Origin: Spinacia oleracea
Taxonomy: Eukaryota; Streptophyta; Magnoliopsida; Caryophyllales; Amaranthaceae
Length of the DNA: 64,000 nt
Direction of reading: 5' to 3'
Assembly (NCBI RefSeq): GCF_020520425.1
Contig: NC_079490.1
Coordinates: 1,178,001 to 1,242,000 of the forward strand
The translations under genes were made by a program, and so were the position numbers. A model generated the notes under the pieces. It ran no database searches. It was not told the DNA's origin and was given only the letters and a program-made list of their open reading frames with translations. Shown piece after piece: positions 1 to 64,000 of the stretch (position 1 is the first letter of the stretch; each line of letters starts with the position of its first letter).

Positions 1-1608
1 ATTTCCCAATAACTTTTTTTGGTTAATGTAATCTCATATTATTGTGCATTTGTATTCTATACAAACAAAATAATGTATGAACTATTTTATACTACTCCTT
101 ATAGAAAACATAAAAAAAATTTGATTAAATAGTTAATATTAATACATGTTACAAAGGGGCCTCCAACTCTCCATAAATTGGTAAACCAATCACATAAATC
201 CAAATAAGAAGATTTAGTACAAAATTACCAAGTTGCTAGTTACTCCTAATTAATCCGACCAGCAAGGCAGCAACTATCCTCACACGTGCCAAAATCGGCC
301 AACAACCTCCCACGTGTGTACCTCGGGTAAATTCAATCTTTTTTTTTACTGCTTTTTACGGTTTCCATTGTAACTGCACTTCCCAATTTTACAGTTTTGC
401 ATTTGTTAATACTTCTGCGTTCTTTTCTATAGTCTTACATTTTTGCAACTCCAACAAAATTCAGGTTCCCAAATGCAATAATTTAATCTTTTTATTTTTT
501 AATTATTTTTTCCTCTTTATGTCTCGTAGATGGTTCTTTATTACGGTTCATGTTAACCGAGCCCAAATCATTTATTACGGTTCATGTTAACCGACCCCAA
601 ATCATTTTGAGAATAAAACTCTGTTGTCGTTTTCTTATTTTTTTGGGAAAACAACAAATCTTCCAAATGCAAAACCTGGTTTTACAGTTACCTCTAGAGT
701 CTTGAACAAATTCCCTGTTTGTTTGAGTTGGTAAGCAACCTTGCTTCTATCCATCCAACTCCACTTTTTACTTCAACAAAGACATAATTTTTTCCCCCTT
801 TTTTGAGGTTTGTATTTGTTAAACCAAACACTACTTTAGCTTTGTAAGTCACAACTAAAATGAAATGCAGATCTGCCTGTTACTTTTTCTTCCTGTAAGT
901 TTGTCATTTTCATGCATTTTCTCTTCATTCCCATCTATAGTTTGTGTTTTTAACAATCATTTCAGAAAACAGAGTTAAAAAAAATCCATCTTTTTTTTGG
1001 CATTTATGCGGGTTTTGGAGAAAAAAAAAACACGCGTGCATACCCTATTTGAAAATCCCGGTTCCGCCACTAGATTGTATGGTTGTTTTTATCTGTTTCT
1101 TTCTTTATGCAATAAGCCATTATCCAATATTTCTACTGTAATCTAACTTTGTTTCTTTTTTCTGTAAAATAATGCAGGTGTTTATGCTGTCTGAAACTCT
1201 GAATCAGACTCTGATTACTGTTTGAGAGTTTGCTTCACTGAAACACTTCACTTTTTTGGTACATTTTATTCAATTACTTTCTTCTTTAATCCCTTTAACC
1301 TTTGATTATCTGCCATTTTTTCCCTTTTGACTGGTGCTGATTTTTTCAGTTTACTTGCCATTTACTCTTAATGATACCATATTGCTGATTCTTAATAGAC
1401 TAAAATCAGAGTTCAATCAAACCAATTCTTCCATAAACAAAAATCCCACATTTTATTCTGCGAAATTGTATACATACAAAGTATATTTTCAAAGTTTTGA
1501 CTAGAATCACATTTCAACCCAATTCTTCCATAAATAAAAATCCCACATTTTATTCTGTGAAACTGTATACATATACAACTATAAAAGTATATTTTCAAAG
1601 TTTTGAAG
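1..1608 (+). promoter_or_regulatory. Upstream and 5' UTR region of the MCTP gene
   Basis: No other gene is visible here. Two exact G-boxes (CACGTG) lie at 283-288 and 311-316. A 34-bp unit is tandemly duplicated at 537-570 and 571-604. A possible 5' UTR intron runs from a GTAAGT donor near 896 to a TGCAG acceptor near 1178. An ~85-bp unit is duplicated at about 1421-1500 and 1518-1607, and the second copy abuts the start codon. The regulatory roles are inferred from motifs only. Confidence 0.45.
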
Positions 1609-4301
1609 ATGAAACCAGCTTCTGCAATGGAGGACTTTGCACTGAAGGAGACTTCTCCTGCAATAGGCGGGACCGGGTTAGCAGGGGAGAAACTGACCTC
1701 GACTTATGACCTTGTTGAGCAAATGCAGTATCTCTATGTCCGTGTAGTTAAGGCAAAGGACCTCCCCGGAAAAGATGTAACAGGAAGTTGTGACCCTTAT
1801 GTAGAAGTAAAGCTAGGAAACTACAAAGGAGCAACTAAGCACTTTGAGAAGAACACTAAACCCGAGTGGAACCGAGTTTTTGCCTTCTCAAAAGAGCGAA
1901 TTCAAGCTTCTATAGTGGAGATTCTGGTAAAGGATAAGGATGTTGTTAAGGACGATTTCTTAGGGAGGGTTATATTCGACCTGAATGAGGTGCCGAAGAG
2001 GGTCCCACCTGATAGCCCTCTCGCACCTCAATGGTACAGGCTCGAGGGGCAAAAGGGGGATAAGGTGAAAGGGGAGCTTATGTTGGCTGTTTGGATGGGG
2101 ACACAAGGTGATGAGGCATTTCCCGAGGCTTGGCATTCTGATGCGGCTTCTGTTGGTGGGGACGCTGTTGGGAATATCCGGTCAAAAGTTTACCTTTCGC
2201 CTAAGCTTTGGTATGTGAGGGTGAATGTCATTGAAGCTCAAGATTTGGTTCCCAACAATAACATAACCCGGTTTCCAGATGTTTATGTTAAGGCAATGCT
2301 TGGAAATCAAGGTTTTAAGACTAAACCATGTCAGGCTAAGACTCTGAACCCAATGTGGAACGAGGACTTGTTGTTTGTAGCCGCCGAGCCATTTGAGGAA
2401 CCCTTGTTCTTGAGTGTGGAAGATAGGGTTGGACCGGGGAAGGAGGAAACCCTAGGAAGTTGTGTTATTCCTTTGCATATTCTTCAAAGAAGGTTTGATC
2501 ATAAACCGGTGAACACACAGTGGTTCAATCTTGAAAAGAAGGGAACTAAGTTTTCTAGCAGAATCCATCTAAGGATCTGTTTGGATGGAGGTTACCATGT
2601 GTTGGATGAATCTACCCATTACAGCAGCGATTTAAGGCCAACCGCCAAGCAAATGTGGAAACCGAGCATTGGAATTCTCGAAGTAGGGATTCTGAGTGCT
2701 CATGGACTTATGCCAATGAAAAACAACAACAAAGATAATAGAGGAACAACTGATGCTTACTGTGTGGCTAAGTATGGCTCAAAATGGGTTCGAACAAGAA
2801 CCATCATTGATAGCTTTCACCCCAGATGGAACGAGCAGTACACTTGGGAGGTTTTCGATCCTTGTACAGTTATAACAATCGGGGTGTTCGACAATTGCCA
2901 TCTTCATGGAAATCTGCATGGAAATAATGGAATAATGAGAGATTCAAGAATTGGGAAGGTTAGAGTAAGGCTTTCAACCCTTGAAACTGATCGAGTTTAT
3001 ACACATTCATATCCTCTCATAGTCTTGCATCCTTCAGGTTAGTGGCGGATACAGGGGGTTTAAGTGGGGTCACGTGACCCCACTTCACACAAAAAAATAC
3101 TCTCCCCATTCTTGAATGCTAGTCCCTTCTGAAATCTAACACAATTCAACTTAAATACACTTGTCACATGAATCTCACCCATGTAATTAAGGGTATAATG
3201 GAGATAAATGTTGGACAAATAAAGGAAAGATTTCAAAAGGGATTAATTAAATAAAAACAACTCAATACGGAAAGATGACTAACATTCAAGAACGGAGGGA
3301 GTACCTAATTTTAGTTAAATTTTCATTTAAAAAAAAAAATACTCCGTATTTAATTTCAGTTAAGTTTTTTTTATATTAATTTTGAAGTACTGACCTCGTT
3401 ACTTACACCTGCTTCAGGTGTAAAGAAGATGGGTGAAGTTCAATTGGCCGTGCGATTTTCCTGCTCATCATGGATCAACATGTTGCATATGTATTCTCAT
3501 CCTTTGTTACCCAAAATGCATTACATTCATCCATTATCTGTAATACAGCTTGATAGCTTGAGACACCAGGCTACTCAAATTGTTTCAATGAGACTCAGTA
3601 GAGCAGAACCTCCTTTGAGAAAAGAGATCGTGGAGTATATGTTAGATGTGGATTCTCATGTGTGGAGTATGAGAAGGAGCAAAGCAAACTTCTTCAGAAT
3701 CATGAATGTTCTGAGTGGAATTATCGCGGTTGGTAAATGGTTCGATCAAATCTGCAACTGGAAAAACCCGATTACCACTATTCTTATTCACATCCTCTTC
3801 ATAATCCTCATTGTTTTTCCCGAACTAATTTTGCCCACGGTTTTTCTCTATCTTTTCTTGATTGGGGTTTGGAACTACCGGTGGAGGCCTAGGCACCCGC
3901 CTCATATGGACACTCGGCTCTCACATGCTGACGTGGCACACCCTGATGAGTTGGACGAAGAGTTTGACACTTTTCCCACTTCTCGGGGGAGTGACATCAT
4001 TCGGATGAGGTATGATAGGGTACGGAGCATAGCGGGTAGAATTCAGACCGTTGTGGGAGACTTGGCTACACAAGGGGAGAGGTTTCAGTCGTTGCTGAGC
4101 TGGCGAGATCCGAGAGCAACGGCGTTGTTTGTTACCTTATGTTTGGTAGCTGCAATTGTGTTGTATATAACTCCTTTCAAAGTGGTCATGCTCTTCTATG
4201 GAATCTACACGCTGAGGCACCCTAGATTCAGGGTGAGGCTTCCTTCTGTACCGATCAATTTCTTCAGAAGGCTACCTGCAAGAACTGACAGCATGCTGTG
4301 A
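1609..4301 (+). CDS. MCTP / FT-interacting-protein-type protein (3 C2 domains + C-terminal membrane region), 2 exons
   Basis: Exons 1609-3037 and 3418-4301 join to 770 codons, the usual length for this family. Three C2 domains lie at roughly residues 38-150, 200-310 and 355-470. They are followed by the plant phosphoribosyltransferase C-terminal region (residues ~600-770) with two hydrophobic segments (PITTILIHILFIILIVFPEL and a second near the C terminus). Family-typical stretches such as SCDPYVEVKLGNYKG and RRSKANFFRIMNVLSG place it with Arabidopsis FTIP1/MCTP3/MCTP4. Those proteins sit at the ER-plasma-membrane contact of plasmodesmata and act in trafficking of cargo such as FT or homeodomain proteins. 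The exact paralogue is not decided here. The start is the ATG at 1609; an in-frame TTG at 1603 is not a plausible plant start. Splicing restores the family-conserved HPSGVKKMGE junction. The intron is TE-derived (see findings). Confidence 0.93.
3040..3411. mobile_element. Degenerate hAT-type MITE forming the MCTP intron
   Basis: The element is flanked by an exact 8-bp direct repeat CTTCAGGT (3032-3039 and 3412-3419). Its left end TAGTGGCGGATACAGG closely matches the hAT-type elements starting at 19336 (CAGTGGCGTATACAGG) and 46443. The right end finishes in CACCTG, comparable to CCCCTG and CACTG in the relatives. The terminal repeat on the right is eroded. It carries a nested Stowaway-like insertion. 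Confidence 0.75.
3098..3303. mobile_element. Stowaway-like MITE nested inside the MCTP intron element
   Basis: TA dinucleotides flank inverted ends related to CTCCCTCCGTTCTTGAATG. The left end is CTCTCCCCATTCTTGAATGC and the right end is the complement, CATTCAAGAACGGAGGGAG. Its position inside the hAT-like element gives the order of insertion: hAT-like first, Stowaway second. Confidence 0.8.
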
Positions 4302-7001
4302 GAAAAGGTGCAGACTAATATTATGTGATTAGCTAATGTTCAATGGATTTATTAGATTTCAGTTGAGATTGCTTTAAAGGTTTTCCATTTGAATGCTGTA
4401 ATTTTTAGTTTTATTATCTCTTCAACTTTTGGGAATTACACGATTTTCGAATTATTTTCTGCTGGTTTCAGCTAACTAATCTTGAAATTGTAATATTTGA
4501 TACATTTGCATGAATTACAGAACTATAAATCAACACTTAATTAACTATGGTGATGATGTTGTTATAGATTATTTAGGTCCCTATTAACCCTAACAGGCAG
4601 CTTTAAAAGAGCATTTTCTCATTGAAATGTCATTATATTTACTCGCTTTTCCTTTTTTCGGGCATTCTGCAATGACTCCTCTTGTACTATTTTTCAATAT
4701 CTGAAAGACTATATTCATCTGTAAAAAGCTGAGGCATCTTCAACAGGCAATTTCACAAAAACAACAGAAAAACATTAAAAATGTACACTACGCTGAGCAA
4801 AACATGCTTCTATCTCACCATATATGGAAAATTGGTTGTCTATTTGCGAAAATCATCATCCCCTTGAACAAGGGTACAAAAATTTAACAAATTATCAAGT
4901 TCGAGTTATGATTACAAACTACAACAATACAACCAAGCATATCTCTGTATTCAAGTTTCAACCTAGTAGTTTCCATAGTTCCTTCAATTCACTCACTTGC
5001 GTGACAAAACCAGGGAAGACTTCTGGACTTGGTTGTGTTGTTCACCAACAGTTTCTGTTATACCATCTGCAGTAAAAGCCTACGCCTAATTCTTATCCTT
5101 TTCCCAAGTCAATGCAAGCCATTTCTCTAGCAGTCTAGCTTAACCTAATTACTTGCAGATGTACCATATCTCGTTAGCTGAGCATCTATCACCAAACTAA
5201 ATCTTGGGCTGCCTTTCTATTTCTAATTTTCCATAGCTGCAGTTGAAAATGAAAAAAATGTTAAATAAGAAAGCTTGGAAATGCTTCTACTCCCTCATCA
5301 GAATCTTTCTTCAAGAGCTGAAGTCCGTCAATTAGATTTTAAGACACGTGCAGTTCACTCCTAAATGATACACACGTCATAAACTCAGTAACAGGAATTA
5401 ACAGCTTAAGAGCTCTATAAACCACGAGACTCTACTCGAGCTTGGATGCAAGTGTTACGCGCCGAGCAGAGCAACCCCTAAAGTGAGCTCGACTCGGCTA
5501 CCACCCCAAAGCATACGACTTGAAAAGAAAAATATAAAAACTTTATCTCACTTGTGTAGCTTCATCACTATACACATACTCCAACATATTGAATTGGTAT
5601 TTTCAACCAGATTAGAATCAGGAAATAGCAGACTTGAACATGGGTCATATGTGTTTTTCTTTGATAAGTTTGATCAGGTAACAATACTTCATGCTAATTC
5701 AACGAAATAAAGGCTTCTGTTTAAGTAGATTTACATGTGTAGCCAAATGCACCAGAGCAATTGATACGATTAATGTTAGCTAATTCTAGGAAAAACTGAA
5801 GATAATATAAGAAATTTGCCATACACCTGTAGCTCCTCAAAGTAAATCATCATTTATCCACAACTCTTGGTACAACCAAGAAGGCAAAGCTTCTCCAGTA
5901 CTAAGTATGACGGCTCTTCTCAAAGTGACAGAGCACTTGATACAAAACCAAAATACTCGAAGTACGTAAGTAAGAGTCATAGAAATTAGTAAGCATGGTT
6001 TTTATTTGGTCACGCGCCCTGTTAATTGTCCTAAAAGGCGAAAACTAATACTCATATGCAACAGGCTCTCACGGTATTTACCTAAAACGGCTAAAAGTAT
6101 ACCACACAATCAATATCCTTCAGAAACATTGAATAGTGTATCCTCAGATGCTTCCTTAGATTCCTAGTGTTCTCCCCTCATTAATCTTGCCGACCTCCAA
6201 TAAGCCAATCAGACAACTAATAACGTTCGAAAGTTGATTACTTTCTTTTCAAAGTCCAGATTTGACTACAAGTGCACATTACAGATTAATATAGATCTTC
6301 ATTGGAAAGACCTTCAAATTTTCTAACATTCACAGAACTTTAACTTCATTCCCATTGCAAGACAGTCAATCTGAAAATCCAAATCAACTCTCACCCGCCT
6401 ATTCGGACTCAATATGAAAATATGATCATGCTCTTATACAATAGCACATCAAAAAAACGACTTTCACTTTCTTCCTTGAACAACTAAACCTTGTCTCAAA
6501 ATTCTGTACATTTTCCATGGCCTCATAATTCACTTACTTGAGGAAAATCAACAATATCATACTCTTCAAAAGGCGAAAACTCGGCATTCACAAGATCATA
6601 GTTTAAATCTCTAGCAGGGAACTTTATTTAATAATCTAAATTCAAGCTCACTTATGCATCAAATCTCAACATAATCAGTAAGTAGCATATTGAACATACA
6701 ACTTTGAAAAATTGCAACATTAATCAAAATTCTTAGACAAAATTCAGCTCAATCACACCAAACCCTAATGTATTTGATCAAATTCCTAATATTCTTAGTC
6801 TAGCATAAAACTAATTAACAATTGAACTTAATTGAACAATAAACCAAATTTGATCGAACTTATAACTTATTGCATATGAAAACACAAAAACCAGCATCAA
6901 ACAAAATTCAAAAATTAAAAGAAAATTCACGAAACTCACCGTGAGAAAAATCACAAACTTTCTCCACAATCGCCAAACAAGAGCTCAAAAGATTCTCAAA
7001 A
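4302..7001. other. Intergenic / UTR stretch without a recognised gene
   Basis: The first few hundred bases are likely MCTP 3' UTR. The remainder has only short unsupported ORFs. The minus-strand transcript of the CX9C gene may extend here: a good splice donor (CACG followed by GTGAGT, read on the minus strand) lies near 6940, about 60 nt past that gene's stop. Confidence 0.5.
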
Positions 7002-7295
7002 TTAGGGGTGATCTTGATCTTGATGTTGGGAGAGACAAACAGAAAGAGAAAGACGAGCTTCTTGGCATTGAGACCGTTTCATGGCGGTGCCACCGCTGGA
7101 ACAAAGAGATCGAACGGCTTCTATCTCAGACGGGCATATAACGGCGACAAGACAGTCGGTAAATGCGCGGTTTAGGTGGCGGCAACCTGAATTTCTCGCC
7201 GGACCCGCCGGCATGCGGCGGTGACAGTCGTAGAGAGCGTTTTGTAGTCTCTCACATCCTCCTCTCTTCACCCCTTCCTTCCAATCTTCTTCCAT
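7002..7295 (-). CDS. Small CX9C (CHCH-like) cysteine-motif protein, single exon
   Basis: A 97-residue single-exon ORF starts at the ATG at 7295 and stops with TAA at 7002. Eight cysteines fall at residues 14, 24, 38, 48, 54, 65, 77 and 87. They form three C-x9-C pairs (14/24, 38/48, 77/87) plus C54/C65. Twin CX9C proteins are usually imported into the mitochondrial intermembrane space by the Mia40 relay, and many help assemble respiratory complexes. That role is inferred from the motif. A pattern of the form CERLxNALxxCHRR followed by CRHLNRAxxxC is, to my recollection, conserved in plant homologues of no settled name. There is no N-terminal presequence, as expected for this class. Confidence 0.75.
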   Translation of the reverse strand: MEEDWKEGVKRGGCERLQNALYDCHRRMPAGPARNSGCRHLNRAFTDCLVAVICPSEIEAVRSLCSSGGTAMKRSQCQEARLSLSVCLSQHQDQDHP

Positions 7296-7384
7296 GTCTC
7301 ACCGTTGTTGGTTTGGTGCGACCGCGGGAGAGTTTATAGTATAGTTGCGAAGTTGCGGTTAGTAAATGCGTGAATTTAGAGTTG

Positions 7385-7835
7385 GGTGTGGGCCGGGCCG
7401 GGCATGCGAGCTTCCGTAGGCTGGCACGAAATTGGTTCGACACGATACGAGCCCATTATAAATTTAACACGGTATGAGAGGCACGATGATGGGTCATGGG
7501 TCGTACATGGACATCACTTTAGAAAATTAACATCAGTACGACGAGTTGGTCTGCACGTTGGCACGCTTATTTTTTAAACAAATAACCAAAAAAAACATAT
7601 TTTGGTTTATAAAGGGGGTTGGGCTAGCATGCGGGCTCCCATAGCCCGACACGAAATTGGTTCGGCATGATATGAGCCCATTATAAATTTAACACGGTAT
7701 GAGAGGCACGATGATGGGCCATGGGCCGTGCATGGATATCATTTTAGAAAATTGGCACCAGTACGACGGGTCGGTCTGCATGTCAGCACGCTTATTTTTT
7801 TTATCAATAACAAAAAAAACATATTTAAGGCTTTG
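7385..7835. repeat. Tandemly duplicated GGGCCGGGC-type repeat, two ~230-bp units
   Basis: Units at about 7387-7607 and 7620-7835 share long blocks such as CACGAAATTGGTTCG and CGGTATGAGAGGCACGATGA. The sequence resembles the GC-rich TAAAGATGG-ended elements at 14532 and 49212 in composition. It is probably a fragment of a DNA transposon family. Its GC content stands out against the AT-rich flanks. Confidence 0.6.
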
Positions 7836-8030
7836 TTCTGTTCACCTTATTTCCACTTATTTCAGGAAAAATAAGTTCAGTTAAGTTCAGATAAATTCAG
7901 ATAAGATAAGTTCAGGAAAAATAAGGGTTGACCAAGTATAAATTTGTAACTAAAATAAGTTCTAATAAATTCAGATAAGTTCAGTTAAGTTCGGGAAAAA
8001 TAAGTAAAAATCAAGCGAATATAACGCACT
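7832..8030. mobile_element. Tourist-like MITE (ATAAGTTCAG-repeat family)
   Basis: The left end TAAGGCTTTGTTCTGTTCAC is followed by CCTTATTTCCACTTATTTC and many ATAAGTTCAGATAAG-like units. Members of the same family appear near 17345-17580, 21700-21830, 22600-22860, 38680-39130 and, with intact ends, at 60131-60342. The right end here is degenerate. Confidence 0.55.
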
Positions 8031-8608
8031 CTAATTTAGTAAAAAAAAAAAGTCCGTTAACACGACACGTGCGATGGGACCGACTGTTCATGGGCCTCAC
8101 TGTCCGAACGAAATGAATGTCCATCTCAACGGGTTTCGACTTTCGAGTGGTTGACATGGGGTGCTACTTACTATAATTATATTATCCATTTCCATTTGTC
8201 TAAAACCAATTTGCTAAATAAATTGTCTATTTCCTCATTAGTGCATAAGGGAATGAGTCCTATCCTTTTCCCTTTCCTTTTATGGAAATCTAACTATTCT
8301 TTTTTCTTGGTCAGAAATGTTTTTTAGCTTGTACAAACACCCCCACATTCCGAATCTCTTAACACATAACTTTAAATAAAAATATCTCCAATTTTACGTT
8401 TATAAAAGTGACAAAAGATTGTTAAGAACATGCATTAAAACAAACTTAAGTTACAAAAACTCACCATGACTATATTATTTTTCTTCCACGTTCAGGAGAA
8501 TTGATGGTAAAAGTTTTATAAAAAAAACTTATATTGAGGTTTTATGCATGATACCAACTTTTGACCAAATAATTATACATTGTGATCAAATAGTTACCCA
8601 TATAATTA

Positions 8609-8920
8609 CAAAAGGTCTTGCGCGTACAAGGTGTACAATAAATTTATTGTACACCAAGATAACTTTTACCCATTTTTTTGTAACTTTAACCTAGTTTTGA
8701 TTAACTTTTATATTAATAAAAAAAAAGTTGATAAAAATGGTTAAATGATTAATTTTATACATTATAAGTGGTTTTGAAGAAATATGTTTTACTGAAATGA
8801 AAAAAATTATCACTAAAAAATAGATAACTTTTATATAAGCTTAATTTTTAAACATTTTCATTTAACTTTTACTCCGGTGTACAATATTTATTGTACACCC
8901 TTTGTAAATAAGAATTTGTG
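8609..8920. mobile_element. MITE with palindromic subterminal blocks, copy 1
   Basis: The flanking 8-bp direct repeat is TATAATTA (8601-8608 and 8921-8928). Inside the left end is a perfect 26-bp palindrome (8630-8655, arms GGTGTACAATAAA) and inside the right end a near-palindrome (8876-8899). A second copy lies at 57681-57998. The 8-bp duplication suggests hAT-type mobilisation. Confidence 0.7.
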
Positions 8921-9301
8921 TATAATTATTATCAATCAAATAGTTATTCAATTAAATAATTACACTTTGTCATCATATAGTTACAATTTTTTTTTTAATT
9001 ATGACATCATCGTCTCATCGGTCTTATGCATATGGCAGTATCATAGAAGACCTAATCTTATTTTGACCCGGAAAATATTGACAATTTTTAAGAAATGAAA
9101 ATACTATAATATAAAATGATATACTTCTATATATTTTGATTATTAAAGAGATCATATCCTTTCATTTACTAGAATGAAATTTTCATAAATGTAAACAAAT
9201 AAAAGATTTTCTCGAAAAATAAAGCGGCACAAATGAATAGAAACCCGTCTAGATACAAAGGTAGGGGGGTAAGAATCCGTAATAGGGTGTACGGTAACGA
9301 T

Positions 9302-9689
9302 TATGCGGTGCGACACAGGTGATCTCATCTCAATACCACCCAAAGCTGACTCCTTTCATGTCCCTTTGTGTTTTCATGACAATCACTCAATTTTCTCTCT
9401 CCTCATTTCTCAATTCTCTCCACATTTCTTCATTTTCACTTTTAATTTTAATTTTGAATTCAATTTATTGTTTTTACAATTAATTTATTATTAATTTTTA
9501 TCTTTTGATTCTCCATTTTCACCCCACATTTCTTCCTTTTCGCGTTTTGTTGGCAAAACCCAATTTCTCCACCCACAAAATCCCTAAAATTCATTCCAAA
9601 GTTTCGATCTTTTCCCATTTTTTGTAGGGAATTTTAATTAGGGTTTATCAATTTTGTACTCAAATTCTGGAATCTCAATCTGGGTATTC
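9302..9689 (+). promoter_or_regulatory. Likely 5' leader of the EIL3-type gene
   Basis: A pyrimidine-rich leader with CTCTCTCC and TTTCTCCACCC-type runs precedes the ATG at 9690. No TATA box could be assigned with confidence. Confidence 0.35.
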
Positions 9690-12015
9690 ATGGCTGAGCT
9701 CGAGGAAATCGGCCATGATTATGGGTAAGTGCTCTAATTTATAATTCATTATTATTCCATGATTTCCTCTCTGTTTATTTATTGTTAATTTGGGGATTTT
9801 TTGGATATGATTGGATGGTTAATTGAAGGAAATACTGCTTAATTTTGTGTCATTTTGTACGGAAGTATTTTTTAAGGGATTGGTTTGTTTTTAATTGTTG
9901 AATTATATTTGAATTTAATCAGCTTGAATGATATGCTAGAGCTAAGTGTACTTAATTTTGTGGAATATATGATTTTTATTAGCTTAAAGATTGATAATTT
10001 ATAGGGGATTTGTTTCTTTTAATTGTCGAATTTTATTTGAATTTAATCAGCTTGAATTATATGTTAGAGCTAAGTGTACTTAATTTTGTGTAATATATGC
10101 ATTTTATTTATAATGAACAATTATTTGATTTGTTGATCTTTCTTGAATGGTGGAATTTGATTTGAATTATTTTTGGTTGGTAATTTGCAATGGTTGTAGT
10201 TCGGATATAGAAGTTGATGAATTAAGGTGTGGTAACATTGCTGAGAAAGATGTTAGTGATGAAGAGATTGATCCAGAAGAACTCGAAAGACGAATGTGGA
10301 AAGATCGAATTAAGCTTAAGCGGCTTAAGGAGAGAGAAAAGATCGAGGCTCAAAGGGCTGCTGAAAAGCAAAAGCCAAAACAAACGAGTGATCAAGCTCG
10401 GAGAAAGAAAATGTCACGAGCACAAGACGGGATTTTGAAGTACATGTTGAAATTAATGGAGGTTTGCAAAGCGAGAGGTTTTGTGTATGGGATAATTCCC
10501 GAGAAGGGAAAACCGGTTAGCGGTTCATCGGATAATATTAGAGCATGGTGGAAAGAAAAGGTTAGGTTTGATAAGAACGGTCCGGCTGCTATAGCTAAGT
10601 ATGAAGCCGAGTGTTTGGCAATGAGTGAAGGAAATGGGAATGGGAACGGGAATGGAATTGGCCAAAATACCCTTCAAGATTTGCAAGATGCAACTCTCGG
10701 GTCGTTGTTGTCATCGTTAATGCAACATTGTAATCCTCCTCAAAGGAAATTTCCTCTCGAAAAGGGCGTTCCTCCACCGTGGTGGCCTTCGGGAAATGAA
10801 GATTGGTGGGCTAAGTTGGGTTTACCAAAGGGTCAAAGCCCGCCGTATAAGAAACCGCATGATTTGAAAAAGATGTGGAAAGTTGGGGTTTTGACTGCTG
10901 TAATCAAGCATATGTCACCTGATATTGCGAAGATAAGACGGCTTGTAAGGCAATCTAAATGTTTACAAGATAAGATGACTGCTAAGGAGAGTTCGATTTG
11001 GTTAGGGGTTTTAGGTCGAGAAGAATCACTTATCCGGCAGCCTAGCAGTGATAATGGAAACTCAGGTATTACAGGAAGCCCGCCCGGCCCGCGTGGTGGT
11101 AAGAGGAAACCTAATGCTAGTAGCGATAGTGATTATGATGTTGATGGACTCGACGAAGGTGCAGGATCCGTTTCCTCTAAAATGGGTGAACCCGCGGGTG
11201 AACCTGTGGTCAATAAACGCCTTTCTATACGGAATAAGAGCTCAGTTGAGAAACAAAGTAAGAGAAGAAGAAAAGCAAGCTCTAGTGATCAGCAACCCAA
11301 CCCGTCTACAGATGGTAAACAGTTGGCAACTAATGATCAGCAACCTGCACCATCTACAAATGAGAATTTGGTGGATGAAACTGCCGGACCCGGACCCGGA
11401 CCTGAACCCAGGCCCGGACCAGTCGTGGACCATAATAATGCAGATTTGAACGATTTCCAGATGCATGATAACCAACAGGAGAATGACTCTATATTTATTG
11501 AACCCTTGTTGTCTTTAGACAATGATATTTTGGGGCAATTTAGTCATTTCCCTAATGTCCGTCCTCCCCAATTGTTGTCCGGACATAACATGTTTGTTGG
11601 AGGCCAATCATACCACCATCCGAGTGTACAAGATCCCGAGTTACAACACCGCGATTCTTATTACAATCCATCAATTCATCAATACGGGCAAAGGCTTGAT
11701 GAACATAGATTGGAACATAATACCATAAGTAGTGAGCCCCAAACAAGACAAGAAGGTGTTGGAATGCATCTTCCATCACTTAACACAGCTGAAAATGATA
11801 TCAATGGAGGTCACTTGCACCATTATGGTGTTGTTGATGCATTCCAGGACAAGAATAGACCGTTTGACAGTCATCTTGGTTCTTCCTTTAACGGCGGACT
11901 TTCTATAGATTTTGATTTATTTGATAATACTTTCCCTGAAATCGAGGGCTTTGGTTTAGAAGATGATTACTTAGCTGGTGATGACCTTGACATCTTGCAA
12001 TATTGTGGAGCTTAG
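9690..12015 (+). CDS. EIL3: EIN3-family transcription factor, EIL3/SLIM1 type, 2 exons
   Basis: Exon 1 is 9690-9724 (35 nt; donor GTAAGT) and exon 2 is 10200-12015 (acceptor TTGTAG). Together they encode 616 residues beginning [20 protein letters not shown]. Then come the acidic segment [20 protein letters not shown], a basic stretch, and the EIN3 DNA-binding fold with [40 protein letters not shown] and [19 protein letters not shown]. The C-terminal half is low-complexity ([12 protein letters not shown], Gln/Asn/His-rich) with an acidic end. The start of the conserved region matches EIL3/SLIM1 better than EIN3/EIL1. SLIM1 is the central nuclear regulator of sulfur-deficiency responses in Arabidopsis, so that role is inferred by orthology. 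The ORF's upstream ATG at 10147 lies in the intron and should not be used. Confidence 0.93.
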
Positions 12016-12101
12016 AATGGTGCACTGGTTTTTTTGGCAGCTTAAAAATGGTGAGTTTTTGCTTGATGTTGTCTTCTGGTTGAATTTCCACCTTTTTCTT
12101 A

Positions 12102-12436
12102 GGATAATTTCATATTTGCCACCTTTTAAATTTCAGGTTTTTGTATTTATCACCTTAATTTTATGAAACCTTTTATATTTACCACCTCTTGACGAACTTC
12201 ATCCAAATTTCCGTCAATGTAGGTCCTAATTACCTAACTTCTTTTAGTTGGAAACCTAACGATAAAGGGGAAAATTAAAATACATTGGTTAAGTGGGGGC
12301 CCACATGAACGGAAAATTAGATGGAATCCGTTAAAAAGTGGTAAATACAAACCTTTCATAAAATTATGGTAGTAAATATGAAATTACATTTTATAAGGTG
12401 GTAAACAAAAAATGAAACTGGTAAATATGAAAATTT
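12102..12436. mobile_element. Mutator-like MITE in the EIL3 3' region
   Basis: An exact 11-bp target duplication CCTTTTTCTTA (12091-12101 and 12437-12447) flanks inverted ends related to TTTCATATTTGCCACC / TTTCATATTTACCAG. The interior is also strongly self-complementary. It appears to sit within a 3' UTR intron, with donor GTGAGT near 12050 and acceptor TTCCAG ending at 12480. Confidence 0.75.
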
Positions 12437-12949
12437 CCTTTTTCTTAACCAACTAAATTTCTCTTGATGTTCTTTTCCAGGTATTGCTCTAGGGGGGAAG
12501 TTGAAATAGAGATGAAGTTTGAGCGCGTGACCTGTATAGTTGTCAACATGAAAAGTCCTTATAGGTGTAAGTTATTAGATTAGTTTCATTCAATTTTTTT
12601 TAAAACAAGAATATAAAGACCAGTTCATGAATTGAGGCTGGTTCCATGTAGGTTGAAGTCCGTTTTGATGGGTTAACTTTCAAACCCAGATGAAAAATAT
12701 AAATATGTTGATTGAACCTTCCTGCAAAAAAGAAGTTGGAAGTTAGTAAACGCGTTAGGTTGTGCCCCTATTCTGAACCTGTTTTTTCTCTTACCAATCA
12801 CATCTTTGCTTTCTCTTATGCATCTTTGGTGGTTTTTAACTGCAATTAACTGTTTTACTGCCATGTTGGCTGTGATATCTGTTTCATTCTGCCATAATCC
12901 TGTGGATGAAGGTAGAAACTTGAGTTTTTTTAAGGAGTTGATCAGTGAG

Positions 12950-14130
12950 GCATATAATGTTCTAACTTCTAATCAGATTTCCATCTCTCCCTCAAAAACA
13001 GCATAGATTAGTTGAAGAATGTTCATTTGAATCTGTTTAACATGAATATATCAGAGTTTTTTCTGCAAGTGTTTGTTAAGGATTCTTCTTAATTGGGTTC
13101 TAGGAGGACAAGAAGCAGATATATAATGTTCTAACTTCTAATTAGATTTCCATCTTCTCCCTCGAAAACAGCATAGATTAGTTTAAAAATATTCATTTGA
13201 ATCTGTTTAACATGAATATATCAGAGTTTTTTCTGCAACTGTTAGTAGTTAAGGATTCTGCTTAAATTGGGTTCTACTTCTAGGAGGACAAGATGCAGAT
13301 ATGTAATGTTCTAACTTCTAATCAGATTTCCATCTCTCCCTCAAAAACAGCAAGATTAGTTGAAGAATGTTCTTTTGAATCTGTTTAACTTCATGTATCA
13401 GAGTTTTTCCTGCTAGGGTTAGTTTGAAAAATGTTCTTTTGGATCTGTTTAACATTCATGTATCAGAGCTTTTTCTGCAAGTGTTAGTTAAGGATTCTTC
13501 TTAAATTGGGTTCTAGGAGGACAAGATGCAGATATATAATGTTCTAAGTTCTAATCAGATTTTCATCTATCCCTCAAAAACAGCATAGATTAGTTGAAGA
13601 ATGTTGTTTTGAATCTGTTTAACATGAACATATCAGAGTTTTTTCTGCAAGGGTTAATTAAGGATTCTTCTTAAATTGAGTTCTAGGATGACAAGATGCA
13701 GATATATAATGTTCTAACTTCTAATCAGATTTCCATCTCTCCCTCGAAAACAGCATAGATTAGTTGTTTTGAATCTGTTTAACATGAATGTATCAGAGTT
13801 TTTCCTGCTAGGGTTAGTTAAGGATTATTCTTAAATTGAAGAATGTTCTTTTGAATCTGTTTAACATGAATGTATCAGAGTTTTTTCTGCAACTAAGGAT
13901 TATTCTTAAATTGGGTTCTAGGAGGACAAGATGCAGATATATAATGTTCTAAGTTCTAATCAGATTTCCATCTCTCCCTCGAAAACAGCACAGATTAGTT
14001 CAAGAATGTTGTTTTGAATCTGTTTAACATGAATATAACATAGCTTTTTCTGCAAGTGTTAGTTAAGGATTCTTCTTAAATTGAGTTCTAGAAAAACAAG
14101 ATGCAGAATCTCTAATCTGTTTAACATGCA
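12950..14130. repeat. Minisatellite, ~170-bp unit, about 6-7 copies, downstream of EIL3
   Basis: Units contain ATATAATGTTCTAACTTCTA, CAGATTTCCATCTCTCCCTC and GAATCTGTTTAACATGAATA. Recognisable unit starts lie near 12953, 13118, 13300, 13533, 13702 and 13936, with a decayed last unit near 14100. Two intervals are longer (~233 bp) because part of a unit is repeated again. Confidence 0.85.
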
Positions 14131-14531
14131 TGTATCAGTCCTCTTTGAAGTTAGAGAGATGCTCTTTACTGAAGTAAATCAAAGAACAGTTTCTTTTAAA
14201 GTTGGGTAATCATGATTTTTTTGGGGCATACAATGAACAATATGTTGGTAGTCTTTCATTTTCTCAGTACTTGTAGAGTTGTAGGTTGATTTTTGTTGAA
14301 TAATTTGAAGGATGCCATTAACAAACTGTTGAGCTCACTAATCTGTATAACTTAGTAGCTGTCAAACTCTTGATTCAGTATTTATGGATGATTGTTGTTG
14401 CCCATAGAACGTTCTAGAATCTATGGTGAATCCGATGCTGTCACTCTGTCAGCATCACTTATGTAATCCTCAGGTGGTTAGAAGTATATCAGGTTTCTTG
14501 CTGTCAAAACAAGGGGAGAGGTACAGATTAA

Positions 14532-14840
14532 TAAAGATGGCCGTCGGCCGGGTCGGGCTTCGGGCCTAAACTTGCTGGGGTCATGCCAAACCCACTGTGC
14601 ATCGTGCTGGGCCAGGTCGGGCCAAAAAGTTCAAAACTGGGCCCATGCCCTCTGGATGTCGGGTCGTGGTTTTGTCTAAGCCTAATTTTACTATATTTAC
14701 CGTGTTTTGTCGTGCTGCGCCTTGTTGTGCTTTCTCAAAAGAAAATATGGCACAGACCCGGCCCGGCCCGGCCCGGCCCATGACTTCATGTCGAGCTGTG
14801 CTTTTTCGTGTCTGATCAGGCCTGCCCACAACCATCTTTA
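14532..14840. mobile_element. GC-rich inverted-repeat MITE (TAAAGATGG ends), copy 1
   Basis: The left end TAAAGATGGCCGTCGGCC and the right end CCCACAACCATCTTTA are inverted. The interior is rich in GGCCCGGCCC repeats. A related copy with the same ends is at 49212-49521. A partial duplicate of the right half follows at about 14960-15110. The target duplication could not be decided. Confidence 0.65.
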
Positions 14841-15454
14841 CAACAGGACGTATAAAAAACATGTTGGTTATGTAATTTCGATGTATTTTTCAGCCACATT
14901 CACCTGCATCCTTCTTCAGTCTCGTGTTCTCGTAAATCGAGCTACTGCTGATCAGTCTCGTGTTCTCGAATTTTTCAGTTAAATCCACCTGCATCCCACA
15001 ACTTCATGCCAGACCGTGCTTTTTTCGTGCCGGGTTGCGTCTCGGGCCGGTCCACAATCATCTTTCCAACATGGCATGTAAAAAACATGTTGTTTCTGTA
15101 ATTTCGATGTATTCGTCACGAGACCGGTTTAATCTAACTCCGGTCCAGCTAAGAAGATCATGTCAAAAATTGAGCTTAGAAGATCATCTAACAAGGCTTT
15201 TTTTTATACTTTAGTTATTTTTTCGAAACTAATCCATTTGAAATAAAAATATAAACCATTTGCTACTGCCTAACTTGCACAATTGTTTCACCTCACAACT
15301 TTTTCATTTCACAATGGAGGACATATATATGTAGTATATACCTACCACATGTTCTTACATCTTTATTTGTACATGTACAAATAATTAAGGAGCACACACA
15401 CTCTACACACAACCACAACACACCAATTATTCATACTTTGTATTATATATTTTA

Positions 15455-16011
15455 GGAAAATTTGTCAAAAAGGACCTTTTATAACTCAAATTTTGCGAGA
15501 AAGGACCTTATATAATTTTTTTTGTGAAAACACACCTTAAAGTAATTTTTTTTGCGAGAAAGGACCTAAGGGAAGTTTCCAGCATTAACTGAGCTTTTCC
15601 GACCATTGACTTGCACGTGAGCAGCACGCGTGGCTTACGTTGGCTAAAGACATTGATTTTCCCGAGTCTTGAATTTTCAAACTTGATTTTATTTCGATTT
15701 TTTTTTCAACTTTAGGTTTTAAAGCTTAGAATTTTGGAGGAAAATTGGGTATGATTATCAAAATAAAGTCACACGTGCTTCTCACGTGCAAGTCAATGGC
15801 CGAAAAAGCTCAGTCAATGCCGAAAATTTACTTTTGGTTGTCTTTCGCAAAAAAAAAAATTTCATTAAGGTGTGATTTCACAAAAAAAAAATTATATAAG
15901 GTTCTTTCTCGCAAAAAAATTTACATTAAGTTGTTATTTCACAAAAAAAATTATATAAGGTCCTTTCTCGCAAAATTTGGATTATCAAAGATCATTTTTA
16001 ACAAATTTGCC
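15455..16011. mobile_element. Mutator-like hairpin MITE, 557 bp
   Basis: A 9-bp duplication TATATTTTA (15446-15454 and 16012-16020) flanks very long inverted arms. The ends are GGAAAATTTGTCAAAAAGGA and TTTTTAACAAATTTGCC. Both arms hold several units of the GCGAGAAAGGACCTTATATA type. The corresponding site in the sister block near 20430 lacks it, so it arrived after the duplication. Confidence 0.85.
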
Positions 16012-16034
16012 TATATTTTATATTATATATTACA

Positions 16035-16293
16035 TACTACCTCCGTTTCAAAAAGATCTTTACAGTTACTATTTGCACGGACTCCAATGCAATATTTAAC
16101 TACTAATATATCCTATTTCGTATGTGAAAAATCTATAAAAATTTGATATTATGAAAATACATCCCGAGACCAATCTAACAAGATCTTACATTTAACTTTT
16201 TGATGTATATAATGATGAGAATTTACGGTCAAAGTTTTTATAATTTGGACACATTTTTCAAAGCGTAAAGTACTTTCTGAAACGAAGGTAGTA
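16035..16293. mobile_element. Stowaway-like MITE
   Basis: TA-flanked inverted ends CTACCTCCGTTTCAAAAAG / CTGAAACGAAGGTAG. The sister block has the empty site TACATACTTTTTTTTAAG near 20448. Another family member lies at 21494-21688. Confidence 0.85.
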
Positions 16294-16320
16294 CTTTTTT
16301 AAGGGCAATATAGGATCAGA

Positions 16321-17688
16321 TCAACAACTTCCAAAGTAACATGAACAACCTAGTGCACGCCATTTGCACTCCCCTGTAACTGCTCCAGAGCTTCTGCAGC
16401 TTGCACGACACCTTCTATCACCGAAGAAAGACAAGCATCTTGTCCGACTAAAGTGTAAATGTATAAACCATCCACAAAGATGATTGGTTTCTAATAGCTT
16501 TCGAGGAAATTCAAGTGGTGTTTCGGATTCATCAGCAGGATTGTCACCATTTACTTTTACGATGTCTGAGAAAATACAAAAAAATAAATATATATTCATC
16601 ACATAATCCGGTTCGAGGTTTTCTGAATCTATACTGAGTATACCATTAAAATGGTATACTAAGGGTAAAACAGTAACTTCATTTGGTATATTAAGGGCTA
16701 AATGGTAAGTTCATGTAATAAATTAAGTCTGGCCCACGAAAAATAACATTTATCTTTGACTTGTTAGTACCAAACTATGTTGTTTAGAACCAAAAAAAAA
16801 TGAAACCACGTTACCAAACTATGTTATTTGGTATCACATGAGAAAATACAACTATTTTTCTTGTACCAAACTATGTGGTTTGGTAGTAAATAAAAATGCA
16901 GAATATTAGTATACCATTTCAATGGTATACCTAGTATAGATTAAGACTTTCTCATCCGATTCATCAACTCCCAAAACTTTTTATTTTCTGTAAGGTACTC
17001 CCTCTGTTCCTTTATGTTCTTCCCATTTGGGAAATGGTGTGAAAATTAAGAAAATTGAATCTTGTAATGATTGAGTGTAAGAATAATGATTGAATGTAAG
17101 AGAAAGTAATAAAGTAGTAAAAGAAAGTAATAAAGAAATGAAGGACAGAGAAAATATTTTTAATAAAGTAATAAAAAAATTATAAAAGTGGAGTTGGATG
17201 GGTGAATAGGGAAATGTGAATGAATTAAATAAGGGATGGTGGAGAATTTTATGGTAAAAAGGTATGTCCATAAAAGGAAATGGGAAGAACATATAGGAAT
17301 GCCCGAAATAGATACAGGAATAACAAAAAGGAATGGAGGGAGTATTAATTAAGGCCCTATTCTGTTCATCTTTTCTACATATTTCAGAAAAATTATATTC
17401 ATCACATAAGCCGATTCATCAACTGCAAAAACTTTTTTTTGGTAAGGTATTAATTAAGGCCCTATTCTATTCATCTTTTCTACATATTTCAACAAAAATA
17501 AGTTCAGATAATTTTAGATAAATTTATAAAAGTTTGGATAATATAAGTTTAGAAAAAATAAGTGAAAATTAGGTGAATAAAATACATCATAAATACAAAA
17601 CTGTCAAGATTAACTTACCATTGCTTATAAGAAGGGTGAGAACGAGAAAGAATGCCACTACATTAACCGAGTAATTTGATTTAGCCAT
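16321..17688 (-). CDS. Defensin-like secreted cysteine-rich peptide 1, 2 exons
   Basis: Exon 1 is 17619-17688 and exon 2 is 16321-16565, joined at AATG / ACATCG to give 104 residues. Exon 1 encodes a signal peptide (MAKSNYSVNVVAFFLVLTLL). Exon 2 encodes a pro-segment and a mature domain with eight cysteines at 54, 67, 76, 80, 90, 97, 99 and 104. The C-x3-C, the GEC of the gamma-core and the C-x-C followed by a terminal C are the plant defensin-like signature. The split after the signal peptide is the standard DEFL gene structure. Members act in antimicrobial defence or cell signalling; which applies here is unknown. The intron (16566-17618) is loaded with MITEs. The paralogue lies 4.2 kb downstream in the same orientation. 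Confidence 0.85.
16638..16930. mobile_element. Intronic MITE with GTATACCATT ends
   Basis: Both ends are short palindromes (GTATACCATTAAAATGGTAT at left, GTATACCATTTCAATGGTAT at right). It is absent from the intron of the paralogue, so it is a post-duplication insertion or was lost there. Family and target duplication were not resolved. Confidence 0.55.
16996..17344. mobile_element. Stowaway-like MITE in the intron of defensin-like gene 1
   Basis: TA-flanked ends CTCCCTCTGTTCCTTTATG / ACAAAAAGGAATGGAGGGAG. A family member in the other orientation is at 18968-19315. Confidence 0.8.
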
Positions 17689-18038
17689 CTTGATTTTTTG
17701 TTTCTCTAGTTTTGTGAGTTTATTTGTATTTATATAAGATGAAATATCATGTGTATTTATAGATTTATTTTTTGACAAAATCATTTACTTGCAAGATGAG
17801 CATATATATGAAACTTTCGTCCCTTCAATATATAATTATATATATCATCCACTAATGGTAAATGGTTGAATATTTATCAGCCAAATTGGCAAGATTTTGA
17901 TTTTTTCTATATATCTTATTTCTTAGTATATTCTTCGTATTAATTCTAACAAAATCAGAACTTGTAAAACTAAAGTTTGATTTATTTATTTTTGTTTAAT
18001 TGTTTCTTGTATACTATATTACACCGCAATTTAGGAGG

Positions 18039-18291
18039 TGGACCATGGTGCACAGTGAACATGGTAACCTTAAGAACACTAGTATGTAATTAAAAGAACA
18101 GCTGGTTACGTGAAAAGAACATGAATATATTTTTTATTTATATTTTTAATAAATATGAAATAATATATTATTTTTTACAACAAAAAAGTGAAATATTATA
18201 GCGCATGTTCATTTTTGTCTTAGTGTCATGTTCTTTTGCTTATGCACACATATTCTTTTGGTGCACCATGCTCACTGTGCACCATGGTCCA
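18039..18291. mobile_element. MITE with TGGACCATGGTGCACAGTG ends, copy 1
   Basis: Inverted ends of about 25-30 bp (TGGACCATGGTGCACAGTG and its complement) surround an AT-rich centre. The second copy is at 48004-48258. Target duplication not resolved. Confidence 0.7.
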
Positions 18292-18368
18292 TAATCCACC
18301 GATTGCTTGCAATAGTTTGACTGACACACTTGTCAATGCACTAATTTAACCGCAATTATATGTAATGA

Positions 18369-18631
18369 TACTTCATCCGTCTTTTAATACTCGCAACGTT
18401 TGTTAGTTTCACGCATGCCAATGCACAACTTTGATCATTTATATCTTAAATTCTCTTTATGCAAAAATTATAAAAAGTTGATATTTTGAAAATACACATT
18501 GAGACGAATCTAACAAGATCCCACATGACTATGTTTTATCTTATATAAAAAACACTACGAATAGTCAAAGTAGATTATATGAATAGTGGCAAAAGTCCAA
18601 ACGTTGCGAGTATTAAAAGACGTAGGAAGTA
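18369..18631. mobile_element. Stowaway-like MITE
   Basis: TA-flanked inverted ends CTTCATCCGTCTTTTAATAC / TATTAAAAGACGTAGGAAG. It is inserted into an older related element whose right end is near 18800. Confidence 0.75.
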
Positions 18632-18967
18632 TATTCTTAAGTTATTTTAAAACTTGTAGAAAAGTATAAATTAAGATTAATCCAACAACATATTACACAA
18701 TAACATTTGATTTTTATATATTAATAAGTAAAATGGGTCAAAGTTAATGTATGAATAGTGCAAAAGTCAAATAGTGCGAGTATTCTGAAACAAGGGAGTA
18801 CTAATAGTTAGTTTTTGTTTGGCCGTTCGTTTTACCTTATTTGGCTCTGCTTGCGACACGCAAATCCCAAATTTGTCTATGAAAGGCGGATCGAATTGTA
18901 ATAGTGTCTATAATTGATTTAAGTTGTACTTTATAACACTAATTGTTAAAGCCTCATTGGTAAATGC

Positions 18968-19315
18968 TACTCCCTCCATTCCTTTTTGATCTTCCCGTTC
19001 CTATAAATGTCGTTCCTAAATGATTTTCCTGTTTATATTTTTGGACATGATTTTTTACCATGAATTTCCCCACCATCACTTATTTAATTCATTGACATTT
19101 CCCCATATACCCACCCAACCCCACTTTTATGATTTTTTATTACTTTTATACAAATATCTTCTCTCTCCTTCATTTCTTTATTAATTTCCTTCGTTTATTT
19201 ATTACTTTCTCTTACACCCAATCATTACTCTTACACTCAATCATTACAAGATTCCATTTTCTTAATTTCCACCCCAAACACCAAATAGGAAGATCATTTA
19301 GGAATGGAGGGAGTA
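18968..19315. mobile_element. Stowaway-like MITE
   Basis: TA-flanked ends CTCCCTCCATTCCTTTTTG / TAGGAATGGAGGGAG. It lies between the two defensin-like blocks. Confidence 0.8.
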
Positions 19316-19335
19316 CAAATTTGGTACATTGAAAC

Positions 19336-19848
19336 CAGTGGCGTATACAGGATTTTGAAATAGGGTAGACATAAAAAGTACAATTTTTTTTTAAAAAAGA
19401 TACAATGAAAATGAGAATTTGCGGAGTGCTAATTATAATGTTTACATAAATTTATCAATTTCACCGTTCACTTTATTTTATAAATTCTAAGATTTTAAAG
19501 ATTATACAATATAAATGTATACGGAGTACTCCGTGTTATATAGCAAATAACAACAAAACTTTAAAAATATACGAAGTAGAGATTAAAAAACAAATATGAC
19601 GTGACACCCCCGAAAACAAAAATTGAATTTTAAATACTTGTCAAACTAAAAATAAGGTTTATATATTTAATCTGCAACAAAAACACATGAAGGCAAGATG
19701 CTAGAGTGGTTAATAAGGAAATCTAATTATGTTAATCTCCCAATTGGTCATGGGTTAGACTCCTAGATTGAACAAATTTATGTTTTTTTTTAAAAAAATA
19801 CTCAACCTATTAGAATGAATTTTCTATTACACAGTAGATCCGCCCCTG
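19336..19848. mobile_element. hAT-type nonautonomous element, 513 bp
   Basis: Exact 8-bp duplication ATTGAAAC (19328-19335 and 19849-19856) with ends CAGTGGCGTATACAGG and GTAGATCCGCCCCTG. The interior holds a tRNA-like stretch (GCTAGAGTGGTTAATAAGG and GGTTAGACTCC near 19690-19765). Its left end is the best in-window reference for the MCTP intron element. Confidence 0.85.
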
Positions 19849-20040
19849 ATTGAAACCCATGGTTATAATGTTAAAATACCAACCTATTCTGTAGTTGAAA
19901 TTGTAATTTCGTTTATTTCCCTTTGAATTACAACGTCCTTTGAATTACAACATTGAACATGATAATTTCGTTGCTCATCTAACAAGTTTTTTTCATTACC
20001 TCTATTTATTTATTTGAAACTAATCCATTTAAAAAACAAT

Positions 20041-20213
20041 TTTTTTTTTTTTTGGTGTTAGTATCCGGTTCATCCTTAGGGCTAATCCGGATTCGGGGCG
20101 AGTTCTGGGTGGTTAGGTTCCAGTCCCCTCCCAATTGTTGTTGCGGGGGATCGAACACGAGTTCTCCCTACCAAGCTCAGCCCCAATCACCACTGAACCA
20201 ACAAGCAATTGGT
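20041..20213 (-). mobile_element. tRNA-derived SINE, 173 bp, full length
   Basis: Read on the minus strand it has an A-box region (GTTGGTTCAGTGGTGATTGG), a B-box region (CGTGTTCGATCCCC) and a 3' poly(A) tail. A perfect 14-bp target duplication ATTTAAAAAACAAT (20027-20040, 20214-20227) flanks it. Block A near 15236 shows the corresponding site without it. Confidence 0.9.
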
Positions 20214-20485
20214 ATTTAAAAAACAATATAAACCACTTGCTACTAACTTGCACAATTGTTTCACCTCACAACTTTTTCATTTCACAATGGAGGACATATA
20301 TATGTAGTATACACATACCACATGTTTATATATCTTACATCTTTATTTATACATGTACAAATAATTAAGGAGCACACACACTCACTCTATACACAAGCAC
20401 AACACACCAATTATTCATACTTTATATTATATAATACATACTATATTACATACTTTTTTTTAAGGGCATATAAAATCATATTAGA

Positions 20486-21955
20486 TTAGCAACTTCCAAA
20501 GTAACATGAGCAACCAATTGCACGCCATTTGCACTCCCCTGTGACTGCTCCGGAACTCCTACAACTTGCACGACACCTTCTATCACCGAAGAAAGACAAG
20601 CATCGTCTCCAACCAAAGTGAGTATGCGTCCACCATCCACAATGATGAGTGGCTTCTAATAGCTTTCGAGGAAACTCAACTGGTGTTCCGGATTCATCAG
20701 CAGGATTGTCACCGTTTACTCTGACGATGTCTGAGAAAATACAAAAAAATAAGTAGGGTGATGATAAAGGTCGCAAGTTGCGATAATACTCCCTCCGTAT
20801 TTATTTAAGAGATACACTTGGCCGGGCACGGGTATTAAGAAAAAGAATTGAATGAAATGAAATAATAAAGTAAGTGGGGTTGGATAGATATTTTAATAAT
20901 TAAACAAGTGGGGACCATGTCATTTTGGTGGGTGGGAGGTGGGGTGGGTTTATGAAATTATTTGTTTAATATGATGGTGGGTGATAGGGTAAATTAGATG
21001 TATTATTTAATTAGATGGTGGGGCTGATAAGTTACTAAAAATGGCAAGTGTATCTTTTAAATAAATACGGCCGGAAAAGGCAAGTGTATCCCTTAAATAA
21101 ATACGGAGGGAGTATTTAGTTGTCGCAATCTTACGTGTCGAAGTTTAATTGGTGCATATAGGCGCCACGTACGTAGGCTATGAATCATCATAATATTTTT
21201 ACTATCAATGCAAAATTTTTACTATGAAAATATGTAAATAAGGTAATCGGTATAAAGAAATAACCAAATTAGAATATTAAGATTTTCCTACCTTTATTTT
21301 AAACATGTATAATAAGATATATAAATTAAATATTTTAGATTCCAATTTAAATCATGACACATAAGCATGTCATGTCATCATTGTGACACGGCTTAGAGGT
21401 CGCATGTTGCGACCTTTATCATTTTCGAAATAAATATATCTTCATCACATAAGTCGATTCATCAACTCCACAAATTGTGTTTTCTCTGTAGGGTACTACC
21501 CCCATTTCAAAAAGATCTTTACAGTTACTATTTGCACAAACTCAAATGCAATATTTAACTACTAATATATCCAATTTTGTATGTAAAGTTTTGAAGTATA
21601 TATATAATAGTGAGAATTTACGGTCAAAGTTTTTATACGTTGGACACATTTTCCAAAGCGTAAAGAACTTTCAGAAACGGATGTAGTATTAATTAAGGTC
21701 ATGTTCTCTTCATCTGTTCTAATATTTTAGGAAAAACAAGTTCAGATTTTTAGATAAGTTCAAGCAAGTTTAGATAAGATAAGTTCAAGCAAGTTTAGAT
21801 AAAATAAGTTCAGAAAAAAATAAATGGAAATCAGATGAATAAAACGCATCATGGATATAATGCAAAACTATCAAGATTAACTTACCAATGCTTATAAGAA
21901 GGGTGAAAACGAGTAAGAGTGCCACTACATTAACCGAGTAATTTGATTTAGCCAT
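20486..21955 (-). CDS. Defensin-like secreted cysteine-rich peptide 2, 2 exons
   Basis: Exon 1 is 21886-21955 and exon 2 is 20486-20730, giving 104 residues with the same exon lengths and the same eight cysteine positions as gene 1. The signal peptide is MAKSNYSVNVVALLLVFTLL. Exon 2 is nearly identical to the paralogue from RCLSFFGDRRCRASC to the end. It differs sharply between LLE and the second cysteine (ATHHCGWWTHTHFGWRRC here, TNHLCGWFIHLHFSRTRC in gene 1). The intron holds a nested MITE pair absent from gene 1. A defensin-like fold is well supported; the target or receptor is unknown. Confidence 0.85.
20760..21422. mobile_element. MITE with TGATAAAGGTCGC ends, interrupted by a Stowaway MITE
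   Basis: Ends GATGATAAAGGTCGCAAGTT and CGCATGTTGCGACCTTTATC are inverted. A Stowaway element (20787-21114, ends CTCCCTCCGTATTTATTTAA) is inserted in it. Relatives are at 39510-39835 and 39941-40270. Confidence 0.75.
21494..21688. mobile_element. Stowaway-like MITE
   Basis: Ends CTACCCCCATTTCAAAAAG / TTTCAGAAACGGATGTAG, same family as 16035-16293 but in the intron of defensin-like gene 2. Confidence 0.7.
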
Positions 21956-22610
21956 CTTGATCTTTTCTTTCTCTAGTTTTGTGAGTTTATTTGTATGTAA
22001 ATAAGTTGAAATATCATGTGTATTTATAGATTTATTTTTTGACAAAATCATTAACTTGTAAGATGAGCATATATATGAAACTTTCGTCCCTCAATATATA
22101 TATATATATCATCCACTAATGGTAAATGGTTGAATATTTATCAGCCAAATTGGCAAGATTTTGATTTTTTCTATATATCTTATGTTCTTAGTATATTCTT
22201 CGTATTAATGTTCTAACAAAAATCAGAATTTGTAAAACTAAAGTTGATTTAATTTGTTTAATTGTTTCTTGTATACACTAGTGGCAACATGCAACTATCA
22301 AAAATTCAAAAGTAGTTGTTGATATAATCCTTTGTTTCCTGAATACTTGCAATAGTTTGACTGACACACTTGTCAAGGCACTAATGTAGCCACAATTATA
22401 TATTCTTAAGAATTTTTAAAAATTGATATTTGAAAAGTATACATTAAGATTAATCCAGCAACATATTACACAATAACATTTGATTTTTACATGTTAATAA
22501 ATAAAATTGATCAAAGTTAATGTATGAATAGTGCAAAAGTCCAGTGTTGCGAGTATTCTGAAACGAAGGGAGTACTAATACTCAGTTCTTGTTTGGTTGT
22601 TCTTTTCACC

Positions 22611-25190
22611 TTATTTGCTTATAGGAAGAAAATAAGTTAAGATGAGTTATGTTAAGTTCAGATAAAATAAGGGTTACTTCAAATACAAGTTATATCTAAA
22701 ATAAGTTTTTTTTAGGAAATAACTAAAATAAATTTTGGTTAGTTTAATTAGATAAATTCAGTTAAATTTAAATGAGATCAATAGATAACGTACCCTTATA
22801 TAAATTCATCTTGATTTTGGTTAGTTTAAGCAGTTCAGATAAATTCAGTTAAATTCAAATGAAATCAATAGAAAACGCGGACAACTTTTGTGTAAGACCG
22901 CCTTACCGAAAAAACCACTTTGATTGTTTAACTAATTAGTTTCAATGTTTAACTAATTAGTTCCATTGTTTAACTAATTGGTTCCAATACTTAACTAATT
23001 AGTTTCTGTGCTTAACTAATTGGTTTAATTGCTTAACTTATATTAAACTAATATAGTCTTTTGTGTAAGACCGCCTTATATGAAAATTTGTATTTATATA
23101 AATTAGATAATGCACCCTTATATAAATTCTTCTACTAATATAAGCTATTAATATATTTAGGTTGCGTAATTTGAATTTTGATTTCACCACATGAAGATGA
23201 CATGTATGAATGTATGATTCTTTCTCTAACAAAGATCTTGAACTTTTCAAAATTATTGCCAAGTACAAGTGAAGTACCACTCGATCAACCATTAATTTGA
23301 AACATAGGTTGACTATTACTTATTTCTACTAATGACATAATAAAACCCAAAAAGAAAAAGAAAAAGAAAAATCTAAACATTTTTTAAGTCTAAAAATTTA
23401 AATACTCCCTTCTTCTTGAGTGAACTCGCATGGAACATTGGCATAAACTAAGGATAAAATGAATCATTAAAGTGTTCATTATAATAAAGTCTAGGTTAGT
23501 TCAGGAAATATAAAGGTTATCCAAATTCAATTTACAACGGAAAAAGATTTTAACAAATTATGATACATGCAGATAAGTTTAATATAAATAAAATAAAAAT
23601 AACCCACCTACAACAGGTGAGTAGCTGTTTAAACCCCGATGCTATGAGAACTCAAAAAAAAATAAAAAAAAATAAGGTGAATTAAACTTGCATTAAAATA
23701 TTCCAGATAATTACATACACACAAAGTATAATATTTGCTTTTCAGGAAAAATACATCTGGATTAGACGAAATAATTCGAAAAAACAAAGTCCACGCAACA
23801 CCCTAATTCATAGGACTATTAAGTCGGGTCATCAGTCGATTACATATTAATTATAATTGGTTCTGGTCTAGTCGAATAATATTTTGTGAGGGGTCATTGT
23901 GGCCTGATTGAATGTGTTAATATTTTTTTCCCGAATCACTTTGGTTTTCAGCGGATGTCGGTCAGAACGGGTTAGTTTATCCTACTTATTCATAATGTAG
24001 AGTGGGGTGTAAAAAAGGACCAGATCCAAGTATCCAACCTATTTCACAAAACACGAAGTGACCCGATTTTTTTTTCACACATTCAATCCGCATGAGCATA
24101 ATGACCCATACAACTGCATTATCCAATTATATTAGTACCTATTATATCCGACCCGTAACCGGCCGATAACCTAATTTGACACCCTTTTGTACTGTGGGCA
24201 GCCCATATGTGACTAATGTGAGCCCAGCCCATATTGTAGAACCCTTGGGCCTATTGGGCTTATTCTGATCCAGAGTTCTTGTCTTCTTGGTACAGTTTAC
24301 ACAAAATATCTTAGCAATTCCACGTGTCACCATATTGCTCTTAGTGAGAAAAGGTACAAAAAGTGGGATGACTGGGAAAGTAATTTAATTAGTCAGCATC
24401 CAATAAAAAAAGGTCAAAAAGGTCAAAAAGGTAATTTAAATTATTAATATCTTAACTAACGTTACTCCCTCAATTGGGCCCACTTCCCCTTTCAGGAAGC
24501 ATCTAGAAAAAAAAGTGAATATCGTAATAGTATTATGCTAACGTTTATTATATGCTCACCACTCATCATCAATCTCACTAGATATTTGCACTACTTCAAT
24601 ATTTTATGCTTTTTTCAATGATTTTTTTAGCCTGGTGGTTAAGTTAAGATTGATTGTCTGTGTAATTGCGTATAATGTAGGTCACATATTTGAATTCCTT
24701 TTTACATATTTACAATATCTCTTAATTTGACTCGTTTGTTCGGAAAATAATTACATCACTTTAAATTCTTTGCGATTGATACAACGCTATTAATTCCAAA
24801 TTGTGGAGTAGTGCGGGGTATGTAATATTAAACGTCGGTATTGTGAACATGTTTATTGAGGCAAGTTAAAAGGACTTTACGTTATAACCTTTAATTGGTC
24901 AAGGTAAAACAGGTGAATAGTGCAAAAATCATAGTGAAACAATTATTTTAAAAGAGATAGACTTTACATAAATTCAAGAAATACACGTGCGTAAAGTACA
25001 TTAGTAGAGATGAAAATAAATCTTTTGGAGCATAATTCATATGTTGTTGTACTTTAATTTCATGAGTATTGAATACTTGTTTACAAATTATTGTAAGAGT
25101 CTGTGTCACACTTATTTAACTGTCAGACCATATGTCATGTCACTCACCCACTTTGCAAATCATTAAGCATAGTATAACAATTAAGTAAGG
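22611..25190. other. Gene-free, repeat-rich stretch
   Basis: Contains a Tourist-like remnant (22600-22860), the 22-bp array, a segment with several GCCCA/TGGGC motifs at 24195-24265 that resembles TCP site-II promoter elements but precedes no gene, and a SINE-like piece at 24628-24705 (CCTGGTGGTTAAG and GGTCACATATTTGAATTCC). No coding region is supported. Confidence 0.5.
22920..23040. repeat. Short tandem array, ~22-bp unit, 5 copies
   Basis: The unit is a variant of TGTTTAACTAATTAGTTCCA. The array is bracketed by two copies of TTTTGTGTAAGACCGCCTTA (22888 and about 23058), which suggests it lies inside a mobile element. Confidence 0.75.
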
Positions 25191-25198
25191 AGATGTTT

Positions 25199-26155
25199 GG
25201 TATGGCTTTTTTCTGGACCGGAAACGGATTCAAGTAACCATTACCGTTACTGAATGTTTGGTCAGAGTTATGGAGTAACGATTACCGTTATTTAGGGGTA
25301 ACCTATTCCTCCCCTTTGTTACTGGTCCAACCCTAGAGGTAACAGTTTCCATTCCTTTCTCTTAACAACACAGCCGCTCAACTCCTCTCTCTCTTCTCTC
25401 CTTCCCTTCTCCTTCCCCTCTCCATCTCTTACTATTTTGGTTTGAATATCTGACGTCTCTTCAGTGGTGTTCTTCTTCGTCTTCTTAGGCAATGATTGCA
25501 GCCTCCTTCTGTATCTTTGGTCCGATTTCTCGTCATCTCTTTGGTTCGAATTTCCTCCGTCATCTTTTTGCTAACTCCTTCTCCTCGTCGTCGTCGAATT
25601 TTATTTTGTCTATGTCACACTCATTCAATCACTCTTTTCCGACCATTGTTTTCTTGAAATTGGAACAATGAATTTTAATTGAGCATGTAATCAATTAAAT
25701 TTATATGTTAATTTTTTTAGAATTTAATTGTTTATGAGTTGTTGGGAAATTGAAATTATTGATTACAAATTGGTAATCCAAAAATTGGCAGGCTTTTGAT
25801 TGGTGATTATTTGGGAAAATGCATTTTTATGTAAACTACTGATTCTAATTGGAAAAATGAAATTACTGATAATTAAAAATTAGTAGTTTGATTAGTGTTC
25901 TGTTCTAAGTTGGGTGTTTTTATTCGTTAGTGTCAAATTCCGCTGTTGATGTTTGGCAGGCTGATTAAAAATTGGCAGGTTGATGCTTGCTTCCTGTACT
26001 TCTGCTGTTTGTCTACAAGTGAGAGAAACATAAATAAGTGATTCCTTTCCTAGAATATACCAAACAACCAATAACAGTAATAGTTAACATTACCTTTTCC
26101 CCTGCTTATTCGTTTCCATTCCACTCCCTTTCCAACATTCATACCAAACACCCCC
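25199..26155. mobile_element. PIF/Harbinger-type nonautonomous element, ~957 bp
   Basis: TAA flanks on both sides; ends GGAGATGTTTGGTATGG and CATACCAAACACCCCC are inverted. The interior includes a CT-rich tract. A shorter relative lies in a WD40-gene intron at about 49788-50075. Confidence 0.7.
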
Positions 26156-26288
26156 TAAGTGTAAAACAGTACGAAGTATTTGGTTTCAAGTGCAGTTAAA
26201 ATCCGAGTTAAATATTTATATTTGTTCTTACAGAGTTACAGATCCAAGATAAAAAAAGTGTTATCCATGCATAATCCTATGTTCAACA

Positions 26289-26680
26289 TAGACCTGGTTA
26301 ATGGACAGGGTAGTCCAATGGATATAGGGTTAGAGTCAAGTTAATAGGGCTTTTATTGGGCAGGGCTCTTATTGGACAGGGCCTTTATTGGACAGAGTCA
26401 TTATAGGGTCAAACTTATACTACAATTATTTTGAAAATTAAAATAGTAATGATACAAAAAATTACGTGTATAGCTTCGTATTTACTTGTACTTGCACATG
26501 GCTCTTTTGTTTTTCATTTTTCATTGCTCGTTTATTGACCCGCCCACTAATGACCCGCTATTGACCCGCGACCCACTTTTGACCCGCCCATTATCGACCC
26601 GCTAAAAATGACCCTTTCAATACCCGACCCTCTTTTGACCCGCACCGACCCTGACCCGCCCCGCCCGATAACCAGGTCTA
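26289..26680. mobile_element. hAT-type MITE with TAGACCTGGTTA ends
   Basis: Exact 8-bp duplication GTTCAACA (26281-26288 and 26681-26688). Ends TAGACCTGGTTAATGG and CCGATAACCAGGTCTA. Subterminal GACCCGC repeats. A related 137-bp element is at 33898-34034 and a truncated one begins near 36266. Confidence 0.85.
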
Positions 26681-26826
26681 GTTCAACACCGATCTATAAT
26701 GTATTCGATCACTTTAGCAAAAAATAAACTTTAACTATAATGCATACCATTAATTATTTTTTCATTATATTTATAACGTACTATCATAAACTATATTTTT
26801 TTTAATCATGGTTAGTATCATTCTAT

Positions 26827-27050
26827 CTTCTCCTATGTTCAACAATTGCTTTGGCAAAAATATCTATTTTACTCTTATATTCCATATTAGATGCAAATGT
26901 CATTTTTTCTTCTCCTATGTTCAACAATTGGCCGAATTGACAAAAATATCTATTAAAACTAGATAGATATTAGATGAAAACTGTTATAAATGATGTAAAT
27001 ATCATATTTTTCTTCCCATATGTTCAACCATTTGGCAAAAATATCTCTTA
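26827..27050 (+). promoter_or_regulatory. Three repeated units each with an exact Evening Element, upstream of JMJ30
   Basis: A unit of the form CCTATGTTCAACAATTG...CAAAAATATCT occurs three times, with AAAATATCT at 26857-26865, 26943-26951 and 27038-27046. AAAATATCT is the Evening Element bound by CCA1/LHY-type clock proteins. Function here is inferred from the motif and the identity of the downstream gene. Confidence 0.55.
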
Positions 27051-27100
27051 CAAAATAAGTAAAAGATAAATATAAACTGTTATAAGTATTCAGAATCGGA

Positions 27101-27716
27101 GTACTCCCTCCGTCTTAGAATACTCGAAACGGTTTGACTTTTTGCATTCTTTACATAATTAAATTTGATCCTATTTTATTTCAAATGAAAACAAATGTTG
27201 TTATATAATATATGGTTGACTTCATCTTAATATATATTTTCAAAATATTAATATTTTATACTCCCTCCATCTCTTTTTGTTTTTTACGTTATGTATTTTG
27301 CACGCGTTTTAACGACTAATTAATGTGCATTGAGATTCTTCTAAGTTTTTAGGTAAACGAGAAAAATTACGTTTATTTATAATGTTTTCACTTTTATCAA
27401 AATTCTGATATTGGGAAAATGACAAAAATTTAATGTCCCAATGGAAAAGTGTGAGAGATTAAATGACCCAATGAATTTAATTAGTTAAAATAATAATTGG
27501 ACACAAATTTTGATAGAATATTAAATTATTTATGTGATAATATAAAAGGAAATGTAAAGAATATTTTGGGACACCCAAAAAGGAAAACGTAAAAAACAAA
27601 AAGAGACAGAGGGAGTAAGTTTTTATAATATGTACTTAAAGATATTGGTGGTCAAAGTTGTGCATTGACGATCGTGTCCAGTCAAAACGTTGGGAGTGTT
27701 TCGGACGGAGGGAGTA
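27101..27716. mobile_element. Stowaway MITE with a second Stowaway MITE nested in it
   Basis: Outer ends CTCCCTCCGTCTTAGAATAC and TGTTTCGGACGGAGGGAG. Inner element 27259-27617 with ends CTCCCTCCATCTCTTTTTG and AAAAGAGACAGAGGGAG. It separates the distal Evening Elements from the JMJ30 gene by 616 bp. Confidence 0.85.
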
Positions 27717-27795
27717 AATATTAATAATTTTTTTTTATTAGAGATGATATATGACCCACTATGTTGAAGATATTTCCCAAAGTATCAAGAGCCCT

Positions 27796-27822
27796 AGATA
27801 TTTTCACCACCTTCTATTTATA
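27796..27822 (+). promoter_or_regulatory. Proximal Evening Element and TATA-like box of JMJ30
   Basis: AGATATTTT (27796-27804) is the exact reverse complement of the Evening Element, and a CTATTTATA box follows at 27814-27822. Both lie about 95-120 bp before the start codon. Confidence 0.5.
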
Positions 27823-27913
27823 GAACTATAACTATTTCTATTTTAGCTCACTCTACCAAACCGCAAAAAAACCTCCCTGTCTCTTCTCTTACCTCACCAC
27901 TTTTCCGGCGAAA

Positions 27914-30900
27914 ATGGGACTCACCGACGGCGGTATCGCAACACCCACACTGGACAGAGAAGCACCGGAAATTATCCACCGTGTCTCCGAGGAAGGCGGC
28001 GGTTACACATTCGCACGTATGGTGTCGGCGGCGGCAAGCGACGGCGACGCAACTGCAGCGGAGGTGGCGCGGGAGATTGCCTGGGAGCAGCTCCACAGTG
28101 GACCATGGCACTCAGTTCTTCCTATCTGGAGGGATGCTTATTCAATGGCGTGCCTCCACGTGGCGAAACACCATTTCGCCGGCGGTGACTTCCCGGAGAC
28201 GCTTAAGGTTTTGGATTTAGGGTTGATTATGGGTGGGTCCCTGTTGAGGATTGACTTGGAGAATGCTGTTGAGAAAGTTATGGCGGTTGCTGAGGAGAGA
28301 GAAAAGAGTAATAATAATGTTGGTGGTGATGGTGGGTTGTTGTTTTCTTCGGTTGAATTCAATGAAGATGAGGTGAGGTTCGTGTTTTCATTATTTTACC
28401 CCCTTTTTTTTAATGATCTAATTTTGATTCCAGTTTTTAATGATTCAGTGGTTTTTATTGGTCTGTAATGTATGTTTGATTTCATGTTTATTGGGAAATT
28501 TATGATGGGAAATTTGTAGAATTGAATTTGTAATTAGTGAATGTGTTTGATTGAGCTTCATTAATGAGTTTTCTGAATGATCTAATTTTGATTTCAGTTT
28601 TTAATGATTCAGTGGTTTTTATTGGTATGTAATGTATATTTGATTTCATGTTTCATTATTTGGGAAATTTGTGATGGAATTTTGTAGAATTGAATTTGTA
28701 ATTAGTAAATGTGTTTGATTGAGCTGCATTATTGAGTTTTCATCATGTTTTGGGGTTGAATTTACCTAATTAAAGTACCAATTATAATACTTGGTGTGAT
28801 TTTGATGATTATCTTTTGAGAGGGTTTTGTGTTGGATTTTTTTGAATCAATTTCTGGGTTAAGTGATTTGAATTTGAGAGGAATTGAATTGTATGAAAAC
28901 CAATTAATTCTTGACACGACCACGAGCTAAAACCACGAAAAAGCTCACTTAATTGAGTGCCAAAAAACATGGAGTACTAATCAAAGAAGAACAGGCTGCT
29001 GCACGCATTAGGGAGTTCCATGAAATACTAGATCTAGTAGATAGAAGTGAATGGAAGAAGAGGATCTTTGTGACTTTGTGTACTACCACCATGTATGAAT
29101 TCTTGGTTCACGTAGCCGACTTCATCCTTTTGGTTTAAGGGTCTGTTTTGTTCGACTTATAATGAGATAAGTTCAGATAACACAAGTCATTTAGACCGGA
29201 GCCTAAGGATTTGACATATTTTGTCTCTATAGTTTGGGTCATGAAAACTATCTCATACTTAAACCCTTGTGAAATGTGTGATGGCTAGTGTATAAAAAGG
29301 CGCGCCTAGGCTCTGAGGCGCAAGGCGATTGGAGCCAGTGCCTTTTATTGTCTAGGCGAGGCGCTTTCGATGAGGCGCACCTAAGGCGCAAAAAGGCGCA
29401 CCAAGGCGCACTTTGAGGCGCAAAAAGGCGCAAAAAAGGCGCACCTACCAAGGCACACACCATTTTTTCACTTTTTATTAGGGTGCCTCACTTCAATGAG
29501 GCGCACCGAGGCGCGCCTAAGGCGCTGGGAACCCCAAATCGCCTTGTTGCGCCTTGAGCCTTTTTATACATTGGTGATGGCATTTGCTGATAATAAAAGT
29601 CGGGAAAAGTTTAAATTTGAAGTTTTGTGTGTGTGTTTGCGCGCGCGTGTGTTGTGATTCTGTTTTTTTTGTTGATTAGAGAAACGTAGCTCAATTAGAG
29701 ACTAAAATTAATTGTTGATCATGCCTGGAATGGTAGGTTTTCCAGTTATTACCTACAAAATCACTGTCTTCGAAGCATGTTGCAAGGCGCTCTGAGTTGT
29801 CATTGGAAGGATTCCTTCGTGACTATTATATGTTGGGTTTGCCTGTTATTATCAGTGACTCGATGTCTCATTGGCCAGCTCGAGCTAGATGGAACAACAC
29901 GGATTACTTAAAGAAGGTTGCTGGAGGTCGTACAGTACCTGTCGAGGTGATTAGCTGATGAATTATTTCCTCTCAACTCTATTGATGGGCAAGTATACCT
30001 CTAGAGAACGATTCATTCTTTTAGCTTGTTTTGTTTCTGTTTACTACGTACTTTTTTTGCATTAAATTGGTTTTATGATCTAAATAGGCATTGACTCGTT
30101 GTTGCAATTACTTACTTTTGGTAAATGATGGCCTAAATTTTACCAGAAATGTCCTGTTTAACATCTGTCTTCGTTGCCAATCAACTCTATTGATGGGGAA
30201 GTATACCTCTAGAGAACGATTCATTCTTTTAGCTTGTTTTGTTTCTGTTTTCTACGTACTTGTTTGCATTAAATTGGTTTGATTATCTCAATAGGAATTG
30301 AATCGTTGTTGCAATTACTTACTTTGGGTAAATGATGGCCTAAATTTGCTGTCTCTCATTATGCTAAATTTGCTGACTCCCAACTCCCAGAAATTTCCTG
30401 TTTAAGACAAAGACATCTGGCTTCATTGCCTATTATTTGCATATACTCTTGTATTTAGGATTTTGGCCTTTGAATTTTCAGCAGTTATGCTAGTTCAAGT
30501 GTTGATTGTGTTCACTTTGTTGTGATCTGAAAATTGTTTATGTATTACAGATTAAGGAATAAGTAGGTTACAATCTGTACACAAACTAAGCTTGTTCTGG
30601 AATTTGTTTGATTATCTAAACAGGCATTGAGTCGTTGTTGCAATTACTTACTTTGGGTAAATGATGGCCTAAATTTTCCCGGAAATGTCCTGTTTAACCT
30701 CTGTCTTTGTTGCAAATCATTTGTGTACATTCTTGTATTTAGGACACCTTGGCCTTTGAATTTGCTCTTTTATGCTAGTTGAAGTGTTGATGAACTATGT
30801 TCACTTTGTGGCGCTCTGAATTTTTTTATGTATTTACAGATTAAGGAATAAGTAGGTTACAATCTGTACACACACTAAACTTGTTATGGAACATTTAATT

Positions 30901-33730
30901 TTGATAAGAAGGGGTGTTATTAGGGGGTTAGTGGAGGGGTTTCAGTCAACTTATTGACGTTTTCCTATGTTCGTCTCTAATTTTACCTTTGTAGTCAAGA
31001 TTTCCTCCCTTTTTCTTGCCATTAACAGCTACTTCCTCCGTCCCTTTTAGACTACCCCATAGATGAAATTTCTCTTTTTAAAGGCTTGGATAAAGTCTTC
31101 CCGTGTGAGGATGTGTTTTGTGAGGAACATGGGTTAGCAAGTAGGAAAAACTTACTAAAACTGTAATGGGGAAAACTCACAAGGAAATCCATTTTTGGTA
31201 AATGGGTCAATCTAAAAGGGACGGAGGGAGTACCAGCTTACCATTCATAGAAGTATGTGATTGTAGTAGCCCCATTTTATGCATATGCCCTTTGGTCCCT
31301 TCCCATACACGAGCTTTTGCACCTTGAGGTTTGTTGCATTGGACTTGGTATAATTGTAGCAAAGCTTACTTCTTTTTCTTTTTTTTTTTTTTTTTTTTTG
31401 TGATGCAAGCATGGAACATTGGATTAAAGAGCTAAAAGTTTACAGGAGAACAGTTCAAGTAGGTTTATCCTCTAAACTTACATCCATAACAAACACCGGA
31501 GGTTGTTCGAAATACTCTAAATCAAAGCTAGCTATTACATCCGAACGACACGTTTTAGCCATCCTATCCGCCACCCTGTTAGTACATCTCGGGCCATTCA
31601 TAATCTCGACTCCCGGAAAGTCCTGCAAGAGGTCCTTGCATTGTTTGTTTAGCAGCATTGTTTAGCAATAGTGAAGTTAGCATCAATAACATTCTCATTT
31701 TCCAAATTTATGAAGTGCTTGTTGTGAGTCCGAATTGATGATCACCCTTGACCAATTTTCCCTTTTGATAATCTGCAAACCTACACAAATACGGAGTAGC
31801 TAACATTTCACCCATCAAAACAGATTGTAGTTTGCATTTTTTGAAGAAAGCCGAGTATCCATTCAGTACTGATTAGCAAAGCCAACTTTGTTGCACTAAA
31901 CAGTCCTGTTTTTACAGTCAGTACTAATTTGCATTTTAACCTGAATCTTTTGAGTTCTTTTGAAAAGCTATCTACATTAATGCTTGCTTTTAACTTACCT
32001 TTTCCAGGTTGGAAAAAACTACCTATGTTCCGAGTGGAAGCAAGAGCTTATCACATTTTCTCAATTTCTGGAACGAATTCAGTCCCGTAACACTTGTGCA
32101 GTCCCAACATATCTAGCGCAGCATCCTTTGTTTGACCAGGCATGTATACTATCAGGCAAAAAAATTGCATGTTTAACTACATATAACATTATGTTCATGC
32201 AGTTAATTACTTGTTAATTCTAGTGACAGATCAAAGAGCTTAGGAAGGACATTCTTGTTCCGGACTATTGCTATGCTGGTGGTGGTGAAATGAGGTCAAT
32301 TAATGCTTGGTTTGGTCCAGGTGGAACTGTAACACCTTTACATCATGATCCACACCATAACTTATTTGCTCAGGTAAATAAAAACCATGATAAGATATGA
32401 AATTATGAATCAGAGTTTTCATTTTTGCATCATATGGCAAGTTTAGTGCACATTTCAGTTCAAATGGTCAGTTGTTATCTGAATATGTTTTTATCTCGAT
32501 CTTGATCTTCTGAAGGCAAGTGACTTCTCTCCTCTACCAGGTTGTTGGTAAGAAGTATGTAAGACTGTATGCAGCCTCCGTTTCTGAGGAACTTTATCCG
32601 CATTCTGAAACCATGCTATGCAATTCCAGCCAGGTAGGCAACTAAACTTGAGATATCTGTTCTTTTTGCAATGCTTATTTTCTTCCTCTTCGAAATATAT
32701 AATAAAAATGGAAAACTATTTTGCATTTAGGCTCGTGTAAAACGATTTCATGGAAAACGATTTTCCCCCTTTCAATCATTTTACGTTGTTTGGTTTGGCA
32801 AGCTAAAACTTTATCCGCATTCTGAAACCATGCTTTGCAATTCCAGCCAGATAGGCAACTAACTTGAGATATCTGTTCCTTTTGCAATGCTTATTTTCTC
32901 CCTCTTCGAATGTAAAATAAAAACGGAAAACTATTTTGCATTTAGGCTCCATTTGGTAGGGTGTAAAACGTTTTCATGGAAAACAATTTTCCCCTTTTCA
33001 ATCATTTACGTTGTTTGGTTTGGCAAGGGATGAATTTTTTTCTTCCATAAACTCCCTCAAAGGTGGAAAAACTTTCCCTTTTCCACCTTTCCTCCTTCTC
33101 CCTTTTCCCCTCAATCTTCAACATATTTCCCATTTTCTTTTAAGGACCCAAACAGAGGAAAACTAGTTTGGAATTGTGTTTTTTTCTTGAAAAAGATTTC
33201 CACCGAAAACTTTTTACACCGAACCAAACGGAGCCTTAGAACATTTCTCCATCATTCTGGTGTATAAATACTGTCATTACCTGTACTGACTCGATTGCAT
33301 CTCACATCTTCTTCATTCTACCTTCCATCAGCAATCTGACGAGGTTGCATTCTGTTCTACAAATGAGGTTGTATTCTGTTCTACAAATTATTTTTCACTG
33401 AAAACGTTTTACACCAACCCAAACGGAGAACATTTCTCCATCATTCTGGTCTATATCTGTTCTGATTCGCTTGCATCTCACATCATGTACATTCTACCTT
33501 TCATGGTCTGCAATCAATCTGACAAGGTTGTATGATTCATTCTGTAGGTTGATTTAGACAACATAGATGACAATGCATTTCCAAAAGCTAAGGACTTGGA
33601 ATTTATGGACTGCATTTTAGACGAAGGTGATATGCTATACATCCCCCCAAAGTGGTGGCACTATGTGCGTTCTCTCACACCGAGTTTATCAGTTAGTTTT
33701 TGGTGGAGCAACCCTGAAGGTTCACCCTGA
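27914..33730 (+). CDS. JMJ30: JmjC-domain protein, JMJ30/JMJD5 type, 6 exons
   Basis: Exons 27914-28372, 29746-29946, 32008-32139, 32230-32373, 32541-32633 and 33548-33730 give 403 residues. An N-terminal helical region ([20 protein letters not shown]) precedes the JmjC domain. The Fe(II) ligands are visible: HxD at about H302/D304 (LHHDPHHN) and H381 in KWWHYVRSL. In Arabidopsis JMJ30 is a nuclear, evening-expressed 2-oxoglutarate/Fe(II) dioxygenase that influences clock period, H3K36/H3K27 methylation and flowering; these roles are inferred by orthology. Intron 3 begins with GC rather than GT (CAG / GCATGT), which is required to keep the conserved LFDQ-IKEL junction. Intron 2 contains ~207-bp tandem copies and intron 5 a duplicated piece of exon 5. 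Confidence 0.93.
29286..29573. mobile_element. hAT-type MITE with GGCGC repeats in JMJ30 intron 1
   Basis: Exact 8-bp duplication GTGATGGC (29278-29285 and 29574-29581). Ends TAGTGTATAAAAAGGC and GCCTTTTTATACATTG. The interior has about fifteen AGGCGCA-type motifs. Confidence 0.85.
29974..30890. repeat. Tandem duplications in JMJ30 intron 2
   Basis: A ~207-bp unit (TCAACTCTATTGATGGG... TTGTTGCAATTACTTAC) occurs at about 29974-30178, 30179-30400 and, partially, 30605-30730. A second unit (TTACAGATTAAGGAATAAGT) occurs at about 30545 and 30835. Confidence 0.8.
31030..31232. mobile_element. Stowaway MITE in JMJ30 intron 2
   Basis: TA-flanked inverted ends CTTCCTCCGTCCCTTTTAGA / CTAAAAGGGACGGAGGGAG. 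Confidence 0.85.
32807..33030 (+). repeat. Duplicated 3' part of JMJ30 exon 5 plus intron sequence
   Basis: A copy, offset by 217 bp, of 32590-32806. It repeats the last 44 nt of exon 5 (AACTTTATCCGCATTCTGAA ... TTCCAGCCAG) and the following intron, but the donor GTAGGC reads ATAGGC at 32851. It also lacks the exon's acceptor. Confidence 0.9.
32945..33235. mobile_element. Tourist/Harbinger-type MITE in JMJ30 intron 5
   Basis: TTA flanks; ends GGCTCCATTTGGTAGGGTG and CGAACCAAACGGAGCC. A truncated copy of its left end at about 32720 shows that the 217-bp duplication happened after or through this insertion. Confidence 0.75.
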
Positions 33731-33897
33731 GTTGGTACTTGGTAGCATTTTATCTGATTAAGGATGTTGAAGATTTTATTTGTTAGAGAAGTTAGTGTGT
33801 TGAGTTTAGAAACATAGACATATACCTCGCAGTTGTTACGACCGTCATTTTGATGTATATAGACATTCATATGATGAATGATTTGAGGCATTTGGTC

Positions 33898-34034
33898 TAG
33901 ACCTGATCAACATGAGTCCGACCCGAAATTTGGCGGGTTTGGGCACAACAAGCAGACCCGAATTTTGGCCCGGCCTGACATATGGGCTAATTTTATGTCT
34001 CTGCCCGGCCCGGCCTGCCTTTTGATCAGGTCTA
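33898..34034. mobile_element. Short hAT-type MITE downstream of JMJ30
   Basis: Exact 8-bp duplication ATTTGGTC (33890-33897 and 34035-34042); ends TAGACCTGATCAA and TTTGATCAGGTCTA. Confidence 0.85.
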
Positions 34035-34539
34035 ATTTGGTCTGTCTGTCCTAGCCTCTGAACTCGTGCATTGTGAAATGTAATTGTATGCTATTAAGAA
34101 TCTTCTTTTGAATTGACAAGTGATCTATGTTATTGGTATTTAATGGTATTACTAATTTACTATCCTTGTGAGAAAATATTGCAGTATAGGTTTGGATTTT
34201 GAACCAACTCAAATAATAAATTATTACCCAATGCACAACATAACACATTAACAATAATCTAAAATTTTTAACAAATACGTACTCCTTAATACTACTACAA
34301 AATATGGATATTACAATTTAGCATCAGTTCGTTCTATTCTTGAATTTTACATGCATTATGAATTATGATCTTGATGAATTTGCTTCTCCTTACTATTCTT
34401 TCTCATCTCCGACGACAAACATGGATGTACGAGGCATTCCACTTTGGATCCGTGTGCGACACTAAGCTCTCCCCATACGTATCAACGTCTCCGTTAAATG
34501 TATTTTTGATCAAATATCGAATCTCGCGAGTTGTGATGT

Positions 34540-34871
34540 TACTCCCTCCGTCCCGGAACACTCGACCCGGTTTGACCGGCACAGAGTTTAAGAGACTTGA
34601 ATTGACTTATTTAATTTAATAGGTAGTAGTTGATAGTGGAGTATTATTTTAATGTAGTTAGTGGGAAATGTGTAAAGGGGTGGGGTTGGGGGAGAGTAGG
34701 TGTTGAATTTTTAATTATTTTTTGTATGGAGTAGGGGGTAGGTGGGTTAATAGGGGTGGAGTGAGAAATAATATAATATTGTTAGAATATTTCCATTTTT
34801 AGAAACAGGTCAAGTATTAAGGGACGGCCCGATAAGAAAAACATGTCAAGTATTCCGGGACGGAGGGAGTA
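34540..34871. mobile_element. Stowaway MITE overlapping the 3' end of the F-box gene
   Basis: TA-flanked ends CTCCCTCCGTCCCGGAACAC / TATTCCGGGACGGAGGGAG. The F-box reading frame, if continued past its frameshift, would end inside this element. Confidence 0.8.
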
Positions 34872-34986
34872 TAAGATATCAATCGTCCATAGCTGAGCGT
34901 TATTAGAAACGTAGTATTGTCTTGAAGATAAAGAATATTCGAAGATAAATAACTCCTTTCATGAATTAACTCCCAAAATTCAACAC

Positions 34987-35928
34987 TTATGCCCTCAGAC
35001 AACCATACCCTCCACGACGCGTTACCGCTTCCACGATCTTTTTCGAGTATCCATACACGAATCCTTTTGTTAGACACAGTAAAAACAATGCTAACGAGTC
35101 CTCTATAGAACATAAACACATACCTATAATACCATTCCAAACGACATGATCTGGTAGTTTAAGAAGGTTAATTTCTTCCACATCGAAATCAAACGAGACA
35201 ATACGATTTTGTTGGTGTGTGTACGAACCTTTATAATAATAACGAGGACCAAATTCAAACCAGTATGCAGCCTTTCCTACGAAAACAACATCATGAAACC
35301 GTAGTAGTGGTTTTGGTACATGCCACTTTGGGTTCATAAACTCCGTGTTGTTTTTTACCTTCCAACAGTGATCACGAAGTGAATAAACAGCCATTGAATT
35401 ATACGTAAATGCAACCACCTTATAGTCATTAGTAGAAGGGGCAAATCCCACAACATAGTTAACATAAATAGCAACATCATTAACATAAGTATCCCTAATT
35501 GGGCAACATGGAAGAAGAAGGGACTTTCTTATATTCCATAGTCTATTCCCATCAAATGTTGTCAATAACAACCCTTTACAAATCCCAACAATTAAGCAAC
35601 GACGTCGTTTAGGAAGATGAATTTCAATCTTTTCACCAATTCGGTGAAACGTGTTGATGCGATGAAAACGAACACAAATAGATTGTTTCGCATTGTGACT
35701 TTCCACACATAATACAAGATTGTTATTTTTACGAGGATTGTTTTGGTAGAGATTAAGATGCATATAAGTAAATACAGATGAATCAATAATTGAACACCAA
35801 TATTTACAGACACACCTGAATCTTAGCAGGGTTTTTACAGACAATCTGGCCAATATCTCTTGACATAAGTCTGGCGGCAGATACTTGAGGTGGTCGTCTG
35901 ATGTTTCAAGTTTGTTTAGATTTGCCAT
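34987..35928 (-). CDS. F-box protein (F-box-associated type), C-terminal frameshift, possible pseudogene
   Basis: A 313-residue intronless ORF starts at 35928. An F-box lies at residues ~15-53 (YLPPDLCQEILARLSVKTLL, then RFRCVCKYWCSIIDS). It is followed by an F-box-associated region with GICKGLLL, VVGFAPSTNDYKVVAF and VSFDFDVEEI. Such proteins recruit substrates to SCF ubiquitin ligases through SKP1. After LALFLLCLT the frame runs into unrelated sequence. The expected family ending (RIRVWILEKDRG, WRVWLSEGISVEFWEL) continues in another frame at about 34880-35080. A single-base indel near 35070 explains this; no intron of workable size bridges it. The protein is either truncated or the gene is decaying. 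Confidence 0.75.
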   Translation of the reverse strand: MANLNKLETSDDHLKYLPPDLCQEILARLSVKTLLRFRCVCKYWCSIIDSSVFTYMHLNLYQNNPRKNNNLVLCVESHNAKQSICVRFHRINTFHRIGEKIEIHLPKRRRCLIVGICKGLLLTTFDGNRLWNIRKSLLLPCCPIRDTYVNDVAIYVNYVVGFAPSTNDYKVVAFTYNSMAVYSLRDHCWKVKNNTEFMNPKWHVPKPLLRFHDVVFVGKAAYWFEFGPRYYYKGSYTHQQNRIVSFDFDVEEINLLKLPDHVVWNGIIGMCLCSIEDSLALFLLCLTKGFVYGYSKKIVEAVTRRGGYGCLRA

Positions 35929-37640
35929 AACTATTGTAAATCAATTGTCAAAAAAACAAAAACAAAAAAAACAATTGTAAATCTTGGCCAATTTCAATAT
36001 TGCTCTCGTAATTAACCCTAAATTGTCTCTTTGTTTTGCCCTAATATTTATATACCCGTCTTTTTGTGTTAGTCTATCACGGGCCGCAACTATTCACGAG
36101 CAAATACAAGAGAATTACTGCAATAAACAACATGTAAACTCCCGCGGGAGATTAGTCCACTCGCCGAAGGCGGTGGGAACTCCTCGTAGTAGAACCAAAA
36201 AAAATAAACAACGTGCAAAAAAAAAAAAAAAAAAAAAAGTGACAAAAGTTTACTCCCTCCCATTCTAGACCTGATCAATTATAGCCCGATCCACTGACGC
36301 AACCCGAAAAATACGGGTTTAGGCATCCTCAAAACACGTTTTTAGGCCAATAATCGATCCCGGCCCAAAAAGCTTGTACTAAACTAAGGAGAATATAATA
36401 TTAATGAAGGATAATATAACTTAACAACTTGAATATAACTTGGTTATATAATTGGTGTATACAATAAACTATAACATAACTTTAATAGACATAGGAATCT
36501 AACATTAGATTCCTAAACTAACGCAACTCTAATTTCCTAAACATACTAGAACCCTCGATCTTTACACCATTACTCTAACAAGATTCTTAATTAAAAACAA
36601 TTATTAGGCCCGACCCACACCAATCCCACTTGTAACCTACCGAGTTGGGTTGTGCCGATTTCTTTTTAAATAAGCGGCCCAAGCTCACTAGTCGGGCTGG
36701 ATTGTCATGTTTAAGCCTAATTTTTAATTAAACGTACTCTTTCGTGTCCGACCGTGCCGTATCGTGCGTAATCGTGCGTTTTTTTTTTAAAAAAAAAAAC
36801 GGCCTAGGCCTGACTACGACCCACAAGTCACAACTTCGTGTTTGTGAAGGTCATGTTTTTTTCGTATTACGGCACGGCCCCATATTTAAGGGGGGACGTT
36901 AAGAACCTAAAAGAACGGAGGGAGTATATAGTATACGAAGTACCATGTAGTGGTGCACCCACAAATGAAAAAGCAAACAGATTAAATAGTAATGCAAAAG
37001 CCATAATATGGGGGTGGCCGGTGGGTTGTCAATATGATGACAAGCCACTAAGTGCTAGTATATTGAAGGGGAAAAAATACTCATATTACCAAACACTAAA
37101 AAGTTATGTCAAACTCTATGTACAACTTTCTTGATGTAATTTAAGGTGTGATTAATTGATTATAACATATATACTTAACAAAAAAGTTCCCAAATCTGGG
37201 AAAAAGTTTGTAAAGAAACAAAAGTACTAAAGTATTCTTCTAATCAAATGTACTTAACATGGTACAAATGAAGAGGAATGAGGATGCATGATTATGCCTT
37301 TCCTAAAGGGAAAAGAACTCACCACTTTATATTAACAATAACACGACAAATTTTAGCACATACCACGTATATTGTCTTTTGTACAGATGATGTATTAACC
37401 TGATAGTTAAGACTGCGAAATTGTGTACAACAAGTCACATTGTTCAAATCACCCTTTTCTTATAAAAGAAACGAAAATAGAATGCAAGAAAGAATTCAAC
37501 TTCATTTACTTTACAACTACTAAAGAATTATACAAGAAAACTTAACAAAATCTACTACTCCGTACTTGTTACTTGCATCACAATCAAACCCTAAGTTTTC
37601 CTCAATCAACATACAGAGTAGTACTACGTATATTTTGATT
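35929..37640. other. Intergenic stretch with degenerate repeats
   Basis: Contains an A-rich run at 36215-36238, a truncated TAGACCTGATCAA-type element (from 36266) and GC-rich GGCCC/CGTGCCG pieces (36600-36900) resembling the TAAAGATGG-ended family. No coding region is supported. Confidence 0.45.
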
Positions 37641-37880
37641 TGTAGTTTTGTACAGATAATGTATTAACCTGATAGTTAAGACTGCGAAATTGTGTACAAC
37701 AAGTCACAGATTCAAATGACCAGTCCCTTATAAAAAACGAAAATAGAATGTAAGAAAGAATTCAACTTCATTTACTTTACAACTACTGATAAATTACACA
37801 AGAAAAATCAACAAAATCTGCTACTTGTTACTTGCATCACAATTCACAATCAAACCCTCTTTAAGTTTTCCTCAATCAAA
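37376..37880. repeat. Tandem duplication (~272-bp offset) at the 3' side of the IRKI-like gene
   Basis: Two copies, about 37376-37609 and 37650-37880, share TGTATTAACCTGATAGTTAA, AATTGTGTACAACAAGTCAC and AAGAATTCAACTTCATTTAC. Each contains a SINE-like box pair (CCTGATAGTTAAGACTG; GTCACA-TTCAAAT). The nearer copy probably lies in the 3' UTR. Confidence 0.75.
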
Positions 37881-37921
37881 TTACTTCACCAAAATATTTG
37901 AATTAAAAAAAAATGCTTAAC

Positions 37922-40900
37922 TTATACTACAGATTTGTACATGCAAAGAACCTTACACCTTAAAATCTTATCCTGAACATAAAACCCTGGCATAACCATT
38001 ACCTTAACCCGACTTGGACCGTGTCCCTTCTGTTTATCAGTAACAATATCTTCCATATAACAAGCATCAAACGATCTGTTTTCTTCGACCCTCAAAATAT
38101 TCAACGCCGGAAAAAATGAAAACGCGAGCAAATGAAGCAACCATATACATTTTGCTGATACAAAAAACGACTGCAGTAACGTTTCAGACCACGGTCTAGT
38201 CCAATTCAGAGTCATAATAATGCAACTCATTTTCTGATCACAAAACTTACTGAATTCTTCACTGTAATACTTTGTTCCTTTCTTCAGAACTTCATTCCAA
38301 CTCAGGTTTCTCAAAGAAGCAAATGACTGAAACTGTGCTTGTCTTTGTTGCTGAGGATCAAGCAGTTTCTGAATCCCATTTTTCTGAAACACACAGTTTT
38401 CGAAATCCTGGTAAAACGCCTGGTTTACTATCGCCTCAATGTGGTAGAAAACTGATTTTGAGTACCTTGAATTGATGGAAAGTTTGTAGGGTTTTAGGAT
38501 TAGGTTTAAGTTTTGGGTAAGTTGTTCATCAGACTCTTCTATTTGTTCAATCATTGTTTTGCAGAACTGTTTTACTGATAATCTTGCTTCTGACACAATT
38601 TGTAAGAAACCTTCCACCATTACTTCTTTACTCACAGGCATCATACTGTCATCCTCATCACCGGCTTTTTCTCTTTTCACCTTATTTTCACTTATTTCAG
38701 GTCTGATAAGATGACAAAATAAGTGTCAGTAAGTTCAGATAAGATAACATAAGATAAGATAAAATAAGACAAAAATAAGGATCAATAAGTTCAGATAAGA
38801 TAACATAAGATATGTTCAAATAAGATAAAATAAGGGTCAATAAGTTCAAAATGGCAGATTGGCCAAAATGAGAAGCAGGGATGTAATAGATAGTTATGAT
38901 GTAGTATATTTTGATCAACCCCCGGGTTTTGTTATGGACGTTTTGTTGGAGGATAAGCCTCCCTAGTTTTAGCCTTGTAACGGTTAAACTTTTTATTAAT
39001 TGAAGTTACGTGTTTGCATCAAAATAAAATAAAATTTAAATGACACATTTTTTTACTTCCAATAAGGGTCTATAAGCTAAGATAAGATAAGTTCAGGTAA
39101 ATTCAGATAAGTTCAAATAAGATAAGATAAGTTCAAAAGGCACCTTTTCGATACTGCTTGTCTTAAAGCCTTTTTTAGCTCCTCGCAGTAAGACTCCAAA
39201 TTCTCGAGCTTCTTCCTCAACTCCCCAAACGAAGATCTCATCTCCGTAACCTCCATTAAGGCCGCTTCCTTCTTCTGATTCGCGTCAATCAACTCCTTTT
39301 TCAAGGTTTCTATTGATACACTACTTCCATAATCCTTAAGGACTTGAGAGACTTCTTCAGACTGATCATCTGTTCGTAGTGGTGAACTGTTTCCGGTCTT
39401 TTGCCTCCTCTTGAATAACCACGAAAGAATCATCCCTACACAAAATTATGCATTATTAGAGACGGATACTATAAACATCTCAAACTTGTACGGATTCCTA
39501 AAAGGGAGATGATAAAGGCCCAAGTTGCGACAAATAACATGTGTCATAATCCTACGTGTCACTCTTTTAATGGCACCAAAAGGGTGCCATGTAGACCGCG
39601 ACTTATCAAATTATTTTTATAATCAACGCCATATTTTACTATGAAAAAAAATTAAAATAAGGTAATCCATAAAAAAGAAAAAAGGAAATAATTTTTATAA
39701 AGGCAGTAAATATATATTTTTTCATTTATTTTGTAAATTATAAATTAAAAAATAGAAATTCCAATCTAATAATATATTTTTATGCAATTTAAATAACTAG
39801 TTACGACAAAAATTAGCAAGTTGCCACCTTTATCACTTTGCTTACTAAAATTTTGTTTCTAAATTAAAATTGAGATGGAATTGTATAAGGAGTTTTAAAA
39901 ACTCTGTCTCAAATTTGTAATGGATTTATCAAAACGAAAATGATAAAGGTCGCAACATGCGACCTTTAAGCCGTGTCACAATGATGACATGGCATGCTTA
40001 TGTGTCATGATTTAAATTGGAAATTAAAATATTTAACTTATATTTTTTATTATACATGTTATAAAAAAAGGTTGGAAAATCTTAATATTCTATTTTTTTC
40101 CTTTTTTATATCGACTACCTTATATACATATTTTCGTAGTAGAAATATTGAATTAATAGTAAAAATATTATGATGACGCATAGCCTACGTGGCGCTTATA
40201 TGTATCAATTAAACTGCGACACGTAAGATTGCGACAACTAAATGTTGTCGCAACTTGCGACCTTTATCATCGTCAATTAAATTCCGCCTCATAAAAATTC
40301 CGAGCACCCTATATTCGTCTCAAATCCGTCTTTAATCACCATTTTAAGACGGATTTAGACTATTCAGTGACGAAATCCCTCATCTCTATAAAATGATTAT
40401 TTTGCAGTAGTGCATATATATATATATATATATACCTCGAGATTTCTTATGTGGCGCGGTCATAGTAGCATGAGAATCCGTTAATGGCACCACCATGTTA
40501 GAGTACTTGCTACTCTTGCTATCATTATAATCAATGCTGCTAATTGTTGCAGGCTTACAATTGTTGCAAGATGATACTGATCTCAAATCTCCTAAACTGT
40601 TTCTTCTCCTCGATTTAACCCCTTCGTTTGTGCACGAGCTAGCCACGGATTTACAGTCATCTGTTGGACAAACATGGTGATTGTTGTTGTCTAATCCTGT
40701 TGATAAACCACTTTGATTACCTCTAATTTCATCCCAATTTTCGCTAATTGTTTGGTTTGTTATTTGCATATGTCCATACCCTGGTAAAGGCTCATCTTCA
40801 TAACTCTGTCACATGGTATAATATATAGTTTAGCATCTAGATAATCATTCCATTAACTTGAACTATAAGGAAGGGAAATAATAAATAAAATGACTTGAAT

Positions 40901-43804
40901 TTTACTCAATGTACCACTAATTTCAATGAGAATAATACTACTCCCTCCGTTCCTAAATAAGTGTCACATTCTCTTTTTTGGCGTTCCCTTATAAGTGTCA
41001 CATTTCTATTTTTGAACATATACTTTTCCCACTTTTTCATACACTTTTCACACTTTTCCATACTCTTTTCCCACTTTTCTATAAATCATGATTTCTTTTA
41101 CTTACACATTCTACACTTTTCCACTTTTCAATCCCGTCATCCACTTTTATTTGTACTTTATTCAATTAAACAATTATCTACTTTATCATTTCCCAAAAAA
41201 AAAAACATTCCAAATCATTAACTCTTACACACTTTACAATTTTATTAATTACCGTGCCGGAGCCCAAATGTGACATTTATTTAGGAACGGAGGGAGTAAT
41301 AAATAACATGGGTTTGTTCCATGGTTCATCCTCCACAAGGGAAATACAAGTTATAAATGGGGGAGTGGGGATTCGAACATGTGACCTACAGTACACAGAC
41401 TAGACCATCAGTCTTAACCATTAGGTCAAAACCTCATTAATTTCGCAGATGGTTTGTGGTCCCCGTTTATGGTTGGTTGTAAATATTAAGTTTACTTAAC
41501 AACAAAAAGTAATACTAATAGAGTAATAGCAATATTTAGGAACTTAAGTTTCTCTCTCAACTTGAAAATTATAGGTCATATTTGTCTTGTCTAGTTGTCC
41601 ACTAAAATTTCCATTCTCTCCTAAGTCCTAACTAGTAAAACTAACCCAAAAAAAATACATGGTAATTCAAATGGAAAGAAGTATTTTCGACAAATTTATG
41701 ATTGATAGATGAAGTATAAAGTTTGGTCGTAAAAGTTAAATGTGACCTATTATTTAAGACGAGAAAAGTTCGTTCTACGTAGAACTAGCTTCCTCCACAT
41801 AGAGAAATATAATCCACTTTGTAAATTCCAAAGAATCTTTTTACTGACTAATGGACTAGTAATTACTCCTTTATTGACTTGCTTTAATCCATTTACAACG
41901 AAATTGGGTTGATTATTGGTTAAAATCAAAGTAGAAAATTAAAAATTAAGGTTTAGGTTTGATTTATTTCAATTAGGATTTGGACCATTTGGTACTTATG
42001 ATATGTTCACATTGATATGAAACAAAAGAAAGGGAATGTGAGCAATCAATTGCCAACAAATACTCAATAGAATTGTCATAGTCATATTAGTAGGCAAAAA
42101 ACCCATTATTGGAAAAAGTCAAATTATACTAGATCATTCTCTAGTACCATAGCTTTTATTTTCTTTATCATAAAATAAAAACAAAAATAATTGAACAACA
42201 AAATTGCCAAGAGAATGTAACTCTTATTGCTAGAAACAAAATTCAATGAAGTCCCTCTTGTAATAAGAACCACATACACATACTCCATCTATTTAAGAAT
42301 GAGGGCATGTGACATGTTCAAATCACCTTTTTAATGTTCATAATTTGTATTCCGGCTCATGCGCAACAAAAAGAAACATATTCTAAATAATTTTTGTATG
42401 ACTAGAAATAAGACAGTTAAAAAATATGTTACATGTTCGAATCACTTTTCTTCGTTTATACTGTAACTTATATAGTTATATTCCCTAATTTGTATTCCGG
42501 CTCATGCGCAACAAAAAAACATATTCTAAATAATTTTTGTGACTAGAAATAAGACAGTTATATAATATGTTACATGCTCAAATCACTTTTCTTCATTTAT
42601 ACGGTAACTTATGTAGTTATATTCCTTCGTGGCTCATTCGCAAACATATTCCATATAATTTTTGTGACTACCTAATTAATGTTCTAGCTTTAAACAGATA
42701 ATAATGATGCTCAAACAAACAATCAATTCTCCCATCTCACCCAACCCCCACAAAAAAAGACATATCTTGACAGATTTATTACTCGTCCAGATTACTAGTT
42801 CAAATTACACTATCAATACGACCATTTACGATAAAAAAGACAGACTTAGACATTAAACGCCCTACTATTAGAAATGAGGCATGTATAAAATAAGTCACAA
42901 GTTCGAAACACCCTTCTTCATTTATACTTGTAACTAATTATATAGTTATATATTCCCTAAACAAACAAAAAAACAAATTCCATATAATTTTTGTGACTAG
43001 CTAATTAATGTTCTAGTTTTAATCAGATAATAATGATGCTAAAACAAACAATCCATTCTCCCACCTCACTCATAACCCCCCCACCCCCACACACACACAA
43101 AAAAAAATAGTTTGGCAGATTTAATACTGATCGTATTACTGGTTTAAATTACACTATAAACACGATTATTTACGAGAAAAAGGACAGATTTAGACATTTA
43201 GTAATCACAGTATTATTAGTTCAAATTACACTATCAACACGAATATCTAACAGAAAAATAAAAAGTTTGACAGATTTAAGTACTCGTCGTATTACTAGTT
43301 CAAATTACATTATCAAAACGACTATTTACGAGAAAAAAGACAAATTTAGACATTTAGTAATCGCAGTATTATTAGTTCAAATTACACTATTAACCCTACT
43401 TTTTACAAGAAAAGAAAGACTTACATATCTTGATAGAATTAGACTCGTTCGCATAATCGCATTACTAGTTCAATTACACTATAAACACGACTATTTACAA
43501 GAAAAAAGACAGATTTAGACATTTAGTAATCGCAGTATTATTAGTTCAAATTACAATATTAACCCTACTATTTTACAAGAAAAGAAAGACTTACAGGAGT
43601 AAAAACAGGGTAATCATGACCAGAAAACTGAGAAGAATGATGTGGAGAAGAACGAAATCTAAGATGATGAGAAGAAGGACTGTTTCCTTGTTGCATTAAA
43701 GCAGCATGAAGTGCTCTGAGTTCAACAGCTTTAGCAATGGCTGCTTGTATTTCTTCTCTACTAATATTCCCATTTTCTGCATTTCCTGTTTTTGCTAATT
43801 CCAT
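37922..43804 (-). CDS. IRK-interacting-protein-like (DUF641 family), 4 exons
   Basis: Exons in order: 43595-43804, 40436-40805, 39144-39435 and 37922-38702, totalling 550 residues with frame kept at each junction. The N terminus EEIQAAIAKAVELRALHAAL and DYPVFTPSYEDEPLPGYGH are hallmarks of IRKI-like proteins. A Ser/Asn-rich middle follows, then a coiled coil in exon 3 (ELIDANQKKEAALMEVTEMR). The DUF641/GIL1-type C-terminal domain in exon 4 includes EARLSVKQFCKTMIEQIEE, SFDACYMEDIV and VKVMVMPGFYVQDKILRCKV. In Arabidopsis, IRKI binds the receptor-like kinase IRK; relatives act in light and gravity responses. The role here is inferred. The first ~10 codons of exon 4 appear to come from a MITE (see findings). 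Confidence 0.87.
38680..39133. mobile_element. Tourist-like ATAAGTTCAG-repeat element filling IRKI-like intron 3
   Basis: The left end CACCTTATTTTCACTTATTT matches the family start at 7852 (CACCTTATTTCCACTTATTT). The interior is tandem ATAAGTTCAGATAAGATAA. It covers nearly the whole intron and the first codons of exon 4. Confidence 0.65.
39510..40270. mobile_element. Two TGATAAAGGTCGC-ended MITEs in IRKI-like intron 2
   Basis: Copy 39510-39835 (TGATAAAGGCCCAAGTTGCG ... CCACCTTTATCA) and copy 39941-40270 (TGATAAAGGTCGCAACATGC ... GCGACCTTTATCA), both with inverted ends. They are of the same family as 20760-21422 but the two copies differ internally. Confidence 0.75.
40939..41298. mobile_element. 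Stowaway MITE in IRKI-like intron 1
   Basis: TA-flanked inverted ends CTCCCTCCGTTCCTAAATAA / TTATTTAGGAACGGAGGGAG. Confidence 0.85.
41330..41445 (-). mobile_element. tRNA-derived SINE fragment in IRKI-like intron 1
   Basis: On the minus strand: CCTAATGGTTAAGACTGATG (A-box region) and GGTCACATGTTCGAATCCCC (B-box region), spaced as in tRNA-derived SINEs. The ends are not clear. Confidence 0.6.
42290..43590. repeat. Complex tandem repeats in IRKI-like intron 1
   Basis: One unit (GCGCAACAAAAA...ACATATTCTAAATAATTTTT ... CACTTTTCTTC) recurs from 42290 to ~42980. A second (CGCAGTATTATTAGTTCAAA, TTACACTATCAACACGA, AGACAGATTTAGACATTTA) recurs about five times from 42780 to 43590. Confidence 0.8.
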
Positions 43805-44115
43805 TATGAAAAAATAAAACCAGAAAAAACTACCTCGAAAAATACATTAAATTTATAAAATTCCCACTTTTTTCATTTCTTGATTCCATTAAGAAAAAAC
43901 CCAGAAAAAACTACCTCGAATAATACATTAAAATTGGAAAATTCTCACTTTCTCCATTTCTTGATTGCATTAAGAAAAAACCCAGAAAAAACTACCTCGA
44001 AAAATAGATTAAAATTGAAAAATTCCCACTTTCTCCATTTCTTGATTCTATTAAGAAAAAACCCAGAAAAAAATTTACCTCGAAAAGTACATTTAATTTA
44101 CAAATTCCCTTTAAA
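43805..44115 (-). repeat. ~76-bp tandem repeat covering the start codon and 5' leader of the IRKI-like gene
   Basis: About four units run from 43800 to 44110. Shared blocks are AGAAAAAACTACCTCGAAAA and CACTTTCTCCATTTCTTGAT. The annotated start codon (ATGGAATTAG, minus strand) lies at the edge of the first unit; the next unit also has ATGGAATCAAG in the equivalent place. Confidence 0.75.
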
Positions 44116-46434
44116 AATAACAAAAAACAGGTTCCTCTATTTCTGAAACAGAGTACTTTTTTTGAGAAAGTTTTTTTCTTCTTCTTGGGATTAGTAGTAA
44201 AATGAGTGTTTTGGGTAGTACTGAATTGATTTGTATGAACACTTTTTCGCAATGTAAAACTATTTTAGCGGAACTCGATTTGCAATAATAATTTCTGATT
44301 AAATATCCCCTTAAAAAATATAGCAAAATGAGTATGAATTAAATTTGGGTTTTATGAGGATGGGAATTGGAGAACCATAGAAAGAGAGGAAGGGAGAAAA
44401 AAGGGAGGATTGTTTAGAATGGAGTAATTTTGGGTTTTGTAGTAAACTTATGTTTCTCTTAAAAGGGTGTGCATGTGATGGAAAGGAAGTTGAGGAGTGG
44501 AAATTACTCCATTTGAGGAAGATAAGGTTTATTTTTTACCAAAATATCCTTGGTTCATCTTGAATTGAAATTATTTTTTAAAAAAAAAACACACTTGTTT
44601 TTATTTTTTTGGTGAGGGATAATTATTATGGTTTAGAGTGTGACCACTAACACATGGAGATGGCACTACATAATGTTATGATTGCTTCATGGTAACCTTT
44701 TGCCATGTATAATCATGCCACAATCAAATTGGATTTTTTTTCATGTACGAAATGAGTTACAAGGACATTAATTACATATTATAAGTTGAAGAGGAAAATT
44801 CGAACATGTAACCTATCATACAATTTTATTTATAATGTATATGTACCGATGAAAAATGGGTTGGGACCGAGGGGTATTAATTATACACTTATGCCTTTAC
44901 AACTAAGGATTTACACATGGTGCTAGGGGTCTAAAATCCTAAAATCATCAAGTTTCATACTTCCATAGTTTTCCTAGTAAGGAGTATGGAGAACAAGAAT
45001 CACGGGTGAAGTTGAGAATATGAAAACATTTTTTTAACTTCTCAAATTTCCCTTGCTTAAAAGTTACATTTGATAAGAGGTTGATCCGGTTATGTTCGGT
45101 ATTGTTTTTTATTTTCAATATTGATTTTCAGAAAAATAATAACAAAATTATGTAATGTGTAGTTTCCATTTTTTCCGTTGTCAATTTTCAAAATCATCTT
45201 GACTGTTATAGAAATAACTAATTTTTAATTAACTCATAACTTAATCTAAATTATATGACTTTTAAAACTAATAACTCATAATGATACCAAATGAGTTAGT
45301 GTTTGCATATGATGAGATTTAATACTTCGTATTTCATTATTAAAAGGATAAAATCGGAAATTCAGAATTACTTACAGGACAATTTTGATTTATCCATTAA
45401 AATATCTTCTGAAAATAAATACAGTATTTTTATGTGTGAAGACTTTGGGGTGAAAATAGAAGGAACTAAAGTAGGTAGATTCATGTCTTATCAAACTTGG
45501 ACATTTAGCATCAATAATTTCTCCCATTTGATGGAATATCTCAGTTGGAATTTGGTAGCACTTTTAAAACTCTAATTCCTGATATCCGTGATAAGCTACT
45601 CCATTAAAATAAATTAATTAGTTTGTAATAAGATCCATATAAATATTTGATGTTTGAACATAAAAATTATTTGATGGTGCAATTTATGCATTCTTTAATA
45701 AAAACACAATTAACATCATCAGTCCATCACAAATTTGAATTATCCTTTTCCTAAAATTAATTTGTATTATTTTTTGGCTCATTTATACTTAAAAAATTAT
45801 TTGTTTTCCTCTTTTATTTCACAAGAACCTAAATGTCTAATGAGGCTTTACAACCACTTCATCTTAACCAACAAGTTATCTTAAATAAGTAAGATAATTT
45901 TTATTATACTACCGGACATACCAAACATTTTAAAAAAATAAAAATATTCATGTCTAGATAACAAGTCATGTGAATGTGAGATATGGAAATATGGTATGGA
46001 TTATTGGCTTTGCATAAATGATTATATTATATGGTACCCTAAATGGAATTCCATGTAGGATTAAGTAGGTTTGTTTAAGTATAATTTAATTTGTTTGTTT
46101 GTTTGCCTCACATAGGCCATAAGTATAACTACTTTTGTTAAAAGGAGATCATTATTATACAAAATGAATTCAACTTTGTGAATCAACCACTCTATAAAAG
46201 CTTCTTGATCTGTAATTGTCAACCTCCACATGCAAAAGGCCTAACCTTCTTTTTAACTAATCTTGTTTGCAAAATGAACACGTTAATGCACAAAAACTTA
46301 ATCTATACTCCGTATTCATTTGCTTAATTACTGGCTAAAAGCCTAAACTTCAAAAATAAAAAACAATATTTCAAGAGAGTATGTAGCTTGAAATATGACG
46401 TGGTATAGCAATTAACTTACTATTGAAGATGCTC
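44116..46434. other. AT-rich intergenic stretch
   Basis: Likely upstream region of the IRKI-like gene near 44116-44450, then no recognisable gene or clear repeat. Short ORFs here have no family features. Confidence 0.5.
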
Positions 46435-46442
46435 TAAGTAGC

Positions 46443-46618
46443 CAGGGGCGGATCTTGGGTGTGGCTGGGGTGGGCCTGGCCCCCCCGGCCGGAAAATTTT
46501 GTAGTGTATTTTTAGTTACGCCCCCCCTAAAATTTGTATATAATTGTATAATTACATAGTATATTGCTTAATTTTTTCTACCGGCCCCCCTCGTAAAACC
46601 GTTCAAGGTCCGCCACTG
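46443..46618. mobile_element. hAT-type MITE, 176 bp
   Basis: Exact 8-bp duplication TAAGTAGC (46435-46442 and 46619-46626); ends CAGGGGCGGATCTTGGG and GGTCCGCCACTG. Same family as 19336-19848. The interior has strings of C and G. Confidence 0.88.
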
Positions 46619-46626
46619 TAAGTAGC

Positions 46627-48000
46627 AGCATACCAGCTCAAACAATTTTAATGTATAACTTTAACGATTACTATACTGTATCTAATATGCACAAGTAAAA
46701 TAGTTGATAATAATGAAAATGATTATCGAGACAAATCTAATAAGATCACGAACGCCTGTATTTTTTCCTTGCTATAAATTAGCAAGGTAAAAAGAAATAC
46801 GCAAATAGTGTCAAAAGCCAACATGCATGTATTATACATTAGATGATTTTAATGATCGAGTTACATCTATTGGTAAACGAAGGAAGCAGTTAGATTTCTA
46901 AATAATGTATTAGGTGCATCCGTGCATGGTTTGCTATGTAATTTGACAAAGCTATTACAAATTTACAATAGTAGCATGTCAATTTTGTCAAAATAAATGA
47001 CTTGATACTTTTATGAGACAATCACAAGATTCACAAGTCGACAATTTATCCAATGTCCAACAACTTTTCATAGTCTTCTCAAAGTCTATAACATCATCCT
47101 TCTACTTTTGGGTGGATTTATCGTTTTAGCAACACCCTATACAAACAAGAAATTAAGTACAGGGAAGGTACATGGATTAATCATGATTAATGTTGTAATT
47201 AATCATTTACATAATAACACATAGAGACCCTAGCTTGTAAAAAGACAAGAGTGGGTTTTCCATGAGACCACCATACTCATAAAGCAGTAGATTTAAATGT
47301 TAAAAGGTAGAACTATTTGATTGAAGAGTATAATTAGTACTGGAGCATGATTATCTGATCATACAATGTAACTATTAATATCATAATATAAACGTTAAAA
47401 AATGTAACTATTTGATAACAAGTCGGTCCTACAATTATGGTTACTTGCTCGGTTTGCTACGCTTTTCACAAGGAACCTCACCGGACTTCAAGACCCCCAA
47501 ACACCTTCACTTAGTAAGATTTGAACCCATATTTTCATATGAATCCAAGGGATTCCAAATAAAAAGGACATGCATACTCAATTACTCATGGCCTCATGCT
47601 ATACTAAACTATGTTACGTTGCTTTGATTTATTGTGCTTTTTTCTGTAATATTCTTTGTTATATGACAATATGACCTACAAAAAATCAAAAGTAATTAAA
47701 TGAATTGTCATTTTCATTTTTTAAATAAATTGGCATTTTTGTTGGATTTACCAATTTTTTTAATTCTATGAATCTATGTATGTAGTACTCCCTAGGTTCT
47801 AGGTTGCTATGGTAGTATTGCTTGACATTTTGTGGGAAAAGATGAGAGGGACTTTATTCCTCATGGTATTTCCTCGTATATTGTTTGCAAGTTGTCCTGT
47901 TCTGATTGTTTTCTCCGAAAAAAGAATGATTCTAATATTCTGTTTCATCTTCTTCTCATTGTTGATAACGTTTTGAGCTAGTGGTAACCCAATTCGTGGA
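46627..48000. other. Intergenic stretch without recognised features
   Basis: AT-rich sequence with short unsupported ORFs; a lone Stowaway-like left end (GTACTCCCTAGGTTCTAGG) at ~47785 lacks a matching right end nearby. Confidence 0.45.
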
Positions 48001-48003
48001 CTA

Positions 48004-48258
48004 TGGACCATGGTGCACAGTGAGCATGGTGCACCATGTGTACCAAAAGAACACATGTGTATAAACAAAAGAACATGACACTACGACAAAAAAACATGCG
48101 ATATAATGTTTTACTTTTTTGTTACAAAAAATAACATATTATTTCACTATTTATTTTTTTAAAAAAATTATCTATGTTCTTTTCACGTAACCATGTGTTC
48201 TTTTAATTATATACTAGTGTTCTTAAGGTGCACCATGCTCACTGTGCACCATGGTCCA
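48004..48258. mobile_element. MITE with TGGACCATGGTGCACAGTG ends, copy 2
   Basis: Left and right ends are about 33-bp inverted repeats containing ACCATGGTGCACAGTGAGCA and then GGTGCACC. Copy 1 is at 18039-18291. Confidence 0.8.
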
Positions 48259-49087
48259 ACTTCTAAATTGCGAGTGGTAACCAAGATTCTGGATCAAATC
48301 CGGTCTATCTGTGGCTCTGTACACAAAAGAAAAAAAAATAACTTGGAAACTCGCTTAGTATCAGGTAACTACATCATTTGTTTTTTGTGGCCCTTTGTAC
48401 ACCAAAAAAAAAAACGGAAACTCGCTTGGCAATACTTGGTCATTACCAATAGTACTAGTACTCTATATTTAACAATATAAAGTAAATAACGTAGACGGGA
48501 TCAGCCATAAAGGTAAATAATGTAGACAAGATTAACCATAAAGGTAAACAATATCGACGGAATCACACAAAAAAGGTAATTAATGTAGACGGAATCACAC
48601 AAGGAAAAGAAAAACGATATAATGATAATTATTCTTCAAAGATTAATAGATTTAATGTGGCCATTACAACAAAGTTTTGTTTGCTTGATACAATTCCTGT
48701 TATACATGATAGATTTAATATGGAGGAGGATTGATAAAGAAGCATAAGATGAATTCGTAATCTATAGTTACATATATACTTACATTGAAGCTTGTTGTAT
48801 TCTGTTCATGGTGATACGCATTCAAAAGTCTTGTATTTTGCACCTTCTTTTGGCAATAGAGGCTGATAATTCTTCCCATAACACCAATTATCTTCAAACT
48901 TTCAATGTCATGTTCATTTTGCATTTTCAAAGGGAGTACTGATTTTCTGAATTTTACAAAAAAGGCGGTGTGTTTACATGCATTGGTTTGGGTTTTGAGT
49001 TATGATCATGGCAAGCGTCCGCTGCTTATGGTCTTGAGTCTTGACAGTAAAAAATGGCTGTCTTCTTTGCGAGGTTTTTCAATTGAT
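48259..49087. other. Intergenic / 3' region of the WD40 gene
   Basis: Contains short direct repeats (GTAAATAATGTAGACAAGAT and variants, 48480-48600). No gene recognised. Confidence 0.4.
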
Positions 49088-52000
49088 TCAAGGACCTTCT
49101 TCACCTTGTAAGCCCTTCTTCCGTTGGTCAATCATCAGCAAAGATGCTTGCTAAAACCAACCAGATTCAGAAATTGAGAGAATCAAACAGTTGAAAAGTA
49201 AATGGGGCCTCTAAAGATGGCCATGGGCCGGTGCGAGGCCCAACCCGGTACGAAAAAAGCACGTTCCAACACAAGCACGAAGTCGTGGGCCAAATTTTTT
49301 GGAAAAAGCACGACAAGGCATAGCTCGACAAAGCACGCTAAATTTAGTAAAATTAGGTTTGGGTACAACGGCCGGCCCGACATCCAATGGGCTGGGCCCT
49401 GTTTTGAACTTTTTGGCCCGGCACAGCACAATGTAGAGTGGGGCTTGGCATGGAACGGGACCATTTGGACCCACTGTCCATGGGCTTGGCCGAAGCCCCA
49501 CCCGGCCCACAACCATCTTTAGGGGGGCTCAGGCGGCCAAAACTTAAGCACCGTCTTTCACCCATGGACAGTTTAACTGCAAAAGAGAAAATTACAAAGC
49601 AGAAAGAGCACAGGAGAGCAGACTGACCTTGGTGCCAGCTACAATGGAACCATTGAGTGGATGTGTAGCACAAGCAGAAACATCTTCTGATAGAGAAACA
49701 AATCCATTTCGCCTGGAACTGTTCGCCATTTCCTCACTAAGCAGTAAACAGAAAGTGAATATCAAAAAGACAAGAAACTAAAAAAATGTTTGGTATAGAT
49801 AAGTGATGGAAATGGAATTAATTAACTATTTCTATTACCTAATGTTTGATATGAGAGGTGGGGTAACACAATCCATTTCCTATGGGTAACCATTACCACC
49901 ATTTGTTACCTCTCCCAACCCTATGGTAACAACATCTCAATCCCCAATTTGTAACAAGTGATTCGTTTCCTAAGGTTTACCAAACAACTAATATCGGTAA
50001 TAGCTAACACTACCCTTTCCCCTTCTTATTTATTTTCTTTCCATTTCCTTTCCTAAGTTTATACCAAACATGTCTTTAGTGTGTCTTTTCACTACCTGTG
50101 CAGGATGATATATTGATGAGCATGCAGAAAAAGCTTGACTATTTGTGTGAACAAATGAATTGGAAAGACCTTTGACAGAAACTATCACCCAAATAAAATC
50201 AATATTAGTTTCTTTTTTTTCCATCTTTGACAGAAACTATCACCCAAAGAAAATCAATATTAGCGTTAGCTATTACCAATATTAGTTTATTTTCTTTACA
50301 TTTCCTTTCATAAGTTTATACCAAACATGCCCTAAGTTCTTTGACAGAAACTATCACCCAAAGAAAAAATCAGAATCTGCACCTGCAGTCCACGTGGCAG
50401 GGAGAACTCGGATCAGGATAGAAGTCCAGAAGGTGTAGTCCTTTATCTGATGATGACCCAACTGCAAATATCTGATCACAAAGAGGGAGTTATATCAAAG
50501 CCAGCTAGAAGGAAGAACTGGTTTTACATATTCATGGAAAGTCAAATGCAGTTGAAGAAGTCTTACTGAATTTGTGGATAGCCAGGATGGTTTTATCAGG
50601 TACGATAAATTGGATATGTCTGAGCCAGTCCTGAATATCAAAATGAATAAGAAAATGGCCATTAGAAGCAATCTTAACGTCACTGCAACATGGATGGGGA
50701 GAGTTACTCACAGCCAAGCTGGTGGAGGGCAGTGGATATGTGTCACTTCTAATGTATGGATGTCCAGAATGCCGGACCTGCAAATTTTCAAATCATTATA
50801 ACCGAATTTGGGTAGAATAGGAAAATTATATATCACTAACTATTATTTGTGAATATTGCAAATAACATGTCATTTTCGTTATTAAATTAGTAGGAAAACT
50901 AAAAAAAGGTGGAAATAAAAAAAGAAACGAAAGAAGTAAATAAAATTTGAGGTTAACATAATATAATTTAGAGTTAACTGGATAAAATGTGAACTTAAAA
51001 TGAATAAAATTGAAGTTAAATGTATATCTTGAAAGTCTATTTATTTGCGATTTTGCCATGTGATCTGTACTATTCATCGATAACGGTTATTGATTTGGAA
51101 TCACCCGGTAAAATAGACTGTAGTAAGGTTTAACTAAAATGTTATTCAAGGTCAAGTTCGATGATCCTTGAATAGAGAGTAACTACTTCACCACAAAATT
51201 GAACTAGGCAACTATTGATTAAAATCCATAGCCAGAAAACTATGCTAGAAACCTACCATCCATCATCAAGGTGGAATGCCAAACGATATGAAGAAGTGGG
51301 ATCTAGATTGATCGAGTGTATATCCTTGGGGACAATATCCGATTGTGCCTGCATAGAAATATAAGTAAAACATAAGAGACGGATGGAAGCTCTAAGAAGT
51401 TTCAACAAATAAAATCCTTTTTTGTCACTCTTTCCGTCCCTAAAAGACTACCCCATATACAATAAATGAATGTTTCTATTTGTTTGCCCCATACCTTATT
51501 TGGTTAATGGTCCCCACATATTTCTCCTCACACACAATTATTTAATCTAACTAAAAGACAAATGCTTTTGATTATAACCAATTCTTAATAAAGTGAACAA
51601 AAGCACATGGGGCAATCTTTTAGGGACGGAAGGAGTATCTTTCAATCTTAGCAAAAGGATGGGAATGATTTATGCACTTGTTAACACAATTCTCAGACAT
51701 CAATCGCCTTCATGTAAAACTTGAAATAGTTGCAAACACGATTGAGAAAAAGAAAGTGGCATGCAGATTAACTTCTACTCCCAGCAATTCTAAGATTTAT
51801 CCTCTTTGAAAAACACCATGTCTTTTAAAAAAAAAGTTTGAACACCTTTAATGACTTGATTTTCTCCAGCAGCGACGAGACCTTCACTGATGCCATAGGT
51901 GGATGATATGCCTATATACAAACACAACAAACAACATGAATGAGACTGTAATGATAAAGACTCTATTATCTTCAGTCCCTTGCAATATAAGAAGAAGGTG

Positions 52001-55000
52001 CTCTAACATCAGAAGCTGTTTATACTCAACCTCTTTATGGTTCTGGAAAGCTGCTGATGTTCTTCCACCACGAAGATCCCACATATATATCATACCCTGC
52101 TTACCAGCTCCATAAACAATCTGAAACCAGTAAAACTACTATTAGCCTATTAGGATATTGAAGAAATCACATGGAGAAAATAGTTAACTACTGAAGTATA
52201 CATCAATGGAATGCATTTGGCACCTTAAAAGACATTAGAAACAATCTATATGTAAAAATGTGCCATTTCTACGACCACACAAACCGATCAATTACTTGTC
52301 ACTTAAGGTCTTACAGGATTCTCCAGTAATGCCTGAGGATTTCATGTTCGGATTGGATTCACTAGGCACATACAATGATACACAAGGGACGGAAAATCCT
52401 GAACAGACCTGATTTTCGACATTCAATTGAATACTGTTCAGAGCATTGTGGGAATTTGTTGTCAGCTCAACAGACGGAAATTTACTGCTTCTTCTATCCC
52501 ATACATTGATTGAACCATAGGTATCCGAAGCAAAAACTCTGTCAATATAATAAAGCACAACAGAAGCAATTAGTCCAAAACTTCAACCAGGATGTGACAG
52601 ATTAGAAAGAAAAAAAGCACCTGCCGACCAGCAAATTTGAGGGTCTGAGCCCTGTAACAAAAAAAAGTTGCCTTATTCTGATCTGATGGTCACTAATTCA
52701 AGTTTTACTAACAACCTAAGTGTGCTTTAGACTATAAGAGAAATAGACTACCAACACTAAACGCCCTTCCTCAATCTACTTGTAATTTGCCAGTTTGACT
52801 CCCTAAATTGACCTCTTAGTGAACTAATGAAGTATACATCAATGGAACAGAAAAGTAAGAACCACATAACAAATACAAGACACCGAACTGAACAAACAAC
52901 AACCCGGTATAATTTTGAAGGACACAGGTTCTGGAGAAAGGATCAAAGGACACTAGACAGGGAAAAAGAAGGCTACATCAACTCACCTGGAATCATCTGA
53001 TGTAAAAGCTACATCTGAAAAACCCCTAACGATATCAGAACCATGGATAGTGACAGAAGGCCTCTTTGTCAAAATCTGAATGAGTAAAATACTACATTAT
53101 GGTTAGTGCTTGCACTAAGTACTAACACAACACTTCAATTCAATACAAAGGATCTTTACAGGAAACAGAAAGAAATGGCACGGCAAGACATCATTGCATT
53201 GACATGCTGCACACACCATATGACAAAAAAACCTCTTTGAATTAATGGAATGCTGGAAGCCTCAGCATAGAAAGATAAAAGGAAGAGCAGTTGATTCTTA
53301 CTTCAACAGGGTCGGAAGAGACATAACCAATGTCATAAATCAGTATTTCACAGCTCTTCAGTGACGTGCAAGCAACCTGAAGCCCCGTTGCAATAGCAAA
53401 TGTCAACATAACCAGATTATAATGTAGCTCAACCAACACTAAGTTATTTAGCTAAATAGTCATTCAATGCTTTCCAATTTGTATTGTAAGCATGTATTGG
53501 ACTTATTAGCAGTTGAACCACAAGGTTTAAAGCAGCAAAAGTAAACAACTTGGTCTATGGAACACATGAAATTTACTATTAGTGCAATGATAACCACTTC
53601 TGTTAATACTGTATTATGTTAGAACAATGCATCTACATATATGAAAATCAACCTCATCTTGGTTAGCAGGATTCCATCGAACAGAATCAAGACGCCTATT
53701 TGTATAAATGTGCAAAAGGTGCTTTGTTTCATCCTCCTTCCACCCTGCAGAAACATAATCAAGTTTCTTTATAAAGTAATAAAAATACACAGCATAAGAA
53801 ACAGACACAGAAGAGCGGAAAACTCGATGTTTAAATGAAGTTCAATTGGAAAAGGGTTACATGAGACTGGACCTTAAAGCCTCTCAAAGCATGAACTATA
53901 ACCCCATCATAGAAACATCTTGAGTTCTAGTCCACTGAGCAAAACCTATCAGAAACTTACATGGTGATGTCACATTACTCTGGCAGTAAAGAGATTCAAA
54001 GTCATGCACCATCAAGCAACCAGATTTTGTGACCGAAGCTAAGTATATTCCCTATTGTAGAGCACGAAAAAAGGAAATAATAAGCCACGGAAATACAGAA
54101 AAAGAATGTCAGTAACAGGAAGTTTTAACAAATTGTATAACAAGAATCAATATAAGCTAGTGATTCATGCTAAAGTAAAAGATACCCTTATCTATGTTTT
54201 AAGTATACACGGAGTAAATCATTTCCGAATACAAGGGTCAATCACACAATAGCATAAGCTAGTCAAGTGCATTCCTCTAACATCCAAATTTCAATGAAAT
54301 AGCTTGAAAGGTTCATGTTTCTCAAAAATGACTCTAAGTTAAGACACAATCAACTGCACCTTTGTGTTATGGTTGATGAAACAGGTATGGTGGGTCTCAT
54401 TAGCAATGTTTTATGTCAGTTCTGTAACGATGAGAGAACAATATGTTTCAAGGAATACATAGAAGTAATAGAACTAAAGTAGAGAAATGGTAATAATGTT
54501 TCCAATCATAGATCAATCTAGCCAGAACTTGAGAAACAATGTGAGATGATACGGGTCCATATAATACCTGATTATCAAACTCCAATGCAGATACGCCATG
54601 CCTGCAAAGAAGAAACGAATTCAGTTGAACAAACAATAAAAGATCAAAAGGCAGAAGTAGTTTTTGATGAACAAAGCAACAGGGGAGGAAAATAAAGATG
54701 GTGAGTGCCATATACTTAGATAGTGATACCACAATCAGTACTTGCATTACAAATTTAGGCAGATAACTGCAAGTATATAATAATCTAACAAAATTACAGA
54801 AGTAGTTTTTGATGAACAAGGCAACAGGGGAGAAGAATAAAGATGGCGAGTGGCATATACATAGATAATGATACCACACCGAGTACTTGCATTACAAATT
54901 TAGGCTGATAACTGCAAGCATATAATAGTCTAACAAAATTACAGCATCTACAGAACCAATATTAACCGAGCAAGACTGTAACCTGTGAACATACAAGTTA

Positions 55001-55823
55001 TGTGTCTATTGAGGAGGAGAAAAGACCCGAAAACACATGAGATATCCGAGATAAAAACAATATAATCTATCAAAACAGGTGGATTAAGTTGGAAAGAAAA
55101 AACATATTCTCCATAGTTGTATACATTTCCTCATTCCTAATCAAATCGGATTGTATGCAACACACATCACATCAAAATGAAAAGACAGCAAGTCAGGCGA
55201 ACTTCATTACCACATGCTTCTATACAATACCTATACTATACTTATAACCAGAGATACACACACCTTCTAGAAGGTCCCTGATGATCCAAACCAGCAAACC
55301 ACATTATTCTATTCATCTGCAAGAATTGACCACACTTCCGATCAGTAATGAAGTTCCTTACAGTTGCATTGGATAAATTTGATTATAGATAATTGAGAAA
55401 ACATACATGAGTTTGACAAGGTCGACCATCAATATGATACAGGTGAGAAAACACGCCAATCTTTCAACAAAAATAATCACAAATTAATGAACAATCTCAA
55501 CCAAAAAAGCAATTAACCTTAAAAAATAAAGCAAATTAAGAGCTCAATCTTCATACTGTAGTTTCCAACCTGAGAGTAAGATTGGACCAACAATCCAGAC
55601 ATTTCGCGCTTGTACTTAGATTCAATACAACCATTCAATTCAATTGAAGTTCTCTTCCAGCGAGGCCTTCAATTCAATTATTCAAACCAATTAACAAAAC
55701 CATACTAATTCCAGTTAATTTACCAAATTGCAGGAAGAAACAAAGCAATAAAAAATGAAGTTACCTTAGGATTGGCTTAGGGTTTGCTGAAGAAGGTTCA
55801 ATTGGCACAACATATCGATCCAT
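49088..55823 (-). CDS. WD40-repeat protein with two WDxR motifs, 18 exons
   Basis: Exons in order: 55765-55823, 55570-55666, 55407-55460, 55264-55316, 54568-54601, 53961-54051, 53653-53744, 53302-53376, 52987-53075, 52409-52538, 52031-52120, 51846-51911, 51257-51348, 50712-50777, 50567-50630, 50383-50471, 49628-49736 and 49088-49150. All junctions keep frame, giving 470 residues (MDRYVVPIEPSSANPKPILR ... RKKGLQGEEGP). WD-type blades are visible, for example VSALEFDNQGIYLASVTKSG and LDSVRWNPANQDEVACTS. The motifs VWDRR (residues 227-231) and MWDLR (271-275) fit the DWD box. DWD proteins are often substrate receptors of CUL4-DDB1 ubiquitin ligases; that role is inferred. I do not recognise a named orthologue. 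The exon boundaries were read by eye from splice signals and frame. Confidence 0.85.
49212..49521. mobile_element. GC-rich inverted-repeat MITE (TAAAGATGG ends), copy 2, in the last WD40 intron
   Basis: Ends TAAAGATGGCCATGGGCC and GGCCCACAACCATCTTTA. The overlapping long ORFs on both strands here are by-products of GC-rich sequence, not genes. Confidence 0.75.
49788..50075. mobile_element. Short relative of the 25199-26155 Harbinger-type element, WD40 intron
   Basis: Ends ATGTTTGGTATAG and TATACCAAACATG; internal CCAAACAACTAATATCGGTA matches the interior of the longer element. A duplicated right end occurs at ~50310-50335. Confidence 0.6.
51425..51638. mobile_element. Stowaway-like MITE in WD40 intron
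   Basis: Inverted ends CTCTTTCCGTCCCTAAAAG / CTTTTAGGGACGGAAGGAG; the left TA is mutated. Confidence 0.7.
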
Positions 55824-56489
55824 TTGACGATTTTCTCTCCTCCAACTTCTGCCTCAGCCAATTTATTAGGGTTTTGAAAGAAAAACGATAACTAATTCAG
55901 TCTCAGATCGTAATACCAAAGTAAGGAAATGCTTCATTGTGTTTCCCGCCAAACTATTAATAAACTTGTTTTTATTAAAAGAGAAATATGAAAAATAAGG
56001 TAGGGTTACACTGTGACGCACCATACCCACATATTGTGCACCGCCAACATTTCAACCGTCAATTCTCTAGCAATTCATAAATTCTCAATCTACATGAATT
56101 ATTGATGCAAATAAACAACACTAATAACCAAATAACTAAGAAATTAGGCGCAAATTCGAATTTCATGATAAATCAGGAGAAAAGCATAAGAGATTATTCA
56201 TAAAACGCAAATTTAAAGCGATTCGTAAATCCTCGATCTACATGAATTATTGATGCAATTAAACAACATTAATAACAAAATAATTAAGAAATTAGGCGCA
56301 AATTCGATATTTATGAAAAATCAGAAGAAAATCATAAGAAATTGTTCATAAAACGCAAATTTAAATTTCATTGATAGATCCGAAGGATAACCTTTACACT
56401 GCCAAAAGATACCAAAACACAAACCCTAATTAAGTAATTAAACCATCTTAATCACATCTAAAAACATTAAAACCAGACAATTAAGAACC
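55824..56489. other. Spacer between the WD40 gene and histone H3
   Basis: Holds the WD40 promoter/leader and the H3 3' UTR. Two imperfect ~175-bp copies (about 56060-56200 and 56205-56370) share CTACATGAATTATTGATGCA and AAGAAATTAGGCGCAAATTC. Confidence 0.6.
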
Positions 56490-57113
<624 letters not shown>

Positions 57114-57284
57114 TTAAAGATTATATTAATCGACGGTTGGGAGATTGTTTTGTAGAGTGGTTTAGACAGCGATCCGTGTTTTCGTCCTTCAACCAATGAT
57201 ATTTGACCACGTGTCTTTTCTTTTTCTGTTGATAAAAGCCTATTGGGCCGACTGGCTATTAGACATTGTATCATTGTATTGGTA

Positions 57285-57430
57285 AGATTGTAGTTTATGG
57301 GTCAATGGGTCAATGGGTCAATGACCATTATTCATATGACAACACTAACATATGACAATTATTCATCAATGGGTCTATGACCATTATTCATCAATGGGTC
57401 TATGTTCATATGACAATAACACTAACAAAG
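57285..57430. repeat. Short tandem repeats (CAATGGGT / ATTATTCAT units)
   Basis: GTCAATGG repeated three times, followed by alternating CATCAATGGGTCTATGACCA units. Confidence 0.65.
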
Positions 57431-57680
57431 CTTGTGATGTTTTAGCCTTTTAGGCTAGTAATTTAGACCGATGGTTTATATACGATAGATTACATGTTTG
57501 TGGTCCCTTTATTTATAGTTTGTATTGCCACATTAACAAATGTGGTCGTGTTTTGAGCTTTTAATTAAGTTCGTTATTGTGTAGTACACAATAACTTTGT
57601 TCTCGTGAAATTTCGATATAGATGTAGATATTTGAATAACAAAAGGTGTTTTGGCATTCCGGGCCTTCGTCAAAAAAATA

Positions 57681-57998
57681 CCAATAGGTCTTGCGCGCAC
57701 AAGGTGTACAATAAATTTATTGTACACCAAGATAACTTTAACCTTTTTTTTTTATAACTTTAACCTAATTTTGATTAACTTTTATATTAGTAAAAAAAAT
57801 TAATAGATAAATATTTTGAAAGGTTAAATGATTGATTTTATACATTATTGAAGAAATAAGTTTTACTAAAATGAAAAAATTTATTACTTAAAAATAGATA
57901 ACTTTTACATATATAAGCTTAACTTTTAAGCATTTTGTGTTAACTTTTACTTCGGTGTACAATATTTATTGTACACCCATTGTAAATAAGAATTTGTG
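57681..57998. mobile_element. MITE with palindromic subterminal blocks, copy 2
   Basis: 8-bp duplication AAAAAATA (57673-57680 and 57999-58006). Perfect 26-bp palindrome at 57703-57728, near-palindrome at 57954-57977, as in copy 1 at 8609-8920. Confidence 0.75.
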
Positions 57999-58064
57999 AA
58001 AAAATACATGTAAACACTTCTAGTCTAGTTAAGTACAAAGTATGAGAAATTGACCCCTATCTGT

Positions 58065-58440
58065 TCTCTGGCCTGACTGGTGCAGCAGGCCAGCAGCTGG
58101 TTGGCTTTGACTAGGTGGAAAAGCTCAACTCACCTTTCTCGCCTTCTCGGTGGAGGAAAGGAATAGCGATGGATTTTGATAGAGCATCTAGGGGATCCAA
58201 TAGAGCTAACGGTTCTTGAAACTCTATCTTTAGGGTCAGTCTCCCAGAGAGATTGGCATGTTTAATGATGTAAGCAGTACAAGCCGCTAAGCTTACTCTA
58301 GCGATAGTAGACAACTATAAATCATTTAGATCCCTAAGGGGGGTAAGCATGAACTCGTTAGCTTATCTTTATCTTTCAGCAACTAAACGGGAAGTCTAAT
58401 TGCACGTTATGCGCTTAAGTGCGGAAAAAGAGTAATCTCG
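58065..58440. other. GC-balanced block unlike its surroundings; possible organelle-derived insert
   Basis: Base composition and texture (CTCGCCTTCTCGGTGGAGG, GATAGAGCATCTAGGGGATC, TCAGTCTCCCAGAGAGATTG) differ from the AT-rich flanks and look like plant mitochondrial intergenic DNA. I could not assign it to a mitochondrial gene. The 67-codon minus-strand ORF inside shows no family features. Confidence 0.3.
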
Positions 58441-58699
58441 CTATGTTAGATGATTTGTTTGAGGGAAGAAGTTAGATATGAATTAAAACTGTAAATCAAG
58501 GGTCGCTATATGTACCCTAATCCTATGTTTATGATGTACCCTAATTGTCTTCTTTTTGTTTTTAACTCTATGTCAAACTCTTTTAATTTCTTAATCTATT
58601 AGCCCATCCGTTTTTTACCAAAAAAAAGGGTCGCTAAAATAGTGATACTTTGCAGAAAAGATGATATAGTGTGTCTAACTCCTAATATATTATAGAAAA

Positions 58700-58726
58700 G
58701 GGGGGGGGGGGGGGGGGGGGAGGGGG
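58700..58726 (+). repeat. Long poly(G) run
   Basis: About 21 consecutive G, one A, then five G. Such runs are rare in plant DNA, prone to length error, and could form a G-quadruplex on this strand. Confidence 0.85.
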
Positions 58727-59576
58727 TTGAGTAACATATGTAAGAGTAAAACCGAGTTGGGACTAAAATTAAATTAGCATAAATTTCCTTATTTGGGATT
58801 GAAAACATAGTCCCAAAAACCCGCCAAAAAAATATAAAAATGAAACTACGCAAAGTTTTCTGCCCAAACCCGAACTTTTTTTGGCGTGTCATCTCACAAA
58901 ACTGTAAGAGCCTAGGCAAGAAGAATTGATATGAAAATGGACAAATGAGCAAACATGAGCAATTACCATCTAGAATGAGAACAATATCATTCATCATCTC
59001 AAAAATAATCTCTACTATTAATAATGGCAAACAAAAACCAATAAATTGAACAATCTCCATGTACAACACACAACAGACCAATACCCAATTGAAAACAAAA
59101 GAAGCCAATCAATTTCACCAAACTGCCTCAGAAAATAGATCATTTTTATCAGCTCTTTACATCCCCCCAAATCACTCTATCAGTCACATTCACAGAAAAC
59201 TAACTCTCTTAATTACACTCCCTTGTATACAAGCAGCGACGACATAATTTGCTGCCACACTCACACATTTGTCTAACTTATTTAGTCTCTCAGCACTGAA
59301 CAAAGAACATGTACATCAATATCATGCAGGCACACGCTTCATTACGAAATAAGTAACTTTCAAGACCTACATTCTTTGTTGCCCAGACTCTTCATTTTAC
59401 CTCAAATACCTGTGTCGAATCCTCGACACTCGGACATGGATATGGACACTTCGATACTTCATTTTGGACCAAAATCACACAAATTTTCCACAAAATAGTA
59501 GTGTGGACACTTGGGACATGTACCTGTATCCGATATGGGTATCCAAGTCCGGGTAACATAGGCTACATAGCCTACG

Positions 59577-62500
59577 TTACACCCAGTTGTCAGCAGGCAG
59601 CTTGAAATCATGAAACCGGAAAGACTCTTCACCTGCTGTATCTCTAGACAATCCCAAGTCAATCTCAATTTCATCACCAGTAATTGTAATTCCAGCACCA
59701 GGGTGAATTGTGGGTGGTGGCGGAGGAGGAGGTTGGTTTTGATTACTAGGCCACAATGGCATAGCTAATGGAGTAGGGCCACTCTGTGATCGCTGAGAAA
59801 CAAGTCGCGAATCCTGCAACAGAACGTGGAAAAGCAAGGGTGCTCGAGCATGGCGGTGCAAGGAGAGTTTCTGGCTTAGAGAAACTGTATCATAGCATTG
59901 TATGCCACTAGACGGAGAAACAATCCAAGGAAGGATTTTTTGGTTGTTTACTCGCGAGATCACTACAAGGTTAGAGTCTCTTGATGCTTCTTTGTATAGA
60001 TCACTGAGGCCTGATCTTGTAGAAGGGGCATTTTCGTCACCTTCTACAACTGATGATATGTAAATAAATCCCTACAATGTTCCAACTTCCAAATGTATTA
60101 GTACCACTCACATTATAGGAATAAGACTAAGGCTCTGTTTTGTTTTCGACTTATTTTGACTTACTTCAGACAAAATAAGTTCAAAATAAGTTCTGATAAG
60201 TTCAGGAAAAATAAGTTTTGTTCAGACATTTTCATATACAAATAAGTTTATTTTAGACAACATAAGTTTTTAATAAGTTCAGTTAAGTTCAGATAATATA
60301 ACTATATAAGTTCATACAAAATAAGTCGAATAGAACAGAGCCTAAACAGTAGAGTATCTTGCTGTGTACCTCTTCAGTGCGACTTACAGCAAAACCGAGC
60401 TTTACATCACCCTCTTCTATGTTGATCTCAATTGGGTACTCTTGGATGGGAGAGTACCAGAGACGAATTGCTCTGACAACTCCAATGTCGACCCCGTGGT
60501 AGTCCTCGAATCCATATAGGCTAGCATTGGCTAGGTTTGGCAAATCTGATAACGATGAGGTGCTCACTGTGGAAGAAGCTGTTTCACCAGAAATCTGTTG
60601 CAAGTTAGGAAGAGAGGAGATGAGTCATTTCTCATTATCATCAATTATCAAGAACCAACAAACAGGATAAGTGCACCTTGAAACACCAGAAACATAGATG
60701 AGTCATTACTCATTGGTATCAACTATCAAGAACCAAAAAAACAGGATTATTGTGCCAACATCCTGAAATTAATCAAACTATAAGTTGGAGAATCCAAGTA
60801 TGTTACTCGAAACACCAGATATACTTTTACCTTCAATTTGTATCTGTAACGCGTTGCATGATGACATATGGACATATAGTACTTAAGAATAAGAACTTCA
60901 AATATCTAAAACATGACTTAAATCCTCAGAGATCAAACAAAGTAAAACAGTGAAGGATAAGCCTCCGTAACTTTGACACTTTAATCAAAGAACCTCATTA
61001 CTCATTCGTATCATCAATCAATTATACCAACAAACAGGACTATTGTGCCAAGATCCTGAAATTAATCAAGCTATAAATTGGAGATTTGGAGTATCGGAGT
61101 ATGCTACTCGAAACATCAGAAACACTTTTATATTTGTATCAGTATCTGTAAGACTGTAACGCGTTGCATGATGACATATACTGAGTAATACTTAAGAAGA
61201 AGAACCGCAAAGATCTAAACATGACGAAAAACAACATAGAATCACACAAAGTAAAACAGTCAACTTGTGCAACTTCCACAAAAGAATGTACTGAGTAGTA
61301 TGCTCTCCGAATGACACATAGGATAACCTCATAGAATCACACAAAGTAAAACAGTCAACTTGTGCAACTTCCACAATGAATGTACTGAGTAGTATGCTAC
61401 TCCGAATGACACATAGGATAACCTCATAGAATCACACAAAGTAAAACAGTCAACTTGTGCAACTTCCACAACGAATGTACTGAGTAGTATGCTACTCCGA
61501 ATGACACATAGGATAACCTCATAGAATCACACAAAGTAAAACAGTCAACTTGTGCAACTTCCACAACAAATGTACTGAGTAGTATGGTACTCCGAATGAC
61601 ACATAGGATAACCTCAGAGAATCACATAAAGTAAAACAGTCAACTTGTGCAACTTCCACAACGAATGTACTGAGTAGTATGCTACTCCGAATGACACATA
61701 GGATAACCTCATAGAATCACACGAAGTAAAACAATCAACTTGTGCAACTTCCATAACGAATGTACTGAGTAGTATGCTACTCCGAATGACACATAGAATA
61801 ACCTCCTCAGAAGCTCAAATTCGAAATAAGGAAATACAAGATTGCATATTCTTGTAACCTTGTAAGCACAGAGTAGTTTTTTTAGGAAATGTATGTACCT
61901 TTGTAAGTAAAGATTCTGTTTGTACGTTTGTAAAGGCTATTGGAACCCCTGATGCCTGAGACGCGTTCAGCCATGCATTGGCTCTAGCAAGAGTGTCCTC
62001 CACATCGTTGTAGCGACCACGTCCTGTTTCCGAAGCTCTTGGCAAGAAGAGGATGGAGAAAAAGCTGCTCGAATAAGGAACTTGTAGCATCGTTTGCATC
62101 TTCCTTTCCCATGGATATACAACATAGCCATCTTGGATTTGAGTACTGTTTAACGCGTGTTGTAACCTGGAGTCCCTAGAAGCTGCGATTAGAGATCATG
62201 ATAACAAAGGACCGAGGAGGAGGAAGAAACTTTTATCAGATCATATAGTAAAAAGTTTATTCCTATTCTCAAACTAGGCCAAACATCTAGATTTGGTGCA
62301 CAATGTTCTACTATTCAGCCAAAATGTGGTTTTGGTGCACAATGAGCATTGTGGGTGTATAATCCAAATTGCGGTATTCAGCTTGTCCATTTGACCTTGT
62401 GGTCCATGTCAACTCGATTAGCTTAGTTACGGTCACTTGACTCACTTCAGACTTGTTACAATCGTACATACTCTATACTAGACGTCTACAACAACATATT

Positions 62501-64000
62501 CAACTCAAAAACATCAATGTTACCACAATACCTTTGTAGAATCCGTACGTGGGCCGATTTAAAAGGGGTTAAGTCAATTGTTTAGTGCATATACATAATT
62601 CCACTACTCTTAACTATCATTATAAAACACATCTAATTTTGGTGCACAAGGTTCTACTATTCAGCTAGTCCATTGACCATGGCCACCATGCGGTCCATGC
62701 CAACTCCCTTAGTTTGGTTATAGGCACTTGACTCTCTTCCGACTTCTTACAAATTACAATCGTACATAATCTATACTACACGTATACAACAACATTCAAG
62801 TCATCAACATCAACATTACCTTAATACCTTTGTGGAATCCGTGGGCCGATTTAAAAGGGGTCAAGTAAAATGTTTAGTGCATATACATAATTCCACTACT
62901 CTAACTGTCTTTATAAACATCAAATTTTGGTGCACAATTAAGGTTCTACTATTCAGCTTGTCCATTTTGACCACGTGGTCCATGTCAACTCGATTAGCCT
63001 GGTTATGGTCACTTGACTCACTTCCGGCTTCTCACAATTGTACATACTCTATACTACACGTCTACAACAAGTAACAACATTCAACTCATCAACATTACCT
63101 CAATACCTTTGTAGAATCCGTGGGTCGATTTAAAAGGGGTCAAGTCAAGTGTTAAGTGCACCTACATAATTCCACTATCTAATTAGTCTCTAACCATCTT
63201 TATATCAACCAACACTACAATTAACTAGCTAGTATCCTATAAGAATCCATACTGTTAGTTAACTATCAGATCGCCTAACATTAATTAACCAGTTAATCTC
63301 CTATCAGACCGCCTAACATTAGCTAATCAATTTTATTTATTACCCTTGTGGCTCATTTGGAGAAATTTCAAAACAATCCCCTTGATTGACATATCAAGTG
63401 GCATTCTCATAATTATAATGAACAAATATACAATATAAAAGTTGCAATGTACAGTTTATTTGATACTTTAAAAAAATAAAAATAAAAGAAAATAATTTTA
63501 ATAAAAAAGAGATTGTATATTTAAAATTTTGACAATTTATTTACAAAAATACCCATTGATATGTTTTACTTGCTAATCATGGAGATTGATTGGGCCGAGC
63601 TCGCTCATTTGCACCCAAAAAAGAAACATTTAGCTAAACTCCTCTCAGACTGCCTAACATTAGCCAGCTAATCTCCTACCAGAGTGCCTAACATTAGCTA
63701 ATCGTTTACTCAAACATGCATTAATCTACAATTACCCAATTAATCTCCTAATCTTTTGCTCAACCTACACTTCAATTAACCACCTAATCTCCTACACTGT
63801 TTTTCACAAAAAAATTTACTAATTAACATGAATGATGATAAAAAATTCTCACAACTAAACATAACCTGTGACAAATTAACAATAATTTAGAACATGAAAT
63901 CAGTTTTTTCAAAAAAAATTAAGAAGTCAACACAAAAAATCATGATTACCTTGGAGCTTTAAGCACTCAGCCTCAGAACGATCAAAGAAGGCAACAGCAT
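59577..64000 (-). CDS. Conserved plant protein of unknown function (5' end beyond the window), at least 4 exons
   Basis: Exons in order: 63950->64000 (partial), 61899-62182, 60370-60594 and 59577-60071, all in frame. The visible protein reads AVAFFDRSEAECLKLQASRD, then NSTQIQDGYVVYPWERKMQT, ARANAWLNASQASGVPI, NLANASLYGFEDYHGVDIGV, IEINIEEGDVKLGFAVSRTE, GFIYISSVVEGDENAPSTRS and a C terminus FRFHDFKLPADNWV. I recall near-identical sequences from other plants, all annotated as uncharacterised. The VKLGFAVSRTEEGFIYISSV segment is reminiscent of a PDZ-like binding groove, but that is only a guess. The proline-rich run (NQNQPPPPPPP) is lineage-variable. The acceptor at 62182 (CGCAG) rather than the nearer one is chosen because it keeps frame. 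Confidence 0.75.
60131..60342. mobile_element. Tourist-like MITE in intron (ATAAGTTCAG family, complete ends)
   Basis: TAA flanks and inverted ends GGCTCTGTTTTGTTTTCGAC / GTCGAATAGAACAGAGCC. This is the best-preserved member of the family in the window. Confidence 0.85.
61235..61805. repeat. Minisatellite, ~95-bp unit, 6 copies, in an intron
   Basis: Unit blocks AGAATCACACAAAGTAAAAC, AGTCAACTTGTGCAACTTCC and GAATGACACATAGGATAACC recur at about 61239, 61333, 61428, 61523, 61618 and 61713 with few differences. Confidence 0.92.
62280..63180. repeat. Tandem repeat, ~290-bp unit, 3 copies, in the large intron
   Basis: Each unit contains TTTTGGTGCACAA...GTTCTACTATTCAGC, TACATACTCTATACTACACG and TGGGCCGATTTAAAAGGGGT. 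The first unit has an extra TTGGTGCACAATGAGCATTG segment. Confidence 0.85.

What the first reader, a model, noticed from the sequence alone, without database searches (positions are those of the whole stretch)
3032..3419. A coding intron born from a transposon: the 8-bp target duplication supplies both splice sites of the MCTP gene
The intron of this MCTP gene is bounded by identical copies of CTTCAGGT. The target contains AG|GT. The left copy plus the first bases of the element (TAGT) make the donor AG|GTTAGT, and the right copy makes the acceptor CTTCAG|G. Splicing removes the element plus exactly one copy of the duplication, restoring HPS-G-VKKMGE without a single base change. The element's left end matches hAT-type MITEs elsewhere in the window (19336, 46443), and a Stowaway MITE later landed inside it. 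To my knowledge most FTIP/MCTP genes have no coding intron, so this looks like a recent intron gain caught with its target duplication intact.
Basis: partly seen in the sequence, partly recalled or inferred. Interest (0 to 1): 0.92.

Follow-up and report, generated by a model that had tools for sequence, protein, structure and literature searches.

The report
Transposon insertion acting as plant intron
In a plant MCTP gene, a small jumping element sits in the coding sequence between two copies of the 8 bases it duplicated on landing, and those copies read as ready-made splice sites, so the cell can probably cut the element out of the RNA as a new intron and still make the normal protein; it is a clean example of an already proposed way to make introns.

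Summary
CTTCAGGT lies at 3032-3039 and 3412-3419, and the repeat is exactly 8 bp. A hAT-type end (TAGTGGCGGA) starts at 3040, and a Stowaway-type MITE (3098-3303) is nested inside. Removing GT(3038)...AG(3417), 380 nt, rejoins a 770-aa plant MCTP frame (1609-3037 + 3418-4301). Retention gives a stop at 3040. With recalled splice-site weights the donor is the best of 148 GTs in the gene and the acceptor second of 184 AGs; a CTGAC branch-point motif lies 24 nt upstream.

Most likely this is a spliced intron created by a hAT-type insertion at AG|GT in a coding exon (0.78).

No RNA and no orthologue could be examined. The mechanism is already in print (AGGT insertion model; an intron made by maize Ds). 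It is a new member of a known kind. It is still useful: a 3,325-genome survey reported no Introner families in land plants, so such gains there would be single events.

The parts
1609..3037 (+). MCTP coding exon 1: three Pfam C2 domains, ending ...HPS-G
3032..3039 (+). left copy of the 8-bp duplication CTTCAGGT; holds exon end CAG and donor GT
3038..3417 (+). proposed 380-nt intron GTTAGT...TTCAG, 66.8% A+T against 55.3% in the CDS
3040..3097 (+). left part of a hAT-type element, TAGTGGCGGATACAGG...; includes a 24-bp perfect palindrome at 3062-3085
3098..3303 (+). nested Stowaway-type MITE, TA at both borders, 27-nt arms 23/27 complementary
3304..3411 (+). right part of the element; no recognisable hAT terminus
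3390..3394 (+). CTGAC branch-point motif, A at 3393, 24 nt before the end of the AG; first AG downstream is the proposed acceptor
3403..3423 (+). predicted hairpin TTACACCTG-CTT-CAGGTGTAA that contains the 3' splice site
3412..3419 (+). right copy of CTTCAGGT; holds acceptor CAG and the first two exon bases GT
3418..4301 (+). MCTP coding exon 2, (G)VKKMGE...RTDSML*, with Pfam PRT_C over its full length 1-156

Best explanation
A non-autonomous hAT-type element inserted into the coding exon of a previously uninterrupted plant MCTP gene at CTTCAGGT and duplicated it (inferred from shown anatomy). The left copy gives CAG|GT and the element's first bases TAGT complete the donor CAG|GTTAGT; the element brings a CTGAC branch-point motif; the right copy gives the acceptor CTTCAG|G (all shown as sequence). 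The spliceosome removes the element plus one copy of the duplication, so the mRNA is the ancestral one (inferred, not observed). A Stowaway MITE later inserted into the element, inside the intron, where it does no coding harm (order inferred from nesting).
For: Exact 8-bp duplication, the hAT length, directly abutting a hAT-type left terminus. Two complete hAT-type elements with 8-bp duplications in the same window. Splicing at these sites restores a 770-aa frame with three C2 domains and full-length PRT_C; retention stops at once. The donor ranks 1 of 148 GTs in the gene and 10 of 6,918 in the window; the acceptor 2 of 184 AGs in the gene and 49 of 6,829 in the window, the best AG in the gene being the left copy's own CAG (weights recalled). 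CTGAC 24 nt upstream with no AG between. The next AGs downstream (3424, 3427) would shift the frame (frame by arithmetic). Both exons are open: with an assumed indel rate, a neutral gene would stay intact with probability 0.09 at 1% divergence and 0.009 at 2%. The same kind of event is described in a review (PMC3443670, section 7).
Against: No RNA. No orthologue seen (searches found none, in collections that are not plant collections). The right hAT terminus is absent. The 3' splice site lies in a predicted 9-bp, 3-nt-loop hairpin, -16.5 kcal/mol for 53 nt, 4 of 200 shuffles as good, which could hamper splicing. Splice-site weights were recalled, not trained on this species. The intact-frame argument fails if the insertion is very young (probability 0.31 at 0.5%). 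The Pfam C2 model ends before the junction and does not test it: joined 75.2 bits, exon 1 alone 76.0. Some seed-plant MCTP genes do have introns.
Confidence: 0.78

Rival explanations
1. The insertion is a loss-of-function or low-function allele or assembly haplotype: the element is not spliced efficiently, and the intact second exon merely shows that the insertion is young.
For: No RNA evidence; the 3' splice site is in a predicted hairpin; the frame would survive 0.5% neutral divergence with probability 0.31.
Against: Strong donor, acceptor and branch-point motif at the exact positions that restore the frame; the nested Stowaway and the missing right terminus suggest that some time has passed.
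Confidence: 0.13
2. Intron gain by repair of a staggered double-strand break: an 8-nt staggered break was filled with captured genomic DNA that contained a hAT end and a Stowaway, leaving the 8-bp repeat.
For: The right end is not a recognisable hAT terminus; the 9-bp inverted repeat across the right junction could be a snap-back repair trace: 50 such perfect 9-bp arms (loop 0-6) exist in the 64 kb, 21 with at least 3 G+C, overlapping ones counted apart.
Against: The captured piece would have to begin exactly at a hAT terminal base, and the repeat would have to have exactly the hAT length.
Confidence: 0.06
3. An older intron was already at this position, and the element inserted near its donor, with later loss of the rest of the old intron.
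For: The intronless share of MCTP genes is 0.64-1.00 per seed-plant species apart from grape, so introns do occur.
Against: The right copy of the duplication would not be expected exactly at the 3' splice junction; needs an extra, exactly placed deletion.
Confidence: 0.03

Closest known systems
Transposon-insertion intron gain at AGGT proto-splice sites (review PMC3443670, section 7 read whole, other passages seen)
   Same: Insertion into AGGT, duplication of the target, AG|GT donor and AG|G acceptor, coding sequence unchanged after splicing.
   Different: Here the duplication is 8 bp, the element end supplies donor +3 to +6, and a second MITE is nested; RNA not seen.
Intron made by the maize Ds element (Giroux et al. 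1994; title seen in a reference list; paper not held; Ds as a hAT element with 8-bp duplications is recalled)
   Same: A hAT-type element in a coding exon of a plant gene removed as an intron.
   Different: Different family and gene; which sites Ds used was not read here.
Introners (PMC9860276, passages seen)
   Same: DNA transposons that become introns on insertion; in Florenciella both splice sites are co-opted from the insertion site; in other families the duplication gives one of them.
   Different: Introners are families of similar introns in many genes; the survey reported them in only two groups of animals and land plants, both animals. No other intron copy of this element is known here.
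Intron gain by tandem duplication of AGGT-bearing exon sequence (PMC3443670 passages; potato RdRp case PMC4974935, listing and start of abstract only)
   Same: Duplicated AGGT gives both splice sites.
   Different: There the intron body is duplicated exon sequence; here it is transposon sequence.

Membership tests
Transposon-insertion intron gain at AGGT | Direct duplication containing AGGT at both junctions | tested here: met
   CTTCAGGT 3032-3039 and 3412-3419
Transposon-insertion intron gain at AGGT | Removal of element plus one copy restores the coding frame | tested here: met
   770-aa frame, stop only at 4299-4301
Transposon-insertion intron gain at AGGT | Splicing seen in RNA | not testable with these tools
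   no RNA data
Transposon-insertion intron gain at AGGT | Empty site with one copy in relatives | tested here: inconclusive
   no relative found in viral or prokaryote collections; no plant collection on hand
hAT transposons (defining features recalled) | 8-bp target duplication | tested here: met
   exactly 8 bp
hAT transposons (defining features recalled) | hAT-type terminus at the left end | tested here: met
   TAGTGGCGGA, like 19336 and 46443
hAT transposons (defining features recalled) | Inverted hAT-type terminus at the right end | tested here: not met
   reads CAGGTGTAAG from the right; subterminal likeness to the left end is weak: 0 of 2,000 shuffles reach 27 with the A-run included, but 193 of 18,154 window 35-mers reach the score of 19 without it
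hAT transposons (defining features recalled) | Mobilised by a hAT transposase | not testable with these tools
   too short to encode one; no genome held
Stowaway MITEs (3098-3303) | TA duplication and CTCCCTCCRTTC-type inverted ends | tested here: met
   TA at both borders; right end perfect, left end 3 of 12 bases off the right end
Introners | Many similar copies acting as introns across the genome | not tested
   only the 64-kb window is available; blastn of the pieces found no second copy of the whole element there
Plant MCTP/FTIP | Several C2 domains followed by PRT_C | tested here: met
   3 C2 stretches, PRT_C 1-156/156

The most novel reading that the evidence does not exclude
hAT-type ends are pre-adapted to make introns: their conserved start (Y-A-G-T/G) placed after a target ending in AGGT completes a good 5' splice site (AG|GTYAGT) from either orientation, so hAT insertions at AGGT should become introns more often than other transposons and should have seeded single, family-independent intron gains in flowering plants. 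In one search (recalled weights) TAGT ranks 13, CAGT 29, TAGG 37 and CAGG 56 of 256 possible continuations; against a hAT-only claim, GAGA (a Mutator-like start, recalled) ranks 19.
Probability: 0.25. Interest if true: 0.65.

Novelty: new member of a known kind. Interest (0 to 1): 0.52.

Why it matters
Where new introns come from is an open question, and land plants had no Introner families in the survey of PMC9860276 (passages). The review PMC3443670 (section 7) says it is not understood why inserted transposons are spliced or whether some transposons preferentially cause intron gain. A plant gene with the target duplication still readable, the element recognisable at one end and the coding frame restored is a case in which each part of the AGGT model can be tested, and it points to a checkable rule about hAT-type ends.

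Tried and rejected
Whole-genome search: no genome is held for this window. Relatives: exon-2 protein against viral contigs (16 stretches matched a pattern, none confirmed) and genome contigs (68 matched, none confirmed); a degenerate DNA pattern for GVKKMGE gave 0 stretches in both. The left-end 17-mer gave 1 viral contig; I printed 244 bases around it, judged it a chance match and did not follow it. PDB sequences: 82 hits, the 60 shown align within query residues 1-322 and do not reach the junction. Pfam does not test the junction; NCBIfam gave nothing for the junction fragment. The search for the peptide SGVKKMGE in papers gave 0 papers, so conservation of HPSGVKKMGE in other plants is recalled, not shown.

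Dating by the nested Stowaway was considered and dropped as weak: its arms match at 23 of 27, inside the 15-26 of 27 of the 16 candidate pairs printed, a list that includes chance and overlapping pairs. A claim that the right end is simply the left end's mirror with the outer 12 nt deleted was held back: the first control supported it (0 of 2,000 shuffles), the stricter one only at about 1% (193 of 18,154; several of the controls that score higher are other hAT-type ends). The 9-bp palindrome across the right junction is an equally uncertain hint of copying from the flank.

Literature: 10 of 10 searches used. None of the papers listed reported this intron, but the listings were mostly capped and the library lacks most subscription papers.

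Full report
What is there. The gene at 1609-4301 (+) encodes a plant MCTP: three C2 domains in the first open part and a full-length PRT_C domain in the second. The two parts are separated by 380 nt that begin GTTAGT at 3038 and end TTCAG at 3417. Joined at 3037|3418 they form one 770-aa frame from ATG 1609 to TGA 4299-4301. Without splicing, translation stops at TAG 3040-3042, straight after HPSG.

The duplication. CTTCAGGT occurs at 3032-3039 and 3412-3419 and the identity does not extend further on either side. By itself this is modest evidence: splice sites share CAG|G anyway, and with recalled base frequencies I estimate about 5 introns in 10,000 would show the same 8-bp match in register by chance. 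Elsewhere in the window 500 of 11,315 octamers with four G+C recur 100-700 nt downstream.

The element. What turns the repeat into a target duplication is the next base: a hAT-type terminus, TAGTGGCGGA, begins at 3040. The window holds two complete hAT-type elements, 19336-19848 and 46443-46618, each with its own exact 8-bp duplication and inverted hAT-type ends, and a solo end at 1072 on the minus strand that matches the finding's left end best. Of 12 hAT-like termini scanned with up to one mismatch, 6 have the preceding octamer again within about 1.5 kb: four belong to the two complete elements, one is this site, and one (54680) appears to be chance.

The right end is the weak point. Read inwards it is CAGGTGTAAGTAACGAGG..., not a hAT terminus. 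It has some likeness to the inside of the left end (0 of 2,000 shuffles as good with the A-run included), but a stricter comparison against window 35-mers gives 193 of 18,154 as good. It also forms a perfect 9-bp inverted repeat, TTACACCTG-CTT-CAGGTGTAA, with the flanking duplication and exon; the window has 50 perfect 9-bp arms with loops of 0-6 nt, 21 with at least 3 G+C, overlapping ones counted apart. Two histories fit: loss of the outer dozen bases of the terminus, perhaps helped by a CTG microhomology, or replacement by a short copy of the flank during repair. I cannot decide, so I call the element hAT-type by its left end and duplication, not a proven hAT member.

The nested MITE. 3098-3303 has TA at both borders and 27-nt arms of which 23 match. 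It is Stowaway-type. It must be younger than the element that contains it, if the outer parts are one element.

Can it be spliced? With recalled plant weights the donor is the best of 148 GTs in the gene and 10th of 6,918 in the window on both strands; the acceptor is second of 184 AGs in the gene and 49th of 6,829 in the window. The best AG in the gene is the left copy's own CAG, as expected if both copies are the same site. CTGAC lies 24 nt before the end of the AG, with no AG between. The intron is richer in A+T (66.8%) than the coding sequence (55.3%). The folded pre-mRNA is unusually stable (-110.4 kcal/mol, z -4.93, 0 of 100 shuffles as good), mainly through the MITE and the 24-bp palindrome; this could bring the ends together. 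Against easy splicing, the acceptor itself is inside the 9-bp hairpin.

Is the gene alive? Both exons are open and the domains score well. A neutral gene of this length would stay free of disabling changes with probability 0.31 at 0.5% divergence, 0.09 at 1%, 0.009 at 2% (indel rate assumed). So either splicing has kept the gene functional or the insertion is very young. The intact duplication does not show youth: in the left copy CTTCAG is coding and GT is the donor; in the right copy CTTCAG is the acceptor and GT is coding.

How it works, and what is inferred. Shown: the anatomy, the frame, the signals. Inferred: that the spliceosome uses them, that the gene was uninterrupted before, and the order of the two insertions. 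The donor is shared work: CAG|GT from the target and TAGT from the element; the branch-point motif is the element's; CTTCAG|G is the target's. In one search the hAT-like continuations TAGT, CAGT, TAGG and CAGG rank 13, 29, 37 and 56 of 256 after CAG|GT; GAGA, a Mutator-like start, ranks 19, so the advantage is not proven to be special to hAT.

What is known. The review PMC3443670 (section 7 read whole; passages) describes exactly this model, insertion into AGGT with both copies used as splice sites, and its Table 1 lists 35 transposon-insertion events in Oryza, Drosophila, Oikopleura and Zea, including the maize Ds intron of Giroux et al. 1994 (reference title only; paper not held). PMC9860276 (passages) describes Introners, including a case (Florenciella) that co-opts both splice sites from the insertion site, and reports Introners in only two groups among 835 animal and land-plant genomes of 3,325, both animals. 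MCTP genes are mostly intronless in seed plants (passages of PMC7325108, and PMC9347167), but not always. So the mechanism is known, and this is a new and unusually legible member.

Limits. No RNA, no orthologue, no genome. Species not determined. Splice-site weights and hAT and Stowaway definitions are recalled.

Noticed in passing
window 1042-1072, minus strand: A solo hAT-type end (TAGTGGCGGAACCGGG...) in the 5' leader of the same MCTP gene, inside what reads as a 5'-UTR intron (GTAAGT at 895 to AG ending 1177, own reading); no partner 8-bp copy found.
   Followed up: partly
window 19336-19848 and 46443-46618: Two complete hAT-type non-autonomous elements of 513 and 176 bp with exact 8-bp duplications ATTGAAAC and TAAGTAGC.
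   Followed up: yes
window 3062-3085: A perfect 24-bp palindrome AAGTGGGGTCACGTGACCCCACTT just inside the element's left end.
   Followed up: no
window 3403-3423: A perfect 9-bp inverted repeat with a 3-nt loop spans the right junction and buries the 3' splice site; origin undecided.
   Followed up: partly
window 16035-51637: Many further Stowaway-like terminal pairs (one search printed 16 candidates in all, some chance or overlapping).
   Followed up: partly
window 10147-12015 (+), 27824-28468 (+), 34987-35940 (-), 37922-38725 (-), 56490-57113 (-): Other genes by Pfam: EIN3-like transcription factor, KDM8-like N-terminal ARM protein, F-box protein, GIL1/IRKI C-terminal domain, core histone. 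No tRNA and no Rfam match at gathering score in the window.
   Followed up: no
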